DNA of 64,000 bases from Streptomyces sp. NBC_00335. Its GTDB lineage: Bacteria; Actinomycetota; Actinomycetes; Streptomycetales; Streptomycetaceae. The notes beneath the pieces are model-generated. The model did not search any database. It was not told where the DNA came from and saw only the letters and a list, made by a program, of their open reading frames with translations. The position numbers and the translations under genes are program-made. Positions 1 through 64,000 of this stretch are shown piece after piece (positions within the stretch are counted from its first letter, which is position 1; each line of letters opens with the position of its first letter). Location: the NCBI RefSeq assembly GCF_036127095.1, contig NZ_CP108006.1:868001-932000 (forward strand), written 5' to 3'.

Positions 1-112
1 CTCCCCGTACGGGCACGACGGGTTCCTGCTGGAGACGGACCAGGTCGGCGCACTGGTACGGGAGCTCCTCGACGGCGCCCCGGATCCGCGCGCCGGTGTC
101 ACGAACTACTGA
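1..112 (+). CDS. metX: Homoserine O-acetyltransferase, C-terminal end (partial)
   Basis: Only the last 36 codons lie in the window. They read SPYGHDGFLLETDQVG and end in TNY before a TGA. The G-H-D-G-F-L block is the catalytic-histidine region at the C-terminus of homoserine O-acetyltransferase, an alpha/beta-hydrolase that makes O-acetylhomoserine for methionine synthesis in the cytoplasm. The assignment rests on this short motif. A serine acetyltransferase-type member of the same fold is the main alternative. Confidence 0.7.
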   Translation, partial: SPYGHDGFLLETDQVGALVRELLDGAPDPRAGVTNY

Positions 113-149
113 GGTTTCCGGGTTGTCGTCGGGTGGTGACGGGTCATGA

Positions 150-345
150 TCCCTGCGGTATGACGGTGTGCGGTTCGTGGTGGGTGAGAAGACCGTGGTG
201 ATCGCGAAGGATCTGCGGGTGAGTGTCCGATCGGTGGAACCGGCGCCGTGCCTGGCGCGAGGGCGGAATGGAGGCCCTTCGCTCGAGTGGGCCGGCGAAC
301 TGCCCGACCGCTGTCGGTGGCGACGGCAGAAATCCGTGGACGGAC
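150..345 (+). pseudogene. Decayed IS630-type transposase, N-terminal HTH fragment
   Basis: Two reading frames together spell the start of an IS630-like transposase. The first carries GEKTVVIAKDLRVSVRSVE (about 168-235). After a frameshift the second carries RRAWREGGMEALRSSGPANC (about 240-305). This is the family's N-terminal helix-turn-helix, in which V-x-x-R-S/T-V-E-R-W is followed by W-R-E-G-G. No start, catalytic DDE region or terminal inverted repeats remain. The relic sits between metX and a GNAT gene. It is dead, and its identification rests on the HTH block alone. Confidence 0.6.
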
Positions 346-407
346 CCGCGGAAGATCACGTACCGTGTGGCTCCACGCCCTGAGATGAACGGAAGGAGGC
401 GAGTGCC

Positions 408-470
408 GTGTGGTTCACACCTTTCCAGCGCTCCCTCTTCCAGCATCCCGGCGTGGTTTCTCAGTTCTGA
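408..470 (+). CDS. Possible 20-residue leader peptide upstream of the GNAT gene
   Basis: A GTG start at 408 follows a strong ribosome site, GGAAGGAGG at 391-399, and encodes MWFTPFQRSLFQHPGVVSQF before TGA. It ends 39 nt before the GNAT start. Just after the stop, CCGGG (471-475) can pair weakly with CCCGG (497-501), which includes the first two bases of the GNAT Shine-Dalgarno. The good ribosome site on such a short frame suggests a regulatory leader, but no family is recognised and chance cannot be excluded. Confidence 0.35.
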   Translation: MWFTPFQRSLFQHPGVVSQF

Positions 471-509
471 CCGGGGGCGCTCCAAGCAGCCTGTATCCCG
501 GAGGAATCC

Positions 510-1409
510 ATGACCGATCTGGTCATCCGTACGCTCTCCGCGAGCGACGCACATCTCTTTGACGCACTTCCCGACCCCCTGGGCGCCCGTGAGGGTCATC
601 GGCGTACTCGGTTCCGCCCCCACTGGAAGCGCGTCGCCCTGCGCGATGGCGAAGTCGTTGCACGCGGCGCTTGGTGGGGCGGCCCCGACGACTCGGAGCC
701 CGTCAACATCAACTGGTTCGACGTGGCCGAGGGGGAGGAGGAGGCCGGAGCCGAACTCCTGCGCTCCGCTCCCTGGCAGGTCGAACTCGAGATCAACCTG
801 CCCAGCGGCTGGCGGGACGACCCCGAACTGCGGGCCGGCGCCGAGACGCGCTTCGCCGCCGCACGAGCCGCTGGGTACGAACTCCTGGTGGAACGCTTCC
901 TGTACCGCTGGACCCCGGAGCAAGGTCTGCCCGAGCGGCCCGGACGCCTGCGCTTCAGCGCCGAACCCGACGACGCCGTGTTCTTCGACGCGTTTCGCCG
1001 CATCCATTCCGTCACCCTGGACGCCCACGCGCTCAGGGCCATCGAGGAGGGCGGTCTCGACCAGGCCGCCCAGGAGGAACTCGACTTCCTCCACTGGTGC
1101 CCCTCCCCACGGGAGTGGTGGCAGATCGCGCACACGCCCGAGGGCGACCTGGCCGGCATCCACATACCGGCCCACAACCCCTCCGGCCCGACCATCGGCT
1201 TCATCGGAGTCCTGCCGGAGCAGCGCGGTCACGGCTACGCCTACGACCTCCTCGCGGAGTGCACCCACCTCCTCGTCGAGCACGGCGCGGAGGTCGTCAC
1301 CGGATCGACCGACCAGGGCAACTTCCCCATGGCCGCCAACTTCACCAAGGCCGGCTTCCCCGTCATCAAGGAACGCATCAACTTCCACGCAGCGGGCCGG
1401 GAGGCCTAG
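510..1409 (+). CDS. GNAT-family N-acetyltransferase (299 aa)
   Basis: The protein has the length and pattern of a double-GNAT acetyltransferase. The C-terminal half holds the acetyl-CoA-binding motif A region, GFIGVLPEQRGHGYAYDLL (about residues 229-250), with Q-R-G-H-G-Y as the pyrophosphate loop, followed by TGSTDQGNFPMAANFTKAGF. The substrate is not predictable. The start is the ATG at 510, served by GGAGG at 500-504. The gene stands alone and is followed by a hairpin terminator. Similar standalone acetyltransferases in Streptomyces act on small amines or antibiotics, but nothing here points to either. Confidence 0.8.
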   Translation: MTDLVIRTLSASDAHLFDALPDPLGAREGHRRTRFRPHWKRVALRDGEVVARGAWWGGPDDSEPVNINWFDVAEGEEEAGAELLRSAPWQVELEINLPSGWRDDPELRAGAETRFAAARAAGYELLVERFLYRWTPEQGLPERPGRLRFSAEPDDAVFFDAFRRIHSVTLDAHALRAIEEGGLDQAAQEELDFLHWCPSPREWWQIAHTPEGDLAGIHIPAHNPSGPTIGFIGVLPEQRGHGYAYDLLAECTHLLVEHGAEVVTGSTDQGNFPMAANFTKAGFPVIKERINFHAAGREA

Positions 1410-1427
1410 CGAGGAGTAGCACCCGGT

Positions 1428-1466
1428 GCGAGCGGTCCGGTCCGAGGGCAGGTCCGGACCGCTTGC
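1428..1466 (+). terminator. Hairpin after the GNAT gene
   Basis: AGCGGTCCGG (1431-1440) pairs with CCGGACCGCT (1454-1463), and the stem can be extended by three more pairs. It lies about 20 nt after the GNAT stop. There is no long T-run, as is usual for Streptomyces terminators. Confidence 0.6.
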
Positions 1467-1564
1467 CGTCATACCGAAGGGACCATGAACCGTCACTGCC
1501 CGACGCCGAACAGAAAACCTCAGTAACGGGCCGGTCCGCACCTCGCACCCCCCGGAGACCGCGC

Positions 1565-2182
1565 TCAACTCCGGCAGACGCGTTCCACCAGGTCCTGCCA
1601 GGCCTGGGCCATGCGCTCGACGTGATCGGTGGGCTCTTCCTCCGTGGAAGCCGTCAGGTAGAGCAGGAAGGGGCCTTCGAGGGCGGCGGTGAGCTGTACG
1701 GCCAGCATGTCGAGGTCCGCGCCGTGGAGTTCCGCCTGCCCGAGCAGCATGCGGATGTGGACCCGGGAGATCGTGCCCTCGCCGGCCGGTACCGGCCGGG
1801 ATCCGTCCAGGGCGGCGCGGGCGACGGCGTAGTGCCTCAGCTGGAAGTCGATCCGGGTCCGGCCGTAAGCGACCAGCCGCTCCACGGGGCCCGCTCCCGG
1901 TCCCAGCGGCGGCGGACCGGACAGCACCTGTTCCTGGAGGGCGCGTTCGTCGTCGTCCAGCAAGGCCTGGAAGATCCCCGCCCGGCTGCCGAACCTCCGG
2001 AAGACCGTTCCCTTGCCCAGGCCGGAACGCTCGGCCAGGCCGTCCATCGTCAGCTTCTCCACGCCGTGTTCGGCGATCAGCTCCCGGGCGGTGGACAGCA
2101 GCAGAAGGCGGTTGCGCACGGCGTCGGCGCGCTCGGCGCGGGGCGCTCCCACGGGCAGGACGAATCGATTCACAGCATCCAC
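1565..2182 (-). CDS. TetR-family transcriptional regulator (about 205 aa)
   Basis: The N-terminal domain is a TetR helix-turn-helix: LLSTARELIAEHGVEKLTMD followed by LAERSGLGKGTVFRRFGSRA. The C-terminal ligand domain (about residues 90-200) is not informative. The start is GTG at 2182 or GTG at 2173, since neither has a strong ribosome site. The gene is divergent from an FMN-dependent oxidoreductase, and a perfect inverted repeat lies in the gap, so it probably represses both itself and its neighbour. This is the usual arrangement for TetR control of quinone- or dye-responsive oxidoreductases. Confidence 0.85.
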   Translation of the reverse strand: MDAVNRFVLPVGAPRAERADAVRNRLLLLSTARELIAEHGVEKLTMDGLAERSGLGKGTVFRRFGSRAGIFQALLDDDERALQEQVLSGPPPLGPGAGPVERLVAYGRTRIDFQLRHYAVARAALDGSRPVPAGEGTISRVHIRMLLGQAELHGADLDMLAVQLTAALEGPFLLYLTASTEEEPTDHVERMAQAWQDLVERVCRS

Positions 2183-2198
2183 GCTACAACGGGAACGG

Positions 2199-2220
2199 TA
2201 AACGGGGTAAAGTCCGTTTA
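2199..2220. promoter_or_regulatory. TetR operator palindrome
   Basis: TAAACGG (2199-2205) and CCGTTTA (2214-2220) are exact inverted repeats separated by 8 nt. The site is 17 nt upstream of the tetR GTG and 70 nt upstream of the azoreductase ATG. Size, symmetry and position fit a TetR dimer operator controlling both directions. Confidence 0.7.
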
Positions 2221-2290
2221 TGCTGGCGTGCGGATGCACCGCCACGATGCCGCCGGGATGAACATCCCGCTGACCTGCGGAGATACAGTC

Positions 2291-2923
2291 ATGAGCTTGC
2301 TGCGCCTGGATTTCAGCCTCTTCCCCGACGCCTCGGCCAGTGCCGAGATCGCCGACCTGGTGGAGGCCGAGTGGACCGCCGCCCACCCCGGTGAGCCCGT
2401 CGTACGCCGACGCCCGGGTACCGACCCGCTTCCCGCCGACGCCTGGGCCCTGGCCACCGTCGCCGCCTCCACCCCCGAACCCGACCGCACCGCGGCCCAG
2501 CGCGAAGCCCTCGCCCTGGCCGCCGGCCTGGCCGGGGAGTTGACCGACGCCGACGCGGTCGTACTGGCCGTACCGCTCTACAACTACGGGGTTTCCCAGC
2601 ACTTCAAGACCTGGGTCGACCTGGTCATCACCGGAGCCGGCGGCCCCAACCCGATCCTGGAAGGAAAGCCCGCCGTACTGGTCACCGTACGCGGCGGCGG
2701 CTACGGCCCCGGCGCCCCGCGGCACGGCTGGGACCACTCCACCGCCTACCTCACCCGCATCCTGGCCGACGTCTTCCAGGCCGACCTGACCGTCATCGAA
2801 CGCGAGCTCACCCTCGCCGCCACCACCCCGGGCATGGAATCCCTCCGCGACCAGGCCTCCCAACTCCACAAGGAAGCCCTGCAGGCGGCCCGCAAAACCA
2901 CCCTCACCCCGACCGCCGGCTAA
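2291..2923 (+). CDS. FMN-dependent NADH-azoreductase / quinone reductase (AzoR-like, 210 aa)
   Basis: The protein has a flavodoxin-like fold. It starts MSLLRLDFS and has the AzoR-type FMN-contact segment AVPLYNYGVSQHFKTWVDLV around residue 93, which matches the P-M-Y-N-F block of AzoR proteins. A glycine-rich RGGGYGPGAP loop follows. Such enzymes reduce quinones, azo and nitro compounds with NAD(P)H in the cytoplasm. The ATG at 2291 is preceded by GCGGAG. An in-frame ATG at 2234 is less likely. The divergent TetR gene and the palindrome between them imply substrate-induced expression. The gene ends at a very strong terminator. Confidence 0.8.
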   Translation: MSLLRLDFSLFPDASASAEIADLVEAEWTAAHPGEPVVRRRPGTDPLPADAWALATVAASTPEPDRTAAQREALALAAGLAGELTDADAVVLAVPLYNYGVSQHFKTWVDLVITGAGGPNPILEGKPAVLVTVRGGGYGPGAPRHGWDHSTAYLTRILADVFQADLTVIERELTLAATTPGMESLRDQASQLHKEALQAARKTTLTPTAG

Positions 2924-2945
2924 CCACCCCACCCCGCCGGGACGC

Positions 2946-2993
2946 CGCGAACCCCTGCCCAGCGGATCGGATTCCGCTGGGCAGGGGTTCGCG
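2946..2993 (+). terminator. Perfect 20-bp hairpin terminator
   Basis: The arms 2946-2965 and 2974-2993 are exact reverse complements (CGCGAACCCC...GGGGTTCGCG) with an 8-nt loop. The hairpin lies 23 nt after the azoreductase stop. Confidence 0.85.
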
Positions 2994-3264
2994 TTGGGAG
3001 GGCTCAGCCCCCTGAACACAAAGGTGAAGCGCCCTAAAGCCAGCCGTTCAGGCGGGCCGTCGGCACAAGGTTCCCCACGGTGAGTAGCCTCCTTCGGCGA
3101 TCAGTCGCACGGGCCGCACAGATACTCGCGCGGCAAGGTGGAGCGGGGATTGGCCACCCCCGGCACGGGGGCCCACCGGCCGCGGCGGGTCCGGTGCGAC
3201 GGCGGACCGTACGGCGACTGCCAGGCGGGCCGGTCACTTCGGCCCGAGACACCCGGGTCGAGGA

Positions 3265-3385
3265 GCTTGTGGTGCGCGTTGACTCGGAAGGTGCCGCGTT
3301 CCCAGAAGCGCCCGGAGGGGCACCTGTGGCAACGGCGGAGAACGATCGGCAGGCAGGTGGGAACGACCACCCAGGTTCTGGACAT
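3265..3385 (-). pseudogene. 5' fragment of a DUF1062 protein gene
   Basis: The frame starts MSRTWVVVPTCLPIVLRRCH, and after about 40 residues reaches FRVNAHHKLLD. This is the N-terminus of DUF1062 proteins, whose cysteine pairs suggest a metal site. The homology stops after HHKLLD, and the rest of the frame down to 3101 reads as arginine- and proline-rich nonsense. Only the first quarter of the gene survives. The name is from memory of the family. Confidence 0.55.
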
Positions 3386-3730
3386 GGAGATACACCGGTT
3401 CCAGTGAGAAGACCGCAGCGAAAAGGAGCACGGCGCACAGGTGCGACGCGCGACGGTTCAGCGCTCGGGGTGACTCACTTGGTGTACAACGGCACGTCCT
3501 TGCCGGGGGCGACTGCGGGCGAGAACACGCTAACGGCCCACGGGAGTACGGCTCCACCGATTTTCGGGCGCGTGTGGCAGGGCCGCCCGCGGGTGGCAGG
3601 CGAGCTGCCGGCCCGAGGTGTCGGCTCCCAAAGCGGGCAGACGCGGCGGCGGGCGGGGCGCATGCCCGGATGCCGGCGCGGGCCGGCAGCAGGGAAGCGG
3701 GGGCCAGGAGCTCACGCGCCTGCGAACGCA

Positions 3731-3766
3731 GGAACCCGGCCAGCAAACGAGGCTGGCCGGGCTTCC
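3731..3766 (-). terminator. Terminator of the first cold-shock gene
   Basis: CCCGGCCAGC (3735-3744) pairs with GCTGGCCGGG (3752-3761), and flanking GGAA/TTCC pairs extend the stem. It lies 46 nt after the csp stop on the minus strand. Confidence 0.75.
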
Positions 3767-3811
3767 TACAGGAGCGTCGCTACCGCGGCGCCCCCCATGA
3801 AGAGGAAAGGC

Positions 3812-4015
3812 TTAGGCGGGGGTGATGTTCTCCGCCTGGGGGCCCTTCTGGCCCTGGGTGACGTCGAAGTTCACCTTCTGGCCTTCCTGGAGCTCACGGA
3901 AGCCCTGGGCGGCGATGTTCGAGTAGTGGGCGAAGACGTCCGGGCCGCCACCCTCCTGCTCGATGAAGCCGAAGCCCTTTTCCGAGTTGAACCACTTCAC
4001 AGTTCCGGTAGCCAT
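3812..4015 (-). CDS. Cold-shock protein, CspA family (67 aa)
   Basis: This is a complete CSD protein: [20 protein letters not shown] with RNP1 (K-G-F-G-F-I) and RNP2 (D-V-F-A-H-Y). It is a single OB-fold that binds single-stranded RNA or DNA and acts as an RNA chaperone. Length and sequence are typical of Streptomyces housekeeping Csp proteins. The ATG is preceded by TTGGAGGACAC. The leader carries a hairpin (4042-4058) resembling one in the second csp leader near 23.9 kb. The gene has its own terminator. Confidence 0.95.
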
Positions 4016-4041
4016 GTGTCCTCCAAGGGACTAGAAACCGA

Positions 4042-4058
4042 TCCCGCACCATGCGGGA
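4042..4058 (-). promoter_or_regulatory. Hairpin in the csp 5' leader
   Basis: TCCCGCA (4042-4048) and TGCGGGA (4052-4058) form a 7-bp stem with a 3-nt loop just upstream of the Shine-Dalgarno. After the stem the transcript reads GGTTTCTAGTCCCTTGGAGG, like the GGTCTACTGCCCCAAGGAG after the hairpin in the other csp leader. This suggests a shared post-transcriptional element. Confidence 0.5.
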
Positions 4059-4104
4059 GCCGGAGGTGATCGCCCTGGTCCTCAGAGACTGTGAACAGCA
4101 AAAT

Positions 4105-4131
4105 CGCCCGTGAATCCTGCACTCACGGGCG
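4105..4131. terminator. Hairpin upstream of csp
   Basis: CGCCCGTGA (4105-4113) pairs exactly with TCACGGGCG (4123-4131). On the minus strand the stem is followed by ATTTTGCTGTT, so it looks like an intrinsic terminator for transcripts arriving from upstream, or an upper part of the csp leader. Confidence 0.5.
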
Positions 4132-4139
4132 ACCGGTAC

Positions 4140-4805
4140 TTCGGAACCATGACAGCTGGCTTTGACGGTACACGCAGAGTGCTCCTCGCACTACAAGAAT
4201 GTCGGCCAAGAGGAGGACACGGCACGAATCCGCCCCTGGATGGCACCGCCGGCTCCGACGGCCGGAGCGGACTCGCCACCCGGCCTCCGACCCGTCCACG
4301 CGCCGAGGTGGACCCCTGCCTTCGTGCCGGAGCGCAGGCGACGAGCAGCGGATGCCGGTTGGTACCGCGGGTGGCGATCACTCGCGGGTGCCTGGCGAAT
4401 GACCTCATCCACCTCTTGGGTGATCCTCTGATCCACTCAGCTCCCCATGGCCGGATTCCGTACCAGACACCAGTCGCCCTCACAGGTCACGCCTTGGTTC
4501 ACTGATGCAGGCGCCACCCCGGAACTGCTTGCGGCTCTCGCAGCCTGAGGCGGCGCGGCGGAGAAAGCCCCTGCACGCCGATCGCGGTGTTCGATGTGCA
4601 GGGGCTCCGTCAGAGGCGGACCGTTTCGGAGAGGTTGATGGAGCCCCGGCCGCGCGATGGCGGGGGGATGCCACCACGCGGCTCGGGCCCGCTGGGAACT
4701 CCGCGCCGCTCACCGCCGCGGACTCCCGTGCCCCTTCGTATGGCCGGTCTCCGGGAGCCCAAACGGTCGGAGTGCAGAAAATCCCGACCCGGCCTGGCGC
4801 CCTGT
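4140..4805. other. No convincing gene
   Basis: No frame here reads as a known protein on either strand. The one clear structure is an 11-bp hairpin, 4566-4576 pairing with 4596-4606 (AGCCCCTGCAC / GTGCAGGGGCT), with a 19-nt loop. It could be a terminator, or a relic like the neighbouring fragments. Confidence 0.4.
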
Positions 4806-4920
4806 TCAGCAGTAGCGCACCCATGCGTGGGCGTGGGCGTGGACGTAGCGGGCATCGACCCAGCCGGACTTGTCGGCGAGGTGGTACCACGGCGGCCAGT
4901 CCGCGTCCGACGAGCAGGAC
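4806..4920 (-). pseudogene. C-terminal fragment of a secreted SH3-like protein
   Basis: The frame ends WYHLADKSGWVDARYV followed by HAHAHAWVRYC and TGA. W-Y-x-L-x-x-K-S-G-W-V-x-A-R-Y-V is the end of bacterial SH3 (SH3b) domains in small exported Streptomyces proteins, which typically close with a C-terminal cysteine. No start or signal peptide is attached. Upstream the same frame runs from the anti-sigma stop through low-information sequence. It is probably a relic. Confidence 0.45.
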
Positions 4921-5063
4921 GAGCGCGGAGGGGCTGGGCACGAGGCCGCCTGTTCCCCCGAAAGGGAGGGCTTCCCGGCAGGCGGCCGAACGGGGCTCCG
5001 CGCACCCGCCGCCCCCGGAACAGCGGCCGTGCCACCGCTCCGGCCGTCGGGCCGCGCGGACGG

Positions 5064-5804
5064 TCAGGCGGGGAGGGCGAGCAGGAGCAGAGGACTCGTG
5101 GTGGGCTGCGGGGAGCCGCCGGCGGGCTCCAGGGTCAGACCGACGGCGCGAGCACTGCCACGGTCGCCTTGCATGACGGTGGACCCGTCGCCGGGGAGGA
5201 GGCCGGCGGGGCGCATGGTGCCGTGGTCGTCGAACCACAGCTGATAGCTCTTGCCGGCCGGCGGGGTCGGCAGGCCCGCGCTGACGAAGACGGCCTTGTC
5301 GCGCAGTGCGGAGGTGATCACGGTGGTGGCGGCTCCGTTGGTGGTGCGTCCGTGCACGGTCCGGGCGTCGGGGGCAGCCACGACGGCGGCCAGCTCCTGG
5401 GCCTGCCGGCCGGCCTGCTGAGCCTGGGCGCGGGCCTGCTCGGTCTGCTGGTGCTGCCAGGCGGCGAGTCCGCCGAAGGCCGCGGCGAGGGCGATGCTCG
5501 CGGCGACGACGAAGGGACCGGCCCTGCGCGTCAGAACGGTGGTGAGGCGGGCAGGGGGCTGAGTGCGCGGGGGCAACTGGCGGACGGTCTCGATGCGGTG
5601 CGCGACCGCCTGCCTCATCGGCGCGGGCGCGGGCAGGGCGGCCGCCGCGGCCAGGCGTGCGGCCGTCGCCCGGAACTCGGCGACCTCCTGCGTGCAGGCC
5701 GGGCAGTGCCCGAGGTGCGCGGCGAAGGCTTCGAGCTCCTCACCGGTGAGTGCGTCCAGTACGTACGCGCCGGTGAGGGTGTGCAGGTCTTCGTCGTGTT
5801 TCAT
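5064..5804 (-). CDS. rskA: Membrane anti-sigma-K factor, RskA family (246 aa)
   Basis: The cytoplasmic N-terminus (about 1-75) holds a zinc-type anti-sigma motif, HLGHCPAC near residues 30-37 (H-x3-C-x2-C). One transmembrane helix lies near residues 93-112. The external C-terminal half is the RskA domain, with KSYQLWFDDHGTMRPAGLL followed by LTLEPAGGSPQPTTSPLLL. By analogy with RskA it should hold the adjacent ECF sigma factor inactive and release it after regulated proteolysis. Its ATG overlaps the sigma gene stop (ATGA), indicating translational coupling. The redox or other signal is unknown. Confidence 0.88.
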   Translation of the reverse strand: MKHDEDLHTLTGAYVLDALTGEELEAFAAHLGHCPACTQEVAEFRATAARLAAAAALPAPAPMRQAVAHRIETVRQLPPRTQPPARLTTVLTRRAGPFVVAASIALAAAFGGLAAWQHQQTEQARAQAQQAGRQAQELAAVVAAPDARTVHGRTTNGAATTVITSALRDKAVFVSAGLPTPPAGKSYQLWFDDHGTMRPAGLLPGDGSTVMQGDRGSARAVGLTLEPAGGSPQPTTSPLLLLALPA

Positions 5805-6385
5805 GTGGTCACCCCCATGCAGTCGCGCAGCCGGATCAGTCCGTCGCGCATTCGGGTCTTGATGGTCGGAAGCGGGGAGCGCAGTGCGTCCGCGACCTCG
5901 CGGTAGGTCAGCCCCTGGTAGTAGGCCAGGGTCACGGCTTGTCGCTGGAGTTCGGTCAGGCCGCGCAGGCAGCGGCGTACCTGTTCACTGTCCAGGCGGG
6001 TTTCGACCTGCTCGGCGACTTCGTCGAAGGGCGTGGGCTGGTCGCGTACGGCGTTGGCGTACTCGCGGTTGGCGGAGGCCTGGGCGGAACGGACGCGGTC
6101 CACCGCCCTGCGATGGGCGATCATCGCCACCCAGGTCCTGACGGTTCCCTGCTCCGGGTGGTAGCGGGCGGCCTGGCGCCACAGGTCGATCATCACTTCC
6201 TGAGCCACCTCCTCCGACTGCGCACGGTCCCGCACGACCTTGACGGCGATCCCGAAGACCATGGCGGCGACCGCGTCGTACAGGACGGTGAAGGCGTCCT
6301 TGTCGCCGTGGCCCACCCGCTCCATCACCTCCTCCAGCCGCGACCCGCCCGCGTCCGCGCCTTCGAACCGCAGCGGCTGCGTCAC
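5801..6385 (-). CDS. sigK: ECF RNA polymerase sigma factor, SigK type (194 aa)
   Basis: Region 2 reads DAFTVLYDAVAAMVFGIAVK with a DLWRQAARYHPEQG segment. Region 4 is LTELQRQAVTLAYYQGLTYR with a terminal HTH, LRSPLPTIKTRMRDGL. The length and the downstream RskA partner fit SigK. I prefer the GTG at 6385, 8 nt after GGGAGG; the ATG at 6391 sits directly on the ribosome site. A CAATCC-N16-CGAA motif upstream, repeated before the divergent fasciclin gene, suggests autoregulation. The leader contains a terminator-like hairpin (6499-6524). Confidence 0.88.
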   Translation of the reverse strand: MTQPLRFEGADAGGSRLEEVMERVGHGDKDAFTVLYDAVAAMVFGIAVKVVRDRAQSEEVAQEVMIDLWRQAARYHPEQGTVRTWVAMIAHRRAVDRVRSAQASANREYANAVRDQPTPFDEVAEQVETRLDSEQVRRCLRGLTELQRQAVTLAYYQGLTYREVADALRSPLPTIKTRMRDGLIRLRDCMGVTT

Positions 6386-6498
6386 CGGCATCCCCTCCCG
6401 TGTCGCCCGGAGCCGGGCTGTGACCCGACGGCTCGGCAGCCGCGCCCGCACATGTGCCTCGATGCCATCAACCGCTCTTTCGCCGTCGCCGAGAGAAA

Positions 6499-6524
6499 GA
6501 CCGGCCCGTGGTCGGGGGCCGGTC
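6499..6524 (-). promoter_or_regulatory. Terminator-like hairpin in the sigK leader
   Basis: GACCGGCCC (6499-6507) and GGGCCGGTC (6516-6524) form a perfect 9-bp stem. On the minus strand the stem is followed by TTTCTCTC. It lies between the predicted sigK promoter and the sigK start, so it may attenuate the sigma operon. Confidence 0.4.
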
Positions 6525-6548
6525 ATGGTTGCTCTGTCCTGCATCTTC

Positions 6549-6574
6549 TTCGTAGCGGACCTTTGTACGGATTG
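6549..6574 (-). promoter_or_regulatory. Predicted SigK-type promoter of sigK-rskA
   Basis: Read on the minus strand, CAATCC (6574-6569) and CGAA (6552-6549) are separated by exactly 16 nt. The same motif and spacing occur before the divergent fasciclin gene. The SigK promoter described in mycobacteria (CCATCC upstream, CCGAAT-like downstream) is similar. Confidence 0.5.
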
Positions 6575-6770
6575 CTCCGGTGCGACAACGCCGTACCGCC
6601 GGCGCCATCCGATCGAGTGAAACCGGCTTCGACCGCCCAGCCGCCGCAACCACGGTCCGGAAGGTCGCAGGAGTGGTCAAGCCGGACAGGAGTCCTTTCG
6701 CGGCGCCCGGCCCACGAGGCCTCCCGTTCCCCGTTCCGGCAGCGGAAACCCGCTGATCCCGACGCGCGAC

Positions 6771-6796
6771 CAATCCGCCGGACGGAGCACAGCGAA
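6771..6796 (+). promoter_or_regulatory. Predicted SigK-type promoter of the fasciclin gene
   Basis: CAATCC (6771-6776), 16 nt, then CGAATG (6793 onward). The motif and spacing match those before sigK on the other strand. It lies about 100 nt upstream of the fasciclin start. Confidence 0.5.
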
Positions 6797-6895
6797 TGCC
6801 GGGTGTGAGGAGCCCACGGGTGACGTCCGCGGACCTTTTCCGCCCCCAGGCTTCTGATTTTTCTTGAAACGCCAGAAACACACGAGGAGATCCTC

Positions 6896-7552
6896 ATGTC
6901 CAGCACGCTTCGTTTCCGCCGTACCGCACTCGCTGCCGCCGCCGCGGCAGTCCTGCCCTTCGCTCTGGCCGCCTGCTCCGACTCGGGCAGCGATTCCGCT
7001 GCCGGATCCTCGGCGGACAAGAGCGGCAGCACTTCGGCTGCTTCGCAGGCGGCGACGCCGGATGCCTCCACGGCCATGGACACACCGTTCGGCCCGGCCT
7101 GTTCCGGCGTTCCCACCGAGGGCGCGGGCTCCTTCGACGGCATGGCCAAGGACCCGGTCGCCACCGCCGCGTCCAACAACCCGGCGCTGTCCACCCTGGT
7201 CGCCGCCGTCAAGCAGGCCGGCCTGGTCGACACGCTCAACAACGCCAAGGACATCACGGTGTTCGCGCCGACCAACGACGCCTTCGCCAAGATCCCGAAG
7301 GCTGACCTCGACAAGGTCCTCGCCGACAAGGCCACCTTGACCAAGATCCTCACGTACCACGTCGTCGGCCAGCCGCTCGCTCCCCGGCAGTTGGAGAACG
7401 GCTCCTTCGACACGCTGGAGAAGAGCAAGCTCACCACCAGTGGCTCGGGCGAGTCCTACAAGGTCAACGGCACCTCCAACGTGGTCTGCGGCAACGTCAA
7501 GACGGCCAACGCCAACGTCTACATCGTCGACACCGTCCTGATGCCGAAGTAG
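6896..7552 (+). CDS. Fasciclin-domain lipoprotein (218 aa), MPT83-like
   Basis: The signal peptide ends in a lipobox, FALAAC, so the protein should be lipid-anchored outside the membrane. A Ser/Ala-rich linker follows. The fasciclin domain (about 80-218) reads LSTLVAAVKQAGLVDTLNNA, ITVFAPTNDAFAKIP and LTYHVVGQPL. Fasciclin domains mediate adhesion or protein binding. MPT70 and MPT83 of Mycobacterium tuberculosis have this fold and are controlled by SigK/RskA, and here the gene is divergent from sigK-rskA with a matching promoter motif. GAGGAG precedes the ATG. The gene ends at a 13-bp terminator. Confidence 0.9.
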   Translation: MSSTLRFRRTALAAAAAAVLPFALAACSDSGSDSAAGSSADKSGSTSAASQAATPDASTAMDTPFGPACSGVPTEGAGSFDGMAKDPVATAASNNPALSTLVAAVKQAGLVDTLNNAKDITVFAPTNDAFAKIPKADLDKVLADKATLTKILTYHVVGQPLAPRQLENGSFDTLEKSKLTTSGSGESYKVNGTSNVVCGNVKTANANVYIVDTVLMPK

Positions 7553-7645
7553 CCCCACCACTGGACCGCGGCCCGTTCCGGACGCCCGCCCTGCGTCCCC
7601 GAGGCACCCCGGCCGGACGAACCACCTTCGGCATCCGCACTCCCG

Positions 7646-7691
7646 CGAGGACTCGGCGGGGCCGCCCCCCAGCGGTCTCGCCGAGTCCTCG
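7646..7691. terminator. Bidirectional terminator between fasciclin and DUF4394 genes
   Basis: CGAGGACTCGGCG (7646-7658) and CGCCGAGTCCTCG (7679-7691) are exact complements, placed between two convergent genes. Confidence 0.8.
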
Positions 7692-7698
7692 TTTCGGG

Positions 7699-8580
7699 CT
7701 ACCGCTCCTGGCTGAGGGGCAGGGCGATGTCGGTGACCTGCTGCCTGCCCGGGAAGGCGCCCCGGCCGGCGGCCTTGCCGGTGAGCAGGTTGATCTCGTA
7801 CAGGCCGTAGGAGCTACCCGTGCCGAGGGCGGCGAAGCCCTTGTTCGTGCCGGTCCTGGCGTTGTAGTAGATGTCGAAGCCGGCCTCCGGGCCGGCGTTC
7901 GCGCCGAGGTTCCCGGTGGGGGCGAGGGCGCCGCTATTGGCCGGGGACTGCAGGGAGATCCGGTCGGCCATGGTGTCGATGTCGAACAGGGTCGTCGCGG
8001 TCGCGGCGTTCAGGTCGTTGTTGGTGTAGGCGGCGCCCGTCACGCCCAGGGCGGTGGAGGGCGGGGTTGTGGGGGTGGTCAGCGTCCCATCGGTGGTGGT
8101 GCCCAGGGGTGCGGTGACGTCGTCGATGTTGTGGCGCAGGTTCTGGCCGGTGTCGGAGATGACGCGCAGCCGGTTGGCGGCGGGGTTGAAGTCGACACCG
8201 AAGTACGTGCCGGAGAGGGCGACGGTGAGCTGGGAGACCTTCGTTGCCCCGGCGTTGGTGGTGCTGAGCGTGTAAACGCCGCCACGGTCGCCGACTCCGT
8301 AGAGCTTCTCGTTCTGTACGCGGAAGTCGATGCCGACGATCTTGGTGTCGCCCTGGAGGCCGGATACCCGGCCCACGGCCGACGTCCTGGACGGCCTGTC
8401 GACGTCGAATTCGACGAGCCGCTGGTCGGAGGTGAGTCCGATCGCACTCAGTCCCCCGCGTTCCATGGCCGGCAGGGTCCGCGGCGGCGTATCGGTGGCG
8501 GAGGCCGCCGCGAGCGCGGGAGCGGAGCAGACCGCCGCGAGGACGGCGGAGAGGGCGATGACGGTCCTGCGAGTAAGCAT
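7699..8580 (-). CDS. Exported DUF4394-domain protein (293 aa)
   Basis: The N-terminus MLTRRTVIALSAVLAAVCSA followed by PALAAASA is a signal peptide. The mature part has the repeated propeller-like pattern of DUF4394: GLTSDQRLVEFDVDRPSRTS, DFRVQNEKLYGVGDRGGVYT, DFNPAANRLRVISDTGQNLR, then a closing LYEINLLTGKA region. The function is unknown; DUF4394 is thought to be an extracellular beta-propeller. An ATG at 8580 with AAAGGTG upstream gives the signal peptide start. Position beside the fasciclin lipoprotein suggests a shared envelope role. A weaker version of the SigK-type motif lies at 8638-8663. Confidence 0.82.
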   Translation of the reverse strand: MLTRRTVIALSAVLAAVCSAPALAAASATDTPPRTLPAMERGGLSAIGLTSDQRLVEFDVDRPSRTSAVGRVSGLQGDTKIVGIDFRVQNEKLYGVGDRGGVYTLSTTNAGATKVSQLTVALSGTYFGVDFNPAANRLRVISDTGQNLRHNIDDVTAPLGTTTDGTLTTPTTPPSTALGVTGAAYTNNDLNAATATTLFDIDTMADRISLQSPANSGALAPTGNLGANAGPEAGFDIYYNARTGTNKGFAALGTGSSYGLYEINLLTGKAAGRGAFPGRQQVTDIALPLSQER

Positions 8581-8637
8581 GTTCACCTTTCGCGTGGCTG
8601 ATGGACCTGCCCGAGGTGACGGCGGGTCCGGGCATGG

Positions 8638-8663
8638 TTCGCAGCCGGCAGCCATGCGGACGT
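8638..8663 (-). promoter_or_regulatory. Weak SigK-type promoter candidate for the DUF4394 gene
   Basis: On the minus strand, ACGTCC (8663-8658) is followed after 16 nt by CGAA (8641-8638). Only the TCC of the upstream box matches the CAATCC boxes before sigK and the fasciclin gene, so this may be chance. Confidence 0.25.
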
Positions 8664-8822
8664 CCTCGTATCGGGAATCCACCCCAACGGCGCAGTGCGG
8701 CCGGCCCACGGCAGCCGCCGTCTGCGCCGGCCCCGCGCCCCTTCCCCCGGTCAAGCCCCGCTGCGGGGCAGCAGCGGCAGGCCTCTCGCCGCGCGCTCTC
8801 GCTCCGGTCGTGCCCGGGCGGG

Positions 8823-8966
8823 TCAGTGGGAAGGGGCTCCGAATTCCGCGTGCTGGGTGTGGAAGGCGTACTCCGCGTCGTCGCCTGAAGGCGGGGCGGA
8901 GAAGGAGATCCTGCGCACCTCGGCCCGCGCCTGGTCCATGAGCTCTTCGAACTCTTCGTCGGTCAT
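8823..8966 (-). CDS. Small acidic protein of unknown function (47 aa)
   Basis: The frame starts MTDEEFEELMDQARAEVRRI and ends TQHAEFGAPSH. GAGG stands 8 nt before the ATG at 8966. The composition (an amphipathic acidic helix, no membrane segment) looks genuine, but I do not recognise a family. It is divergent from the binding-protein/VWA operon. Confidence 0.55.
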   Translation of the reverse strand: MTDEEFEELMDQARAEVRRISFSAPPSGDDAEYAFHTQHAEFGAPSH

Positions 8967-9233
8967 CGTGCTCGCCTCATAAAATCCATCCCCCCTACAG
9001 ATGATTCGCGGCGAAGCTGCGAGCGGACTGGTGGGTGTGCCGTGGATCGGGGGGCCCTTTCGGAGGAACCCGAAACGGCCCCCCCGATCACCGTCCGTCG
9101 TGATGCGGGTAGGACGGATTACCAACTGGGCATGTTAGTAAGCGAATTGTTGGCGAACTCGACATCGGTGGGCGGATCTCGTAGGTACGCTCCCCGGGCG
9201 GTTCGGGGAGAGGGCGCCAAGGGGGAGTGTCGG

Positions 9234-10490
9234 GTGGACGGGGAGACAAGAGTCGTGGAAGAGCCGCGCCTGGCCGTCGGGCGTCCGGTGTCCTCCCGGT
9301 GGCCCAGACGCAGGCTGCTGGCGGTCCTGCTGCCCGCGCTGGCGGTCGTGCTGGTCGGCGGAGCGGTGCTGGCCCGGTCGGGGAACGCGGCCCTGCCGAC
9401 CGAGCGCATCGTCACCCTGGAGGGCCGGATGGCTTCCAAGCGGGACTTCTTCGAGGACCCGGAAGTCCAGCGAATTCTGATGAGGCACCACATACGGCTG
9501 CACATCACGAGCTCCGGATCGCGGGAGGTCGCGGTCCGCGACCTGTCCGCGTACGACTTCGTCTTCCCCTCCGGCCAGCCGGCGGGCGACTTGATCACGA
9601 ACCGGCGCGCGGCGGAGAACAAGTACGCCAAGGTGCACCGGCCCTTCGTCAGCCCCATCGTGCTCGCCACCTACCGCGAGTACGCGGAGACCCTGCGCGA
9701 CGCGGGGATCGCCATCCCGCAACCGGGCGCCTCCGCCGCGGCCGGCCCGGACCAACCGCTCTACTACGAGCTCGACATGACCAAGTTCCTCGCCGGAATC
9801 GACAAGGGGCAGCGCTGGAACGACCTGGGCATCCAGGCGCACGGGATAGCCAACGCCAACCGGATCGTGGTCCAGTCCCCGGACGTCTGCCAATCCAACT
9901 CGGCGGGAACCTACCTGGCGTTGGTCTCCTACACCTGGCGCGGAAACGGCAGCGAGGTCCCCACCACCGACCAGGAGGCAGACGACCGCGCCCGGTCCAT
10001 CAAGCACCTGATGGAGCAGGGATTGCCGGCCGCCGACGTGTTCCGTACGTACATCTCCCCGGAAGGCAAGGGGATCGCCCCGCTCGTGGTGGCGTACGAG
10101 CACCAATACCTCACCTATCAGGCCCAGGTGCAGGCCGAGTCGAAGCGGCTGGACACACAGCGGGTGCTGCTCTACCCCTCCACCCAGTTCGTCACCCAGC
10201 CGGAGTTCATCGCGCTGAACCGGGACGGCGACCGGCTCGGCGAACTCCTCACCCACGACCCGGGGTTGCGTCGCCGGGCGATGGAACTGGGCTTCAGGAT
10301 CCTCGACCCGGCGGGCAAGGTGGCGGGCGACCAGCTCACGCACTTCCTGGAGGAGCGCCGCATCCCCGTGCCCTCGGTGGGCGGCAACGACACCCGGTCC
10401 CCCCTCCCCCGCATCCGTTACCTGGAGCGGATGATCTCCCTGATCGGCGAATGTCCGGACATCGACGTGGCGGGCGGGTCCCCCGAGTGA
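9234..10490 (+). CDS. Membrane-anchored binding-protein-like protein (418 aa)
   Basis: A single transmembrane helix (LLAVLLPALAVVLVGGAVLA, about residues 25-45) precedes an external domain with the look of a type 2 periplasmic binding protein: TLEGRMASKRDFFEDPEVQR, ITSSGSREVAV, YDFVFPSGQPAGDLI and later PLVVAYEHQYLTYQ. The domain is fixed to the membrane rather than released. The GTG at 9234 follows GGGGAG by 7 nt. Its stop overlaps the next gene's start (GTGA), so the three genes to 12866 form one operon. The ligand and function are unknown. Confidence 0.65.
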   Translation: MDGETRVVEEPRLAVGRPVSSRWPRRRLLAVLLPALAVVLVGGAVLARSGNAALPTERIVTLEGRMASKRDFFEDPEVQRILMRHHIRLHITSSGSREVAVRDLSAYDFVFPSGQPAGDLITNRRAAENKYAKVHRPFVSPIVLATYREYAETLRDAGIAIPQPGASAAAGPDQPLYYELDMTKFLAGIDKGQRWNDLGIQAHGIANANRIVVQSPDVCQSNSAGTYLALVSYTWRGNGSEVPTTDQEADDRARSIKHLMEQGLPAADVFRTYISPEGKGIAPLVVAYEHQYLTYQAQVQAESKRLDTQRVLLYPSTQFVTQPEFIALNRDGDRLGELLTHDPGLRRRAMELGFRILDPAGKVAGDQLTHFLEERRIPVPSVGGNDTRSPLPRIRYLERMISLIGECPDIDVAGGSPE

Positions 10491-12079
10491 GGGGCCGCCG
10501 CCGGACGGCCCGGCTGCTCGCGCCGTGCCTGACCTTCCTCTGGCTCTTCGTCGCGACGGCCTGCTCCACCGGCGGGGACGAGCCGGTCACCTTACGGGTG
10601 CTGGCCAGTTCGGAACTCGAAGACATGCGACCCCTGTTGGACGAGCTCCGCCGTGACACGGGCATCACGCTGGAGATGGACTACCGGGGTACGGACGACG
10701 CGACCCGGGCGCTCGGCGCCGGCCACTACGAGCACGACCTCGCCTGGCTCTCCTCCGACCGCCCCCTCCAGCTGAAGCTGAAGGCCGCCGGCGTCCGTAC
10801 CGAGAGCCCGATCAGCACCAGCATCATGCGGTCCCCGGTGGTGATCGGGCTCAAGCCGGCCGCCGCGGGCCGGCTGCGCGGGCGTACTCCCGACGGCCAG
10901 ATCTCCTGGGCCGACGTGGCCGACGCCGCCGCCGACGGCTCCCTGTCCTTCGGCATGGCCGACCCCGGGCACACCGACAGCGGCCTGGCCGCGCTGGTCG
11001 GTGTCGCGACCGCCGCCGCGGGAACCGGCGCCGCCCTGCGGCCCGAGGACGTCTCCTGCGAGCGGCTGAACGGATTCTTCACCGGACACCTGCTCACGGA
11101 GGACTCCTCGGCCGCCCTGGCCGACGGATTCGTCAAGCGGCAAGGCGAGTTGGACGCGCTGGTCACCTACGAGTCGGAGCTTCTGGCACTCAACGCCGGC
11201 GGGCGGCTGCGCGAGCCGCTGGAGATCGTCCACCCGAAGGACGGCATGGTGCTCGCCGACTACCCCCTCCTGCTGCTCGATCCGGCGAAGCGGGCGGCGT
11301 ACGACCGGCTCGTGGACTGGCTGAAGAGCGGACGGGTGCAGAAGAAGATCATGGAACGGACCCTGCGCCGGCCCGTCGACCCGGCCATGACCCGGATCGC
11401 GTCCCTGCGTCCGGCCATCGGCAACGCCCTCTACTTCCCCGACCGGCAGGAGGTGCTCGACCGGTTGCTGTCCGACTACGGCGACGCCAAGAACGCACCC
11501 CCTGCCCGGGTGTTCTTCGTCCTCGACTTCTCCACGTCGATGAAGGGCGAGCGCATCGCCGGACTACGCGCCACCTTCGCCGGGCTCGGCGGCGAGGACG
11601 GCTCCCCTTCGGGCAAGTTCCTCCGGTTCCACCGGGGCGAGTCGTTCACGCTGATCCGCTTCGCCGGCCGGGTGCTGGACGAACGGACGATCACCTACCG
11701 CACGCAGGCGGATCTGGACCTGCTACGGGCGGCGGTGGCCTCCGACGACTTCGGCGAGGCCACGGCGGTCTGGTCCGCCCTCGACCGCGCCTACGGACAA
11801 GTGGGCCAACTCGTAAGGGCGTTCCCCGGGCAGGGGGCCTCGGTCGTCCTCATGACGGACGGCGAGAACAACGCCGGGATCGGGCTCGACGCCTTCCTCG
11901 AGCGGTACCGCGCACTGCCCCCCGCCGCGCAGGCCGTCCACACCTACACCGTTCGCTACGGTGACGCCGACCCTCAGGAACTCGACCGGGCGGCGCGAGC
12001 CACCGGCGGACGCATGGTCGACGCCACCGCCCAGTCACTACTGAGCGCCTTCAAGGAGACCCGTGGCTGTACTGAGTGA
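10487..12079 (+). CDS. Binding-protein-like plus VWA-domain lipoprotein (530 aa)
   Basis: The signal peptide ends in the lipobox LFVATAC. Residues about 35-320 resemble an extracellular solute-binding protein (VLASSELEDMRPLLDELRRD, SFGMADPGHTDSGLAALVG). The C-terminal third is a von Willebrand A domain with an intact MIDAS: FVLDFSTSMKG (D-x-S-x-S), VASDDFGEATAVWSAL, VLMTDGENNAGI. VWA domains bind protein partners through the metal site. A rare TTA leucine codon at 10592-10594 makes translation potentially dependent on the bldA tRNA. The gene overlaps both neighbours. Function is not known. Confidence 0.7.
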   Translation: MRGRRRTARLLAPCLTFLWLFVATACSTGGDEPVTLRVLASSELEDMRPLLDELRRDTGITLEMDYRGTDDATRALGAGHYEHDLAWLSSDRPLQLKLKAAGVRTESPISTSIMRSPVVIGLKPAAAGRLRGRTPDGQISWADVADAAADGSLSFGMADPGHTDSGLAALVGVATAAAGTGAALRPEDVSCERLNGFFTGHLLTEDSSAALADGFVKRQGELDALVTYESELLALNAGGRLREPLEIVHPKDGMVLADYPLLLLDPAKRAAYDRLVDWLKSGRVQKKIMERTLRRPVDPAMTRIASLRPAIGNALYFPDRQEVLDRLLSDYGDAKNAPPARVFFVLDFSTSMKGERIAGLRATFAGLGGEDGSPSGKFLRFHRGESFTLIRFAGRVLDERTITYRTQADLDLLRAAVASDDFGEATAVWSALDRAYGQVGQLVRAFPGQGASVVLMTDGENNAGIGLDAFLERYRALPPAAQAVHTYTVRYGDADPQELDRAARATGGRMVDATAQSLLSAFKETRGCTE

Positions 12080-12866
12080 GGACTGGTGGGCGGTCTGGTG
12101 GCCTTGGATGCTCCTGTGGCTGCTGACGGCGGGCGGCGCGTTGACCCTCCTGGTGCTCGCCGTGTCCTGGTTCACCCGCGGCGGCCGCTCCGCCGGGCAG
12201 AGCCTCACGTACAGCATCTGCTTCTACCTGCACGACAAGTCGGTCATGGACCACTACCAGATGCGCGGGTACGCGGCGGCGCTGCGCCGGCAGGTCGAGC
12301 AGCGGACCAGCGACAGCAAGGACGGGACGATCCGGACGAGGGTCTTCGGGGTCGGAGCGGACGCGGGCCGGCGGGAGAACCGAGAGATCGTCAGCAGGTA
12401 CCTGGAGGTCGCCGAGCCCATATCGGTGATCGGCCTGGTCATGGACGTGCTGGAGGAGAAGGACGTGATCGTCCACGTCGATCTCGTCAACCAGACGGTC
12501 CTGCGCAACAAGGCACTGGCCAAGGCGCTCGCCGCGGCTCCCGGGGGCGCGGCTCCCGAGGCCCGGACCGGGCGTCCCGGACCGGCGCACCGGGACGTAC
12601 GACTGCGTGACATCGAGGACTTCGTCCTCATCCGGGGCCGGTTCCGCAAGATCGGCGACACCCCGGAGGGCTCGGTCTTCCTCGCCCCCTACGGGGACCC
12701 CGAGGACCCCGCACGCGGACCGCGGGTCCGCGTCACCTGTGCCGCGGAGGGGCTGCGCAACGAGGTGCCGAAGGGCACCTTCTCCGCGCGCTGCCTGGGC
12801 AAGGTCCAGGACTGGAACGCCGAGGAGGGGGTTCTCGAAGTCCAGGCCATGGCGATCTTCCGCTGA
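12063..12866 (+). CDS. Third protein of the VWA operon, membrane-anchored (267 aa)
   Basis: The GTG at 12063 lies inside the end of the VWA gene (17-nt overlap). A strong transmembrane helix rich in Trp and Leu covers about residues 8-38 and the rest is soluble. Readable blocks are SICFYLHDKSVMDHYQMRGY, EVAEPISVIGLVMDVLEEKD, DIEDFVLIRGRFRKIG and a closing LGKVQDWNAEEGVLEVQAMA. No family is recognised with confidence. The orientation of the helix suggests a cytoplasmic domain that could receive signals from the two outside binding-protein modules; that is inference only. Confidence 0.6.
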   Translation: MAVLSEDWWAVWWPWMLLWLLTAGGALTLLVLAVSWFTRGGRSAGQSLTYSICFYLHDKSVMDHYQMRGYAAALRRQVEQRTSDSKDGTIRTRVFGVGADAGRRENREIVSRYLEVAEPISVIGLVMDVLEEKDVIVHVDLVNQTVLRNKALAKALAAAPGGAAPEARTGRPGPAHRDVRLRDIEDFVLIRGRFRKIGDTPEGSVFLAPYGDPEDPARGPRVRVTCAAEGLRNEVPKGTFSARCLGKVQDWNAEEGVLEVQAMAIFR

Positions 12867-12975
12867 CCGGGGCCGTCATCCCGTCCGGAGGGGCCCTGCG
12901 GCAGCCAAGGCGCCGGGGCAGACGGGGCAGACGGGCTGAGCGGTGTCACCCCGTTCGTCGTGGCATCGTGATGCC

Positions 12976-13548
12976 ATGACCATCGCAGTTCACCCCGCCT
13001 CCGTCTTCGAGGATGTCCGTACCCTGATCGGCCCGAAGTCGCCCGAGGCCAACGTCTGCTGGTGCCTGAGCTACCGGATCCCGTCCAAGCTCAACAACGA
13101 GCTCCGCGGACCGGCCCGCGGTGAACACGTCGCCGAGCTGTGCCGGGTCGGGACGCCCCTGGGAGTGCTGGCCTATGACGGCGACGAGCCGGTCGGCTGG
13201 GCCGCCGTGGCACCCCGCTCGGACACCTCCTTCGCGCGCAGCCGGAAGATCCCGTACGTCGACGACCTGCCGGTCTGGTCCCTGTGGTGCATCCGCGTAC
13301 GCCCCGGTCATCGCAAGAAGGGCATCTCGCATGCCCTCATCGCCGGCGCCGTCGAGTTCGCCCGCTCCCAGGGCGCACCGGCGATCGAGGCGTACCCCCT
13401 CGACAACGGGGACGCCAAGGTCGACCTCACGATGGCGTACGCCGGAATCCGGAAGAACTTCGAACGCGCCGGATTCACCCACGCCGCCGACACCACCTCG
13501 GTACTGGCCGGTCATCCCAGGGTCCTGATGCGGCTCGACCTGCGCTGA
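12976..13548 (+). CDS. GNAT-family N-acetyltransferase (190 aa)
   Basis: The acetyl-CoA motif is WCIRVRPGHRKKGISHALIA (R-x2-G-H-R-K-K-G-I-S-x-A-L) near residues 95-120, preceded by GWAAVAPRSDTSFARSRKIP. The N-terminal CWCLSYRIPS segment is typical of a small actinobacterial GNAT subfamily. The substrate is unknown. No good ribosome site stands before the ATG at 12976, so the message may be leaderless or start a few codons away. It stands alone. Confidence 0.8.
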   Translation: MTIAVHPASVFEDVRTLIGPKSPEANVCWCLSYRIPSKLNNELRGPARGEHVAELCRVGTPLGVLAYDGDEPVGWAAVAPRSDTSFARSRKIPYVDDLPVWSLWCIRVRPGHRKKGISHALIAGAVEFARSQGAPAIEAYPLDNGDAKVDLTMAYAGIRKNFERAGFTHAADTTSVLAGHPRVLMRLDLR

Positions 13549-13803
13549 CGGGTGACGGCGGGAGACGACGGGAGACGACGGGAGAATGCAGGTGGCGCCG
13601 GCCGCCTGGTCGCGGCGGCGGCGCGCGATCCCCGACAGGGCCTCCAGGACGACGCGGTTGGCCAGGGCCGCACGGCGGTCGAGGTCCTCGGGGTGGTGGG
13701 CGGTGTGGCGCTGTCTTCGCCGCGGCCGGTGCCTTGCCGGGCCATGGCCTGTTGGCGCCGGGTCTGAGCCTGCCGGCCTAACGGGGCTCTGGAGTGCCGG
13801 TCT
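13549..13803. other. No convincing gene between the GNAT and small-protein genes
   Basis: The start carries a short tandem run of GGGAGACGAC. A minus-strand frame with RRAALANRVVLEALSG could be a relic, but no start or family is apparent. Confidence 0.3.
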
Positions 13804-14058
13804 TCAGGGGGTGTCGCCCTCCCAGAGAAACGGACCCCCGGGATCGGCTTCGGAGGGCTTGTAGAGAGAGCGGCCGCCGGGTCCGAAGAGGCCTCGATCG
13901 GTGATCAGGAGCGCTCCTACTGCGCGTTCCTGCGGGGACAGGTCGGTGATGTCGTAGAGCTGGCCGTCGAGGGGGCCGCCGAGCAGGTTCACGTACACGC
14001 GTCCGGGCGACGGGCCGGCCCACTGGCCGTCGTCGCCGCAGTACACTCTCGCGTCCAT
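13804..14058 (-). CDS. Small conserved-looking protein (84 aa)
   Basis: The protein starts MDARVYCGDDG. The central segment LLGGPLDGQLYDITDLSPQE and the next block GALLITDRGLFGPGGRSLY read like a compact globular protein of the kind found beside Streptomyces regulators. I cannot name a family. GAGGTGAC lies 6 nt before the ATG at 14058, which favours it over the GTG at 14067 inside that site. It is upstream of, but not overlapping, the STAS/HATPase pair on the other side. Confidence 0.6.
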   Translation of the reverse strand: MDARVYCGDDGQWAGPSPGRVYVNLLGGPLDGQLYDITDLSPQERAVGALLITDRGLFGPGGRSLYKPSEADPGGPFLWEGDTP

Positions 14059-14113
14059 TGTGGTCACCTCACTCGCCTGCCCTCCTCAGGGCCGTGCAAG
14101 CAGGTGAACTGGC

Positions 14114-14629
14114 TCACTCACCCCAGGCGAGCGCCGCTTCGATGCTGTCGGCGACGTGGAACAGGGCGCGGGCTTGCGTGAGTTCGAGTACTCGTTCCAG
14201 GGATGTGGGCAGAGGGCCGATGAGGACCAGGCGGCTGTTGCGCCGGAGGCGGAACATTTCGTTGAGCATGGAGGAGTCGGCGAAGGTGACGCGGCTGACG
14301 TCCAGGATGATGCGTCGGATGTTCGGATCGGTGATGGCTGCGGTGCCGGCCTCTTGAACGGCCTGCAGGGTCCGCTGGTCGAATTCACCGGCGCAGACGA
14401 TGACGCGTGCCCCGTCGTTGCGGTCCGGGAGGGCCAGGACCTGCTGCGCTCCTGGTGATTTCTCATGGGCGTCGGGCCTGGGGCCGCTGCTGGCGAGGAG
14501 TCCGGCCTGGTTCAGTTCGTGGACGATGATCCAGGCGAGGTCGTCGGGGTTCGGGGCGTCGGGGGGAACCGCGGCGAGGTAGGCAGCAATTCTGGTTGCG
14601 ACTAGTTTTGCTGTTCCTGCATCACTCAT
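14114..14629 (-). CDS. STAS-domain anti-sigma factor antagonist (171 aa)
   Basis: Residues about 70-165 form a STAS domain: ARVIVCAGEFDQRTLQAVQE, IILDVSRVTFADSSMLNEMF with the S-S-M-L loop that carries the phosphorylatable serine, and LVLIGPLPTSLERVLELTQA. An extra N-terminal segment of about 65 residues is predicted helical. Such proteins free sigma factors by binding HATPase anti-sigma factors when unphosphorylated. It is immediately downstream of a HATPase gene with an 8-nt overlap, so the two probably form a switch pair. Confidence 0.85.
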   Translation of the reverse strand: MSDAGTAKLVATRIAAYLAAVPPDAPNPDDLAWIIVHELNQAGLLASSGPRPDAHEKSPGAQQVLALPDRNDGARVIVCAGEFDQRTLQAVQEAGTAAITDPNIRRIILDVSRVTFADSSMLNEMFRLRRNSRLVLIGPLPTSLERVLELTQARALFHVADSIEAALAWGE

Positions 14630-15128
14630 GCGTGCCTGTCTGCTGCTCTTCGGCTGTCCCGAACGCCCTGCGGAGTTGGGGCTGGTGATGGTGTGACGTC
14701 GCGTCCGTGCTCTTCAGACGCTGGGTGGTGGTGATGGTCTTCCCACCGCCTGGGAGGGGGGTGATGTCGACGCGTTCGGTGAGGAGCTGGATGAGGGGCC
14801 ATCCGTAGCCGCCGGGGCGGCCATGGGCCGTGGGGTGGGACCAGGGGTGGTCAGGGCTGGCGTCGCTGGCGGCCAGGTGGAGGACGTCCCCGGTGATGAC
14901 TGCGTGAAAGTGGGTGATGCCGCCGCCGTGGCGGATGGCATTGGTCACCAGTTCCGAGGTGACCAGGAGCGCGTCTGCGGCAGGAACGCTGTCGGGGCTG
15001 ATGCCCGCGCGCGCGAGGAGCTCGGCGACCCGGTGGCGGGCGGAAGCCGCCGTGGCAACAGCCGACCGGGCACCGTTCCTGGTGTGCTCCGGACGGGGGG
15101 TGTTGTCGGCTGTCGCAGGCGCGTTCAT
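14622..15128 (-). CDS. HATPase_c_2 anti-sigma regulatory kinase (RsbW-like, 168 aa)
   Basis: The GHKL ATP site is visible: N box LLVTSELVTNAIRHGGG (E-x3-N), then DASPDHPWSHPTAHGRPGGYGWPLIQLL with the glycine-rich lid. This class of serine kinase binds a sigma factor and phosphorylates a STAS antagonist. It lacks any sensor domain. Its end overlaps the STAS gene. The sigma target is not encoded next to it; the nearest SigB-family gene is at 37.8 kb. Confidence 0.85.
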   Translation of the reverse strand: MNAPATADNTPRPEHTRNGARSAVATAASARHRVAELLARAGISPDSVPAADALLVTSELVTNAIRHGGGITHFHAVITGDVLHLAASDASPDHPWSHPTAHGRPGGYGWPLIQLLTERVDITPLPGGGKTITTTQRLKSTDATSHHHQPQLRRAFGTAEEQQTGTHE

Positions 15129-15221
15129 GCCTTCATCGCCTGCCCTTGATGGTGGAGGTCATGCGCCGCACTGATCCGGTCCGGCTGCCGGTGCCGGCAG
15201 CCGGTGCCGGCAGCCAGCATG

Positions 15222-15330
15222 TCATTGCGTCCTCCACGCTGTCCGCCCATCGGCATACGGGCCGAGACCGGTGAGCTGGAAGAAACGGCGGACCCCGCGT
15301 TGCAGCGGGCCTGCCAGGACGAGCGTAGTT
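15222..15330 (-). pseudogene. C-terminal fragment of a STAS protein
   Basis: The frame reads RGTTLVLAGPLQRGVRRFFQ then LTGLGPYADGRTAWRTQ and TGA. L-V-L-x-G-P-L-x-x-x-V-x-R-x-x-x-L-T-G is the last strand and helix of STAS antagonists. A stop lies just upstream, so the front half is missing. A different frame (MATAPPAAPSRTLDTVPPDL) precedes it, suggesting a fusion of two broken pieces. Confidence 0.5.
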
Positions 15331-15501
15331 CCTCGGCGGTACGGGCGCGGGCGAGGTCAGGGGGAACTGTGTCGAGGGTGCGGGACGGCGCGGCGGGGGG
15401 CGCGGTTGCCATGGCGATGGATATGGAGGATGGTTGCCGGAAGGCAATTAATCTTCTTCCAGACTATGAGGTGAGGGGTTCGCACAGCGGGCCTCAACGA
15501 T

Positions 15502-17157
15502 TTGGTGATTCCCACCCAGGAAGCGGCCCCTTCGGTGCGCGCGCCGTGGAGTGAGGCCCCCTACCCCGTGCTTGTGGCAGATGACCAGGGAACCCTGCTG
15601 CTGGTCAACGAGGTTGCCGGTCTGCTTTTCCCTCAGGCCCGCGCGGGGACGCCGATCGCGGACACTGTGCCCGCGTGGCTGTCCGAAGCCCACACCCGCC
15701 GTCTTGCCCCAACACGTACCCGGCCTTCGGCCGCTGAAGCCGGCGCCCTGGTGCAGGGCCCGGTCGGCGACCGTTCGTATGAAGCGCATCCGACGTGCCC
15801 CGGTGACGGGACGGTGGTGTGGTGGCTCGTCGACGACACCGACCACCGCCTGGCCCGCGAGGCCCTGCGGATGGAGCGCAAGCGCACCGCCTTCCTGGGG
15901 GAGGCCTCGAATGTGCTGCTGTCCTCGCTGAATCTGGAGCGGTGCATGGACGTCACCGCCCAGATGGCCGCGGAGCACCTGGCCGACGCAACCGTGGTCA
16001 TCGCACCCTCACGCGGCCGTGAACTGCCCATCGTGTCCTGCGTGCGCGGCGGGATGCCGGTGGCGTCGAGGGTTGCCGCGCACCCCGAGGCCGTACCGGG
16101 GCTGGCGGAAGCGCTGCAGGGGTTCCCGCCCGTCCCGTCGCGCTGGATCGATCCTGCCACCGCCCCGGCATGGCTGGTCCCCGAGGAGTTCGGCACGGTG
16201 GGTTCGGTAGTGATCACACCGCTGCCCGGCCACGGCGTCCCCGCGGGAGCGCTGGTCCTGCTGCGCCGCTCGGGCGGCAGCGGATTCACCGAGGGCGAGG
16301 AGGTGTTCGCCCGCCTCTTCGCCGCCCGGGCGGGCGCCGCCATGTCGGCCGCGCGCCTGTATGCGGAGCAGGCGTCGATCAGCGAGACGCTGATGCGCGA
16401 ACTGCTCCCGCCGTCCCTGCATCAGGTGGCGGGGGTCGAGTACGCGGGCGGCTACCGGCCCTCCCTGGACCATGAGCGGATCGGTGGCGACTTCTACGAC
16501 GTCCACCCCGCCGCCGTGGCGGGTGACGCGTCGCTGGTCGTCCTCGGCGACGTATGCGGCAAGGGTCTGGAAGCCGCCGTGATGACGGGAAAGATCCGGA
16601 ACACCCTGCACGCCCTGCTGCCCATGGCCGATGACCACCCGCGGATGCTGAACCTGCTGAACACCGCGCTGCTGAGCACGCACAACGCGCGCTTCGCGAC
16701 CCTGGTCCTGGCCTCCGCGGTCCGCGAGGGCGGCTCCGTCAAGCTGCGGCTGACCAGCGCCGGCCATCCCCCTCCGCTGATCCTGCGCGCCGACGGAACC
16801 GTCGAGGAAACCGCGACCTACGGCACGCTGGTCGGAGCGCTGCCGGCCGTGACCGCCGAGACGGCGGAAGTGACGCTCGCCCCGGGCGAGACGTGCGTGC
16901 TCTACACCGACGGGATCACCGAGGCTCGAGGCGGACCGCTCGGCGGGGCCATGTTCGGAGACGCGCGGCTCCAGCGAGTGCTTGCGGAGTGCGCGGGGAT
17001 GCCCGCTGAAGCGGTGGTGGAGCGCGTGCAGATGCTCGCTTCCGAATGGGTCGGCACCGGCCGTCACGACGACATGGCCGTCGTTGCGATCTCCGCGCCC
17101 CGAACCAACCACCTCAGTGCCGTAGACGGGCACACGAGGGGCAGGTTCACAGCGTGA
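15502..17157 (+). CDS. SpoIIE-type PP2C phosphatase with PAS and GAF domains (551 aa)
   Basis: The N-terminus (about 18-115) reads as a PAS domain (YPVLVADDQGTLLLVNEVAG). A GAF domain spans about 145-285. The PP2C/SpoIIE domain occupies about 295-535 with metal-site motifs RIGGDFYD, VLGDVCGKGLEAA, SAGHPPPLIL, LYTDGITEARG and GRHDDMAVVAI. It would dephosphorylate STAS antagonists in response to a signal sensed by PAS/GAF. The GTG at 15502 starts the frame. Its stop overlaps the GTG of the cobalamin-binding gene, so the two are translationally coupled. Confidence 0.9.
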   Translation: MVIPTQEAAPSVRAPWSEAPYPVLVADDQGTLLLVNEVAGLLFPQARAGTPIADTVPAWLSEAHTRRLAPTRTRPSAAEAGALVQGPVGDRSYEAHPTCPGDGTVVWWLVDDTDHRLAREALRMERKRTAFLGEASNVLLSSLNLERCMDVTAQMAAEHLADATVVIAPSRGRELPIVSCVRGGMPVASRVAAHPEAVPGLAEALQGFPPVPSRWIDPATAPAWLVPEEFGTVGSVVITPLPGHGVPAGALVLLRRSGGSGFTEGEEVFARLFAARAGAAMSAARLYAEQASISETLMRELLPPSLHQVAGVEYAGGYRPSLDHERIGGDFYDVHPAAVAGDASLVVLGDVCGKGLEAAVMTGKIRNTLHALLPMADDHPRMLNLLNTALLSTHNARFATLVLASAVREGGSVKLRLTSAGHPPPLILRADGTVEETATYGTLVGALPAVTAETAEVTLAPGETCVLYTDGITEARGGPLGGAMFGDARLQRVLAECAGMPAEAVVERVQMLASEWVGTGRHDDMAVVAISAPRTNHLSAVDGHTRGRFTA

Positions 17158-18227
17158 TAGGAAACGCGACAAGCACGGAACCTCTGGCCGCACGGCTTTG
17201 GGACGCGGCCCTGGCCGGCGACGAGCAGGCCGCGGTCACCGCGGTCCGCCAGGCCCTGGAGGACGGAGCCAAACCTCAGGATGTCTTCTTGAACGTGATC
17301 GCCCGGGTGCAGGGCCGCGTCGGGGAGCAATGGGCCGCCAATCGGATCAACGTCGCGCAGGAGCACGCCGCGACCGCGATCAACGAGCGGGCCGTAGCCG
17401 TCGTCGCCGAGCATCCTGCCGCCCGTACGAAGCCGTCGCGCGGGCGGGTCGTGGTGGCGTGCGTGGACGGGGAGTGGCACGGGCTGCCGGCCCGGCTCGT
17501 AGCCGAGGTCCTCAAGCTGCGGGGCTGGCAGGTGGACTACCTGGGCGCCCACGTCCCGACCCCTCATCTCGTCGCGCACATCCACCGCACCGGGCCGGAC
17601 GTCGTCGCCCTGTCCAGTTCGATCCCCACCCGGCTGCCCACCGCGCACGCCACGATCACCGCGTGTCAGGCGGCCGGGGCCCCGGTTCTCGTGGGGGGAG
17701 CCGCGTTCGGCCCGGACGGCGAGTACGCCCGCCTGCTCGGCGCGGACGCTTGGACGCCGGACGCCCGCTCGGCCGCCGACCTTCTCGAGCGCGGGCCGCT
17801 GCCGCGTCCGCGGCCCGACCACCAGCCCATCGATGACCTGCCGCACCTGGCCGACCAGGAGTACACCCTCGTCACCCGCAGCCGCCCCCAGCTCGTACGG
17901 ACGGTCCTGACCGCCCTGGAGAACAGATTTCCGGCGATGCGCGGCTACGACGAGGCGCAGCGGGAACGCACGGCAGAGGACTTGGCTCACATCGTCGATT
18001 TCCTCGGTGCCGCCCTCTACACCGGCGACGCCGAGCTCTTCTCCCGCTTCCTGCTGTGGACCGCGGGCATCCTCGAAGCCCGCGGCGTCCCCGCGCAGAG
18101 CCTGCCGCCGGCGCTGGACGTACTCGCAGGTGAGCTGAAGGACTTCCCCCGCGCCACCGGCATGCTGCGCCTCGCCATCACGCGCCTGACCAGTACCCCT
18201 CTGACCGTTGGCGGAGCCGCCGAATGA
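17154..18227 (+). CDS. Cobalamin-binding sensor-like protein with CarH-type motif (357 aa)
   Basis: Residues about 10-90 form the helical cap with W60, then nine residues, then E70-H71: the W-x9-E-H motif of CarH/LitR-type adenosylcobalamin light sensors. Residues about 97-220 are a B12-binding Rossmann domain with VDGEWHGLPARLVAEVLKLR (H109 as the expected cobalt ligand), LSSSIP and VLVGGAAFGP. The DNA-binding MerR part of CarH is absent. A helical C-terminal domain (about 240-355, VDFLGAALYTGDAELFSRFL) recalls sensory domains of RsbR-type proteins. The gene overlaps a phosphatase upstream and a STAS gene downstream by 4 nt each, so the cobalamin signal probably feeds partner switching. Confidence 0.8.
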   Translation: MIGNATSTEPLAARLWDAALAGDEQAAVTAVRQALEDGAKPQDVFLNVIARVQGRVGEQWAANRINVAQEHAATAINERAVAVVAEHPAARTKPSRGRVVVACVDGEWHGLPARLVAEVLKLRGWQVDYLGAHVPTPHLVAHIHRTGPDVVALSSSIPTRLPTAHATITACQAAGAPVLVGGAAFGPDGEYARLLGADAWTPDARSAADLLERGPLPRPRPDHQPIDDLPHLADQEYTLVTRSRPQLVRTVLTALENRFPAMRGYDEAQRERTAEDLAHIVDFLGAALYTGDAELFSRFLLWTAGILEARGVPAQSLPPALDVLAGELKDFPRATGMLRLAITRLTSTPLTVGGAAE

Positions 18228-18652
18228 TCCCCGTACCCGGGCCGCTGCGCCTCACCCGCACCGATACGGCCGGCGCCGTGCGCATCGAGCTGCACGGCGA
18301 CTTCGACTACCAGGATGCCGACCGCCTCCTGGATGCCGTCACCGAAGTCCTGGCCTGCCCGGGCGGGCTGCGTGATCTGCACCTGGACTGCACAGACATG
18401 GCCGGCGTCGACTCCAGCGGGCTGTCGGTCCTGCTGATGATCCGCCGGCGCACGGACGCCGCGGGCGTACGCTTGCACCTGGAGGGGCGGCCGCCGGCGC
18501 TGGAGCGGATACTGCAGGTCACCGGCACCCTCAACTACCTCACCAGCGCACACACCGGCAACGCGTCGGCGGCCCCGCCGGCCGAGAGAGCGTCCACCGC
18601 CACGCAGGAAGCCATAAAGTCCCGCTCCAGCGGGCAGGACCCCAGCACTTGA
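18224..18652 (+). CDS. STAS-domain antagonist (142 aa)
   Basis: The STAS fold reads RIELHGDFDYQDADRLLDAV, LHLDCTDMAGVDSSGLSVLL (D-S-S-G-L loop with candidate phospho-serines) and LERILQVTG. The last 30 residues are a Ser/Thr/Ala-rich tail. The ATG overlaps the stop of the cobalamin-protein gene. Together with SpoIIE and the B12 protein it forms a three-gene coupled operon; it is the likely substrate of that phosphatase. Confidence 0.87.
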   Translation: MIPVPGPLRLTRTDTAGAVRIELHGDFDYQDADRLLDAVTEVLACPGGLRDLHLDCTDMAGVDSSGLSVLLMIRRRTDAAGVRLHLEGRPPALERILQVTGTLNYLTSAHTGNASAAPPAERASTATQEAIKSRSSGQDPST

Positions 18653-18693
18653 CCGGCACCGGCGGGCGGGCCGCTCGCACGGAGGGAATGCAC

Positions 18694-19185
18694 ATGTCCG
18701 TACCGGCCTTCGGGCCCAGCAGTATCGACCCGGACACCGCGCGCTCGGTCAGCGACATCGCCGAACTCCTCGACGTCGTCTACGAGAACGCCCGCCAAGC
18801 CGCTACGGCTTCATCGGTCTCCACAACGCAGCTGCGCCTGATGTTCCTCCTCGACCGCCAGCCCGGGATCCGCATGAGCGCCCTGGCCCAGCTCCTCGGC
18901 GCCGCAGCCCCCTCCGTAACCCGGCTCTGCGACCGGCTGGAGGCCACCGGATTCCTACGCCGCCACCCCGGCCCCGGCGACGGCCGCGAGCTCACCCCCC
19001 GGCTCACCCCAGCCGGTGAGCACCACCTCGCCCAGATACGAGAAAAGCGCCAGCAGACACTCGCCCAGGCCCTCGACACCATGAGCGCCGATACCCGGCA
19101 GGCACTCGCCACAGGACTCGCAGCACTCCAGCTGGGCATCACCACGACCGCCGGATCCCCCCAGCAGGACGGCCCCGCCGCCTGA
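18694..19185 (+). CDS. MarR-family transcriptional regulator (163 aa)
   Basis: The winged-helix core is QLRLMFLLDRQPGIRMSALA, QLLGAAAPSVTRLCDRLEAT and GFLRRHPGPGDGRELTPRLT, typical of MarR. The GGAGGG ribosome site stands 7 nt before the ATG at 18694; an ATG at 18688 is too close to it. It follows the STAS gene by 41 nt and is probably transcribed with it. The ligand and targets are unknown. Confidence 0.85.
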   Translation: MSVPAFGPSSIDPDTARSVSDIAELLDVVYENARQAATASSVSTTQLRLMFLLDRQPGIRMSALAQLLGAAAPSVTRLCDRLEATGFLRRHPGPGDGRELTPRLTPAGEHHLAQIREKRQQTLAQALDTMSADTRQALATGLAALQLGITTTAGSPQQDGPAA

Positions 19186-19482
19186 GACCGTGAACGCCAT
19201 CCTCGCCCGGTAGCTCCGCCGGCGAAGCCGCCCGGGCGGCGAACCGAGCCGTTCGACGTGCGCCCCGCGGCAACAGGTCAGCCGGATGACCGGTGCGCTC
19301 CCCGGCCGCACCGGCCCGGGAACGCTCGGCCGACGACCGAACTACCGAGCCAACCGCGCTGCCTGCCCACCAGTTCCTGAAGCCTCGTGATGCAATGAGG
19401 CCTGTCCGATGCCGCCTCCGGGCGGATCCTCGCGCATCCGGGACAAGGCCCCGGGGCGGCATCGAGTGGTAAAGGGGTCGCC

Positions 19483-20799
19483 GTGAGCGCAGGAGAACCA
19501 GACAGCGACCGGGGGTCCGGCCCTGACGCGGGCGGAAGCCGCCGGGGTAAGGCGATGACATTGGCGGGCGCGTTGGAGGCTGCTGAGGCCGCCGCGCCCG
19601 TGGAGTCGCTGGACGTCGTGGCGCGCATGCTCAAGGACCACCTCCAGGCGGCATCGGTGTCGTTCCTGATCACCGACTTCACCGGCAGTTCCGTCGTACG
19701 GCTGGGAACCGCCGACAGCATCGACACCGACGAGCCGCCCCAGCGGATACTGCTGCGCGACACCTTGTACGAAGAGGTCATCCGCACCCAGCAGCCGCAG
19801 GTCGAACACCGGGGCGAGGGCCGGCACGTCCGCGTGATCGCCCCGGTGACCAACCGGGGAGACGCCATCGGGCTCCTCGAACTGTTCCTGCCCACCGTTC
19901 CGGACGCGGAGGTGATGCGGGAGGTCGGCGAGGCCGCACACGCGTTGGCGTACATCGTCATCGCAAACCGGTCCCACACCGATGTGTACCAGTGGGGCCG
20001 GCGCACCAAGCCGCTGAGCCTGGCAGCCGAGATCCAGCACCGCCTGCTCCCCGCGTCCCTGGCGTGCGAGGCGGCGCAGTTCGCGGTCGCCGGGGCGCTG
20101 GAGCCCGCCGAACACGTCGGGGGCGACACCTTCGACTACGTCATCGACCGGGACACCGTCCAGCTCTCCGTCACCGATGCCATGGGCCACGACGTCGACG
20201 CCGCGCTGCTCGCCACCCTGGTGGTGGGCGCCCTGCGACGGGCCCGGCGGGAGGGCGCCGACCTCGCCGACCAGGCCCGCCAAGCCGACCAGGCCATGCG
20301 CGAACACGGCCGCAGCGGCTTCGTCACCGGTCAGCTGCTGCGCATCAGCCTCCTCGACGGCGGGACCGAGTTCGTCAACGCCGGGCACCCCTGGCCACTG
20401 CGGATGCGCGACGGAAAGGTCGAGGAGATCGTTCCGAAGGTCGACCGGGCGTTCGGCCTCAACATCCATCCCTCACAGCCCAACACCTACCAGGTGCAGA
20501 CCTTGGACCTGCGGCCCGGCGACCGGCTGATCATGCTGACCGACGGCATGCTGGAGCGCGACGCCGAGAGCCTCGACCTCTCGGACCTGATCATCCGCAC
20601 CCGCGAACTACATCCCCGCGAAGCCGCCCGTACGCTCATCAAAGCGGTCGTCGAGGCGGTCAACGGCCACCTCGACGACGACGCGACCGTTATGTGCCTG
20701 GACTGGCACGGCGTCCACCACTCCGAACGTGACGCCGCCCACGGCGCTGACGTCACCGACGCCTCGCCACCTGCGACAACGGGACCGCCCGCTCCCTAG
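19483..20799 (+). CDS. SpoIIE-type PP2C phosphatase with GAF-like domain (438 aa)
   Basis: After a charged start, [20 protein letters not shown] begins a GAF-like sensor region (about 44-165). The phosphatase domain (about 185-410) carries [60 protein letters not shown] and [11 protein letters not shown]. It should reverse STAS phosphorylation. The GTG at 19483 follows AAAGGGG. A broken relative is present near 26.7 kb. It faces a HATPase and a STAS gene on the other strand that could be its switch partners. Confidence 0.87.
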
Positions 20800-20948
20800 T
20801 CCTGTGGCCGAGTACGGCCGACAAGGCTGGACCGGTGGCTTTCCCGGCATTCCCGGACTCCTTGCGGCCCGGGGCGGTCAGAAGCAGCTCCGCGACCGGC
20901 TGAAGCGCTGCCGCACCCGTGCGGCAAGGGCGATCCTGGCCGACATCG

Positions 20949-21416
20949 TCAGGGGAGGCGTCCGGCCGGGTCCCCGCCGGGGTCGTCGGCCAGTCCTATC
21001 GTGACCTTCACTCGCTTGCCCACGGGCTCGCGCCGCACCTCGAAACTGCGGCACACCGCCATCGCGATCTCCAGGCCGTGCTGCCCGATCCGACTCGGAT
21101 CGGCCGGGCTCACCGCGGGCAGCTGCGCGTCGGTATCCCACACGCTGATCTCCACGACACCGGCGCCGACCTCCAGCTCCAGCAGACACGGGCCGGGCGC
21201 GTACTTGTAGGCGTTGGTCACCAGCTCACTGACGACCAGCTCCACCATGCTCATCGCACGGTCCGACACCGGAATCCCGTGAACACCCTGCACCGCGGTC
21301 ATGAAACCGCGGGCAGCACGCCTGGCCCCAGCGATCGGTTCGCTGCCGTCCAAGGCCATGGCCGACACGATCGGACCGCCGACTAGCAACTCACCTTGGT
21401 GCACCACAGCAGCCAT
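20949..21416 (-). CDS. HATPase_c_2 anti-sigma kinase (155 aa)
   Basis: The N box is MVELVVSELVTNAYKYAPGP and the later part reads EISVWDTDAQLPAVSPADPS then IGQHGLEIAMAVCRSFEVRR, the GHKL lid of RsbW-like proteins. The G1 aspartate D-T-D is present. It should bind ATP and either a sigma factor or a STAS protein. The ATG at 21416 is preceded by GAGGGTGG. It lies downstream of the STAS gene at 21.7-22.0 kb on the same strand but with a gap of about 260 nt. Confidence 0.83.
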   Translation of the reverse strand: MAAVVHQGELLVGGPIVSAMALDGSEPIAGARRAARGFMTAVQGVHGIPVSDRAMSMVELVVSELVTNAYKYAPGPCLLELEVGAGVVEISVWDTDAQLPAVSPADPSRIGQHGLEIAMAVCRSFEVRREPVGKRVKVTIGLADDPGGDPAGRLP

Positions 21417-21680
21417 ACCGCCACCCTCGTCCTGAGCAAGCCACACGGCCGCTTCCAGCCGGTTACCCCGAAACAGGAGCCATACACGAGAGCACAGAAC
21501 AAAAATTCGAGCGCCCCGAGCGAAGCCGCTCCGAACCACAGGCCCCGCCGCTCCCGGGCGTGACGCGAACGCTGCGGACAGACAGCCTGCGCGCAGTTCC
21601 AGGGCAGGTGTGACGGATGTGTTGACGAGGGCTTTCAGGGGGCCTCCGGGAAGCGTGCGCGGGTCCTGCCGCGCTCTGCC

Positions 21681-22013
21681 CTACAGGATGCGGGCCGCCT
21701 CGACACCCTCTGCGGTCGGGAACAGGGCGGTAGTCCCGGTGAGGTCCAGCAGTCGCCCCATGCGAGGCGGCACGGGGCCGACCAGAACCAGGCGGCCAGT
21801 GCGCCGCACGCGCAGCATGAGGTTGAGCATCGCGGAGTCGGCGAAGGTCACGCCGGTGACGTCCAGGACGACCCGACGGACAGCATGATCATCCACAGAC
21901 GCCACACAGGCTGCTTCGAGGGGTCCAAGAGAGTCCTGGTCGAACTCGCCTGCGCACACGATGACGCGGACGCCGTCCTTGTCAGACAGCACCTGTACCT
22001 GCTGTTCCACCAT
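21681..22013 (-). CDS. STAS-domain antagonist (110 aa)
   Basis: This is a compact STAS domain: VRVIVCAGEFDQDSLGPLEA, VVLDVTGVTFADSAMLNLML (loop S-A-M-L with a serine), LVLVGPVPPRMGRLLDLTGT. It is closest in pattern to the STAS protein at 14.1 kb. The ATG at 22013 or the TTG three bases earlier starts the frame, behind GGGGAG. Confidence 0.85.
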   Translation of the reverse strand: MVEQQVQVLSDKDGVRVIVCAGEFDQDSLGPLEAACVASVDDHAVRRVVLDVTGVTFADSAMLNLMLRVRRTGRLVLVGPVPPRMGRLLDLTGTTALFPTAEGVEAARIL

Positions 22014-22589
22014 CAACTCCCCAACTCAGCCCGCGGTGCGCTCTCGCACCGCCTCCCCTTCTCTACCCACGACACAACCTCAACCAGAACGCTCCGCCAA
22101 TCCGAAACACGACCTTCGCCTTGCATGGACGGCCACGGCCCGCCAGCACCGCGCGTCACACCATCCCGGTCGATGGGACGAGCTGCTCCGCGAGCCGCCG
22201 GACCCCATCAGGCGGGCGCACCGGAGAGCACGGAGGGGCCCTGGCGCCGATGGCACCGGGGCCCCGAAGGAACTGACTACACCATCCACCGGCCCTGGTG
22301 CTGCGCCGGCCCACTATGTCCACACACCCGACTCACGAGCTGCCGGGCCCTACTGTCTCTCCGGACTACGAGAGAAACCATAACCACGCCACAGTCCAAT
22401 GTCTACTTCAGCCAACACAGATTTTCAGATGCCCGTCACAGAGGTAATCGGGCGTCGTTAGGTTCAACAGCCGCGGGCCCGGGGACAACGCCCGGACAGG
22501 CAGGACCCACCACCACGACGGACTGCTTCCCAACCAGAGGCCGGTCCGGCACCGCGGTCGATATGCGTTCGCCGGGGTAGGCGCCCGGC
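22014..22589 (+). other. Gene-poor stretch with one half of a diverged inverted repeat
   Basis: A perfect-looking hairpin (22235-22248 with 22252-22265, GGGGCCCTGG...) begins a block to about 22440 that matches, in reverse orientation, pieces of 25.48-26.18 kb. The block ends with ACTACGAGAGAAACCATAAC and a tiny frame MSTSANTDFQMP. No intact gene is present. Confidence 0.55.
22235..22440 (+). repeat. Diverged inverted repeat, copy A
   Basis: The hairpin 22235-22265 and the following CGAAGGAACT...CCGACTCA match the reverse complement of about 26085-26183. The segment 22345-22440 (CTACGAGAGAAACCATAAC and ATGTCTACTTCAGCC) matches the reverse complement of about 25485-25570. About 500 nt lying between these parts in the other copy are missing here. 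Confidence 0.6.
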
Positions 22590-23582
22590 ATGAAGAAGCC
22601 GACGGAAGACTCCGAGGACCTGCTCGCCGGGTTGAGCGTGGACAACAGCCGCCCGGAGGAACCGGTGCTGCTCGACGCGGGCGGCGCGCCGATCCGGACC
22701 TGGCGTGAGAACTACCCCTACGACCGCAAGATCCGCCGGGCGGAGTACGAGCGGGCCAAGCGGATCCTGCAGATCGAACTGCTCAAACTGCAGAGCTGGG
22801 TGAGGGCGACCGGTTCCAGGGTGGTGGTCATCTGCGAGGGCCGGGACGCCGCCGGGAAAGGTGGCACGATCCAGCGGTTCACCGAGCGGCTCAATCCCCG
22901 CGGGGCGCGCGTCGTGGCCTTGGACAAGCCCACCGAGCGAGAGGCCGGCCAGTGGTACTTCCAGCGCTACACCGCCCACCTGCCCGCCCCGGGGGAGATC
23001 GTCTTCTTCGACCGGTCCTGGTACAACCGCGCCGGCGTCGAGAAGGTCATGGGCTTCTGCTCCGACGACCAGTACAAGCTGTTCCTGCGGCAGTGCCCGG
23101 CCTTCGAGGCCATGCTCGTCCAGGACGGCATCCTGCTGGTCAAGTTCTGGTTCTCCGTCTCCCGCGCCGAACAGCGCACCCGCTTCGCGATCCGCCGGGT
23201 CGACCCGGTACGACAGTGGAAGCTGTCCCCCACCGACCTTGCCTCGCTTGACCTGTGGGACGCCTACACCACCGCCAAGGTCGACATGTTCCGGGCCACC
23301 GACACCGACCACGCGCCCTGGACCGTGGTCAAGAGCAACGACAAGCGACGGGCCCGGCTGGAAGCGATCCGCAGCCTTCTCGACCGCATCGACTACGACC
23401 GCAAGGACACCACGGCGGTCGGCCGTCCCGACCCCCGGATCGTCGGCGCCGCCGACACGCTCCTGGAAGCCGGCGAGGAACCCGCCGACCTCACACCCAC
23501 CCCGCTGGCCGGCACGCCCCGAGGACCCGGCAGGCACCCACACCACCCTCTGCCCGCCGACTGCGCTCGGGGAGGAGCATGA
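22590..23582 (+). CDS. ppk2: Polyphosphate kinase 2 (PPK2) family protein (330 aa)
   Basis: The Walker A region is VVICEGRDAAGKGGTIQRFT (about residues 78-97) and the Walker B-like block is EIVFFDRSWYNRAGVEKVMG (about 137-156), followed by the lid arginines in RRVDPVRQWKLSPTDLASLD. This is a class I PPK2 that phosphorylates nucleoside diphosphates with polyphosphate, or the reverse. The last 40 residues are a Pro/His-rich tail. The gene follows the repeat block and stands alone. Confidence 0.92.
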   Translation: MKKPTEDSEDLLAGLSVDNSRPEEPVLLDAGGAPIRTWRENYPYDRKIRRAEYERAKRILQIELLKLQSWVRATGSRVVVICEGRDAAGKGGTIQRFTERLNPRGARVVALDKPTEREAGQWYFQRYTAHLPAPGEIVFFDRSWYNRAGVEKVMGFCSDDQYKLFLRQCPAFEAMLVQDGILLVKFWFSVSRAEQRTRFAIRRVDPVRQWKLSPTDLASLDLWDAYTTAKVDMFRATDTDHAPWTVVKSNDKRRARLEAIRSLLDRIDYDRKDTTAVGRPDPRIVGAADTLLEAGEEPADLTPTPLAGTPRGPGRHPHHPLPADCARGGA

Positions 23583-23701
23583 CGCTCCGGAGGGCCATCT
23601 ACGTCGCGGTCGGCGAATACCCCAACTTTCGAAACGCTCCACTGGGGGTGAATCAATATCTGCCCCCGCCGCCTGAGAGTTTAACGGGCATCGCGAGGAG
23701 A

Positions 23702-23727
23702 GTTTTTTACCGGAGCACAGGGGGTAT
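23702..23727 (+). promoter_or_regulatory. SigB-type stress promoter
   Basis: GTTT (23702-23705), 16 nt, then GGGTAT (23722-23727). This matches the Streptomyces SigB consensus GNNT-N14-16-GGGTAT/C exactly. It points toward the cold-shock gene 210 nt downstream. Confidence 0.65.
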
Positions 23728-23887
23728 ATCCATGCGACCCACGCAATCCACTATGACGTGCTACTGTCCATCTCGGTTGCAGTTTTGGTACCCAAAAACT
23801 TAAAGCACATCCAGTCGGCCTCTGTGCCGCATGGAAGCGCTTCATATTTCCGGTCAATTTCCGGGCGGGGCATCATCGCGGCGACAC

Positions 23888-23910
23888 GGCGTCCGCACCA
23901 TGCGGACGCC
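23888..23910 (+). promoter_or_regulatory. Hairpin in the second csp leader
   Basis: GGCGTCCGC (23888-23896) pairs with GCGGACGCC (23902-23910). The following GGTCTACTGCCCCAAGGAG contains the ribosome site. The arrangement mirrors the first csp leader (4042-4058). Confidence 0.5.
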
Positions 23911-23936
23911 GGTCTACTGCCCCAAGGAGATATGAC

Positions 23937-24140
23937 ATGACTGCTGGCACCGTGAAGTGGTTCAACGCGGCAAAGGGCTTCGGCTTCATCGAGCAGGACG
24001 GTGGCGGCGACGACGTCTTCGCCCACTTCTCGAACATCGCCGCGCAGGGCTTCCGCGAGCTGAACGAGGGCCAGAAGGTCACCTTCGACATCGCGCCGGG
24101 CCCCAAGGGCCCGACGGCGGAGAACATCGTTCCCGCCTGA
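23937..24140 (+). CDS. Cold-shock protein, CspA family (67 aa)
   Basis: [20 protein letters not shown] carries RNP1 (K-G-F-G-F-I), and D-D-V-F-A-H-F is RNP2. It is about 85 percent identical by eye to the first csp product. As an RNA chaperone it would act in the cytoplasm. AAGGAG lies 9 nt before the ATG. The distant SigB-type promoter suggests stress induction, unlike the first copy. A 16-bp terminator follows. Confidence 0.95.
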
Positions 24141-24156
24141 CGCCGACCCGCGTTTC

Positions 24157-24198
24157 GCAGTTGGGGCCCGCATCCCTCAGGGTGCGGGCCCCAACTGC
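24157..24198 (+). terminator. Perfect 16-bp terminator of the second csp gene
   Basis: GCAGTTGGGGCCCGCA (24157-24172) and TGCGGGCCCCAACTGC (24183-24198) are exact complements, 16 nt after the stop. Confidence 0.85.
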
Positions 24199-24511
24199 AC
24201 CCACCTCCCGCGGTGCTTCCACCCCGCGGGTCTCAGCAGGGGCTGCCGCCCCCTCGGAGCTGCACCCGAGTTCATTTCTCCGGCTTTCGCATGAAGCCAC
24301 CCCCGCGACGATCACCCGCATCCGCACACATTCTTCGGGGACCGAATCCGATTTCGCATTCCATTCGACCCGTTCCTCGCATTTTCCCGTGCCGCTCCTA
24401 CCTGCGGGAATCCCTTGATGCGCGCCGCATCAAGGAAGGTTCCGCATGAATCCCACCCGTACGAACGACCGCATGGAGCGGTAGGCGTTCATCGGCTGGA
24501 AGGCACGAGAC
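24199..24511 (+). other. Leader-like stretch before the broken csp gene
   Basis: No gene is evident. A 10-bp hairpin with a 3-nt loop (CCTTGATGCG 24413-24422, CGCATCAAGG 24426-24435) stands upstream, with the tiny frame MNPTRTNDRMER after it. The region before it is relatively AT-rich and could contain a promoter. Confidence 0.4.
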
Positions 24512-24644
24512 ATGGCTACGGAAACTGGGAAGTGGCCCGGACGCCTTCGCCCACTACTCCGCGATCAAATCCTCGGGCTTCCGTGAGCTCCAACAGGGCC
24601 AGGTCGTCACGTTCGACATCACCCACAGGGCCGCGCCGCGTTAG
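24512..24644 (+). pseudogene. Cold-shock protein gene with internal deletion
   Basis: The start MATETGKW corresponds to MATGTVKW. The sequence then jumps, in another frame, to PDAFAHYSAIKSSGFRELQQ then GQVVTFDI. About 16 codons ([12 protein letters not shown]...), including all of RNP1, are missing and the halves are out of frame. The product could not fold as a CSD. The terminator hairpin of the ancestral gene is preserved. Confidence 0.8.
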
Positions 24645-24657
24645 CTGCGCGGCCCTG
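24626..24657 (+). terminator. Terminator of the broken csp gene
   Basis: CAGGGCCGCGC (24626-24636) pairs with GCGCGGCCCTG (24647-24657), overlapping the end of the pseudogene. Confidence 0.65.
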
Positions 24658-24822
24658 CTCCACGTCTGGAGCGGGACCGACCGACGGGGCGGCTGACCGG
24701 TGGCTGTCCGTCTCGACGGAGGCCGGCGTGCGCCGTGTCCAGGGTCGCGCCCGAAGTCCGCGGCGTACGCACGGCTGGACCGGCTGGACGGCCCCGTGGC
24801 CGGCAGGCCGCAGAGCCCGGAT

Positions 24823-25245
24823 TCACCGGGGAAGGGTGGCGGTGATCGCCTTGCCCGTGCCGGTCCCGGCCTGGGCGATGGTGACGTCACGGGCCAAGCG
24901 TTGGATCATGGGCCAGCCGAATCCGCCGGTCCGGCCAGTGAGGTCGGGAGTCCGGTCCTGGGGGTGGGCCGGGCTGGGGTCTTCAACGACGACCTGGATG
25001 TGGTGGCGGTTCGCGCGGAGCTCCATGGAGGTGACCGTGCCGACGTGCCGGAGCGCGTTGGTCACCAGTTCCGACACCAACAGCACCACGTTCTGAACGG
25101 TCGACTCGGGCGGTGGTGGGTTGAGGCGGGCCAGGAAGTCGGATGCGGCCTCGCGGGCCTGTGCCGTCCGCACGGGCCGGCAGGCGGTCTCCAACGGGTG
25201 GGCAGAATGACTGTCGGCGTACTCAAAGTGGCGCAAGTCCTTCAC
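24823..25245 (-). CDS. HATPase_c_2 anti-sigma kinase (140 aa)
   Basis: VVLLVSELVTNALRHVGTVT is the N box and EDPSPAHPQDRTPDLTGRTG then GFGWPMIQRLARDV is the lid region. Overall it is close to the HATPase at 14.6 kb. The GTG at 25245 starts the frame. The gene has no STAS or phosphatase partner in its operon; a broken frame precedes it on the same strand. Confidence 0.83.
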   Translation of the reverse strand: MKDLRHFEYADSHSAHPLETACRPVRTAQAREAASDFLARLNPPPPESTVQNVVLLVSELVTNALRHVGTVTSMELRANRHHIQVVVEDPSPAHPQDRTPDLTGRTGGFGWPMIQRLARDVTIAQAGTGTGKAITATLPR

Positions 25246-25272
25246 CCCGTCCTGCGGCGTCCTCGTGCGGGA

Positions 25273-25518
25273 TCAGTGCCGCTTTGTCCCGCTTACCCCG
25301 GGTAGGCAGGGGCACGCAGAACATGGACCGTGAGCCCGGGGAAGCTCGGAGACGTGAGCGGCCGGGATCGGCAACCGCTCGCCGCAGTGGCGTGGCGCAC
25401 TCGGCGGCGCGTCCGGTGTGCAGGTCCAGCTCGGCAAGCTCAGGGAGCAGCGGACACGTTCGAGCTCGATTTCCTCCTGACCAGCGACGAGGAAATCTAT
25501 CTTGGCTGGAGTAGACAT
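25273..25518 (-). pseudogene. Unidentified frame in the repeat zone, probably frameshifted
   Basis: The frame begins MSTPAKIDFLVAGQEEIELE. A second frame continues sensibly with LLPELAELDLHTGRAAECAT and runs into the HATPase start. The split suggests a single gene broken by a frameshift. The same ATGTCTAC start is repeated at 22.4 kb. No family is recognised. Confidence 0.35.
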
Positions 25519-26183
25519 TGGGCGGTGACGTGGTTATGGTTTCTCTCGTAGCACAGAGAGACCGCAGGGCCGGGCAGAGACGAACTGCCGGGCAGCAGTA
25601 CGCAGGACGGTGCGGTGGTGGAGTTCCGAAGCCAGGGCTGGTGCAGGACGGCGACGGTGCTGACGACTGGACCGGGTGGCCCGCAGTGATCAGGGGCCAC
25701 CACGAGTGGTACCCAGCAGTGAAGTCAGTGAGCAGCACCTTGGTGAAGGCGTCGGCTGCGGGCGCGCGCACCGGGAGGTTCGGCAGTGGGGTTCCAAGCC
25801 AGAGCAGACGCAGGATGGGCGACGGGGCTGGCTGCCGGAACGTGGCGCCAGGTCGGGCCACGCGCAGCATGAGCAGTACAAGCAGTGAGCAGTACCAGCA
25901 GTAGGCGTGACCAGCATGACGCAGTACCCGTTGGGCAAGTAGTTGATCACTGAGGGAAGAACGGAGGAGCTGAGCGCCATCAGGATCGCCCGGGCCGGCA
26001 GGTTGGAGCCCGGGTACCGCAGGACATCGATAGTGAGGTGGTCTCCGGTCAAGCAACCGCGATCCCCGCACCCCGCTCACGTATGAGTCGGGTCTGCGGA
26101 CACAGAGGGCCGGCGCAGTATCAGGGCCGGCAGATGGTGTAGTAGTTCCTTCGGGGCCCTGGTGCCATAGGCACCAGGGCCCC
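25485..26183 (-). repeat. Diverged inverted repeat, copy B, with unexplained interior
   Basis: The ends (about 25485-25570 and 26085-26183) match copy A at 22.24-22.44 kb in reverse orientation. The interior (about 25570-26080) has no clear gene. A minus-strand frame from about 26052 reads DHLTIDVLRYPGSNLPARAI and SSSVLPSVINYLPNGYCVML and may be the front of a membrane protein. A stretch near 25870-25910 has GCAGTA-rich short repeats. Confidence 0.5.
26153..26183. promoter_or_regulatory. Perfect 14-bp hairpin upstream of the MerR gene
   Basis: GGGGCCCTGGTGCC (26153-26166) and GGCACCAGGGCCCC (26170-26183) form a perfect stem with a 3-nt loop, 25 nt before the MerR start. The same hairpin with a few changes is at 22235-22265. 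It could be a terminator or a leader structure. Confidence 0.55.
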
Positions 26184-26208
26184 TCCACGCGTTCCAGAAA
26201 GAGGTTCA

Positions 26209-26547
26209 ATGACAGCAGGTGACTCGTTCGGCCGTCTCGACGACGACGACTACCCCGCCTACACCATGGGCAGGGCCGCAGCGATGCTCGGCACCACCCA
26301 AGGCTTCCTCCGCGCCCTGGGCGAGGCCCGCCTCATCACCCCGCTCCGCTCGGACGGCGGCCACCGGCGCTACTCCCGCTACCAGCTGCGCATCGCCGCC
26401 CGCGCCCGCGAGCTCGTCGACCAAGGCACCCCGATCGACGCCGCCTGCCGCATCATCATCCTCGAAGACCAACTCGAAGAAGCCCAACGCATCAACGCCG
26501 AATACCGCCGCGCCAGCGAAACCCCCACCCCACCGACCTCGGCCTGA
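26209..26547 (+). CDS. MerR-type helix-turn-helix regulator (112 aa)
   Basis: YTMGRAAAMLGTTQGFLRAL then GEARLITPLRSDGGHRRYSR is a MerR winged HTH, followed by a dimer helix (EDQLEEAQRINAEYR). There is no ligand domain. AAAGAGG stands before the ATG. Small stand-alone MerR proteins of this type occur beside stress genes in Streptomyces. The perfect hairpin just upstream may regulate it. Confidence 0.85.
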   Translation: MTAGDSFGRLDDDDYPAYTMGRAAAMLGTTQGFLRALGEARLITPLRSDGGHRRYSRYQLRIAARARELVDQGTPIDAACRIIILEDQLEEAQRINAEYRRASETPTPPTSA

Positions 26548-26618
26548 GGTGATCACGCCCGTCGGCATCGACGGCCAGACGATCATCTCGGCCCGCAGAC
26601 CGGACTCCGGACAGAGTG

Positions 26619-26844
26619 CTACTCGGGTGCCGAGGCTTCGGCGAGGTCCGCCCCGGCGTCAGCGCTGCGCGTGGCCTCGTGCGTACGGTGCGTACCGTGC
26701 CAGTCCAATCCCATGACCGTCGCATCGTCCTGGAGACGGCCGCGAGGAGCAGAGGGTGCCCGGCAGAGCGACGCGCCCAGGGGGCTCGCTGGACTCGACG
26801 GGGGAGGCGGATTCCGCTGCCGCGAGCGTGTCCGCAAGATCCAT
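26619..26844 (-). pseudogene. SpoIIE-type phosphatase gene with large internal deletion
   Basis: The front reads MDLADTLAAAESASPVESSE, like [20 protein letters not shown] of the intact phosphatase at 19.5 kb. In another frame it continues directly to LQDDATVMGLDWHGTHRTHE, like [20 protein letters not shown] at that protein's end. About 370 residues, including the catalytic site, are missing. Confidence 0.75.
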
Positions 26845-27062
26845 CTGCTCAGGCTGCTGGCCAGACCCTGCACCGCACTCAGGAGATGCCGCCGCAATCG
26901 CTGACTGCACTGGCGAGCCGATGTCCGACCACCGGCGTAGCGCGCCCGGAGTGTTCTGCGGACTCGGTTGCGCGACAAGTACGGGGGCATGCGGTCGGGC
27001 AGACGCGAACCGGTGGTGCACCGAGCCAGCACGTCCGGTCGTCGAAAACGAGGAGATGGTCT

Positions 27063-27440
27063 GTGAGCGGAATGTGGATGTACGCGCAGGACAGCGGATA
27101 CACGTCCGGACAGTCATTGGTGGGATTCACCGTGGAAGCCGCTGACGGTGCCATCGGGCACGTGGACCGCCAGCAGGACCAGTCCGGCATGCAGCACCTG
27201 GTGGTCGACACCGGCGTGTGGGTGTTCGGAAAGAGCGTCCTGATCCCGGCCGGCGCCGTCACGCGCATCGATGCCGAAGTGCAGGCGGTGCGGGTCTCGG
27301 CCACGCAGGAAGAGATCAAGGCCGCGCCCCGGTTCACCACCGACAGCGAAACAGCCGAGCACGACTACCTGTCCGCGGTCGGCGACTACTACGTCTCCCT
27401 CCGCCGCCCGTTCGCGCCCGGATCCGACGCCGGTCGGTAA
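27063..27440 (+). CDS. PRC-barrel domain protein (125 aa)
   Basis: The PRC-barrel reads LVGFTVEAADGAIGHVDRQQ, HLVVDTGVWVFGKSVLIPAG and TRIDAEVQAVRVSATQEEIK. It is the most diverged of four such paralogues in the window (33.5, 43.6 and 49.2 kb). PRC-barrels are small beta-barrels used in ribosome maturation, photosynthetic reaction centres and stress proteins; the role of these is unknown. GAGGAG precedes the GTG at 27063 by 8 nt. Confidence 0.82.
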   Translation: MSGMWMYAQDSGYTSGQSLVGFTVEAADGAIGHVDRQQDQSGMQHLVVDTGVWVFGKSVLIPAGAVTRIDAEVQAVRVSATQEEIKAAPRFTTDSETAEHDYLSAVGDYYVSLRRPFAPGSDAGR

Positions 27441-27490
27441 CCCCACCGGCCCCACGCAACGGGACGATCATGCATCGCCACGTCTCGTAA

Positions 27491-27712
27491 TCAGCAGGCG
27501 GCGAGCGAGACGGCGACGTAGTACGCGGTGAAGGCTGCCACCGTCAGTGCGGGGAACACCGCGTGGTAGCCGAACCAGCGGGGTGAGGGGTCGGGACGCT
27601 GAAGGGCGTACACGACGGCGCCCGCACTGTAGAGCAGCCCGCCCGTCACGATCAGGGCGAGTACGGCCGCGCCACCGCTGTGCAGGTAGCCCACCGCTGC
27701 CCAGCCCAGGCG
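27491..27712 (-). pseudogene. C-terminal fragment of a hemolysin III family membrane protein
   Basis: The frame reads LGWAAVGYLHSGGAAVLALI, VTGGLLYSAGAVVYALQRPD and PSPRWFGYHAVFPALTVAAF, the last helices of YqfA/hemolysin III proteins. The N-terminal part is gone and the break is at about 27712. The canonical F-H-E-x-F-H-x-L has become Y-H-A-V-F-P-A-L, which loses metal-site residues and supports decay. Confidence 0.7.
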
Positions 27713-27876
27713 ACTTCCTCGACTGCGCCGACGTCATCCGCTTCGTCAAGGTCCAGGCCGCCACCCAGGGCATACGGGTACGCCTGCGCCGACACAGCGG
27801 AGTCTCAGAGGCCCAACAGCTCCGCGAGCGAGCGCCCCGCGTCGCGGGCTGACGAGCTACTGCAAGGCGCGGAAGG

Positions 27877-28009
27877 TTAGCGGGTGGCCTGGGTGGCCTG
27901 GGTGGCCCGGGTGATCCAGTCCACATACTCGGCGCGGCCCCCGTCGATCGCGAACGCGATGACCTCCGGCGACTCGTAGGGGAGGACGAGTCCGTGCCTC
28001 TCCACGGTA
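27877..28009 (-). pseudogene. C-terminal fragment of a CutA-like protein
   Basis: VERHGLVLPYESPEVIAFAI then DGGRAEYVDWITRATQATQA matches the end of CutA1 divalent-cation tolerance proteins (H-x-Y-E-x-P-E-x-I-A-x-x-I-x-x-G-x-x-x-Y-x-x-W-I). The first half is absent. The end carries a GGGTGGCCT triplication giving ATQATQATR. Confidence 0.6.
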
Positions 28010-28023
28010 GGACCGTTACAACA

Positions 28024-28060
28024 CTGAGGGCCCGACCCGATACACAGGTCGGGCCCTCAG
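28024..28060. terminator. Perfect 14-bp terminator
   Basis: CTGAGGGCCCGACC (28024-28037) pairs with GGTCGGGCCCTCAG (28047-28060), just after the stop of the following minus-strand gene. Confidence 0.8.
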
Positions 28061-28091
28061 CCCTGCGGCGGGTGCTCGCCGTAATCTCGGG

Positions 28092-28451
28092 TCAATTGTC
28101 GGAGTAGCTGAAGTCGCCCACGGTCCAGGCGCTGACGTCCTTGATCGAGATGCGGTACATCCCGCCCGTCTCCGGGATGCCCACGGTTCCCTGCAGGATC
28201 CGCGCCACATGGAAGTGCAGATGTGTGGGCGGCCCCTCCCTGGGTGTCGTGGCAGTGAAGATGGCGGAGAACTCGCCCAGGCGTGCGGAATCCGTCAGCA
28301 CCTCCGACACCCGTTCTCTCCACACGGCTTCGGGGGCGAGCCGGCCGGTGATCACAGCACCGCCGGTGACCACGGTCAGGGACATCTGGTTGCTCTGCCC
28401 GGACTCCACCAGGGCGGCGACGTTCACGAGCAGCTCGTCAGGCTTCGACAT
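28092..28451 (-). CDS. Protein of unknown function, probably leaderless mRNA (119 aa)
   Basis: The protein starts MSKPDELLVNVAALVESGQS and contains SLTVVTGGAVITGRLAPEAV, THLHFHVARILQGTVG and YRISIKDVSAWTVGDFSYSD. It is a small mixed alpha/beta soluble protein that I cannot assign. A TATAAT box ends 8 nt before the ATG at 28451, so transcription probably begins at or next to the start codon. It is monocistronic and ends at a strong terminator. Confidence 0.65.
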   Translation of the reverse strand: MSKPDELLVNVAALVESGQSNQMSLTVVTGGAVITGRLAPEAVWRERVSEVLTDSARLGEFSAIFTATTPREGPPTHLHFHVARILQGTVGIPETGGMYRISIKDVSAWTVGDFSYSDN

Positions 28452-28683
28452 GGAAGTCAATTATATTCCCCACCGCACCCCGGCGTGGCGCCGCCCGTGG
28501 TCCCTCTCTCCGCATGCTGAGGCGCCCGGCAATGAATTGGCCGGAAGCCGGCTCCCCATGCCTTGAGTACGGCGGTCGACTTCGCTTGCCGGTTCGCAAC
28601 GGGGGCGACCGCGGGGACGGTGCCCGGACGTGGAAGCGGCACGCCGGGCCTGAGGCCGGCGCGCCGCGCCGTGACGACACCCT
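28452..28683. other. Spacer without a gene
   Basis: Apart from the TATAAT promoter at its left edge, no coding frame or strong structure is evident. Confidence 0.4.
28460..28465 (-). promoter_or_regulatory. TATAAT -10 box of a leaderless transcript
   Basis: TATAAT on the minus strand (28465-28460) is 8 nt from the ATG. A perfect -10 is unusual in this GC-rich sequence. No obvious TTGACA stands upstream. Confidence 0.55.
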
Positions 28684-29724
28684 CTAGTGCTCGGGCAGGG
28701 GCGCGCGCAGTGCACTTCGTTCGTGGTCCCAGGCCTCTCGGATGTGGCTCGCGAGCCGGTCTTCGAGCAGGACCGTTGCCGCGCATCCGAACGCGATGTC
28801 CCCTTCGAGGTCCGGTTCGTCGGCGAGGAGGCCGCCGATGACTTCGTGGCGTACGACCTGCTCGTGGACGGCGTCGGCCTCGACGTGCTCGGCGTAGAAG
28901 TGCTCGGCGGCGGGGCCCGCTCCGCAGCGCCGCATGGCCTTGGCCAGGCGGCGGGAGCCGGGTGAGGAGGTGACCTCGACGCAGGCGAAGTGGCCGACGA
29001 GCGCTCCTCGCAGGGCCCGGTGCAGCCCGAAGAGGGACATCAGGTTCACAGTGGCGAGCAGCGGCGCCGGGCCTTGCTCGAGGTAGCGGCCGTAGGCGGG
29101 ATCCAGGTCGAGGTCGGTCATGAGGTCGGCGAAGAGCTGCGCGTGGATGCGGTCGGCATGGCCGGCGCCGAACTCGTCGTACTCAATGGCGACCATCGCG
29201 GCCTTCGCCCGGCCGGTGAGCCGGGGGACCACCCACACGTGCGGGTCCGCCTCCTTGAGGTGGTACAGGGACCGCAGAGCCGCGTACTCACGCAGTTGCC
29301 AGAGCTCACCCTCGATTTCGAGGCGGTGACTGAGGCTGTCGGAGAGGTCCACGGGCTCGACGAGGAGGGGGGCGAAGGCCTCCTCGACAGTCCGGGGCGC
29401 ATCGGACAGCTCGGTGCGCAGGGCGTGCAGGAATCGGGCTTCCATGGCCTGGCGCAGGCGGAGCAGGTCCGGGTCCCATTCGCATTCGTCCTCGACTTCC
29501 TCGAAGCCGCGGTAGTGCAGTTCGTACAGCAGGTAGAGGGCGAGCTGAAGGTCTTCGCCCCACGGGTCGGCCTTCAGTACGTCGCCGGGGGCGTACACCG
29601 GCGGGGTTCCCGTCCGCAGCGCACCGGTGACGGCGTCGGAGAGTTCGCCCCGCCCCTCCACGAGCCGGGGGCCGCCGGCGGTCGCGGTGCTGGTCGGGCT
29701 CGTCGGGCTCGGCGGAGGCGTCAT
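28684..29724 (-). CDS. Iron-containing redox enzyme, heme-oxygenase-like diiron family (346 aa)
   Basis: The protein is helical with acidic and histidine residues placed as in heme-oxygenase-like diiron oxidases: RLEIEGELWQLREYAALRSL, VAIEYDEFGAGHADRIHAQL and HFYAEHVEADAVHEQVVRHE. These E-x2-E/H and E-H-x2-A-D-x2-H patterns could bind two irons. Members of the superfamily oxidise amino acids, fatty acids or hydroxylamines in specialised metabolism. The ATG overlaps the CDGSH gene stop (ATGA). The product of this member is unknown. Confidence 0.72.
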   Translation of the reverse strand: MTPPPSPTSPTSTATAGGPRLVEGRGELSDAVTGALRTGTPPVYAPGDVLKADPWGEDLQLALYLLYELHYRGFEEVEDECEWDPDLLRLRQAMEARFLHALRTELSDAPRTVEEAFAPLLVEPVDLSDSLSHRLEIEGELWQLREYAALRSLYHLKEADPHVWVVPRLTGRAKAAMVAIEYDEFGAGHADRIHAQLFADLMTDLDLDPAYGRYLEQGPAPLLATVNLMSLFGLHRALRGALVGHFACVEVTSSPGSRRLAKAMRRCGAGPAAEHFYAEHVEADAVHEQVVRHEVIGGLLADEPDLEGDIAFGCAATVLLEDRLASHIREAWDHERSALRAPLPEH

Positions 29725-29981
29725 TCCGGGTTCCTGTTCTCAGGCGATGGTGCGGCTCGTTCGCGGCGCCGGTGGCTGGTGTCGCACCACGGGTACGTAC
29801 GGCTGCGGCGGCACATGCAGATGGCGACCATGAAGCGGTCGGACCGGGCGACCGTCCCGTCGTCCAGGACGAACTCGACCGGGCCCTCCACCAGGACCGG
29901 GCCGCCGGGCTCCACGGCCACCCGCCGGGCATCCACTGCGCCGGGGACCGGGCACGGCCCGGGATCAGGTTCGCTGGGCAC
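29721..29981 (-). CDS. CDGSH iron-sulfur domain protein (86 aa)
   Basis: The [2Fe-2S] motif is C-M-C-R-R-S-R-T-Y-P-W-C-D-T-S-H, that is C-x-C-x6-P-x-C-D-x-S-H, near residues 55-70. Such proteins carry a labile 2Fe-2S cluster for electron or cluster transfer. The gene sits between and overlaps the methyltransferase (17 nt) and the diiron oxidase (4 nt), so it is a good candidate for the oxidase's electron donor or iron source. Confidence 0.87.
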   Translation of the reverse strand: MPSEPDPGPCPVPGAVDARRVAVEPGGPVLVEGPVEFVLDDGTVARSDRFMVAICMCRRSRTYPWCDTSHRRRERAAPSPENRNPE

Positions 29982-30663
29982 GGATGACCACCAGTTCCTC
30001 CCGCTCTTCGGCTTCCGCCGCGAGGCCCTGCTGTTCCAGCCAGGAGCGCCGTGATCGAAGGACGGGGCCCCAGGGTACGGATGCCGTCGCCGTGACCTCG
30101 GGGTCCAGCCCTGCCCCCGCCAGCCGATCGAGGGTCTCTCCGGCCCCGCACAACCCCGAGTGCACCATGAGCAGGACTCCGCCGGGCCGCAGCAGTGCCG
30201 GGGCGTCCGCGCAGATCCGGTCGATGACCGCCCGCCCGTCGCGTCCGGCGTCCCAGGCCCGTTCCGGGCCGCGCGAGGGCACTCGACCGTCCGGGGCGGG
30301 GACGTACGGGGGGTTCGAGAAGACGATGTCGAAGCGTTGTCCGGTGGTGCGTGCTTCGAAATCCCCGTGCAGGACGCGCAAGGGAAGGCGGTGGATCCAG
30401 GCGTTCAGTCGCGCTGTGGCAACGGCGGACCAGGACACGTCGACCGCCGTGACCCGGGCTCCCGTGGTCGCGGCGTGCAGGGCCAGGGCGCCGGTGCCCG
30501 TACCGATCTCGAGGACCTGGGTATGGGGCCCGAGGTCCTCGTGGGCGAGGGCCGCGGCGAGGAGCCGGGTGTCCGCTTGGGGCTGGTACACGCCCGGCAG
30601 GGCCACCAGGCCGCCGGGCAGCGAGGCCAAGGAGAGAGCAGTACTGGGCACCCGTACCTCCAT
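29965..30663 (-). CDS. HemK/MTQ2-like SAM-dependent methyltransferase (232 aa)
   Basis: The SAM site is VLEIGTGTGALALHAATTGA, followed by VTAVDVSWSAV, and the catalytic signature FDIVFSNPPYVPAPDG contains N-P-P-Y, used by N-methyltransferases acting on amide or amino groups. Length fits the short HemK2/MTQ2 type. It is the first gene of a three-gene overlapping operon with the CDGSH and diiron proteins. The substrate is open: it could be protein glutamine or a small molecule. Confidence 0.83.
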   Translation of the reverse strand: MEVRVPSTALSLASLPGGLVALPGVYQPQADTRLLAAALAHEDLGPHTQVLEIGTGTGALALHAATTGARVTAVDVSWSAVATARLNAWIHRLPLRVLHGDFEARTTGQRFDIVFSNPPYVPAPDGRVPSRGPERAWDAGRDGRAVIDRICADAPALLRPGGVLLMVHSGLCGAGETLDRLAGAGLDPEVTATASVPWGPVLRSRRSWLEQQGLAAEAEEREELVVIRAQRT

Positions 30664-30947
30664 TTTCGCTATGGGTCGCCGAGCTATTCACAGCGATCGA
30701 TGAGGTAGTGCGCCTGCCCCGTCCCGGTCTCCCCATCCGAAGGCGCGTCGATCTTCGGAGGATCAGACCAAAAATGCACCGCCATTACTGGGGTGGGCTG
30801 AACGTTCCGACGGATCCGCCTCGGCGGGCGGTTCCTTTCCGCTTTCGCGACGACACTCCCGCCGCTGGATCCGGCTCTTCGCATCGGCGAGTTCAATAAA
30901 CCCAGGTGACGCTTGCTATGGTCGCGGATCGCGGGTAAGTGCCGCAC

Positions 30948-31181
30948 ATGACTGCTCTCGAAACGCTCGCGGCCGAAGGCCAGGCCTCGCTCTTCCTCAT
31001 TCTTGCCGGAGTCGTCCTGGTCGTTCTTCTGATCGGTGCGTTCTGGTACGGGAGCCGACGCAGACGCCGGGAGTCACCACCGGCCGAGCAGAATCCCGCC
31101 GCGCAGCGCCGCGAGGATTCCTGGCAAACCCCGGAAGAGCGTGTCCGCGATCAAAAAGGCCAGGAGCATCCCCGACCGTGA
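30948..31181 (+). CDS. Small single-span membrane protein, DUF6479-like (77 aa)
   Basis: A transmembrane helix (LFLILAGVVLVVLLIGAFWY) near residues 15-35 is followed by a basic R-R-R-R-R-E stretch and a polar tail. This resembles the DUF6479 family of Streptomyces. The ATG at 30948 is preferred over a GTG at 30939. The function is unknown. A hairpin overlaps its stop codon. Confidence 0.65.
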   Translation: MTALETLAAEGQASLFLILAGVVLVVLLIGAFWYGSRRRRRESPPAEQNPAAQRREDSWQTPEERVRDQKGQEHPRP

Positions 31182-31202
31182 CTCGGATGCAATCCGAGTC
31201 AC
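31178..31202 (+). terminator. 11-bp hairpin overlapping the DUF6479-like stop
   Basis: GTGACTCGGAT (31178-31188) and ATCCGAGTCAC (31192-31202) form a tight stem with a 3-nt loop. Confidence 0.65.
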
Positions 31203-31223
31203 GATGGCTTGACCGGAGGAAAT

Positions 31224-31388
31224 ATGTCGCACACAGAGAACGACCGCATCAGCTACCACGATGGGCGGCCGGACCTGCAGAAGGGGCGGATAGAGGAAGT
31301 CCGCGACGAGGGCCCGCATGCCGTATACCGGGTGCGTAACGAGGAGACCAACGAGATACAGGTCATCACCCAGGGCCAGATCGACTGA
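31224..31388 (+). CDS. Small charged protein of unknown function (54 aa)
   Basis: MSHTENDRISYHDGRPDLQK followed by GRIEEVRDEGPHAVYRVRNE and TNEIQVITQGQID. GGAGGA stands 6 nt before the ATG. The alternating charged and beta-prone pattern suggests a small folded domain. No family is named. It follows the DUF6479-like gene after the hairpin and may belong to the same stress set. Confidence 0.65.
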   Translation: MSHTENDRISYHDGRPDLQKGRIEEVRDEGPHAVYRVRNEETNEIQVITQGQID

Positions 31389-31653
31389 AGCATCCGCCTC
31401 CTCGGACCGTCATGAACCCTGAGTTCCGGCGTCCTTGAGTGCCGGCCTGGTGTGGGCCCGATCAGACTCGAGCGGGCCGACACCACGCCGTTCACCTCAG
31501 GACCTGCTCCAACAGCGGGTCGGGGGTGTGGTCCGCCGCGTCCCGGATCAGGCAGGCCCCTGGCTTGGCGGCTCTCCCCTGCCGGCGGCCTGTCGTTCGG
31601 GTGCAGTCGGGGCCGGCGCGGGATAGCGGCGTGGCAGCGGGTAGGCGTCGTGT
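31389..31653. other. Spacer without a gene
   Basis: No convincing frame was seen. It presumably carries the promoter of the DUF2231 gene. Confidence 0.35.
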
Positions 31654-32235
31654 ATGAACTCACAGACCCTCGACACCTCGCCCACGGCTGGGCAGACCGC
31701 GGCCCTCGACACCGCCTCGGCTTGCTGGCTGAAGTCCCTCGACCGGCTCGAACGGGCGACGGCGGCCGATCCGGCCATCAGGGTGCTGCAGCGGGGCATC
31801 CGTTCGCTCCCGCTGGGTGGTATGCGCGATCTGTTGCGTGGCAGGCCGCTGGGCCACCCCTTGCACCCCGTGCTGGTGCAGGTGCCCATCGGCTGCTGGC
31901 TGTCGGCTTCGGTACTGGACTTCGTGCCCGGGGCACAGCGCGCGACGACCACCCTGACCGCCGTCGGACTGGCGGGCGTCGCCCCGGCAGCGGTCGCCGG
32001 CTGGGCGGACTGGGCGGATCTACCGCCGGAGCAGGCCCGGGTCGGTCTGGCCCACGCGGCCTCCAACGCGGCTGCGGTGGCCTGCTACACCGCGTCCCTG
32101 ACGGCGCGGCTCCGCGGCCGCTCGGCAAAGGGCCGGCTGTGGGCTATGGGTGGGATGGCTGCCGTGGCCGTCAGCGGTGCGCTGGGTGGGCACGTGGCGT
32201 ACCGACAGGCCGTCGGAGCGCACGCCGCGACGTGA
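31654..32235 (+). CDS. DUF2231-domain membrane protein (193 aa)
   Basis: The segment GRPLGHPLHPVLVQVPIGCW (H-P-L-H-P) is the signature of DUF2231, followed by four hydrophobic helices (SASVLDF, TTTLTAVGLAGVAPAAVAGW, SNAAAVACYTASL, MGGMAAVAVSGALGGHVAY). The H-x-x-H residues suggest a heme or metal site. In actinobacteria it often sits with Rieske-type proteins, which are absent here. The ribosome site before the ATG is weak. Confidence 0.8.
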   Translation: MNSQTLDTSPTAGQTAALDTASACWLKSLDRLERATAADPAIRVLQRGIRSLPLGGMRDLLRGRPLGHPLHPVLVQVPIGCWLSASVLDFVPGAQRATTTLTAVGLAGVAPAAVAGWADWADLPPEQARVGLAHAASNAAAVACYTASLTARLRGRSAKGRLWAMGGMAAVAVSGALGGHVAYRQAVGAHAAT

Positions 32236-32351
32236 AGGAGCGGAGCTGAAGGAGCCGCCCCCCTGCGGGCCCCCCTTCATCCGCTCCGATGGCCCCCGGT
32301 CGGTCAGCGTTCGGGTGGACCTCATGCGCGCCGTAGCCGAGCCGGGCTCCC

Positions 32352-32792
32352 TCAAGAGGTGGGCGTTGCGGTGTGGTCAGGATGATGGGGGGTACGGCGA
32401 GCCGTTTTGAGGCGGGCCTCCAGGAGGTGGTCCCGCCCGCCGGCCAGCTCGTCGACGATGTCGCGTTCCACCGCGGCGAAGGGTTGGTAGTAGGTCTCGT
32501 TGTAGGCCTCGATGATCTGGAACGTCCAGTGGCCCGGGATGACGTTGCGGCCCACGATCTCGCGCTCGACCCGGGCGGCCTGCTCCTCGTGGCCGGCCTC
32601 GCGCAGGAACCGGACCGCGTCGCCGAGCTCGAAGTCCGCGGTCCCGGTCAGCTGGTGGAACCCGTAGAGGTGGCCACGAGCCCGCTCCGTGGTCTCCAGC
32701 GCCTTCGACAGCGCACCCAGAGCGCGCACCGTCTTCTCATCTACGCCGTCCGGAACCTCGTGTGCCGGGTCCATCTCGTGATTGGTGTCCAT
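32352..32792 (-). CDS. Helical protein of unknown function (146 aa)
   Basis: After a short charged start, the protein is mostly amphipathic helix: VRALGALSKALETTERARGH, GDAVRFLREAGHEEQAARVE, and GHWTFQIIEAYNETYYQPFA. The E-x-x-x-H/Y pattern loosely resembles ferritin-like helices, but no family was recognised. The ATG at 32792 is preceded by an AGGA 8 nt away. It is convergent with the DUF2231 gene. Confidence 0.65.
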   Translation of the reverse strand: MDTNHEMDPAHEVPDGVDEKTVRALGALSKALETTERARGHLYGFHQLTGTADFELGDAVRFLREAGHEEQAARVEREIVGRNVIPGHWTFQIIEAYNETYYQPFAAVERDIVDELAGGRDHLLEARLKTARRTPHHPDHTATPTS

Positions 32793-32980
32793 GGAGGAAG
32801 TCCTGCCCGAAGAACGCTTCACCGAGTGGCTGATTGGGCCAGGCGGCGCAAGACAGCCGGGGCGCCACTGCGGAATGCCGGGCAGGATCTCCTGCCCGGC
32901 CACCAGGACAGGAAACACATGGAAATCGAATGCATGTCCCGGGTGGGGTCGGGCACACGGTGCTTCGGAGGTTGATAACC

Positions 32981-33142
32981 ATGGTTCCCCTGCTTCTCGT
33001 TCTTCTGCTGATCCTGATCCTCTTCGGCGCGGGTTTCGCGGTGAAGATTCTCTGGTGGGTGGCTATCGCGGTCCTGGTCCTGTGGCTGATCGGTTTCGTC
33101 GCCCGCCCCAAGAGCGGTAGCGGCCGCTGGTATCGCTGGTAG
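32981..33142 (+). CDS. Very hydrophobic small membrane protein (53 aa)
   Basis: Almost the entire protein is two membrane helices (PLLLVLLLILILFGAGFAVK, WWVAIAVLVLWLIGFVA), ending RPKSGSGRWYRW. It matches a group of Streptomyces 'hydrophobic proteins' of unknown role, often stress-induced. CGGAGG precedes the ATG. A 22-bp terminator follows. A broken copy of its last 15 codons and a similar terminator occur at 49.55-49.67 kb. Confidence 0.8.
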   Translation: MVPLLLVLLLILILFGAGFAVKILWWVAIAVLVLWLIGFVARPKSGSGRWYRW

Positions 33143-33171
33143 CGGTACGACAAGGCGCAGTTCCGACACTG

Positions 33172-33220
33172 CATGGCGGTGGCCGGTCACCCCTTCCCGG
33201 GGTGACCGGCCACCGCCATG
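33172..33220 (+). terminator. Perfect 22-bp terminator
   Basis: The arms 33172-33193 and 33199-33220 (CATGGCGGTGGCC... and ...GGCCACCGCCATG) are exact complements with a 5-nt loop. Confidence 0.88.
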
Positions 33221-33490
33221 TCTTCGTCGGCGGACCTTCACGAACGCGGAAGTAATGAAGGCGGGCATCGGGGGCATTCGAAGGGCAGCCGGGGCGGTCG
33301 CCGTGACGCAGCAGGGGACCTGCTGACCTCCAATGATCGACGGCCACCCCGGTCCCGATTGCGGATCCGGGTGCGTGAAGCAGAAAAGTCCGGGCAGGCG
33401 AGGATCTGGCAGAACGCAGCACGGCTGCCGAGCACGACGTACGGAACAAGGAGGATGGGCGGAGAATTCGTTCTTCGCCCTCCCCCGTTG
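33221..33490. other. Leader of the second PRC-barrel gene, no gene seen
   Basis: No frame reads as a protein. A GC-rich promoter region for the PRC-barrel gene is presumed. Confidence 0.35.
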
Positions 33491-33510
33491 ACCGGAGGAG
33501 TTGTTTTCGC
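33491..33510 (+). promoter_or_regulatory. Conserved leader of PRC-barrel genes
   Basis: ACCGGAGGAGTTGTTTTCGC stands directly before the GTG. The same 20 bases precede the PRC-barrel gene at 43.8 kb and, with one extra base, the one at 49.35 kb. The Shine-Dalgarno is 11-13 nt from the start, longer than usual. Confidence 0.65.
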
Positions 33511-33879
33511 GTGACTGAACATGTGTGGAGCTACCAGCCGACCTCGGGCCACCTGGCCGGCACCGATCTGACCGGATACAAGGTCGAGGCGACCGACGGC
33601 AGCATCGGCAAGGTCGACAAGCACTCCGACGAGGTCGGTGACGCCTACCTGGTGGTCGACACCGGTATCTGGATCTTCGGCAAGGAGGTCCTGCTGCCGG
33701 CGAGCACCGTGGTCCGGGTCGACCCGGAGGACAAGAAGCTCTTCGTCGACCGCACCAAGGAACAGATCAAGAACGCACCGGAGTTCCACCGGGACAAGCA
33801 CCTCGGCGACGCCGGTTACCGGGAGGAGCTGGGCACGTACTACGGCACCGGCGGCCCCTTCGGCGGCCGCCCCGCCTGA
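33511..33879 (+). CDS. PRC-barrel domain protein (122 aa)
   Basis: MTEHVWSYQPTSGHLAGTDL leads into GYKVEATDGSIGKVDKHSDE, LVVDTGIWIFGKEVLLPAST and VRVDPEDKKLFVDRTKEQIK. It is nearly identical to the 43.6 kb protein and close to the 49.2 kb one. The length and ending (YYGTGGPFGGRPA) are shared. The function is unknown. GTG starts are used in this copy and the 43.6 kb copy. A 20-bp terminator follows. Confidence 0.88.
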   Translation: MTEHVWSYQPTSGHLAGTDLTGYKVEATDGSIGKVDKHSDEVGDAYLVVDTGIWIFGKEVLLPASTVVRVDPEDKKLFVDRTKEQIKNAPEFHRDKHLGDAGYREELGTYYGTGGPFGGRPA

Positions 33880-33896
33880 TCGCTTCCCCCGCACGG

Positions 33897-33941
33897 CGAC
33901 GCCGGTCCCGGCACCCTTCCTGGGTGCCGGGACCGGCGTCG
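33897..33941 (+). terminator. Perfect 20-bp terminator of the PRC-barrel gene
   Basis: CGACGCCGGTCCCGGCACCC (33897-33916) pairs with its exact complement at 33922-33941; the loop is 5 nt. Confidence 0.85.
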
Positions 33942-33946
33942 TGCGG

Positions 33947-34745
33947 TCAGCCGCCCTCGAATTCGAAGGCCTCGGCCAACGCGGCTTCCAGCTGGACTAC
34001 GTCGGCGGCGCTCCCAGCGATCGCCGCGTACCGCCAGGAACGGCCGTCGGGCGGCACGTCCGCGTAGAGAACCACACCCTCGCCCCGCTCCGGGTCGAAC
34101 GCCAGGCGTGAAGCACGCAACCGGGCGAGCGCCTTGTCGAAGTCCATGGGACTCAGGGTCCACCCCTTGGACACCGCCCATGCCGGGTGTGCGTTGGCCG
34201 ATCCATCGGTCAGCCGGATGACCATGCTGTGGGGTGTGGTGGTGGCGGTACGGCGGATGTTGCTCTCACTCGCATGCGCGTCGCCTTCGGTGTCCACCAG
34301 CGCGTCGAGCCCGAAGGGCCCGGCGTAGCCGTGGTCGGCCAGGTGGCGGCCCAGGGCCGTCCCCCACTCCTCCAGCTCGCGGGCCACGTGGGCGCAAGAC
34401 GGCGGCAGCGGAGAGGCGTATCCCGTGAAGGAGCCCTGAAGCGTGCGCATGGCTCCGCTGAAGAGCGCGAGTGTTCCGGAGGCGGTTACCTCCAGTTGGA
34501 CACTGACCGATTCGGCCACGTCGAGGCACTCCTCCACCACCCACATGCCTTCGGGCCCACCGACTGTTGCGAGCGGCAGGTTCGCCCCGCCCTTCAGGTC
34601 GTTGCGGGCCACGAATCGCATACCGTGCCCTCCCGCCGAACGGTCGGGCTTCACCACGACCCGCCCGTGGTCGCGCAGGAGCTCGCGTACCAGGCTCTCA
34701 ACCTCCGGGCGTCGGCACATCCGCCTACGAGCGGCGTGCTGCCCG
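33947..34745 (-). pseudogene. ATP-grasp ligase, N-terminally truncated
   Basis: The frame carries ATP-grasp features: VVVKPDRSAGGHGMRFVARN, GMWVVEECLDVAESVSVQLE, FGLDALVDTEGDAHASESNI and RRTATTTPHSMVIRLTDGSA. The E-x-N of the Mg site appears as E-S-N followed by the R-R-T-x-T-T-x-P-H motif of PGM1-type peptide ligases. The N-terminal (pre-ATP-grasp) part is missing: the frame runs out at about 34745, where the neighbour's terminator begins. It is probably a relic. Confidence 0.65.
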
Positions 34746-34757
34746 AGCCCGTTGCGG

Positions 34758-34796
34758 CGGAAAGACTCCGCCCTCAAGAGAGGCGGAGTCTTTCCG
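34758..34796 (-). terminator. 15-bp terminator of glsB
   Basis: CGGAAAGACTCCGCC (34758-34772) pairs exactly with GGCGGAGTCTTTCCG (34782-34796), 20 nt after the glsB stop. Confidence 0.8.
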
Positions 34797-34815
34797 TACG
34801 GAGAGGACGCGTAGG

Positions 34816-35085
34816 TCAGGCGCGGCGCCTGTTGCCAGTGACCAGTCGGTAGACGGCGAGGAGGAGCATGGAGCCGACGATGGCAGCGATCCAGGTGGAG
34901 AGGTCGAAGAAGCCGTCTATGGAGTCGACACCGAAGATGACCTTGCCGAGCCACCCGCCGAGCAGGCCGCCCGCGATCCCGATCAGCATGGTGATGATGA
35001 TGCCGCCCGGGTCCCTGCCCGGCATGAGCGCCTTGGCGATGAGGCCCGCGAGCAGCCCTATGAGAATCCAGGCCAGAATGCCCAT
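34816..35085 (-). CDS. GlsB/YeaQ/YmgE-family stress membrane protein (89 aa)
   Basis: Three transmembrane helices (ILAWILIGLLAGLIAKALMP, GGIIITMLIGIAGGLLGGWL, WIAAIVGSMLLLAVY) and the G-G-x-L-G-x-W-L motif identify the transglycosylase-associated family. Members are induced by osmotic and acid stress; in enterococci GlsB sits beside Gls24. AGGAGACGC precedes the ATG. An inverted repeat 52 nt upstream may be an operator. Confidence 0.9.
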   Translation of the reverse strand: MGILAWILIGLLAGLIAKALMPGRDPGGIIITMLIGIAGGLLGGWLGKVIFGVDSIDGFFDLSTWIAAIVGSMLLLAVYRLVTGNRRRA

Positions 35086-35136
35086 GATGCGTCTCCTACC
35101 TCGGGGGATAAAGTTGGTGTTAGCGATCGTCTGCGC

Positions 35137-35156
35137 CGTTTGGAGATTTCCAAACG
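35137..35156. promoter_or_regulatory. Inverted repeat upstream of glsB
   Basis: CGTTTGGA (35137-35144) and TCCAAACG (35149-35156) are exact complements with a 4-nt spacer, in an otherwise unstructured promoter region (35086-35288). Confidence 0.5.
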
Positions 35157-35288
35157 CCCCCCGCCCTTGATCATTTCGCTGGGTTCAGGGTGCGCCGATC
35201 AGCCGGATTCGTCTGGCCGCCGGCCGCCTTCCACTCCCCTGCGTCAGCTCCCCTGCGTCAGCGTCAGTGGCCGGCTACGACGATCCGC

Positions 35289-36311
35289 TCATGGATGGCC
35301 CTCAGCGAGAAGCCGACGCACTGCGTCCTCCACGGCGCCGTGAGTCGCAAGGTCCCCCTCCGCGGCGCTCGCGCCGAGCGCATCGAGCGCGGGTCGGATC
35401 GTCACGCCGTTCTCGAACAGCTCCACCACGCGCGGGTTGATGTAGGACGCACGGCAGACTGCCGGCGTGTTGCCCAGGTAATGGCTCACTTCACGCACGG
35501 CCCGCGCCTCCGCGCTCCGTCGGCGGGCAGGAGGTGCTCCGGCCATGTCCTCGGACACGGCGAGGGCCACGGCGGCGAGAACCGTCGCGTGCCACGTGCG
35601 GAAGTCCTTCGCGGTGAGATCGGCGCCGGCCCGGTCCCGCAGATACTCGTTCACGTCCTCGGCGCGTACGTCGCGCCAGGCGCCCGCCTGCCGGTAGACG
35701 AAGAGCTGCGGACGGTCGTCCCGCCGCAGCAGCGCCCGGACCACCGCGAAGGAAGCCGGGTCCTCGATCGACCGGATCTGCTGCTGCGCGGACTTGCCCG
35801 GGAAGTCGAAGCGGACCCGCCCCCGGGCACACCGCGCGTGCTCCCGGAGCAGGGTGGTCAGGCCGTACGCCTCGTGGTCGCGCCGGTAGGAGGCGCCCCC
35901 GATCCGGAAGAAGCCGAGGTCCAGCAGCCGCGCCACACAGGCGAGCACGCGGTCCCGTACCAGTCCCCGCCCGGACAGGTCCTCCTCTACGGCCTTCCTC
36001 AGGAACGGCAGACGCGCGGACACCTCCACGACGTGATCGTGCTTGGACGCTTCACGCAGCTCGCGGAACCGTTCGTGATAGAGGTACTGGCGCCGCCCGG
36101 CGGCGTCCGTCCCCATCGCCTGGATGTGCCCGTTCCCCCAGGGGCAGATCCAGACGTCCTGCCAAGCCGGCGGGATGACCAGCGCCTTCATGCGGGACCG
36201 CTCCGCGTCATCCGTGATACGACGCCCTTCGGAATCGACGTACCGGAACCCGCTCCCGGCGCGTCGCCGCGTACATCCGGGCCGGTCGGGGCGACTCGTC
36301 CGCAGCCTCAC
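35289..36311 (-). CDS. DNA topoisomerase IB, poxvirus/bacterial type (340 aa)
   Basis: The N-terminal domain reads SGFRYVDSEGRRITDDAERS and VIPPAWQDVWICPWGNGHIQ. The catalytic domain has RVRFDFPGKSAQQQ, AKDFRTWHATVLAA (catalytic R/H region) and ends with CRASYINPRVVELFENG, whose tyrosine is the DNA-linked nucleophile. It relaxes supercoils without ATP. The GTG at 36311 has GGGGTGAG upstream. It is a standalone gene; these enzymes are scattered in Streptomyces and often lie beside stress genes. Confidence 0.92.
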   Translation of the reverse strand: MRLRTSRPDRPGCTRRRAGSGFRYVDSEGRRITDDAERSRMKALVIPPAWQDVWICPWGNGHIQAMGTDAAGRRQYLYHERFRELREASKHDHVVEVSARLPFLRKAVEEDLSGRGLVRDRVLACVARLLDLGFFRIGGASYRRDHEAYGLTTLLREHARCARGRVRFDFPGKSAQQQIRSIEDPASFAVVRALLRRDDRPQLFVYRQAGAWRDVRAEDVNEYLRDRAGADLTAKDFRTWHATVLAAVALAVSEDMAGAPPARRRSAEARAVREVSHYLGNTPAVCRASYINPRVVELFENGVTIRPALDALGASAAEGDLATHGAVEDAVRRLLAEGHP

Positions 36312-36661
36312 GGCTCACCCCGCTCACCCGAAGGCCCGTACGACTCCTTATTGGACATATCGGGCGCCTACCCGTGGTGTCCGTTCCCACTCCCCCCGCC
36401 CGCCGGGACGCCGTGGAACCGTTCCCCGGTGGATGTCCAGGGGAGGGCCCTGCGACGAGAGCGCCCGGCCTGGCTCGCGTGATGCGGCCCGCCCTGGGTA
36501 CGCGCACCATGACCGTGTCGGCGCACACCACGATGAAGGATCACGTCCTGTCACGCGGATCCGGCGAGCGAGAGCTCAGGGACGTCTTCGGTGTCTGATC
36601 GCGGCGGATGCCTGCCCGGCGTGCGCAGCTCCCGTCCGTTTCGGCAGTAGGAGGAGTTCCC
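36312..36661. other. Spacer without a clear gene
   Basis: One short plus-strand frame, 36509-36598 (MTVSAHTTMKDHVLSRGSGE), has no strong ribosome site or family. The region should contain the promoters of the divergent topoisomerase and SRPBCC genes. Confidence 0.4.
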
Positions 36662-37115
36662 ATGGCCGTCCGTCATCAACTCATCCGGCGATCGCCACGC
36701 ACGGTGTGGGCCGTACTCGCCGATCCGAACCGGTACGGCGAATGGGTCGTGGGCCCCTCCGAGTCCACTCCGCTCGACCACACATGGCCCGCCCTGGGGT
36801 CCCGGCTGCGCTACACGATCCGGCTGGGGCCGTGGTCCGTCGAGGGCATCACGACCGTCCGCCACCGGGAAACCGGCAAGGAACTGGAGCTGGAGGCGTC
36901 CTTCAAGGCCCTCGGCACCGCGAGGATCTTCCTCCAGCTCAGACCCTGGGGGCGAGGAAACCCTCATCGTCTGCGACGAGCACCCCCTGCGGGGTCTGGG
37001 AGGAGTCCTGCACAACCCCTTGAGCGAGGCAGCCCTCCAGCTCCGGCACCGGGGCATGCTGGCCCGCCTGGCCAGGGTCGTGGAGGAGCAGCCTGCCGGG
37101 GTACTCCGCGCCTGA
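36662..37115 (+). pseudogene. SRPBCC-family protein with a frameshift
   Basis: The start MAVRHQLIRRSPRTVWAVLA then DPNRYGEWVVGPSESTPLDH is a START/Bet v1-like (SRPBCC) domain of the polyketide-cyclase type. After LQLRPWG a one-base shift in the GGGGG run at about 36948-36952 leads to EETLIVCDEHPLRGLGGVLH then NPLSEAALQLRHRGMLARLA. The total length is 3n+1, so the gene is complete apart from one base. Sequencing error in the homopolymer is possible. GGAGGAG precedes the ATG. Confidence 0.75.
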
Positions 37116-37263
37116 CGCGGTGGTGATCGGCCTTCACGCCGGGTCCGTCGCTGGCCCCCTCCGCCCGCGCCGCTGCAGGTTCGCTGGCGCGTCAGAGGCA
37201 CCTCAGGGCCACCCCGGCCGGTCCGAACGCGACCGGCCCGTACACCGGCTGACCGGTGCGCGC

Positions 37264-37608
37264 TCAGGCCCCGAAGGCGTCCTCGACGCTCGGGTGTACA
37301 GAAAGGACCGTATCGGCACCGGTCACGGCGAAGAGCCGGCGCAACTGCTCGCCGGGGGCCGCGATGCGCAGGGCCGTCAGATGGTGCAGCCGCAGGAGCA
37401 GGTTCAGGAAGGAGGAGTCCCCGAAGGTGATGCCACCGGCGTCCAGAACCACCAGTGGGTACCGGTCCGCAGCGGAGGCGAGAGCCTCCTCCAGCGGAGC
37501 CAGGGTGTCCTGGTCCAGCTCTCCGCGGGCCGCCACCACCCACCCGGCCCCTGCCGCGTAGCTGTCGCCGACCACACCTGGCTGGAACGCGTCCCCTGCT
37601 CTGATCAT
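37264..37608 (-). CDS. STAS-domain antagonist (114 aa)
   Basis: WVVAARGELDQDTLAPLEEA, VVLDAGGITFGDSSFLNLLL (S-S-F-L loop) and AAPGEQLRRLFAVTGAD form a complete STAS domain. GGGAGG stands before the ATG. It is divergent from the SigB-family sigma gene at 37.8 kb, so it is a likely regulator of that factor through an anti-sigma partner. Confidence 0.85.
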   Translation of the reverse strand: MIRAGDAFQPGVVGDSYAAGAGWVVAARGELDQDTLAPLEEALASAADRYPLVVLDAGGITFGDSSFLNLLLRLHHLTALRIAAPGEQLRRLFAVTGADTVLSVHPSVEDAFGA

Positions 37609-37818
37609 GCCCGCCTCCCGGCTCGCCACCTGTAACGTCGTCGTCAAGGGAGTATGCCTGGTCGCTCGATCGACAAGGCCTCCGCAGGGTGCGGACGGCC
37701 CCCGGGCGCACGGCGTGGTCCGGGAATCGAAGAGGTTGCCGCGCGAAGGGTGTAGGACCGATGAACCGGGGCACACGCGCCCGGAACGCCATCAGTCAAT
37801 CGGGAGGGAGTGGCCACC

Positions 37819-38742
37819 ATGTCTCGCTCGGCCACCGTTATGGGACCCATGCTTGCTACAGCCGCACAAGCTCCTGCTCGTGACGGGGGCATCGTGGGAA
37901 CGCCAATGCCGGACATGGACCGCATCGAGGTCGAGAACGCCCGCGAGATGGCGCCGACCGACGCCCGTGAGCTGTCGCGGCACTTCTTCGCGAGGCTGCG
38001 CACCCTGGAGGAGGGCACGCGCGAGTACCAGTACACGCGCAACACCCTGATCGAGATGAACCTCTCGCTCGTACAGTTCGCGGCGCGGCGCTTCCGTGCC
38101 CGCGTGCTCGGCGGGGGCCTCGACATGGACGACATCATCCAGGTGGGAACGATCGGCCTGATCAAGGCCATCGACCGCTACGACCTCGAGCGGGAGGTCG
38201 AGTTCTCCACGCTCGCCCTCCCCTACATCATCGGTGAGATCAAGCGCTATTTCCGCGACACCACCTGGGCCGTGCACGTACCGCGCCGGCTGCAGGAGCT
38301 GCGTACGGAACTGGCCAAGGCCCAGGAGGCCCTGAGCGATGTCCTGGGCAGGGCGCCGACGGTCAAGGAGCTCGCCCTCCACCTCGAATTGTCCGAAGAC
38401 GAGGTCATAGACGGGCTGGTGGCCGCCAACGGCTACACGAGCAGCTCCCTCGACGCCGCCGTCGACGGCGACGAGGCGTCCTCGGCGGGCCGGAGCGCAC
38501 GCCCTGCGGCGGAACGCCACGGAGCCGTCGATCCCGGCATGGAGCTGTTCGAGGAGTTCCACACCCTCGCGCCCCTGCTGGGACAGTTGGAGGAACGCGA
38601 CCGGCTCATCCTGCGGATGCGATTCGGCCAGGAGCAGACCCAGGCCGAGATCGGCGCCGAGCTGGGCATCTCCCAGATGCAGGTGTCACGCATTCTGTCG
38701 CGCACGCTGGCCCGGCTGCGCACCGGCATGCTCATGGAGTAG
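37819..38742 (+). CDS. SigB/SigF/SigG-family RNA polymerase sigma factor (307 aa)
   Basis: Region 2 reads NLSLVQFAARRFRARVLGGG then DMDDIIQVGTIGLIKAIDRY and EVEFSTLALPYIIGEIKRYF, the sporulation/general stress sigma signature. Region 3 follows (WAVHVPRRLQELRTELAKAQ), and region 4 ends with QTQAEIGAELGISQMQVSRI. There is no region 1. Streptomyces has about nine paralogues, so no specific symbol is given. The ATG at 37819 is 8 nt after GGGAGGGA. Control by partner switching is expected; candidate partners flank it. Confidence 0.92.
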   Translation: MSRSATVMGPMLATAAQAPARDGGIVGTPMPDMDRIEVENAREMAPTDARELSRHFFARLRTLEEGTREYQYTRNTLIEMNLSLVQFAARRFRARVLGGGLDMDDIIQVGTIGLIKAIDRYDLEREVEFSTLALPYIIGEIKRYFRDTTWAVHVPRRLQELRTELAKAQEALSDVLGRAPTVKELALHLELSEDEVIDGLVAANGYTSSSLDAAVDGDEASSAGRSARPAAERHGAVDPGMELFEEFHTLAPLLGQLEERDRLILRMRFGQEQTQAEIGAELGISQMQVSRILSRTLARLRTGMLME

Positions 38743-38835
38743 GGGATGGACCCCGCAACGCCCACGGCGCCGTCGACCGCCCAGCCGCCTGCGCGACTGG
38801 CCCCGGGGCGCAGCTGAGCGGCAGCTGCGACCGGG

Positions 38836-39033
38836 ATGCCCGGCCCCGTCGTCCACCTCGACCTCTCCGCCGTAGTCCTCCTGGACACGGCCGCGGTCGC
38901 CGCCCTCGTAGGGGCGGCGGCCGCCCTCAGCGGGCAGGGCCGGCGCCTGTTGCTCCACGACCCGCCCTACTCGCTCCGCAAGGTCGCGGAGATGTTCCCG
39001 GACGAATGCGCCGCGCTGGAGGTCGCAGCATGA
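38836..39033 (+). pseudogene. STAS-domain fragment
   Basis: VVHLDLSAVVLLDTAAVAAL then VGAAAALSGQGRRLLLHDPP and RKVAEMFPDECAALEVAA is the second half of a STAS domain. The phospho-acceptor position reads D-T-A-A rather than S-S. No first strands are in frame upstream, although LSGSCDRD in another frame recalls them. Its stop overlaps the next fragment's ATG, as in the intact MEDS-STAS / MEDS-HATPase pair at 51.0-52.8 kb. Confidence 0.6.
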
Positions 39034-39235
39034 TCACCGTTCCTGCGCCCGCCGCACCCGGGGCCTCCGCGACGGTGGCCGCCTGGCCGACCCCCTGGCG
39101 GGGCGCCGCCGGCCCTCCCTCGCATCGGCGAACGGCGGCCGCGGCCTGTGGATGATCCACCAGCTCTGCGATCTGGTCGGGGTCCGCGCCACCGACACGG
39201 GCTTCGCCCTGCGGCTCCCCATGGCAACGCCGTGA
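39030..39235 (+). pseudogene. HATPase anti-sigma gene, mostly deleted
   Basis: The ATG overlaps the STAS fragment stop and reads MITVPAPAAPGASATVA. Then in another frame RDGGRLADPLAGRRRPSLAS, ANGGRGLWMIHQLCDLVGVR and TGFALRLPMATP form the lid and last strand of an RsbW-like ATPase. The N box and most of the domain are gone. Confidence 0.65.
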
Positions 39236-39314
39236 GAACGGCGGCCACCTAGACTGTCACGGGGTGGGGCCAGAGAGCACAGACCAGTACCAACGATGGG
39301 GGTGAAGGACTTCG

Positions 39315-39779
39315 GTGGAGACCATCGGACCTGAAACGGGTGATTCGTTGAGCGCGGGCCCTCCTACCGCAGGACAGCGCCGCAGGCTCGCCCTGAAGGG
39401 TGTCCGTGGAGCTGTGGCCAAGGGCCGCGACTTCACACGCGAGGCCCTGCGGGACTGGGGCTGGGACGGGACCGAGACCGCCGAGGACACCCTGCTCCTC
39501 GTATCCGAGCTGCTGACCAACGCCTCCCTCCACGCGGAAGGCTGTCACGAGCTCGTACTCACGGCCGGGGAGACCCTGCGCATCGAGGTCTACGACGGCT
39601 CGACCACACTTCCCAGCCGCCACCCGGCCCCGCAGCGCGGCATCCCGGGCGGGCACGGCCTGCACATCGTGGAGCGCCTGTCCGACCGCTGGGGCTCGCA
39701 CGCCCACGAGGGCGGCAAGGCCGTATGGGCGGAGATCGAGGCGTCCCGGCTGAAGTCCGGCAGGCCCACCGGTCGATGA
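39315..39779 (+). CDS. HATPase_c_2 anti-sigma kinase (154 aa)
   Basis: After a 35-residue leader, TLLLVSELLTNASLHAEGCH is the N box, RIEVYDGSTTLPSRHPAPQR the G1 region, and GIPGGHGLHIVERLSDRWGS the lid. It is complete. The GTG at 39315 follows GAAGGA. Located 570 nt after the SigB-family gene on the same strand, it is the best candidate for that sigma's anti-sigma factor. Confidence 0.85.
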   Translation: METIGPETGDSLSAGPPTAGQRRRLALKGVRGAVAKGRDFTREALRDWGWDGTETAEDTLLLVSELLTNASLHAEGCHELVLTAGETLRIEVYDGSTTLPSRHPAPQRGIPGGHGLHIVERLSDRWGSHAHEGGKAVWAEIEASRLKSGRPTGR

Positions 39780-39885
39780 CCGGTCCGGCGCACTCCCGCT
39801 CGCGCGCTCGGGCGTCCGCCCGAGAGGGATTCGATCGCCGCCGTCCGTGGGGACGGAAGTCGGTTCGGCGCTGTTGAGCCCCGCA

Positions 39886-40000
39886 GGGTCCCACCGGGTT
39901 GCGGGTGCCGCCGCCCGACGCGATCACCTCCGTCGCCCCGGAGAGCCGGACGGCGACGGCGTCAGCGACGGTCCGTGCCGCGGCGAGGGCCCGGCTCGTC
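39886..40000 (-). pseudogene. AnmK-like fragment
   Basis: The minus-strand frame reads RALAAARTVADAVAVRLSGA then TEVIASGGGTRNP, matching the A-R-T-V-A-D-A-V ... S-G-G-G-x-x-N-P nucleotide-binding block near the C-terminus of anhydro-N-acetylmuramic acid kinase. Nothing else of the gene is present. It is a short relic, identified by this motif alone. Confidence 0.5.
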
Positions 40001-40769
40001 AGGCGGTGGACACGCGCGCGGCGGCATCGCGGCTGTCCGCTTCCCAGGGCGGGGCTGCGGCCGAGTCGGTCCAGGCGGCCAGGGCTTCGCCGTCGACGCA
40101 GACGATGCCGCAAGCGGCGGCGTACTCAAGGGCGGGGGCGGTGTAGGAGCTCGTGGTGACGACGATCGCCACGTCGGCGCCGTGAACGGCGAAGCAGGTG
40201 CCGCCGAAGCGCTGCAGGTCCTGCGAGCCGACGCGATGGGTGTCGGCGTAGTGCTTGCACTGAACGACGACACGCAGTCCGTCCGGGGTCGTGGCGATGA
40301 CGTCGGCCCCCAAGTCGCCCGCACCGCCCACCACTTCCACAGGCGTGCAGCCGTCACGCGCACACAGCGCGGCTATCGTGTGCTCGAAGCCGTCGGCGTC
40401 GGCCGCGGCGTGGTCCAGCGCACTGGAACCGACGTCGGGCACCTCTCCGGCGGCGGGCACGTCCCGTACCGCCGTCGCCTCGATCGGGTACGGATCCCCG
40501 TGCGCGGCCGGGCCGGGAGCCCCAGGGGTGGTGGAACGCCGGCGGACGGGCGAGACGCTCCACTTGGCCAGCGCCACCCCAACCGCGAGGACCACCGCGG
40601 CGGCGACGGGTACGACCCACACCTCCGCCCCGGCCCCCGCTGCGGTCTTGAGGAAGACGGCCAGACCGCCGACACAGATCCCCACGAGCCCCACGGCCAG
40701 CACCACATCGCGCCCGAACGGCGCGGAACCGCCCCCGGCCTTCCTTCTGCCTTCCCCCGGCAACGTCAT
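39999..40769 (-). CDS. Membrane-anchored Mrr-like restriction endonuclease domain protein (256 aa)
   Basis: Two N-terminal membrane helices (VVLAVGLVGICVGGLAVFLK, VWVVPVAAAVVLAVGVALA) precede a Mrr-type nuclease core: HTIAALCARDGCTPVEVVGG then AGDLGADVIATTPDGLRVVV and QCKHYADTHRVGSQDLQRFG. D-x-G-A-D-V ... Q-C-K is the catalytic D...Q-x-K. Mrr domains cut methylated or stressed DNA; fixing one in the membrane is a known actinobacterial arrangement of unclear role. It may act on incoming DNA. Confidence 0.82.
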   Translation of the reverse strand: MTLPGEGRRKAGGGSAPFGRDVVLAVGLVGICVGGLAVFLKTAAGAGAEVWVVPVAAAVVLAVGVALAKWSVSPVRRRSTTPGAPGPAAHGDPYPIEATAVRDVPAAGEVPDVGSSALDHAAADADGFEHTIAALCARDGCTPVEVVGGAGDLGADVIATTPDGLRVVVQCKHYADTHRVGSQDLQRFGGTCFAVHGADVAIVVTTSSYTAPALEYAAACGIVCVDGEALAAWTDSAAAPPWEADSRDAAARVSTA

Positions 40770-40799
40770 GCGGGAGCCCTCTCTCGATCGGTTCGGACG

Positions 40800-40839
40800 C
40801 GCCGCGGTCCCGGACCCGTGGGGGTCCGGGACCGCGGCG
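40800..40839 (-). terminator. 18-bp terminator of the CsbD gene
   Basis: CGCCGCGGTCCCGGACCC (40800-40817) pairs exactly with the complement at 40822-40839; the loop is 4 nt. It lies just after the CsbD stop. Confidence 0.82.
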
Positions 40840-40859
40840 GTGGACGCCGGGCGTGCGGG

Positions 40860-41033
40860 TCAGTGCTTGAAGACGTCCTTGATCTTTTCCTTGGCCTGGC
40901 GGGCGTCGCCCTTTGCTTGCTCCGCACGGCCCTCGGTCGTCAGTCGCTTGTTGCCCACCAGGCGGCCGGCCGTCTCCTTGAGTTTGCCCTTGGCCTGCTC
41001 GGTCCTGGCCCGGCTCTTCTCGTCCTTCGACAC
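40860..41033 (-). CDS. CsbD-family stress protein (57 aa)
   Basis: MSKDEKSRARTEQAKGKLKE, TAGRLVGNKRLTTEGRAEQA then KGDARQAKEKIKDVFKH is a typical CsbD protein, with its K-G-K-x-K-E-x-x-G and A-E-Q-A-K-G-x-x-x-Q repeats. CsbD is a SigB-controlled general stress protein in Bacillus. The GTG at 41033 follows AGGGAG by 9 nt. The gene is complete and has its own terminator. Confidence 0.88.
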   Translation of the reverse strand: MSKDEKSRARTEQAKGKLKETAGRLVGNKRLTTEGRAEQAKGDARQAKEKIKDVFKH

Positions 41034-41180
41034 AGCTGATCACTCCCTGAGGGACGGGGAACTCCTTGCCCTCCTCGTCTGACCCGGATCGCGGCCCGCA
41101 AACGCACAGGCCGACTCCTGCGGGAGCACCCGCCCGCCACCCGAAAGCGTGCCTGCCGGCTCAGGGTCGGCGTCGAGTGC

Positions 41181-42278
41181 TCAGTCGGACTGCCCAGCGC
41201 TGGTGATCAGTCCTATCAGCGCCGGCAGCCCGCCGTCGGACACTGCGCGGCGCTGACGGTCTGCCGGGGTGCCTTCCTGGAGCAGCCGGTGCGCGAGGGC
41301 GCTGACCTCCCGGAGGTCACCGGCCTCTTCCAGGGCCGGTGAGATGTGGCGGATGAGAGAGCACAGGACGTCGCCGCTGCTTCCGGGGCGGCCGTCCGGC
41401 CCTAGGAGGGTGCCGTTCAATCCGTATCGGGCGGCGTGCCAGCTCGAAGCTTGGAGAAGTTCCGCGTCCGCCGCAGTGGCCGGCGGGGTGCCCGCCTTCT
41501 CCTCGGCGATCGCCGTGGCGACCAGGGCGCGGACGATGCCGGCGAGCATCACGGCGTCGTCCGGCCTCAGTTGTACGTCCAGGCAGCGCACCTCTACGGT
41601 CGGGTAGCGGTCGGACAGCCTTGCCTGCCAGTAGACCTGTCCTCGGTCGGCGATCACTCCGGAGGCCACCAGTGCCTGCAGCCTTCGCTCGTAGTCGGCG
41701 ATCCCGTCGAAGTGCGGAGGCAGGCCGCTGACCGGCCAGCGGCTGAAGACGATGGTCCGCCAGCTGGCAAATCCAGTGTCGCGCCCGTCCCACAGGGGCG
41801 AGTTCGCCGACATGGCCAGCAGCGTCGGCAGCCACACCCGGATGCGGTTCAGTACGGCCACGCCCGTCTCGGCATCGGGAATCCCCACATGGACGTGCAT
41901 CCCGCAGATGAGGTGCTCGTCCACCAGTTGGCGCGCCTCCCCCTCCATCTTCAAGTACCGGGGTGTCCGTGTGACGGGCACCGGCAGCGCCCCTCGCACC
42001 GGCGCCGCACCGGTCGCCGCAACCCGGCAGCCGCTGGCCTCTGCAGCTGACGCCAGCGCATGGCGCAGCCGAAGCAGGTGCCCTCCGACTTCCTCGAGGT
42101 TCCAGCAGACGGGAGTGGCCACCTCGATCTGCGCCTGGAGCAGCTCGTCCTGGACTTCGCCCTGTTCCGTGAGGGCGCCGAGGCCAGCCCTACGGCGCAC
42201 CTCCTCGACCAGCGGAGTCGGGACGGCGGTGTCCGGGTCCAGCAGCAGATACTCTTCTTCGACTCCGAGGGTGATCAC
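41181..42278 (-). CDS. YbdK-type carboxylate-amine ligase, glutamate-cysteine ligase-like (365 aa)
   Basis: The start [16 protein letters not shown] and the blocks [40 protein letters not shown] and [20 protein letters not shown] are the YbdK/GCS2 family pattern. Such enzymes form gamma-glutamyl bonds with weak GCL activity; the true substrate is uncertain. The GTG at 42278 sits directly on its AGGAG, but an earlier start is not supported. Confidence 0.85.
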
Positions 42279-42507
42279 CTCCTGCGGCTACCCGCACGTC
42301 CCATGATCACCCCCACCTGCCCGGTCGGATCCCGCCACTGGCCAGGGCAGGGGCGTACGCAGGGCACTGTGCCCGTGAAGTGACCTACGAGCGCGCCGCA
42401 GGGTTACGGTGAACGGGTGGGCCCGGCTCGGGGAGCGGTTCTCCCTCGCTTTCCGCGAGGGTGCTCCGGTCGCCGGTTTCGGGGTCCCCGCCAGTCGCCG
42501 CGGAGGT
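42279..42507. other. Spacer between YbdK and the DUF4235 operon
   Basis: No gene or strong hairpin was seen. Confidence 0.35.
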
Positions 42508-42774
42508 CTACCCCGGCCAGGTGCCCGTGACCCGCCGGGTCGCGAGGGCCCCGGACCGGTCGACGGCCGCCTTGACGACGGCGAAGATCGCGCCTTGGAG
42601 GGCGGCGGCAATCAGGATCTCCTTCCAGGAGCGGTCCTCATCTGTGGCATCTGGGGCATCCCCCTCCCCTTCGATCACCTTCCAGGCCTGCCTGAACGCC
42701 ATCCCTGCGAGCATGCCGCTCGCCGCCCCCAGCACCAGCCCGACCGGCTTGTACGCGACCTTGGACGCCTTCAC
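42508..42774 (-). CDS. DUF4235 membrane protein (88 aa)
   Basis: MKASKVAYKPVGLVLGAASG then MLAGMAFRQAWKVIEGEGDA and WKEILIAAALQGAIFAVVKA is DUF4235, with two predicted membrane helices. The GTG at 42774 overlaps the DUF3618 stop (GTGA). With DUF3618 and the holin-like fragment it forms a typical Streptomyces three-gene operon of unknown role, perhaps in the envelope. Confidence 0.85.
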   Translation of the reverse strand: MKASKVAYKPVGLVLGAASGMLAGMAFRQAWKVIEGEGDAPDATDEDRSWKEILIAAALQGAIFAVVKAAVDRSGALATRRVTGTWPG

Positions 42775-43221
42775 TTTCGCCCCCGGCCACGACGCACCAG
42801 CAGGATGACGATCAAGGCCGCTCCGATGGCGATCAGCGGAGTGCGGTTGGCCCATGCCCTGGTGGCAACCCGGTCTGCTTCGTCGAGTACCGGGTCCGGT
42901 GTCTTGTCCTTCGAAATTCGCGGTCTGCTCCGTCATCACGGACGCCTTCTCCATGGCGTGTGCCGTGAGGTCCTGGGCCTGAGCCTTGGCGTCGGCCGCC
43001 ACGTCCATGGCCTGCGCCTTGATATCGGCTGCCTTCTCCTTGGCCTGGGCCTTGACGTCGGCCTTGGCCGCAAGTGCTTCGACGGTCTGGCCGAGCTCAT
43101 CGCGAGTGTGCTCGATCCGGACGCGCAGTTCCTCGGACGAGGGGGTGGAGTCGCTCTTGTGGGAGTGGCTCGGCTGGTTTGGCAGGTTCGGCTGGTTTGG
43201 CAGGTTCGGCTGGTTCCTCAT
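42771..43221 (-). pseudogene. DUF3618 protein gene with a one-base frameshift
   Basis: The start MRNQPNLPNQPNLPNQPSHS carries a short N-L-P-N-Q-P repeat. SEELRVRIEHTRDELGQTVE then ALAAKADVKAQAKEKAADIK is DUF3618. The frame is lost near 42912-42916, and the next frame continues DPVLDEADRVATRAWANRTP then LIAIGAALIVILLVRRGRGR, the expected C-terminal helix. The length is 3n+1. One inserted base, real or a sequencing error, would explain it. AAGGAGAG precedes the ATG. Confidence 0.78.
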
Positions 43222-43335
43222 CGGTGGGCCCTCTCCTTGATCTCGGCCACATCGGCCTTGACGCTGTTCACGGTCTGCTCGGGCACGGGTGGGACGGACC
43301 GCGCGATCCGCTTCTTGCCGACCACCGCCGGCGCG
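43218..43335 (-). pseudogene. C-terminal fragment of a phage-holin-family (Phage_holin_3_6-type) protein
   Basis: AVVGKKRIARSVPPVPEQTV then NSVKADVAEIKERAHR is the conserved end of the actinobacterial holin-like membrane protein that normally precedes DUF3618. Its stop overlaps the DUF3618 ATG (ATGA). The membrane-spanning front is gone; upstream is the terminator of the PRC gene. Confidence 0.65.
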
Positions 43336-43392
43336 GTCGCCGTTCAGCCGGATGGCGCCGGGCAGGACGCCATCGACCCTTGCCGGGGAAAT

Positions 43393-43435
43393 GCGTGAGG
43401 GGGCCCGAACTCGCGGAGTTCGGACCCCCTCACGC
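43393..43435 (-). terminator. 20-bp terminator of the third PRC-barrel gene
   Basis: GCGTGAGGGGGCCCGAACTC (43393-43412) pairs with GAGTTCGGACCCCCTCACGC (43416-43435) with a single C/A mismatch. Confidence 0.85.
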
Positions 43436-43441
43436 GGGGAG

Positions 43442-43810
43442 TCAGGCGGGCCGACCGCCGAAGGGGGCGCCGGTGCCGTAGTACGTGCCCAGCTCCTCGT
43501 GGTATCCCGCGTCCCCGAGGTGCTTGTCCCGGTGGAACTCGGGAGCGCTCTTGATCTGCTCCTTGGTCCGGTCCACGTAGACCTTCTTGTCCTCCGGGTC
43601 GACCCGGAGGACCGTGCTCGCCGGCAGCAGGACCTCCTTGCCGAAGATCCAGACCCCGGTGTCCACGACCAGATGGGCGTCACCGACCTCGTCGGAGTGC
43701 TTGTCCACCTTGCCGATGTCACCGTCGACCGCCTCGACCTTGAAACCGGTCAGATCGGTCCCGGCCAGATGGCCCGAGGTGGACTTGTAACTCCACACAT
43801 GCTCAGTCAC
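43442..43810 (-). CDS. PRC-barrel domain protein (122 aa)
   Basis: MTEHVWSYKSTSGHLAGTDL and FKVEAVDGDIGKVDKHSDEV are nearly the same as in the 33.5 kb copy; LVVDTGVWIFGKEVLLPAST and YYGTGAPFGGRPA also match. The GTG start is preceded by the conserved 20-base leader (43811-43830, read on the minus strand). A 20-bp terminator follows. It is a recent paralogue, probably with the same unknown function. Confidence 0.88.
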   Translation of the reverse strand: MTEHVWSYKSTSGHLAGTDLTGFKVEAVDGDIGKVDKHSDEVGDAHLVVDTGVWIFGKEVLLPASTVLRVDPEDKKVYVDRTKEQIKSAPEFHRDKHLGDAGYHEELGTYYGTGAPFGGRPA

Positions 43811-44330
43811 GCGAAAACAACTCCTCCGGTAAGCGGAGGACGGCAAAGGGATCACCCCTGCCGCCCCTCCATTTCCGATGCCTTGCAGCGGACGGCGTCG
43901 CCTTCCGCTTGGACTCCCGCCTGCCCCTGTCCCGGAACCCCATGCCTGCGTCACTGAAGAGAATTCGGAACGGCAGCCGCAGGTGCGTGGCATCAGCCGG
44001 TATCGAGGCCACCGATCAGGCCGCTGAGGAACCGGATGCAACCACTGGCCGGGCCCACGCCACGCGTACGGGGAAGGAGGGCTGGTCAGTCCTTGAGAAA
44101 CGGCCTGGAGCAGGTCGCCGACCTTGGCTCCTCCGCGTCGAACGGACGGACCCCGGCTCGGTGAAGGCTGGTGGCCTCGCCCAGGGCAAGGCCGTCACCA
44201 TCGGCGCCGACGAACCACCCCAGGCCACGTCTGCCCCGTACTTCAGCGAGCCGCGCACCGGCCTGAGGACGGCCAGGCCACGATGGTTGCCCGCAGGCGC
44301 GGACGCGTGCGGACAGCAGAGGAGAAAACC
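43811..44330. other. Spacer without a clear gene
   Basis: The first 20 bases are the conserved PRC leader. Next to it CCTCCG and CGGAGG (43824-43840 region) can pair. Beyond that no frame reads as a protein. Confidence 0.4.
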
Positions 44331-44738
44331 TTGGTCACTGTCGACGTTCAGCACTGCGGCAGCTCGGTCCTGGTCAGAGTCACCGGCGCACTCGACGGGG
44401 CCGCGGACGAGAAGCTCCAACAAGCGCTGGACGGTGTCACTGCTTACCAGCGGGACCTTCTGGTGGACCTGCACGGGGTCGCGGTCATGGACGGTGATGG
44501 CCTGCTGCACCTCTTGGACCTGCACCGGCGCGCGGAGTGCCTGGGCTTGCGGGTGCTGGTCACCGGCTGGCAGTCGCAGCCCCAGCAGTGCATGGCCGAG
44601 GTGGTCGGCATCCCCGGGCCCGGCTCGGCGACCGGAGAGCGGTACGCGCTGGCGGGGTTCCGCCGCCTCATCGAGGACCGGGCGCAGCGCGCCCGGGACC
44701 GTGCGGATTCCGCTGCCGGGTGGCCGCCGCTCGCCTAG
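44331..44738 (+). CDS. STAS-domain antagonist, TTG start (135 aa)
   Basis: VTVDVQHCGSSVLVRVTGAL, LLVDLHGVAVMDGDGLLHLL and LRVLVTGWQSQPQQCMAEVV form the STAS fold. The phospho-acceptor loop is M-D-G-D-G-L rather than D-S-S-G-L: an acidic residue replaces serine, so it may be a constitutive antagonist. GAGGAG precedes the TTG at 44331 by 6 nt. It precedes the KatE gene on the same strand but is separated by 234 nt. Confidence 0.75.
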   Translation: MVTVDVQHCGSSVLVRVTGALDGAADEKLQQALDGVTAYQRDLLVDLHGVAVMDGDGLLHLLDLHRRAECLGLRVLVTGWQSQPQQCMAEVVGIPGPGSATGERYALAGFRRLIEDRAQRARDRADSAAGWPPLA

Positions 44739-44972
44739 TGCGGGTGGCCCGCCGGCGTCGCATTCCGCCGCCAAAGAATCGTCGATGTCACGTGATGGAC
44801 CTCCCCTCGTGCCGCCGATCACGCAGCCCGCTCTTAGCCGAGATGGACGTACTCGGCGTGCCCGCGGCGAAAGGAAGGCGAAGGCTTTCCCCTGGGGCAT
44901 GACTGCCGCCTGCCGGGTGGACGGCAGAAGTTCTCGCTGGCCCCGCAGGCCGCCCAGGAGGAGACGTAACGC

Positions 44973-47216
44973 ATGGTGCAGAAGAAGGCGACCAAAGCCA
45001 CGGCCAAGAAGGCCGCGCCTGCCAAGCCGAAGAAGCAGGCCGGCTCCCCCGGCGTGTCTGGCCGAACCGCCCCGCGACCGCACGAGCCATTGCCTGCGAA
45101 ACCGGACCAGGACGGCCCGGACACCCTCAGCCCCACGGGACAGCCCACCGGCGCGCCCCAGGCCGCGGTGGCGCAGGGCGGTGCGTACCTGACGACCGCG
45201 CAGGGGGCCCGGCTGTACGAGAGCGATCATTCGTTGAAGGCGGGTGCGCGGGGGCCGGTGCTGCTGCAGGACCACCACCTGCGGGAGAAGATCACGCACT
45301 TCGACCACGAGCGGATTCCCGAGCGGGTCGTCCACGCGCGTGGTGCCGCCGCCCACGGGATCTTCCAGGGCTACGGCACCGCGGGGAAGGTCACCAAGGC
45401 GGCATTTTTGGCGAAGGGCGCCGAGACGCCGGTCTTCGTACGGTTCTCCACGGTCCTCGGATCGCGCGGCTCGGCGGACACGGTGCGTGACACGCGCGGG
45501 TTCGCCACGAAGTTCTACACCGGTGAGGGCACCTTCGACCTGGTGGGCAACAACATTCCGGTGTTCTTCATCCAGGACGCCGTCAAGTTCCCCGACGTCA
45601 TCCACGCCGGCAAACCGCACCCCGACCGGGAGATCCCGCAGGCGCAGAGCGCGCACGACACGTTCTGGGACTTCGTGTCCCTGCACACCGAGGCCACCCA
45701 CCACACCATCTGGAACATGTCCGACCGGGCGATCCCCCGCTCGCTGCGGATGATGGAGGGCTTCGGCGTCCACACCTTCCGCCTCGTCAACGCCAAGGGC
45801 GCCACGACGCTGGTGAAGTTCCACTGGAAGCCGAAGCTCGGCGTGCACTCCCTGGTCTGGGAGGAGGCGCAGATCACCAACGGCATGGACCCGGACTTCC
45901 ACCGCCGTGACCTGGCCGACGCGATCGAGGCGGGCGCGTTCCCCCAGTGGGAACTGGGCATCCAGACCTTCCCCGACACCGCGGACCAGACCTTCGAGGG
46001 CATCGACCTGCTCGACCCCACGAAGATCGTTCCGGAGGAACTGGCCCCGGTCCGCCCCATCGGGCTGATGACGCTGAACGCCAACCCGACGAACTACTTC
46101 GCGGAGACCGAGCAGGTCGCCTTCCACCCCGGCCACCTGGTCCCGGGCATCGATGTCACCGACGACCCGCTGCTCGCAGGCAGGCTCTTCTCGTACCTCG
46201 ATACGCAGATCAGCAGGCTCGGCGGCCCCAACTTCGGCCAGCTCCCCATCAACCGCCCGCACGCCCCCGTCAACGACATGCTCCGCGACGGCATGCACCA
46301 GACCGCCGTCCACGCCGGGGCCGCGCCGTACCGGCCCAACAGCCTCGACGGAGGCTGCCCCTTCCTCGCCGGTGCCGATACGGGCGCCTTCATCGAGGTA
46401 CCCGTCGCCCTGCCCGCGGCAGCGAAGGTCCGCGAGGCTCCCGCCTCGTTCGCCGACCACTTCTCCCAGCCGCGCCTCTTCTGGCTGAGCATGACGCCGG
46501 TCGAGCGCGAGCACATCATCGCCGCGTATACCTTCGAGCTCACCAAGTGCCACGAGCAGGCCGTCAAGGAACGCGCACTGTCCGTCCTGGCGAACATCGA
46601 CCCGCAGCTGTGCGAGGAGGTGGCCACCGGGCTCGGACTTCCCGCGCCGGCCCCAACCCAGCCCCTCACCGAACCGGCACCGAGCCCGGCGCTGTCCCAA
46701 GTCGGCGGCACCTGGCCGCTCGACGGACGGGTCGTCGGCATCGTCGCCGACGCCGGTTCCGATCTGAAGGGCGTCCGTACCGTGCGGGACGCCGTCCTGA
46801 AGGCCGGAATGGTCCCGCTCGTGATCGCCCCCACCGGGGGCACGCTCGGAACCGGGAAGAGCCCGGTCACGGTCCAGCGGACGTTCGCCGCCACGCGTTC
46901 CATCGAGTTCGACGCCCTCCTCCTCTCCGGCACGCCCGCGGCCGCGGCCGACGCCCGCGGCGCCCGCGACTCCAAGGCCGGAGCCCCGTACTCGAACGGC
47001 CCCGACCCCCGAGTCCTCCTGCTGCTCGCGGAGGCCTACCGCCACGGCAAGGCCATCGGCGGCTGGAACGACTCGTCCCGCATCCTGAACGCGGCCGGCA
47101 TCCGGGAGGGTGACCCCGGCATCACGTTCGCCGGCAGCCCCACCGCCGCCTTCAAGGGCATCGCCCAGGGGCTGACGGAACACCGCGCCTGGGACAGGTT
47201 CCCCACCTCGGTCTGA
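44973..47216 (+). CDS. katE: Large-subunit catalase with C-terminal DJ-1/PfpI-like domain (747 aa)
   Basis: A Lys/Ala/Pro-rich N-terminal extension (about 1-60) precedes the catalase core. The distal heme region is [18 protein letters not shown], then [20 protein letters not shown]. The proximal heme ligand motif is RLFSYLDTQ, with the tyrosine near residue 408. Residues about 580-745 are a class I glutamine-amidotransferase/DJ-1-like domain ([20 protein letters not shown]), as in HPII. It disproportionates hydrogen peroxide. GGAGGAG precedes the ATG. HPII-type catalases are typical of stationary phase and stress. Confidence 0.95.
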
Positions 47217-47435
47217 ACAAGGCCCACCGGGTCCGCACGGCCCAAGGAAGCCTCGGCCTCTGCTCCCCTGAAGCAGGGGCCGACCGACGGTCATCGTGCA
47301 CCGAAGCCGCAGGGATGTACTCGGGCTGCCCGTTGCAAGATCGGGTAGGCGGAAAGGGCTCGTCCCGCGCGGTGGGCCGCGTGCGGCCTGGCGCCGCGCC
47401 CGGCGCGTCGGCCGCCCCTCGTGCCGGACCGTGGT

Positions 47436-47828
47436 TCAGGGGGTAGCGGTGAGCGGGATGAACGCTGTGATCGTCTTGCCGTCGCCATACGGCCGGATCT
47501 CCGTATGGTCGGCGATCCGGTTGACCAGCAACCAGCCGAACCCACCCGGTACATCAAGGGGTGTTCCCGGCGTGCGAGGGAACAGCGAAGATCTGTCCGA
47601 CACTGCGACCGCCACACATCCCGCGAGAGGCACGACGCGGAAGTCGCTGACGCCGCCGGCGTGGCGGTCCGCGTTGGAGACCAGCTCGGAAACGACCAGC
47701 AGCACGTCGTTCACCAGGTGGTCCCCCACACCGCTCGCCACCAGGACATCGCGGGCGATCGACCGGGCGTCCTCACATCTCAGACCGGCCGTGCGACGTG
47801 GCGCATCCGACATCACCTCTCGCTTCAT
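47436..47828 (-). CDS. HATPase_c_2 anti-sigma kinase (130 aa)
   Basis: VLLVVSELVSNADRHAGGVS is the N box and VSDRSSLFPRTPGTPLDVPG then GFGWLLVNRIADHTEIRPYG the lid. It is one of the shortest such proteins here, with a slightly reduced G1 region. I chose the ATG at 47828; ATGs nearby are also possible. It is divergent from a STAS-like gene at 48.05 kb. Confidence 0.82.
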   Translation of the reverse strand: MKREVMSDAPRRTAGLRCEDARSIARDVLVASGVGDHLVNDVLLVVSELVSNADRHAGGVSDFRVVPLAGCVAVAVSDRSSLFPRTPGTPLDVPGGFGWLLVNRIADHTEIRPYGDGKTITAFIPLTATP

Positions 47829-48053
47829 GACTCGCTTCTTCCCCTTCTCGCCCACTCAACCCACCAGGACGCCTGCGACACATCTCTTCGTCGACTCCGA
47901 GCGGGGGCCTTGTCGAGCCGGCGCCGCAGGAACGGGGTGGGCACCCGCCGTTCTCCACCGCCGCCGATGATGCAGCCCTCGAAGGTCGCGCATACCGGTC
48001 CCAGACGCGGGCATCCGCACGATATCCAGTCGAGGTGATCATGAGGACAAGGA

Positions 48054-48425
48054 GTGTCCGTGCTGCCCTTCAACGTGACCGAGAGCGGTGTGCTGATCAT
48101 CCGACTGCCGGCCGATCTGGATATCGGCGGCCGGGCCGCAGCCGCCTGGGCGATCGACGGATACCTCGCCGCCCACCGGTCCGCACCCGTCATGCTGGAG
48201 CTCTCGGACGCGCCGCTGAGTACCGCCGCGGTGAGCACGGTCGTACGAACCCACCGCATGTGCCGCTCGTCAGGAGCACCGCTGGCCGTCCTCGCGGCGA
48301 CCGCCGAAGCTCGCCGGGCGCTGGAGGCACAGGCGGGGGCCGAGGGGTTGGCCGTCCAACCCACCCGAGCCCTGGCCGCCTCCGCGCTCTCGGCCACCTC
48401 GTCGGCGGTAGCCACAGCAGCGTAG
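48054..48425 (+). CDS. STAS-like domain protein (123 aa)
   Basis: LPFNVTESGVLIIRLPADLD, PVMLELSDAPLSTAAVSTVV and TAEARRALEAQAGAEGLAVQ fit a STAS fold, but the loop reads L-S-T-A-A-V, close to D-S-S-G. It is divergent from the HATPase gene at 47.4-47.8 kb, which is its probable partner. The GTG at 48054 starts the frame, with AAGGAG overlapping. Confidence 0.7.
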   Translation: MSVLPFNVTESGVLIIRLPADLDIGGRAAAAWAIDGYLAAHRSAPVMLELSDAPLSTAAVSTVVRTHRMCRSSGAPLAVLAATAEARRALEAQAGAEGLAVQPTRALAASALSATSSAVATAA

Positions 48426-48525
48426 GCCGCACCCTGGCCCTGCCGGGGGCTCGCGCCACCCGGCGGCCCGCGCCCGTGAGGAGGCGCGGCTTGCGTACTC
48501 CCCCATTGCACGAGGAGATCCCTTC

Positions 48526-48813
48526 ATGAGTACCACCCCGGTCCTGGAAGTCACCCCTCGCCGATCGGTGCACGCAGCCGCCCGTATAGCCGTTGGTCGC
48601 CCGCATTCGGCGCTCGACGCGATGCTGGATGCCGCCTACGAGACGCACCGCCGTTTCCGGCACGGCGCGTTCGCCGAGCCGTGCCCGACCTGCCACGTCT
48701 CGGCGGGCGAGCTCTGCCTGGCGCGACGCAGTGTGCACGCTGCCCGCCGGCTGGCACACCGCGCCCGGGCAACCCAGAGCGGCCCGGGCTTCCCTCCTTT
48801 CACCGCACGGTGA
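48526..48813 (+). CDS. Small zinc-finger-like protein (95 aa)
   Basis: The motif CPTCHVSAGELCLARRSVHA (C-x2-C-x7-C-x6-H) near residues 53-72 resembles the DNA-binding phage zinc finger. A 50-residue basic N-terminus precedes it. It may bind DNA or RNA. GAGGAG precedes the ATG. Confidence 0.6.
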   Translation: MSTTPVLEVTPRRSVHAAARIAVGRPHSALDAMLDAAYETHRRFRHGAFAEPCPTCHVSAGELCLARRSVHAARRLAHRARATQSGPGFPPFTAR

Positions 48814-48833
48814 CCCGCTGGACGGCGGCGCGA

Positions 48834-48936
48834 TGGACATCGACCGTGCGCCGCTGCTCTACGAAGCCCTGCGCACGCTGATCACCCACTCTCAACACGG
48901 CCACCGGCCCGCTCCGTGTCGCCGGGGGCGCAGCAA
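48834..48936 (+). other. Possible gene start cut off by a terminator
   Basis: MDIDRAPLLYEALRTLITHS reads as a plausible N-terminus but runs into the PRC terminator and arginine/cysteine-rich nonsense. It may be a gene fragment. Confidence 0.3.
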
Positions 48937-48977
48937 CAGGGCGGGGGCGACAGCGTGTTGCTGCCGCCCCCGCCCTG
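48937..48977 (-). terminator. 13-bp terminator of the fourth PRC-barrel gene
   Basis: CAGGGCGGGGGCG (48937-48949) pairs with CGCCCCCGCCCTG (48965-48977). Confidence 0.78.
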
Positions 48978-48999
48978 GAGTGCTTGGTGTCCGCTCGCG

Positions 49000-49353
49000 C
49001 TACAGACGGTGCGGTCCGTCGTAGTAGCCGCCGACCTGGCGCTGGTAGTCGGCATCACCGAGGTGCTTGTCCTTGTCGAACTCCGGAGCGTTCTTGATCT
49101 GCTCCTTCGTCCGGTCGACATAGATCTTCTCGTCGTTCGCGTCGATCCGGCTGATCGTGCCCGCCGGCAGCAGGACTTCCTTGCCGAAGATCCACGGACC
49201 GGTGTCGACCACGATGTACGAGGACCCGACTTCATCCGAGTGCTTGTCGACCTTGCCGATGGAACCGTCGCTCGCCTCGACCTTGTACCCCGTCAGATCC
49301 GACCCACCCAGACGGCCGGCAGTCTCGCGGTAACCCCAGAAATTCTCAGTCAT
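49000..49353 (-). CDS. PRC-barrel domain protein (117 aa)
   Basis: MTENFWGYRETAGRLGGSDL then GYKVEASDGSIGKVDKHSDE and DRTKEQIKNAPEFDKDKHLG match the other PRC proteins. The C-terminus is shorter (GGYYDGPHRL). The conserved leader is present with one extra base (49354-49374). The start here is ATG. Confidence 0.87.
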   Translation of the reverse strand: MTENFWGYRETAGRLGGSDLTGYKVEASDGSIGKVDKHSDEVGSSYIVVDTGPWIFGKEVLLPAGTISRIDANDEKIYVDRTKEQIKNAPEFDKDKHLGDADYQRQVGGYYDGPHRL

Positions 49354-49545
49354 GCGAAAAACAACTCCTCCGGTTATGGGGACGCAGGGAAATGGAAATC
49401 CCTACCGCACCTTTCTCTGCTGTGTTCACGGCGGAACTCTCGTTCCGGCCCACCGATCACCTGCCCCGCTTTTCGCCCCGTACACCGGGCCCGATATCCA
49501 ATGCCACCTGGTAGGCCAAATACAGGCCCCCGCACATGGCGAGGC

Positions 49546-49589
49546 GGCGGTGGCCTGTGACCCCCGATCGGGGGTCACAGGCCACCGCC
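49546..49589 (-). terminator. 20-bp terminator shared with the hydrophobic-protein gene
   Basis: The arms 49546-49565 and 49570-49589 (GGCGGTGGCCTGTGACCCCC and complement) are perfect. The core GGCGGTGGCC is the same as in the terminator at 33172-33220, and a relic of the same gene lies just upstream. Confidence 0.8.
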
Positions 49590-49622
49590 ACACCACATCT
49601 GAACTGCGACTCCGTGAACCAG

Positions 49623-49667
49623 CTACCAGCGATACCACCGGCCACTGCCACCCTTCGGGCGGGCGAC
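49623..49667 (-). pseudogene. Last 15 codons of a hydrophobic small protein
   Basis: The frame reads VARPKGGSGRWYRW and TAG, the same as the end of the 33.0 kb hydrophobic protein (VARPKSGSGRWYRW) with one substitution. The membrane helices are missing. The ancestral terminator is retained. Confidence 0.75.
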
Positions 49668-49884
49668 CTATCGACGCAGGCGGGAAAACGTTTCGACCGT
49701 CCTCGGCAGCATGAACCGTGCAACCTCGTACCGCGGGCTCATCGTCGTACCGGCGATCGCATCACCGGACGATTCCCCACCGGGCGGCATCGACAGCTCG
49801 ATGCGGCAGAGCAGACAAGCCCCCGTTTTCAAGCGGCCGCGTGCGGCTTCCGTTTAGCCCACACGGGTGGGGTAGGAGGGCCGC
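49668..49884. other. Spacer without a gene
   Basis: Only the promoter of the small membrane protein gene is likely here. Confidence 0.35.
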
Positions 49885-50142
49885 ATGTTCAACAAGCACC
49901 GAAGTGTTCGTACGACTGCTGTACTTGCCATCAGCTGGGCCGCCTTGACGGGTGTCGAGCGGGTGAGCGAAGGCGCATCCTGGCGGATGGCTCTGCTGCG
50001 CGGGCTGGTGTGGGCGGTCGCGATAGCCGGTGCGTGGTGGTTTGCCGAATGGACTCAGATGGGCCGCCGCACCCGGAGCGACCTCGCAGATCCGGCTGCC
50101 ACCCGCCGGGATCCGAGCGGAACGACGAGGAGCCACACATGA
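49885..50142 (+). CDS. Small membrane protein (85 aa)
   Basis: MFNKHRSVRTTAVLAISWAA, a predicted helix (ALLRGLVWAVAIAGAWWFAE) and a basic polar tail. The AGGAGGG ribosome site is 4 nt from the ATG. Its stop overlaps the start of the next gene (ATGA). Family unknown. Confidence 0.65.
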   Translation: MFNKHRSVRTTAVLAISWAALTGVERVSEGASWRMALLRGLVWAVAIAGAWWFAEWTQMGRRTRSDLADPAATRRDPSGTTRSHT

Positions 50143-50549
50143 CAGACCGACGTCGTAACGCCCTACGGTTCTCCGACGGCTTGCCGCTTCGGCCGCCCTC
50201 GCTCGGCCCCCGCCTCCTGACGGAGGCCCTTGACGTCATTTCACGCCGCATACGGTTCCGTCGCGCCGCAGGCACCATAGCCGTCTGCACGTCTGCTTCC
50301 GGGGACCGGTCGCACCCCGACCGATGGAGCAGGTCCGGAGGGAGCGCCTCAACCCGGCCCCGGCACCGGAGCCCATTCCCGGGCGTCACGGACCCTCACG
50401 AGCGTGCCCGAGAAGTGATCGAGTCCCATACCACCAGCCCCAGCGACCTGGCGTCGCTTCTCAAGATGTTGGGCCTGGCGCCGCCCGAAGAGCCGCACGG
50501 AAGCCGATCCCGTACCGAAGGCGACCGAGGCCACCCTGGGCCGCAGTAA
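50139..50549 (+). CDS. Protein of unknown function coupled to the small membrane protein (136 aa)
   Basis: MTDRRRNALRFSDGLPLRPP, then RLLTEALDVISRRIRFRRAA and an end containing SDLASLLKMLGLAPPEEPHG. ACGAGGAG lies upstream of the ATG within the previous gene. The middle part is arginine-rich and low-complexity. No family recognised; it may have decayed in part. Confidence 0.5.
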   Translation: MTDRRRNALRFSDGLPLRPPSLGPRLLTEALDVISRRIRFRRAAGTIAVCTSASGDRSHPDRWSRSGGSASTRPRHRSPFPGVTDPHERAREVIESHTTSPSDLASLLKMLGLAPPEEPHGSRSRTEGDRGHPGPQ

Positions 50550-50972
50550 CGGGCAGCGGTGATCGGGGGCAGGTCTGCCCGGCATCCTCTTCCGCTCCCG
50601 GGCAGTGCCGCGCACACCTACGCGTTGCGAGTCGCACTACGACCGAACCCCCGCCCCGTACCCGGGGACAGGCCGATCGGACGAAGTCCCCTGCGCAAGC
50701 CATTCGGAGGGGGACCTCAGCGGCAAGCCACGCACGGCGTCCAGAGCGAGCAAGCCCCGAATCGCCAGGGGCGAAGCCGGTGTCAGGCGGCCGCCCCGCC
50801 CTCCCAATGGCGTTTCACGTACCGAGTTCCGCCCTCGCCCGGCACGAATCCGGCGTCAGACGGCATATCTGAACCGGGTATCGTTGCTGGCGGCTTGGAA
50901 CACCGCCCGGAAGCGGTGGGACGAGCCTTTTCCACGCGGGCTCGCGAGCCAGGGGCGGACGGTGAGGAAACG
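50550..50972. other. Spacer before the MEDS pair, no gene seen
   Basis: A GGGTAT sequence lies at about 50877, but no G-N-N-T stands 14-16 nt before it, so it does not make a full SigB-type promoter. Confidence 0.35.
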
Positions 50973-51866
50973 ATGATCTCGCAGGGCAGCAGGGAGCGGC
51001 CGGTCCAGAGCCTTGGCCATGGGGATCACGTATGTCTGGCGTTCGCCGACGATTCCGAGCAGCGCCGGGTGGTCACCGCCTACGTGTCCGATGGGTTGAA
51101 GCGCGGTGAGCGAGTACTGTATTTCGCCGACCGCCAGAAGCCTGCCTCGGTGCTCGACTGGCTTCGGTCGACGCAGACGGATCCGGACGCCGCGTTGTCC
51201 AGCGGACAGCTACAGGTGATCGCTGCCAGCGACCGCTACCTGGTTTCGGGACGTTTCGACGCCATGGCGATGGCGGCCACCCTGCGGCAGGAGATGGCAA
51301 GCGCTGCGGCCTCTGGCTTCAAGGGATTCCGGGTCGTCGGTGAAATGAGCTGGGTCCTACGTGAGATCGCCGGCGCGGACGAGCTCGCCGCGTACGAGAG
51401 CATGGTCAATTCGGTCTTCGAGGGACAGCCTGCTTCGGCCGTCTGCCAGTACGATGCCCGCCTCTTTCACCCCGCTCAACTGCAGACCTACGACCACTGC
51501 CACCCGGGCACCGTGGAACTCTCCCCGCTCTACGAAGACAGACTGTTGCGGATCGTTCCCACCTTCGAGGAAGGGGAACGCACGATGCGTGTGATCGGCA
51601 CCGTGGACGACCGCACCACCGACGCCCTGACTGCGGTTCTGGACGCCACCCTCGACTGGGCCGGGGACGTGCGGGTGGACATGAGTGCGCTCGAGTTCAT
51701 CGACCTGGCCGGTCTGCGCGCTCTGGCGCACACCGCCGAGCGATACGAGCCGGGCCGCCGCCTGCGGGTGGTGGAACTTGCTCCGCTGCTGTGCCAGGTC
51801 ATAGCCGTGGCCGGGTTCGACCAACAAGTCGCCCTGGTCGTCACCTCCCCGGGAGCCTCGGCATGA
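50973..51866 (+). CDS. MEDS-domain plus STAS-domain regulator (297 aa)
   Basis: Residues about 10-175 are a MEDS sensory domain: SLGHGDHVCLAFADDSEQRR, VTAYVSDGLKRGERVLYFAD, VVGEMSWVLREIAGADELAA and ASAVCQYDARLFHPAQLQTY. Residues about 200-295 are STAS: MRVIGTVDDRTTDALTAVLD, VDMSALEFIDLAGLRALAHT. The loop lacks a typical serine (I-D-L-A-G-L). MEDS domains bind unknown ligands near redox or C1 metabolism genes. Its stop overlaps the next gene. Confidence 0.85.
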   Translation: MISQGSRERPVQSLGHGDHVCLAFADDSEQRRVVTAYVSDGLKRGERVLYFADRQKPASVLDWLRSTQTDPDAALSSGQLQVIAASDRYLVSGRFDAMAMAATLRQEMASAAASGFKGFRVVGEMSWVLREIAGADELAAYESMVNSVFEGQPASAVCQYDARLFHPAQLQTYDHCHPGTVELSPLYEDRLLRIVPTFEEGERTMRVIGTVDDRTTDALTAVLDATLDWAGDVRVDMSALEFIDLAGLRALAHTAERYEPGRRLRVVELAPLLCQVIAVAGFDQQVALVVTSPGASA

Positions 51867-52846
51867 GCAGCGTGATCGACGTGACCGCCTGGCAGCCCGA
51901 CCGGACCCCCCGGTTGGTGCACCAAGGCCTGGTTTACGGGTCCGACGAGGCGTTCTTGGCTGCGACCGTCCCGTTCTGCCTGGACGGTCTCCAGCATGAC
52001 GAGGCAGTCCTCGCCGTCACCACACCCGCCAACATCGACCTGCTGCGTCAGCAACTCGGCAGCGCCGCCGACGCAGTTCAATTCATCGCGGCCGACGACT
52101 GGTACAAGACTCCCGGCAGCACCCTCGGCGCCTACTACCGCTACGTCGACGAACGCACCGCCACTGGACGCCATTCCCAGGTACGCGTGATCGGTGAGCC
52201 CGTCTGGCACGGCCGCGACGCATTGGAAACCGACGAGTGGACCCGCTACGAGGCCGTCATCAACCTCGCCTTCGCCCACTGCCCGGCATGGATCGTCTGC
52301 CCCTATGACACACGGACGGTCCCCGACCGGATCGTCACCGACGCCCGCCGTACCCACCCGCAGCTGGTGACCGGCCCGGCTGCCGAAACAAGCGGTCACT
52401 ACGCCCCTCCCCAGGGCGCCGCCTGGCATCGGAACCCGTCACCGGTTCCCGAGCCGGGAAGCAACGCCGCGATGGGCTTCGGCACCGACTTGCACCACGT
52501 GCGCGCGTTCGTCGCCCGGCAGGCCGCGCAGCTGGGGATGTCCCCTCAGGGGGCGGAGCGTTTGACTTTCGCCGTCAACGAAGTGGCCACCAACGCCGTT
52601 CAGCACGGCGGAGGACGCGGCGAGGTCTCGGTGTGGCGTACGGGGCACAAGGTCATCTGCGAGATCAGCGACCCCGGCCCCACCCGCTTCCCTGCCGAAA
52701 CCGGGTGGACGCTCGGCTACCTGCCACCGGACCCCGGCCTGCCCCGCGGGCACGGCCTGTGGACCGTGCGCCAGTTGTGCGACCTGGTCGAAGTCCACTC
52801 CGGCACCCCGGCCACGGTCGTTCGCCTCCACCTGAACCTTTCCTGA
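51863..52846 (+). CDS. MEDS-domain plus HATPase anti-sigma protein (327 aa)
   Basis: The N-terminal MEDS domain (about 20-175) reads LVHQGLVYGSDEAFLAATVP, GEPVWHGRDALETDEWTRYE, WIVCPYDTRTVPDRIV. The C-terminal HATPase (about 215-325) has LTFAVNEVATNAVQHGGGRG and PRGHGLWTVRQLCDLVEVHS. The two MEDS proteins are coupled by a 4-nt overlap, so each partner of one switch carries its own copy of the same type of sensor. A broken relative of this pair is at 38.8-39.2 kb. Confidence 0.87.
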   Translation: MSSVIDVTAWQPDRTPRLVHQGLVYGSDEAFLAATVPFCLDGLQHDEAVLAVTTPANIDLLRQQLGSAADAVQFIAADDWYKTPGSTLGAYYRYVDERTATGRHSQVRVIGEPVWHGRDALETDEWTRYEAVINLAFAHCPAWIVCPYDTRTVPDRIVTDARRTHPQLVTGPAAETSGHYAPPQGAAWHRNPSPVPEPGSNAAMGFGTDLHHVRAFVARQAAQLGMSPQGAERLTFAVNEVATNAVQHGGGRGEVSVWRTGHKVICEISDPGPTRFPAETGWTLGYLPPDPGLPRGHGLWTVRQLCDLVEVHSGTPATVVRLHLNLS

Positions 52847-52928
52847 ATCACCCGGCCGGTCAGTGGGTCCAGTCCCGCCCGTGGCCGGGTCAGGGAATCG
52901 GGACCCGTGGCCCGGCGTTGTCCCACAC

Positions 52929-53342
52929 ATGGACGATGCACCCCGGTACGGCCATGAAGAGCTCGACCCGTCCGCCGTCGCGGCTGCGCGCGACCGCCTG
53001 GCGGCTGACCGCGACGACACGCTCGATCGGGTGGCCGCGCTGGGGCGCGACTTCGACGGGATCGTCGCGGCGAACGCCTTGGTCGCGGTCGACGACGAGC
53101 ACGACCCCGAAGGGGCCAGTACGGCCTTCGAGCGTGCCCACGTGGCCTCCCTGATCGCGCGGGCACACGACCATTTGGACGAGCTGGACCAGGCGCTGGA
53201 ACGGCTCGAACGGGGCGACTACGGGCAGTGCGAGGGGTGCGGCGCAACGATTCCGCCCGAGCGCCTGGAGATCCGGCCGGCCGCGACCACCTGTGTGCTC
53301 TGCGCCGGCTCCGACCCGCGCCGTCCCTCACACTCCACCTGA
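52929..53342 (+). CDS. DksA/TraR-type zinc-finger protein (137 aa)
   Basis: A coiled-coil (RDRLAADRDDTLDRVAALGR...LIARAHDHLDELDQALERLE) leads to a zinc finger, GQCEGCGATIPPERLEIRPA then TTCVLCAG (C-x2-C-x17-C-x2-C). DksA-like proteins bind the RNA polymerase secondary channel and modulate the stringent response. The ATG lacks a visible ribosome site. It follows the MEDS pair by 82 nt. Confidence 0.85.
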   Translation: MDDAPRYGHEELDPSAVAAARDRLAADRDDTLDRVAALGRDFDGIVAANALVAVDDEHDPEGASTAFERAHVASLIARAHDHLDELDQALERLERGDYGQCEGCGATIPPERLEIRPAATTCVLCAGSDPRRPSHST

Positions 53343-53433
53343 CGCCAAAGGCTTCTCGGCCGACCGCCGCTCATGCTGTCGCCATGTCCACGAGAGACGG
53401 CACTCAGCAGTTCTGGTCGGACGGACGGGCTCC

Positions 53434-53844
53434 TCAGCGAGCCAGGAGCTCGTCGAGAAGCTTGTCGAGGTCGAGGAACTCCTCCCCGGCAGCGACGACT
53501 GCGTAGGTGTCGTCCAGGAAGTTCCTCAGCGCGAGGGCGTCCACGAGGACAACGGCGTTGTCCTGCTGATCGGCGCTCATGCCGATCAGTTCGACGCGGA
53601 GTTCGTCGCGGCCGGACCCCTTGTCGGGGCGGAACGCGACGTCGCCCTCCCCCACCGGGCGGTGGAGCCCCTCGGCCAGCATCTGCCGGTCGAAGTGCCA
53701 CCGTGCCAAGACGTTGTCACCGTCCAAGAATTCCGCCTGCACCACGTACGGGTCTCCGCCGTCATACGCGAAGCGGGCAAGGAAATACACGTGACCCGTC
53801 GCCGTCTCGAGGCGCACGACGATCAGAGCAGACACACGGGACAT
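53434..53844 (-). CDS. SsgA-like sporulation and cell-division protein (136 aa)
   Basis: LARFAYDGGDPYVVQAEFLD, WHFDRQMLAEGLHRPVGEGD, VAFRPDKGSGRDELRVELIG and VVAAGEEFLDLDKLLDELLA match the SsgA-like (SALP) family found in sporulating actinomycetes. SALPs guide peptidoglycan remodelling during sporulation. GGAGG precedes the ATG at 53844 by 7 nt. It is monocistronic between a DksA-like gene and katG. Confidence 0.87.
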   Translation of the reverse strand: MSRVSALIVVRLETATGHVYFLARFAYDGGDPYVVQAEFLDGDNVLARWHFDRQMLAEGLHRPVGEGDVAFRPDKGSGRDELRVELIGMSADQQDNAVVLVDALALRNFLDDTYAVVAAGEEFLDLDKLLDELLAR

Positions 53845-54013
53845 CGATGGGCCTCCAGGGTGGGCTGTCAGCCACGCGTGTGCCCCGCTCCGCCCCCACC
53901 ACACTGCACCGATTGGGGGAACCACGAGACCGCAGGCTCTGGGGACCTCCAGATGGAGATCGTGACGACGGGGGTCTTCGCGCGCCCCCGGCACACCGAT
54001 ACCCGGGCGTCAT

Positions 54014-54036
54014 GGCCGGCCGGTGAGCGGCCGGCC
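54014..54036 (-). terminator. Short hairpin after katG
   Basis: GGCCGGCC (54014-54021) pairs with GGCCGGCC (54029-54036). It is 13 nt downstream of the katG stop. Confidence 0.55.
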
Positions 54037-54048
54037 AGCACCTCGGGG

Positions 54049-58304
<4,256 letters not shown>

Positions 58305-58317
58305 GACGATCGCATCC

Positions 58318-59283
58318 TCACAGGTCTCGCAGGGCGGGCAGCAGTTTCGTCTCTGCCCACTCCAGGAACGGCGTCTGGTGGTCGCCGCCTATCTGGATGA
58401 GGGCGACCTCGGTGAAGCCCGCCTCCGCGTACGGGCGGACCGCCTCGACGAAGGCGTCCACGTCGTCGCCGCACGCGATCGCCGCGGCCACGTCGTCGGG
58501 CCGCGCGTGCTGCGCGGCCTGCTGGAAGGCGGCGGGGCCGGGGAGCTCGGCGTTGACCTTCCAGCCGGCGGGCGACCAGCGGAACTGTTCGTGGGCGCGG
58601 GCCACCGCCGCATCGCGGTCCGGGTCGTAGCAGACGGGAACCTGCCCGATCCGCGGCTTGCCGGAGCCGCCGTACGCGCCGAACGCGGTCAGCAGCTCCT
58701 GCTTCGGCTCGGTGGCGATGAGCAGGTCGCCGTACCGTCCCGCGATCTCACAGGAGCGGTCCCCGGACACCGCGATCCCGATCGGGGGCGGATCGTCCGG
58801 GAGGTCCCAGAGTCTGGCGTTCTCGACGTCGAAGTGCGCGCCGTGGTGGCTCACGTACCCGCCGGCGAAGAGGGAGCGGATGATCCCCACGGCTTCTTCG
58901 AGCATCTCCAGACGCACGTGGGCGGCGGGCCAGCCGGCGCCGACGATGTGCTCGTTCAGGTTCTCGCCCGAGCCCAGCCCTAGCCGGAACCTGCCCTGGG
59001 ACAGGATCTGCATGGTCGCGGCCTTCTGGGCGACGACCGCCGGGTGGTAGCGGAAGGTCGGGCAGGTCACGTACGTCATGAGCGGGATCCGGGAGGTCGC
59101 CTGCGCGGCCGCTCCCAGGACGCTCCAGGCGTAGGGCGCATGCCCCTGGGACTCCAGCCAGGGGAAGGAGTGGTCCGAGATGACGGAGAAGTCGAATCCG
59201 GCGTTCTCCGCCCTCACCACATGGGACACCAGCTCGCGGGGGCCGGCCTGCTCGGTCATCATCGTGTATCCGATTCGCACCAT
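58318..59283 (-). CDS. F420-dependent LLM-class oxidoreductase, TIGR03557-like (321 aa)
   Basis: The luciferase-like TIM barrel starts MVRIGYTMMTEQAGPRELVS and has ISDHSFPWLESQGHAPYAWS, GRFRLGLGSGENLNEHIVGA and AVSGDRSCEIAGRYGDLLIA. This subgroup (glucose-6-phosphate dehydrogenase-like) uses F420. The substrate is not known. It lies 13 nt upstream of the HAD gene on the same strand, so the two form an operon. Confidence 0.85.
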   Translation of the reverse strand: MVRIGYTMMTEQAGPRELVSHVVRAENAGFDFSVISDHSFPWLESQGHAPYAWSVLGAAAQATSRIPLMTYVTCPTFRYHPAVVAQKAATMQILSQGRFRLGLGSGENLNEHIVGAGWPAAHVRLEMLEEAVGIIRSLFAGGYVSHHGAHFDVENARLWDLPDDPPPIGIAVSGDRSCEIAGRYGDLLIATEPKQELLTAFGAYGGSGKPRIGQVPVCYDPDRDAAVARAHEQFRWSPAGWKVNAELPGPAAFQQAAQHARPDDVAAAIACGDDVDAFVEAVRPYAEAGFTEVALIQIGGDHQTPFLEWAETKLLPALRDL

Positions 59284-59483
59284 GAAGGGCGCCTTGCCGC
59301 TATCGCGCCCTGGAAACCCCCCACCGCGACCATCTCGGCCCTGCGAGGTCCGTCGCCGCCCTCGGACGATCCGCCGGCCGCCGTCGACACGGCCGGGACG
59401 CCGTGGAGCCTTCCCGGCGCCGTCGGCCGGTCTACTGTGGGAAGGGTCCCGTCCCACGTGAGCAGCAGATGAGGCCGGCAACT

Positions 59484-60266
59484 GTGTCGACGTCGAGCCA
59501 TGAGATCCCCGGTACCCCCTGCTGGGTCAGCCTCCTGGCCCGGGACCTCCCTTCCGCCCAGAGGTTCTACGGTGCCGTGCTCGGCTGGGAATTCCGTCCC
59601 ACCCATCTCGGCGACGGAGTCGTCATCGCCTTCCGCGACGGGGCCCCCGTCGCGGGCATCGGCGCACTCACCGAGGGTCTCAGCCTGCCCGTGGTCTGGA
59701 CGCCGTACTTCGCCGTCGAGGACGCCGACGCGACGGCCGCACGGATCCGTGAACGCGGCGCGACCATGGCGGTCGGCCCTCTGCCCTTCGGCACCGGACG
59801 AGCCGCCTTGGCAGCGGACCCCGCAGGGGCCGTCTTCGGCTTCTGGCACGGCGAGGCCGTCCCCGACTGGTCGATGGGCCGCGGAAGCGCCCCGGCCTGG
59901 CTGGAACTGCGGACCCGGGACGCGTTCGCCGCCGCCATCTTCTACGGAGAGGTGCTGGACTGGGACAGTGAGCGACCCGGCAGCTGCACGGTCTCCTACG
60001 AACACGATCACGTCGTGCTGCGCCACGGCCACGACACCGTGGCCCGCATCAGCGGCGGCGCACTCGAAGAAGCCCCGGACCCCGAGGTGCGCCCCCGCTG
60101 GCACCTCCATTTCCACGTGCCCGACCTCGAAACCGCGATCGATGCCGCCACCGGCCTCGGCGGCAGGGCCGCCTCTCCCGTACAGACGTCCACCACGAGC
60201 CGGTGGATGGTTCTCTCCGACCCCGAGGGAGCGCTCTTCACCGTGGTGGCACCTCAGGACGCGTAG
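59484..60266 (+). CDS. VOC-superfamily protein with two glyoxalase-like domains (260 aa)
   Basis: Domain 1 (about 8-120): GTPCWVSLLARDLPSAQRFY, VLGWEF, ALAADPAGAVFGFW. Domain 2 (about 135-255): APAWLELRTRDAFAAAIFYG, EVLDWD, VLSDPEGALFTVVAPQDA. Each has the beta-alpha-beta-beta-beta module that binds a divalent metal. The substrate is unknown; some members give antibiotic resistance. The GTG at 59484 is 8 nt after GAGG. Confidence 0.85.
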   Translation: MSTSSHEIPGTPCWVSLLARDLPSAQRFYGAVLGWEFRPTHLGDGVVIAFRDGAPVAGIGALTEGLSLPVVWTPYFAVEDADATAARIRERGATMAVGPLPFGTGRAALAADPAGAVFGFWHGEAVPDWSMGRGSAPAWLELRTRDAFAAAIFYGEVLDWDSERPGSCTVSYEHDHVVLRHGHDTVARISGGALEEAPDPEVRPRWHLHFHVPDLETAIDAATGLGGRAASPVQTSTTSRWMVLSDPEGALFTVVAPQDA

Positions 60267-60309
60267 ACCTGGCCCGGTGCCGTCGGCAACGTTCGCCGGC
60301 CGCAGCGAT

Positions 60310-60417
60310 CGACATGCGGCTGAGGCGCTTCGGGACGGGCGCACTCGTGCGCTGACCAGCGACCCGTCCTCGGTGGCGGCGCAGGCCGGCTACGCGTCCG
60401 AGTCCCGCGCGCGGGCC
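60310..60417 (+). pseudogene. AraC-type HTH fragment
   Basis: AAEALRDGRTRALTSDPSSV then AAQAGYASESRARA matches the second helix-turn-helix of AraC regulators (A-A-x-x-L-x-D-G ... V-A-x-x-x-G-Y-A-S-E-S). It lacks everything upstream and ends after the motif. Confidence 0.5.
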
Positions 60418-60419
60418 TG

Positions 60420-60971
60420 GTCTCCTTCGCCGTCCGCTTCACGGAAGAGACGACGATGGTCGGCTACCCGAAGGCCCGGCTATGGGTCGAGGCGGAGGGC
60501 TCCGACGACATGGACCTGTTCGTCCTCGTCCAGAAGCTGGACCGCCACGGCACACCCTTGCAGCAGTTCACCGTTCCGAACCACGGGGCGCTGATGCAGG
60601 ACGTCACCGAGCACGGCGCGTCGGTGCTGCGCTACAAGGGATCGAGCGGACGCCTGCGGGTGTCCGCCCGCCACCTGGACGAGAGCCTGTCGACGGAGGC
60701 CGTTCCCGCCCACAGCTTCGACCGGGTGGAGAAGCTGAGCCCCGGCCAGATCGTCGACGTCGAGATCGACCTGCTGCCGATCGGCCTCCGATTCCTTCCC
60801 GGCGAGCAGCTCAGGCTGGTCATCAGCGGACACAACGCACTCGGGACGATCATGCCCGCGACGCGCGACTATGTCCCGCACAACCGCGGCAGGCACATCA
60901 TCCACACCGGCGGGGAGCACGCGTCGTACCTGCAGCTCCCCCTCCAGGGGGCACGACCCACTCAGGCGTGA
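60420..60971 (+). pseudogene. CocE/NonD-type hydrolase, C-terminal fragment
   Basis: VSFAVRFTEETTMVGYPKAR then LWVEAEGSDDMDLFVLVQKL, FDRVEKLSPGQIVDVEIDLL and RHIIHTGGEHASYLQLPLQG is the PepX-C jelly-roll domain of CocE-like serine hydrolases. The alpha/beta hydrolase part is gone. A second, diverged copy of the same end lies inverted at 62.48-62.74 kb. Confidence 0.75.
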
Positions 60972-61612
60972 GCGGCGGTCCGGCGGTCGGGACTGAGCAG
61001 GTAGGCGATCGCCATGTCGCCCAGCTCATCCGCGTAACGTCGCTGGGCCGCCTCGCCCGTGGCGCTGTCGGGGCGCAGGGTGTTGTGGAAGCAGGCGCCG
61101 AGGATGGAGCGTGCGACGGTGTCCAGCGCCGCTTTCGGGTCGGCTCGCCGGATCTCGCCGGCGTAGGGGGTCGCCGCCTCGATCAGGAGGCGGTGGATCT
61201 CGGTGATGGTGTGCGCGCCGCGGTCCAGGGACCTGGGTCCCCGTACGCGCAGGAGTTCCGGGAAGAGGTTGCTGCTGTCGGCGAAGGACTGCAGCAGGGC
61301 GTGCGCGTAGGCGTCCATGACGCCGGAGAGTGACGGGTCGGCCTCGCGCAGTCGCTCCGCCACGTACTGCTCGCGGCGTTCCAGCATCCGCTCGACGAGT
61401 GCGTTGATCAGCTGTTCTTTGTCTTCGAAGCGGCGGTAGATCGTGCCGACGGCGACGCCGGCGCGTTCCGCGACGCCGGTCATCGTCATCTCCTCCAGCC
61501 CGGACGAGGAGGCGATCTCCTCGGCCGCCTGCAGTACGCGGGCCAGTGTCGCGGCGCTGCGCGCCTGCCGGGGCTCCCGGTAGGGCGCTGGGCGGCCCGG
61601 CTCATCAGTCAT
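60962..61612 (-). CDS. TetR-family regulator (216 aa)
   Basis: The HTH is RVLQAAEEIASSSGLEEMTM then TGVAERAGVAVGTIYRRFED. The C-terminal domain (about 75-205) is a standard ligand pocket. The ATG at 61612 begins MTDEPGRPA; an ATG at 61621 is possible. It is divergent from the gene at 61.7 kb, whose promoter has repeated ATTCAC sequence that may bind this repressor. Confidence 0.85.
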   Translation of the reverse strand: MTDEPGRPAPYREPRQARSAATLARVLQAAEEIASSSGLEEMTMTGVAERAGVAVGTIYRRFEDKEQLINALVERMLERREQYVAERLREADPSLSGVMDAYAHALLQSFADSSNLFPELLRVRGPRSLDRGAHTITEIHRLLIEAATPYAGEIRRADPKAALDTVARSILGACFHNTLRPDSATGEAAQRRYADELGDMAIAYLLSPDRRTAAHA

Positions 61613-61650
61613 GCCCCGCATGGTATCCGCGGCGGTCTCAGCGGGTCGTC

Positions 61651-61705
61651 TTGACAAGGGGTGCACTCCCGTGGGTAACCTCGTAACGCGAACATGAATT
61701 CACAT
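61651..61705 (+). promoter_or_regulatory. Promoter and putative TetR operator for the gene at 61.7 kb
   Basis: TTGACA at 61651-61656 and TAACCT near 61676 make a housekeeping-type promoter. Just downstream, GAACATGAATTCACATTC and then further ATTCAC copies form a palindrome-like array around GAATTC, suited to TetR repression. Confidence 0.5.
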
Positions 61706-61734
61706 TCACATTCACATCATACGGAGGTTCCGCC

Positions 61735-62430
61735 ATGACCGACAACCAGACTTCTCAGCCCGTGACCGTCTCCCTCGAGTCGGGGCCCGCCGGTGGCGGG
61801 AGCATCGACGACTTCGAGCTCTTCTACGCCCGCCGGGCCGTGGACCGCTTCCGTACGCTGCTGGGACGCGAGGGGCTCCTCGACCTGCTGGCCGCGGACA
61901 TCGAGGAGGGCAACGCCTTCCTGCGCGAGAGCGCCCTCGCCTCCCACGGCGAGTTCAAGGCGGGCACCACCGTGCTCGCGACACAGGGCCTCACCTCGGG
62001 CGAATTCCTGGCCTGGATGGACAAGGCCTTCACCGGCGACGAGCAGCCGCTCCTCGCCGCACACCCCGAGCACTACGCGATGGGCACCGACGAGACCGGC
62101 GCACGCGTGGTCGAGAACATCGGCCCCCACATCGCCTCCTTCTACATGGGCGGCTGGGGCACCGACGCACTGGACTGGGCCAAGGACGCGACCGAGCTCC
62201 TCCCGGAGGCCGAATATCCCCGCAAGATGTCCTCGAACCTCTTCCTGACCGACGGCACCGTCGTCGGACGCGCCCTCATCCAGTTCGGCGACACCGCCGA
62301 CGGTTTCATCTCGAACCTGTCTGTGTACTTCCCCGTCGCCTGCCCCGACGAAGTCCTGGACCACCACCTGCGGCACTACGCCGTCGAGTTCCGGAACTGG
62401 ATCGTCGCCGCGGCGGAAGCCCGCGCCTGA
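61735..62430 (+). CDS. Protein of unknown function, probable TetR target (231 aa)
   Basis: After a short start, DDFELFYARRAVDRFRTLLG and LAADIEEGNAFLRESALASH, GGWGTDALDWAKDATELLPE, and FGDTADGFISNLSVYFPVAC appear. The fold may be NTF2/SnoaL-like, but no family is certain. ACGGAGG precedes the ATG. It is divergent from the TetR gene and ends at a hairpin. Confidence 0.65.
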   Translation: MTDNQTSQPVTVSLESGPAGGGSIDDFELFYARRAVDRFRTLLGREGLLDLLAADIEEGNAFLRESALASHGEFKAGTTVLATQGLTSGEFLAWMDKAFTGDEQPLLAAHPEHYAMGTDETGARVVENIGPHIASFYMGGWGTDALDWAKDATELLPEAEYPRKMSSNLFLTDGTVVGRALIQFGDTADGFISNLSVYFPVACPDEVLDHHLRHYAVEFRNWIVAAAEARA

Positions 62431-62442
62431 AGCACGACTGCT

Positions 62443-62471
62443 GCGGCGCCCGGCCCTGCGCCGGGCGCTGC
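62443..62471. terminator. 12-bp terminator
   Basis: GCGCCCGGC (62446-62454) pairs with GCCGGGCGC (62460-62468), and three more pairs extend the stem. It is shared with the inverted CocE relic. Confidence 0.65.
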
Positions 62472-62475
62472 CGAG

Positions 62476-62745
62476 TCACGTCGTCTTGACGGGGAGCTGC
62501 AGGTAGGAGGCACGGTCGCCACCCGTGTGGACGACGTGTCGTCCGCTGTTGGCGGGGGTGTACTCGCTGTTTCCCGGCATCATCGTGCCCAGGAGCGAGC
62601 GGCCGCTGACGACGAGGCGGAGCTGCTCACCCGGTTGGAAGACGAGCCCGACCGGGAGCAGGTCGATCTCGAGGTCGACGACCTCGCCCGGTGAGAGCCT
62701 TTCGATCCGGTCGAAGGTGTGGGCCGGTGGACCCGCGGCGAGGAC
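62476..62745 (-). pseudogene. Second CocE/NonD C-terminal fragment, inverted
   Basis: The minus-strand frame reads FDRIERLSPGEVVDLEIDLL, QPGEQLRLVVSGRSLLGTMM and GRHVVHTGGDRASYLQLPVK, about 70 percent identical by eye to the fragment at 60.4-61.0 kb. It lacks everything before the last 90 residues. Confidence 0.75.
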
Positions 62746-63066
62746 CCGTCCGCATCCGGCCAGGACGGCGTCTGGACCGACAGCGGACCCTGCTGACCCG
62801 ACACGGGCAGATCACGCGCGTGGCCGGGGTCCCGCTGACATCCTGGACCTGATCGAAACGCAGACCCTGCCCGGCCTCGCGTACGAGACCGTCAGCGCCG
62901 ACGGTCCGCCGGGAGAAGAAGTGATCGCCTCGGCCAGGTGCGCTCCTCGGCACGGACGCCGTCAGGTCGCGACACTCACTCAGCTACGAGATATCCACCG
63001 ATATGAGGCTATATTCCACATCTCGGAGGGCTACGGCGTCGCGGCCCATGCGTGAACGGGGCTGGG
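62746..63066. other. Spacer with no clear gene
   Basis: One plus-strand frame contains LDLIETQTLPGLAYETVSAD, which reads like protein but has no start or family. No structure of note was seen. Confidence 0.35.
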
Positions 63067-64000
63067 ATGCGGGACGAGGAAGAAGGCGAACCACCGGGCC
63101 CTCCGGTGCGCGAGCCGTCCCTGCTCGACTCGATCGTGCCCCTGGTGGTGCTGGCCGTACTGGTCGCCGGGTCGCTGGCCCTGTTCGGGCTCGACGCACT
63201 GGACGGGCCGATCCAGGTGGCCCTGGTGCTGTGTGCGATGGCCGCGGCGCTGGTGGCGATGAAGAACGGCCATCCGTGGAGCGCGGTGCAGCAGGCGGGC
63301 CAGCGCGCCCTTTCCTCGATCACCAGCGCGGTGTTCATCCTCTTGGCGGTGGGCGCCCTGATCGGGGTGTGGAACCTTTCCGGGACGATCCCGACCTTGG
63401 TCTACTACGGCATCCAGGCGCTCTCACCGAGTTGGTACTACGCGGCCACGGCCGTCATCTGCGGCGCCATCGCCCTGAGCATCGGGAGTTCCTGGACGAC
63501 CGCGGGCACGATCGGCGTGGGGTTGGTCGGAGTCGCGGACATGCTCGGCGTGTCCACAGCGATCACAGCCGGCGCGGTGATCTCGGGCGCGTACCTCGGA
63601 GACAAACTCTCCCCGCTGTCGGAGACGACGGTTCTGACCGCCCAGATGGTGAAGGTCGACGTCCACGAGCACATCAAACGCCAGGCGTGGACGTCGTTGC
63701 CCGCGTTCGTCATCGCCTTCGCGGTCTTCCTGGTGATCGGCCTGGTCAAGAGTGCCGACGTGGTCAACCCGGTGGGAGAGGACATCGAGCTCGCCCGCCT
63801 CGGCGACATCTACCACATCACTCCCTTGAACCTCCTGCCGCTCGTCCTCCTGGCCTTCCTGTCGATCAAGAAGGTGCCGGCTTCGCTCGCCCTCATCGGC
63901 TCGGCCGTCTTCGCGGGCGTGCTCGGCGCGTTCCTGCAGCCCTCCGTGATGCGGGACTTCGTCGCCGGGTCCGGGAACGTCGTCCTTGAGTCGCTGAAGG
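63067..64000 (+). CDS. NhaC-type Na+/H+ antiporter, N-terminal part (partial)
   Basis: MRDEEEGEPPGPPVREPSLL then DSIVPLVVLAVLVAGSLALF begins a polytopic membrane protein. ALSIGSSWTTAGTIGVGLVG and GAYLGDKLSPLSETTVLTAQ are the NhaC/YheL signature (G-S-S-W-T-T...G-D-x-x-S-P-L-S-E-T-T). It exchanges sodium for protons. GGGGCTGGG precedes the ATG. The gene continues past the window. Confidence 0.9.
   Translation, partial: MRDEEEGEPPGPPVREPSLLDSIVPLVVLAVLVAGSLALFGLDALDGPIQVALVLCAMAAALVAMKNGHPWSAVQQAGQRALSSITSAVFILLAVGALIGVWNLSGTIPTLVYYGIQALSPSWYYAATAVICGAIALSIGSSWTTAGTIGVGLVGVADMLGVSTAITAGAVISGAYLGDKLSPLSETTVLTAQMVKVDVHEHIKRQAWTSLPAFVIAFAVFLVIGLVKSADVVNPVGEDIELARLGDIYHITPLNLLPLVLLAFLSIKKVPASLALIGSAVFAGVLGAFLQPSVMRDFVAGSGNVVLESLK

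Follow-up and report, generated by a model that had tools for sequence, protein, structure and literature searches.

A standalone photocobilin gene within a phosphatase–STAS operon of Streptomyces, and its likeliest partner

Introduction

Which protein does a standalone photocobilin control? The question is posed by a Streptomyces locus in which such a protein is encoded between a SpoIIE-type phosphatase and a STAS protein, within a window of 64,000 nucleotides (the whole stretch of DNA that was analyzed; coordinates below are positions in it). Photocobilins were published in 2024 by Zhang et al. (PMC10979010). That article calls the function of standalone members less clear, predicts that SasPcob partners with STAS, SpoIIE and PP2C-type phosphatases, and reports that SasPcob in trans alters diguanylate cyclase activity. 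The original prediction for this locus held that its wiring was not established; PMC10979010 had in fact already predicted a SasPcob–STAS–SpoIIE link. Literature searches for B12 or light together with SpoIIE or STAS turned up this article and no experiment on the link, most subscription papers being outside their reach. The sensor family is already in print, and so is its STAS/SpoIIE link as a prediction; what the operon adds is the likeliest partner.

Organization of the locus

The genes and sites considered are as follows.

14114..14629, minus strand: divergent, accessory STAS protein without a conserved position (PF01740, E 3.3e-7)
14622..15128, minus strand: divergent HATPase_c_2 protein, RsbW/RsbA-like kinase, candidate anti-sigma (PF13581, E 1.2e-9)
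15502..17157, plus strand: SpoIIE/RsbU-type serine phosphatase, PAS-GAF-helix-PPM (PF07228, 149 bits); probably the photocobilin's direct target
17134..17145, plus strand: probable Shine-Dalgarno for the photocobilin, inside the last codons of the phosphatase (T-R-G-R, ACG AGG GGC AGG)
17154..18227, plus strand: standalone photocobilin, with four-helix cap and Rossmann B12 domain (about 9-215) and bilin-binding globin (about 230-349)
18224..18652, plus strand: STAS anti-anti-sigma protein, probable phosphatase substrate (PF13466, E 3.3e-15)
18649..19185, plus strand: MarR-type regulator, probably the operon's fourth gene (PF01047, E 1.1e-13)
19483..20799, plus strand: second SpoIIE-type phosphatase (PF07228, E 1.6e-37)
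20949..21539, minus strand: HATPase_c_2 protein, candidate anti-sigma (PF13581, E 2.6e-8)
21681..22016, minus strand: STAS protein (PF13466, E 1.1e-10)

The phosphatase, photocobilin and STAS genes form a run on one strand with a 4-nt overlap at each junction (17154-17157 and 18224-18227). These overlaps had been proposed originally and are present, and the gene positions, including those of the flanking STAS/HATPase pairs and the second phosphatase, are likewise as first given. The MarR-type gene, next after the STAS gene and on its strand, had been overlooked; it may start at TTG 18649, which overlaps the STAS gene by 4 nt, or at ATG 18688 or 18694 near GGAGGG. A phage or viral origin of the region was rejected, there being no PHROG match.

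Phosphatase, STAS and HATPase genes, which could serve in a partner-switching module, are all found within the window, and the genome as a whole yields 35 SpoIIE and 72 HATPase_c_2 matches, 56 of the latter exceeding the family cut-off. The window's four-gene run itself contains no anti-sigma kinase gene. Among related loci, HATPase genes around the operon are constant neither in position nor in occurrence: they lie downstream on the same strand in some only (L063, L133, L147 and L150), and none was seen in eight Mycobacterium/Mycolicibacterium and three Saccharothrix loci with profiles built from the window proteins, which diverged STAS, HATPase or MarR proteins can escape. An Amycolatopsis locus (L035) carries on one strand a STAS–HATPase pair, checked with Pfam, followed by SpoIIE, photocobilin and STAS genes. 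Relatives of the second phosphatase occur at varying places in 22 loci, the window included.

The phosphatase and the end of its gene

In its predicted structure the phosphatase runs from a PAS-like part (residues ~23-111) through a GAF-like one (145-256) and a helix of 38 residues (264-301) to a PPM domain (310-531), the first two names resting on a reading of predicted secondary structure together with a GAF match. The predicted fold agrees with the earlier PAS-GAF assignment, but Pfam detects no PAS in this protein and gives GAF a sub-threshold match (E 0.003); among 53 orthologues, Pfam finds GAF in 34, PAS in one and PAS_4 in one. Residues G328-G329-D330-F-Y-D333, G349-D350-V351, D470-G471 and H522-D523-D524, the conserved acidic motifs of the PPM domain, are invariant in 53 aligned orthologues (53 of 80).

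Of 75 phosphatase genes (80 less five of unusual length), 63 use AGG for the Arg four codons before the stop (17143-17145 here), compared with an AGG share of 3.6% among Arg codons elsewhere in the same genes. This conserved codon is probably there as a ribosome site for the sensor gene.

The sensor gene is paired with the phosphatase gene

We compared 81 sequences, consisting of the window and 80 loci in nine genus groups (52 of the 80 from Streptomyces); the 80 rank highest among 397 confirmed loci and are hence the most similar ones. A SpoIIE frame lies directly upstream of the sensor in 80 of the 81, the exception being L082, and that frame is in pieces at L039 and short at L086. Taking an overlap to be a start codon at the fitting place, the start itself being predicted, a 4-nt overlap is possible between SpoIIE and sensor genes in 78 of 81 and between sensor and STAS genes in 70, with both in 70. 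Such overlaps are common in actinobacteria, and the weight therefore rests on their conservation. In the 71 operons in which all three proteins are present and the phosphatase is of usual length, protein distances of sensor and phosphatase correlate (r 0.85), and the STAS protein has a mean identity of 45%, in contrast to 64-67% for the other two proteins.

The pairing extends to more distant relatives. The further loci were 20 of 24 matches and 20 of 77 matches chosen towards the divergent ones, with six more stretches retrieved besides; a SpoIIE neighbor was found in all 28 of those belonging to the same class, down to 37% identity. At photocobilin loci of other classes, some represented by short stretches, none was seen (0 of 12), which indicates that the SpoIIE link belongs to one branch. 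Across 199 genomes of the genus, both genes occur in 62, the sensor alone in six, the phosphatase alone in one and neither in 130. Of the 73 phosphatase matches in these genomes, 69 have a sensor match no more than 1 kb away; at the other four the sensor is missing or in pieces and a STAS sequence still follows. The sensor is thus dispensable, and its loss while the STAS gene stays fits what is expected of an input module. Conversely, eight of 77 sensor matches lack a listed phosphatase within 1 kb: of the seven whose neighborhoods were retrieved (all but G410:C37), six adjoin a more diverged SpoIIE gene and one (G457) has SpoIIE pieces beside a partial sensor.

We rejected the possibility that the two genes are accidental neighbors, given the upstream SpoIIE frame in the main set and in every further same-class locus, the co-occurrence across genomes, the conserved AGG codon and the 1-kb linkage. 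Whether the gene order recurs elsewhere had been proposed as a check at the outset, and the order is strongly kept. However, shared inheritance of the operon speaks for joint expression, not physical contact. The photocobilin might instead act on the STAS protein, the MarR-type regulator or another protein, with the phosphatase merely co-expressed and sensing through its own PAS-GAF region; indeed, the PAS- and GAF-like folds of the predicted structure alone may control it. This alternative, which draws further on the possible STAS overlap and on a MarR-type gene that follows at 30 of the 80 loci (28 from Streptomyces, one each from Actinacidiphila and Streptantibioticus), we regard as unlikely, though worth keeping in view. 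The near-invariant neighbor is the phosphatase, compared with 75 of 81 for the less fixed STAS gene and 31 of 81 for MarR with the window counted, and among class members at 37-48% identity the phosphatase is present in 10 of 10 and a downstream STAS gene was seen in one (L115).

The sensor has the features of a photocobilin

The closest solved relative of the 17154-18227 protein is SasPcob (Saccharothrix syringae, PDB 8J2W/8J2X), with 51% identity over 320 residues and a common fold over 330, rather than CarH, with which it had first been compared. The residues originally pointed out (W60, E70-H71 and H109) are confirmed, and together with E107-W108 they give a four-helix cap and Rossmann module with the W-x9/10-EH and E/DxH motifs of B12 light sensing. 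Beyond this module lies a bilin-type globin that the first examination had overlooked. Seven SasPcob contact residues taken from PMC10979010 are identical here, and the bilin contacts described there (Asp270, Trp296 and His137 in trans) correspond to D276, W302 and H138, invariant in all 81 sequences. Heme oxygenase is encoded in the same genome (PF01126, E 5.5e-68; E 1.8e-68 for the protein), pointing to a supply of biliverdin, which we count in favor of the mechanism proposed below. As part of the best explanation, we consider the protein a standalone photocobilin predicted to bind adenosylcobalamin (AdoCbl) and, probably, biliverdin.

The protein might alternatively report AdoCbl (B12 status) or redox state, with photolysis incidental. 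PMC10979010 lends this some substance, reporting that AdoCbl binding lowers the activity of the fused cyclase below that of the apo protein. We nevertheless judge it improbable: none of the 81 sequences departs from W60, E70 and H71, whose SasPcob counterparts secure the light-labile adenosyl group and connect to the partner chain, and all 40 further sequences keep the W, E, H and axial H. A sensor of B12 alone would have no use for the bilin Asp and Trp, yet these too are invariant among the 81; conservation falls to 34 and 31, respectively, among the further 40. Three same-class sensors beside SpoIIE genes and a fourth from the genus (L140) lack this Asp, and pairing thus does not need bilin use.

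No DNA-binding domain was found by Pfam, as originally stated, and a MerR-type domain expected of a CarH/LitR repressor is absent; with the added globin, this led us to reject a CarH-type repressor. NF052513 covers the protein over model positions 77-262 of 274 only, at 64 bits against a cut-off of 400. A LitR-like locus also occurs in the genome, separate from the photocobilin operon. That the protein is a methyltransferase corrinoid carrier (MtaC/MtbC-like) or MetH fragment outside signaling, as sub-cut-off NCBIfam corrinoid matches and one relative whose source calls it 'methanogenic corrinoid protein MtbC1' might suggest, is hardly credible and was rejected as far as sequence allows, since a photocobilin is by far the best match (E 1.5e-86, versus 2e-20 or worse for non-photocobilins), a bilin-type globin is present and a SpoIIE-type gene adjoins nearly every same-class relative examined.

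Proposed mechanism and its meaning

We favor, with moderate confidence, a mechanism wherein light cleaves AdoCbl, the photocobilin then alters the activity of its phosphatase, and the STAS protein is what this phosphatase acts upon. For SasPcob, light-driven Co-C cleavage, a helix shift and dimer splitting have been demonstrated by others (PMC10979010). By homology, the photocobilin would be a head-to-tail dimer in the dark; green light via B12, or red light via the bilin and passed on, would cleave the Co-C bond, move the helix that carries E70-H71 and separate the dimer into monomers. Its dedicated partner would be the PAS-GAF-PPM phosphatase translated just before it. One light state may bind this phosphatase, most likely at the long GAF-PPM helix, and change PPM dimerization and activity in the manner of RsbT on RsbU. 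The phosphatase would then determine how far the STAS protein translated after the photocobilin is phosphorylated, and an anti-sigma kinase would thereby be freed or captured. Dephosphorylation of this STAS protein is probable to judge from the adjoining gene and from its conserved site (D63 in 74 of 75, S64 in 72 and G66 in 75), in which Ser64 of D63-S64-S-G is the likely phospho-acceptor. From the original prediction, the light- or AdoCbl-responsive anti-sigma input survives as the best reading, without the CarH kinship or the novelty of the wiring.

More tentatively, and with somewhat less than even confidence, we propose that photocobilins in this actinomycete branch serve PPM phosphatases as dedicated, light-switchable subunits, setting protein dephosphorylation in trans through a grip on the helical linker. 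If so, they would be RsbT/RsbQ-like partners with a photolabile vitamin as the switch, and light over most of the visible spectrum could feed into anti-sigma partner switching by a route separate from the LitR-like locus. B12/bilin photosensing would be joined to protein dephosphorylation and anti-sigma switching, and a natural light-controlled phosphatase would be on offer. The operon points to a specific phosphatase as the most likely target of a standalone photocobilin and to an adjoining substrate; with both named, the question becomes reducible to a short reconstitution.

Comparison with known systems

The window protein and SasPcob are both standalone B12 and bilin-globin proteins; here, from sequence alone, the operon was read directly (order, overlaps and conservation), and the phosphatase emerged as the most constant partner. 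AbDPcob (8J2Y; 31% identity) is, unlike the window protein, fused to a GGDEF cyclase, and according to PMC10979010 it has His in place of the bilin Asp, whereas the window protein has D276. Compared with the B12 photoreceptors CarH and LitR, our protein lacks the MerR DNA-binding domain and carries an extra globin, and its output is presumably protein contact.

RsbQ–RsbP of Bacillus subtilis follows the same scheme as RsbT–RsbU, in which a separately encoded partner controls a PPM phosphatase. The present operon resembles RsbT–RsbU (B. subtilis), for which PMC12143880 describes RsbT as acting on the RsbU linker, in that a PPM phosphatase whose N-terminus is sensory and whose linker is helical has a separately encoded partner and feeds a STAS antagonist. 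It differs from both systems in that the partner is a photocobilin and the phosphatase is of PAS-GAF-PPM type. Light input into anti-sigma partner switching is known from YtvA of B. subtilis, a LOV-STAS protein; there a flavin/LOV domain is fused to STAS in the stressosome, whereas here B12 and bilin would act on a phosphatase.

Organization of the photocobilin operon

The original prediction described a SpoIIE–B12–STAS gene cluster acting as a light or adenosylcobalamin (AdoCbl) input to anti-sigma switching. Its gene description was borne out by gene calls and Pfam matches, to which we add a MarR-type gene at 18649–19185:

15502–19185, +, four-gene run: SpoIIE-type phosphatase, B12-binding protein (photocobilin), STAS protein, MarR-type regulator (gene calls, Pfam)
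14114–14629 and 14622–15128, −, STAS and HATPase genes, left of the run
19483–20799, +, second SpoIIE phosphatase, right of the run
20949–21539 and 21681–22016, −, HATPase and STAS genes, right of the run

The first three genes overlap by 4 nt at both junctions, and the MarR gene could begin either at a TTG with a 4-nt STAS overlap or at an ATG (18688 or 18694) near GGAGGG. A polyphosphate kinase 2 gene (22590–23582; PF03976, E 7.1e-101) lies just right of the cluster, and more STAS/HATPase profile matches are found at 24823–52846. The genome as a whole (9.0 Mb) carries 35 SpoIIE and 72 HATPase_c_2 matches, a large phosphatase/kinase switch repertoire.

The phosphatase is the most constant partner of the sensor

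Among the best 120 homologues listed for the B12 protein, the named entries were from Streptomyces, some rows having no name. A scan of a species-genome collection confirmed 397 relatives, and the 80 top-ranking ones were retained: 52 from Streptomyces, 10 from Amycolatopsis, 8 from Mycobacterium/Mycolicibacterium, 3 from Saccharothrix, 2 each from Actinacidiphila and Actinomadura, and 1 each from Streptantibioticus, Nocardioides, and Pseudonocardia. When these 80 loci were taken together with the window, a SpoIIE frame was found immediately upstream of the sensor in 80 of 81 (the upstream frame is fragmented at locus L039), a 4-nt SpoIIE/sensor overlap was possible in 78, a STAS gene lay downstream in 75, both overlaps were possible in 70, and a MarR gene was present in 31. 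Counted over the 80 relatives, the MarR-type fourth gene occurs in 30 loci, confined to Streptomyces and close relatives. Because a MarR-type regulator is described as governing light-induced carotenoids in Corynebacterium glutamicum (PMC6739363), the MarR protein may, by analogy, be an output of the operon.

A second set of 40 loci comprised 20 of 24 matches from one search and 20 of 77 from another, the latter picked towards divergent members. All 28 same-class loci, the most divergent at 37% identity, have SpoIIE next to the sensor; none of the 12 from other classes does, some of these being short stretches. The photocobilin relatives at L116–L120, L122, L123, L125, and L127–L130 come from other classes of the phylum, with no SpoIIE neighbor detected.

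Of 199 genomes from the genus, 62 carry a sensor orthologue together with a phosphatase orthologue, 6 the sensor alone, 1 the phosphatase alone, and 130 neither; the Fisher value for this co-occurrence is tiny, but it is not a true probability because the species are related. When positions are compared, 69 of the 73 phosphatase matches have a sensor match no more than 1 kb away. Eight sensor matches lacked a listed phosphatase; a more diverged SpoIIE adjoins six of the seven inspected, and the seventh (G457) has SpoIIE pieces in two frames. Four phosphatase matches lacked a sensor match: at three of these loci (L158, L160, and L161) a STAS coding sequence follows with no sensor match between, and at the fourth (L159) sensor and STAS persist as fragments in different frames. 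Either loss or original absence would explain such loci, and in both cases the sensor behaves as an add-on input to a phosphatase–STAS pair.

Probable coupled translation and correlated protein distances

Four codons ahead of the phosphatase stop, arginine is encoded by AGG in 63 of 75 genes, compared with 3.6% of arginine codons elsewhere in these genes. The window phosphatase ends ACG AGG GGC AGG TTC ACA GCG TGA, and the codon choice therefore fits a Shine–Dalgarno sequence for the GTG start of the photocobilin. The conserved AGG is nucleotide-level evidence that the two proteins are produced in a coupled manner. The sensor, phosphatase, and STAS proteins also have correlated distances (r 0.82–0.85 in 71 operons, against a maximum of 0.16 in 200 permutations), with STAS evolving fastest (mean identity 45%, versus 67% and 64% for the other two).

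B12 residues are more constant than bilin residues

In the second set, where the L154 sequence is incomplete, all 40 proteins retain the four B12 residues; 34 of them have the bilin Asp, 31 have the bilin Trp, and 25 have the trans His. The Asp is replaced by Ala (L121), Thr (L124 and L126), or Phe (L140) in four diverged photocobilins that retain all four B12 residues and still adjoin SpoIIE; these are possibly B12-only versions. Because B12 residues are invariant and bilin residues partly replaced, B12 photochemistry seems to form the constant core, and bilin use seems to have been lost in some branches, with which the reported properties of AbPcob agree (PMC10979010). A second, weaker heme-oxygenase-family match (L011) lies at G000:C1:3149519–3150082 of the genome that contains the window (E 1.7e-19).

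That genome also encodes a MerR plus B12-binding, LitR/CarH-like protein (L155, G000:C1 about 7521850–7525566; Pfam, below the NF052513 cut-off). Pfam matches identify a DNA photolyase gene upstream of it and, in tail-to-tail orientation with it, a gene for a sigma-70-family (ECF-like) sigma factor. The photocobilin is therefore probably one of two distinct B12 light systems in this genome.

Proposed mechanism and relation to known photocobilins

The photocobilin family has already been published. SasPcob, a standalone member from Saccharothrix syringae, is described as binding AdoCbl and biliverdin, responding to green and red light, converting from dimer to monomer, and altering the activity of a cyclase supplied in trans (PMC10979010). 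RsbT is reported to switch the phosphatase RsbU by turning its flexible linkers into a coiled coil; a similar build is predicted for phosphatases with PAS and GAF domains (PMC12143880). Our data identify the sensor and its residues and establish its conserved coupling to a PAS–GAF–PPM phosphatase with a long linker helix. We propose that the photocobilin would bind this phosphatase in a light-dependent manner and alter its activity; the phosphatase would in turn dephosphorylate the adjacent STAS protein at Ser64, a residue kept in 72 of 75, and thereby feed anti-sigma switching. In an Amycolatopsis locus (L035), STAS, HATPase, SpoIIE, photocobilin, and STAS genes all share one strand, and a same-strand HATPase gene follows the operon in L063, L133, L147, and L150, which supports the partner-switch reading.

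From gene neighborhoods and interaction networks, Zhang et al. describe SasPcob as potentially interacting with STAS, SpoIIE, and PP2C-type phosphatases (PMC10979010). To this we add the anatomy of the operon as read directly, a ranking of its partners in which the phosphatase is the most constant, a ribosome-site signal embedded in the phosphatase gene, apparent sensor-loss cases, and a residue survey. The operon gives a testable answer to the role of standalone photocobilins.
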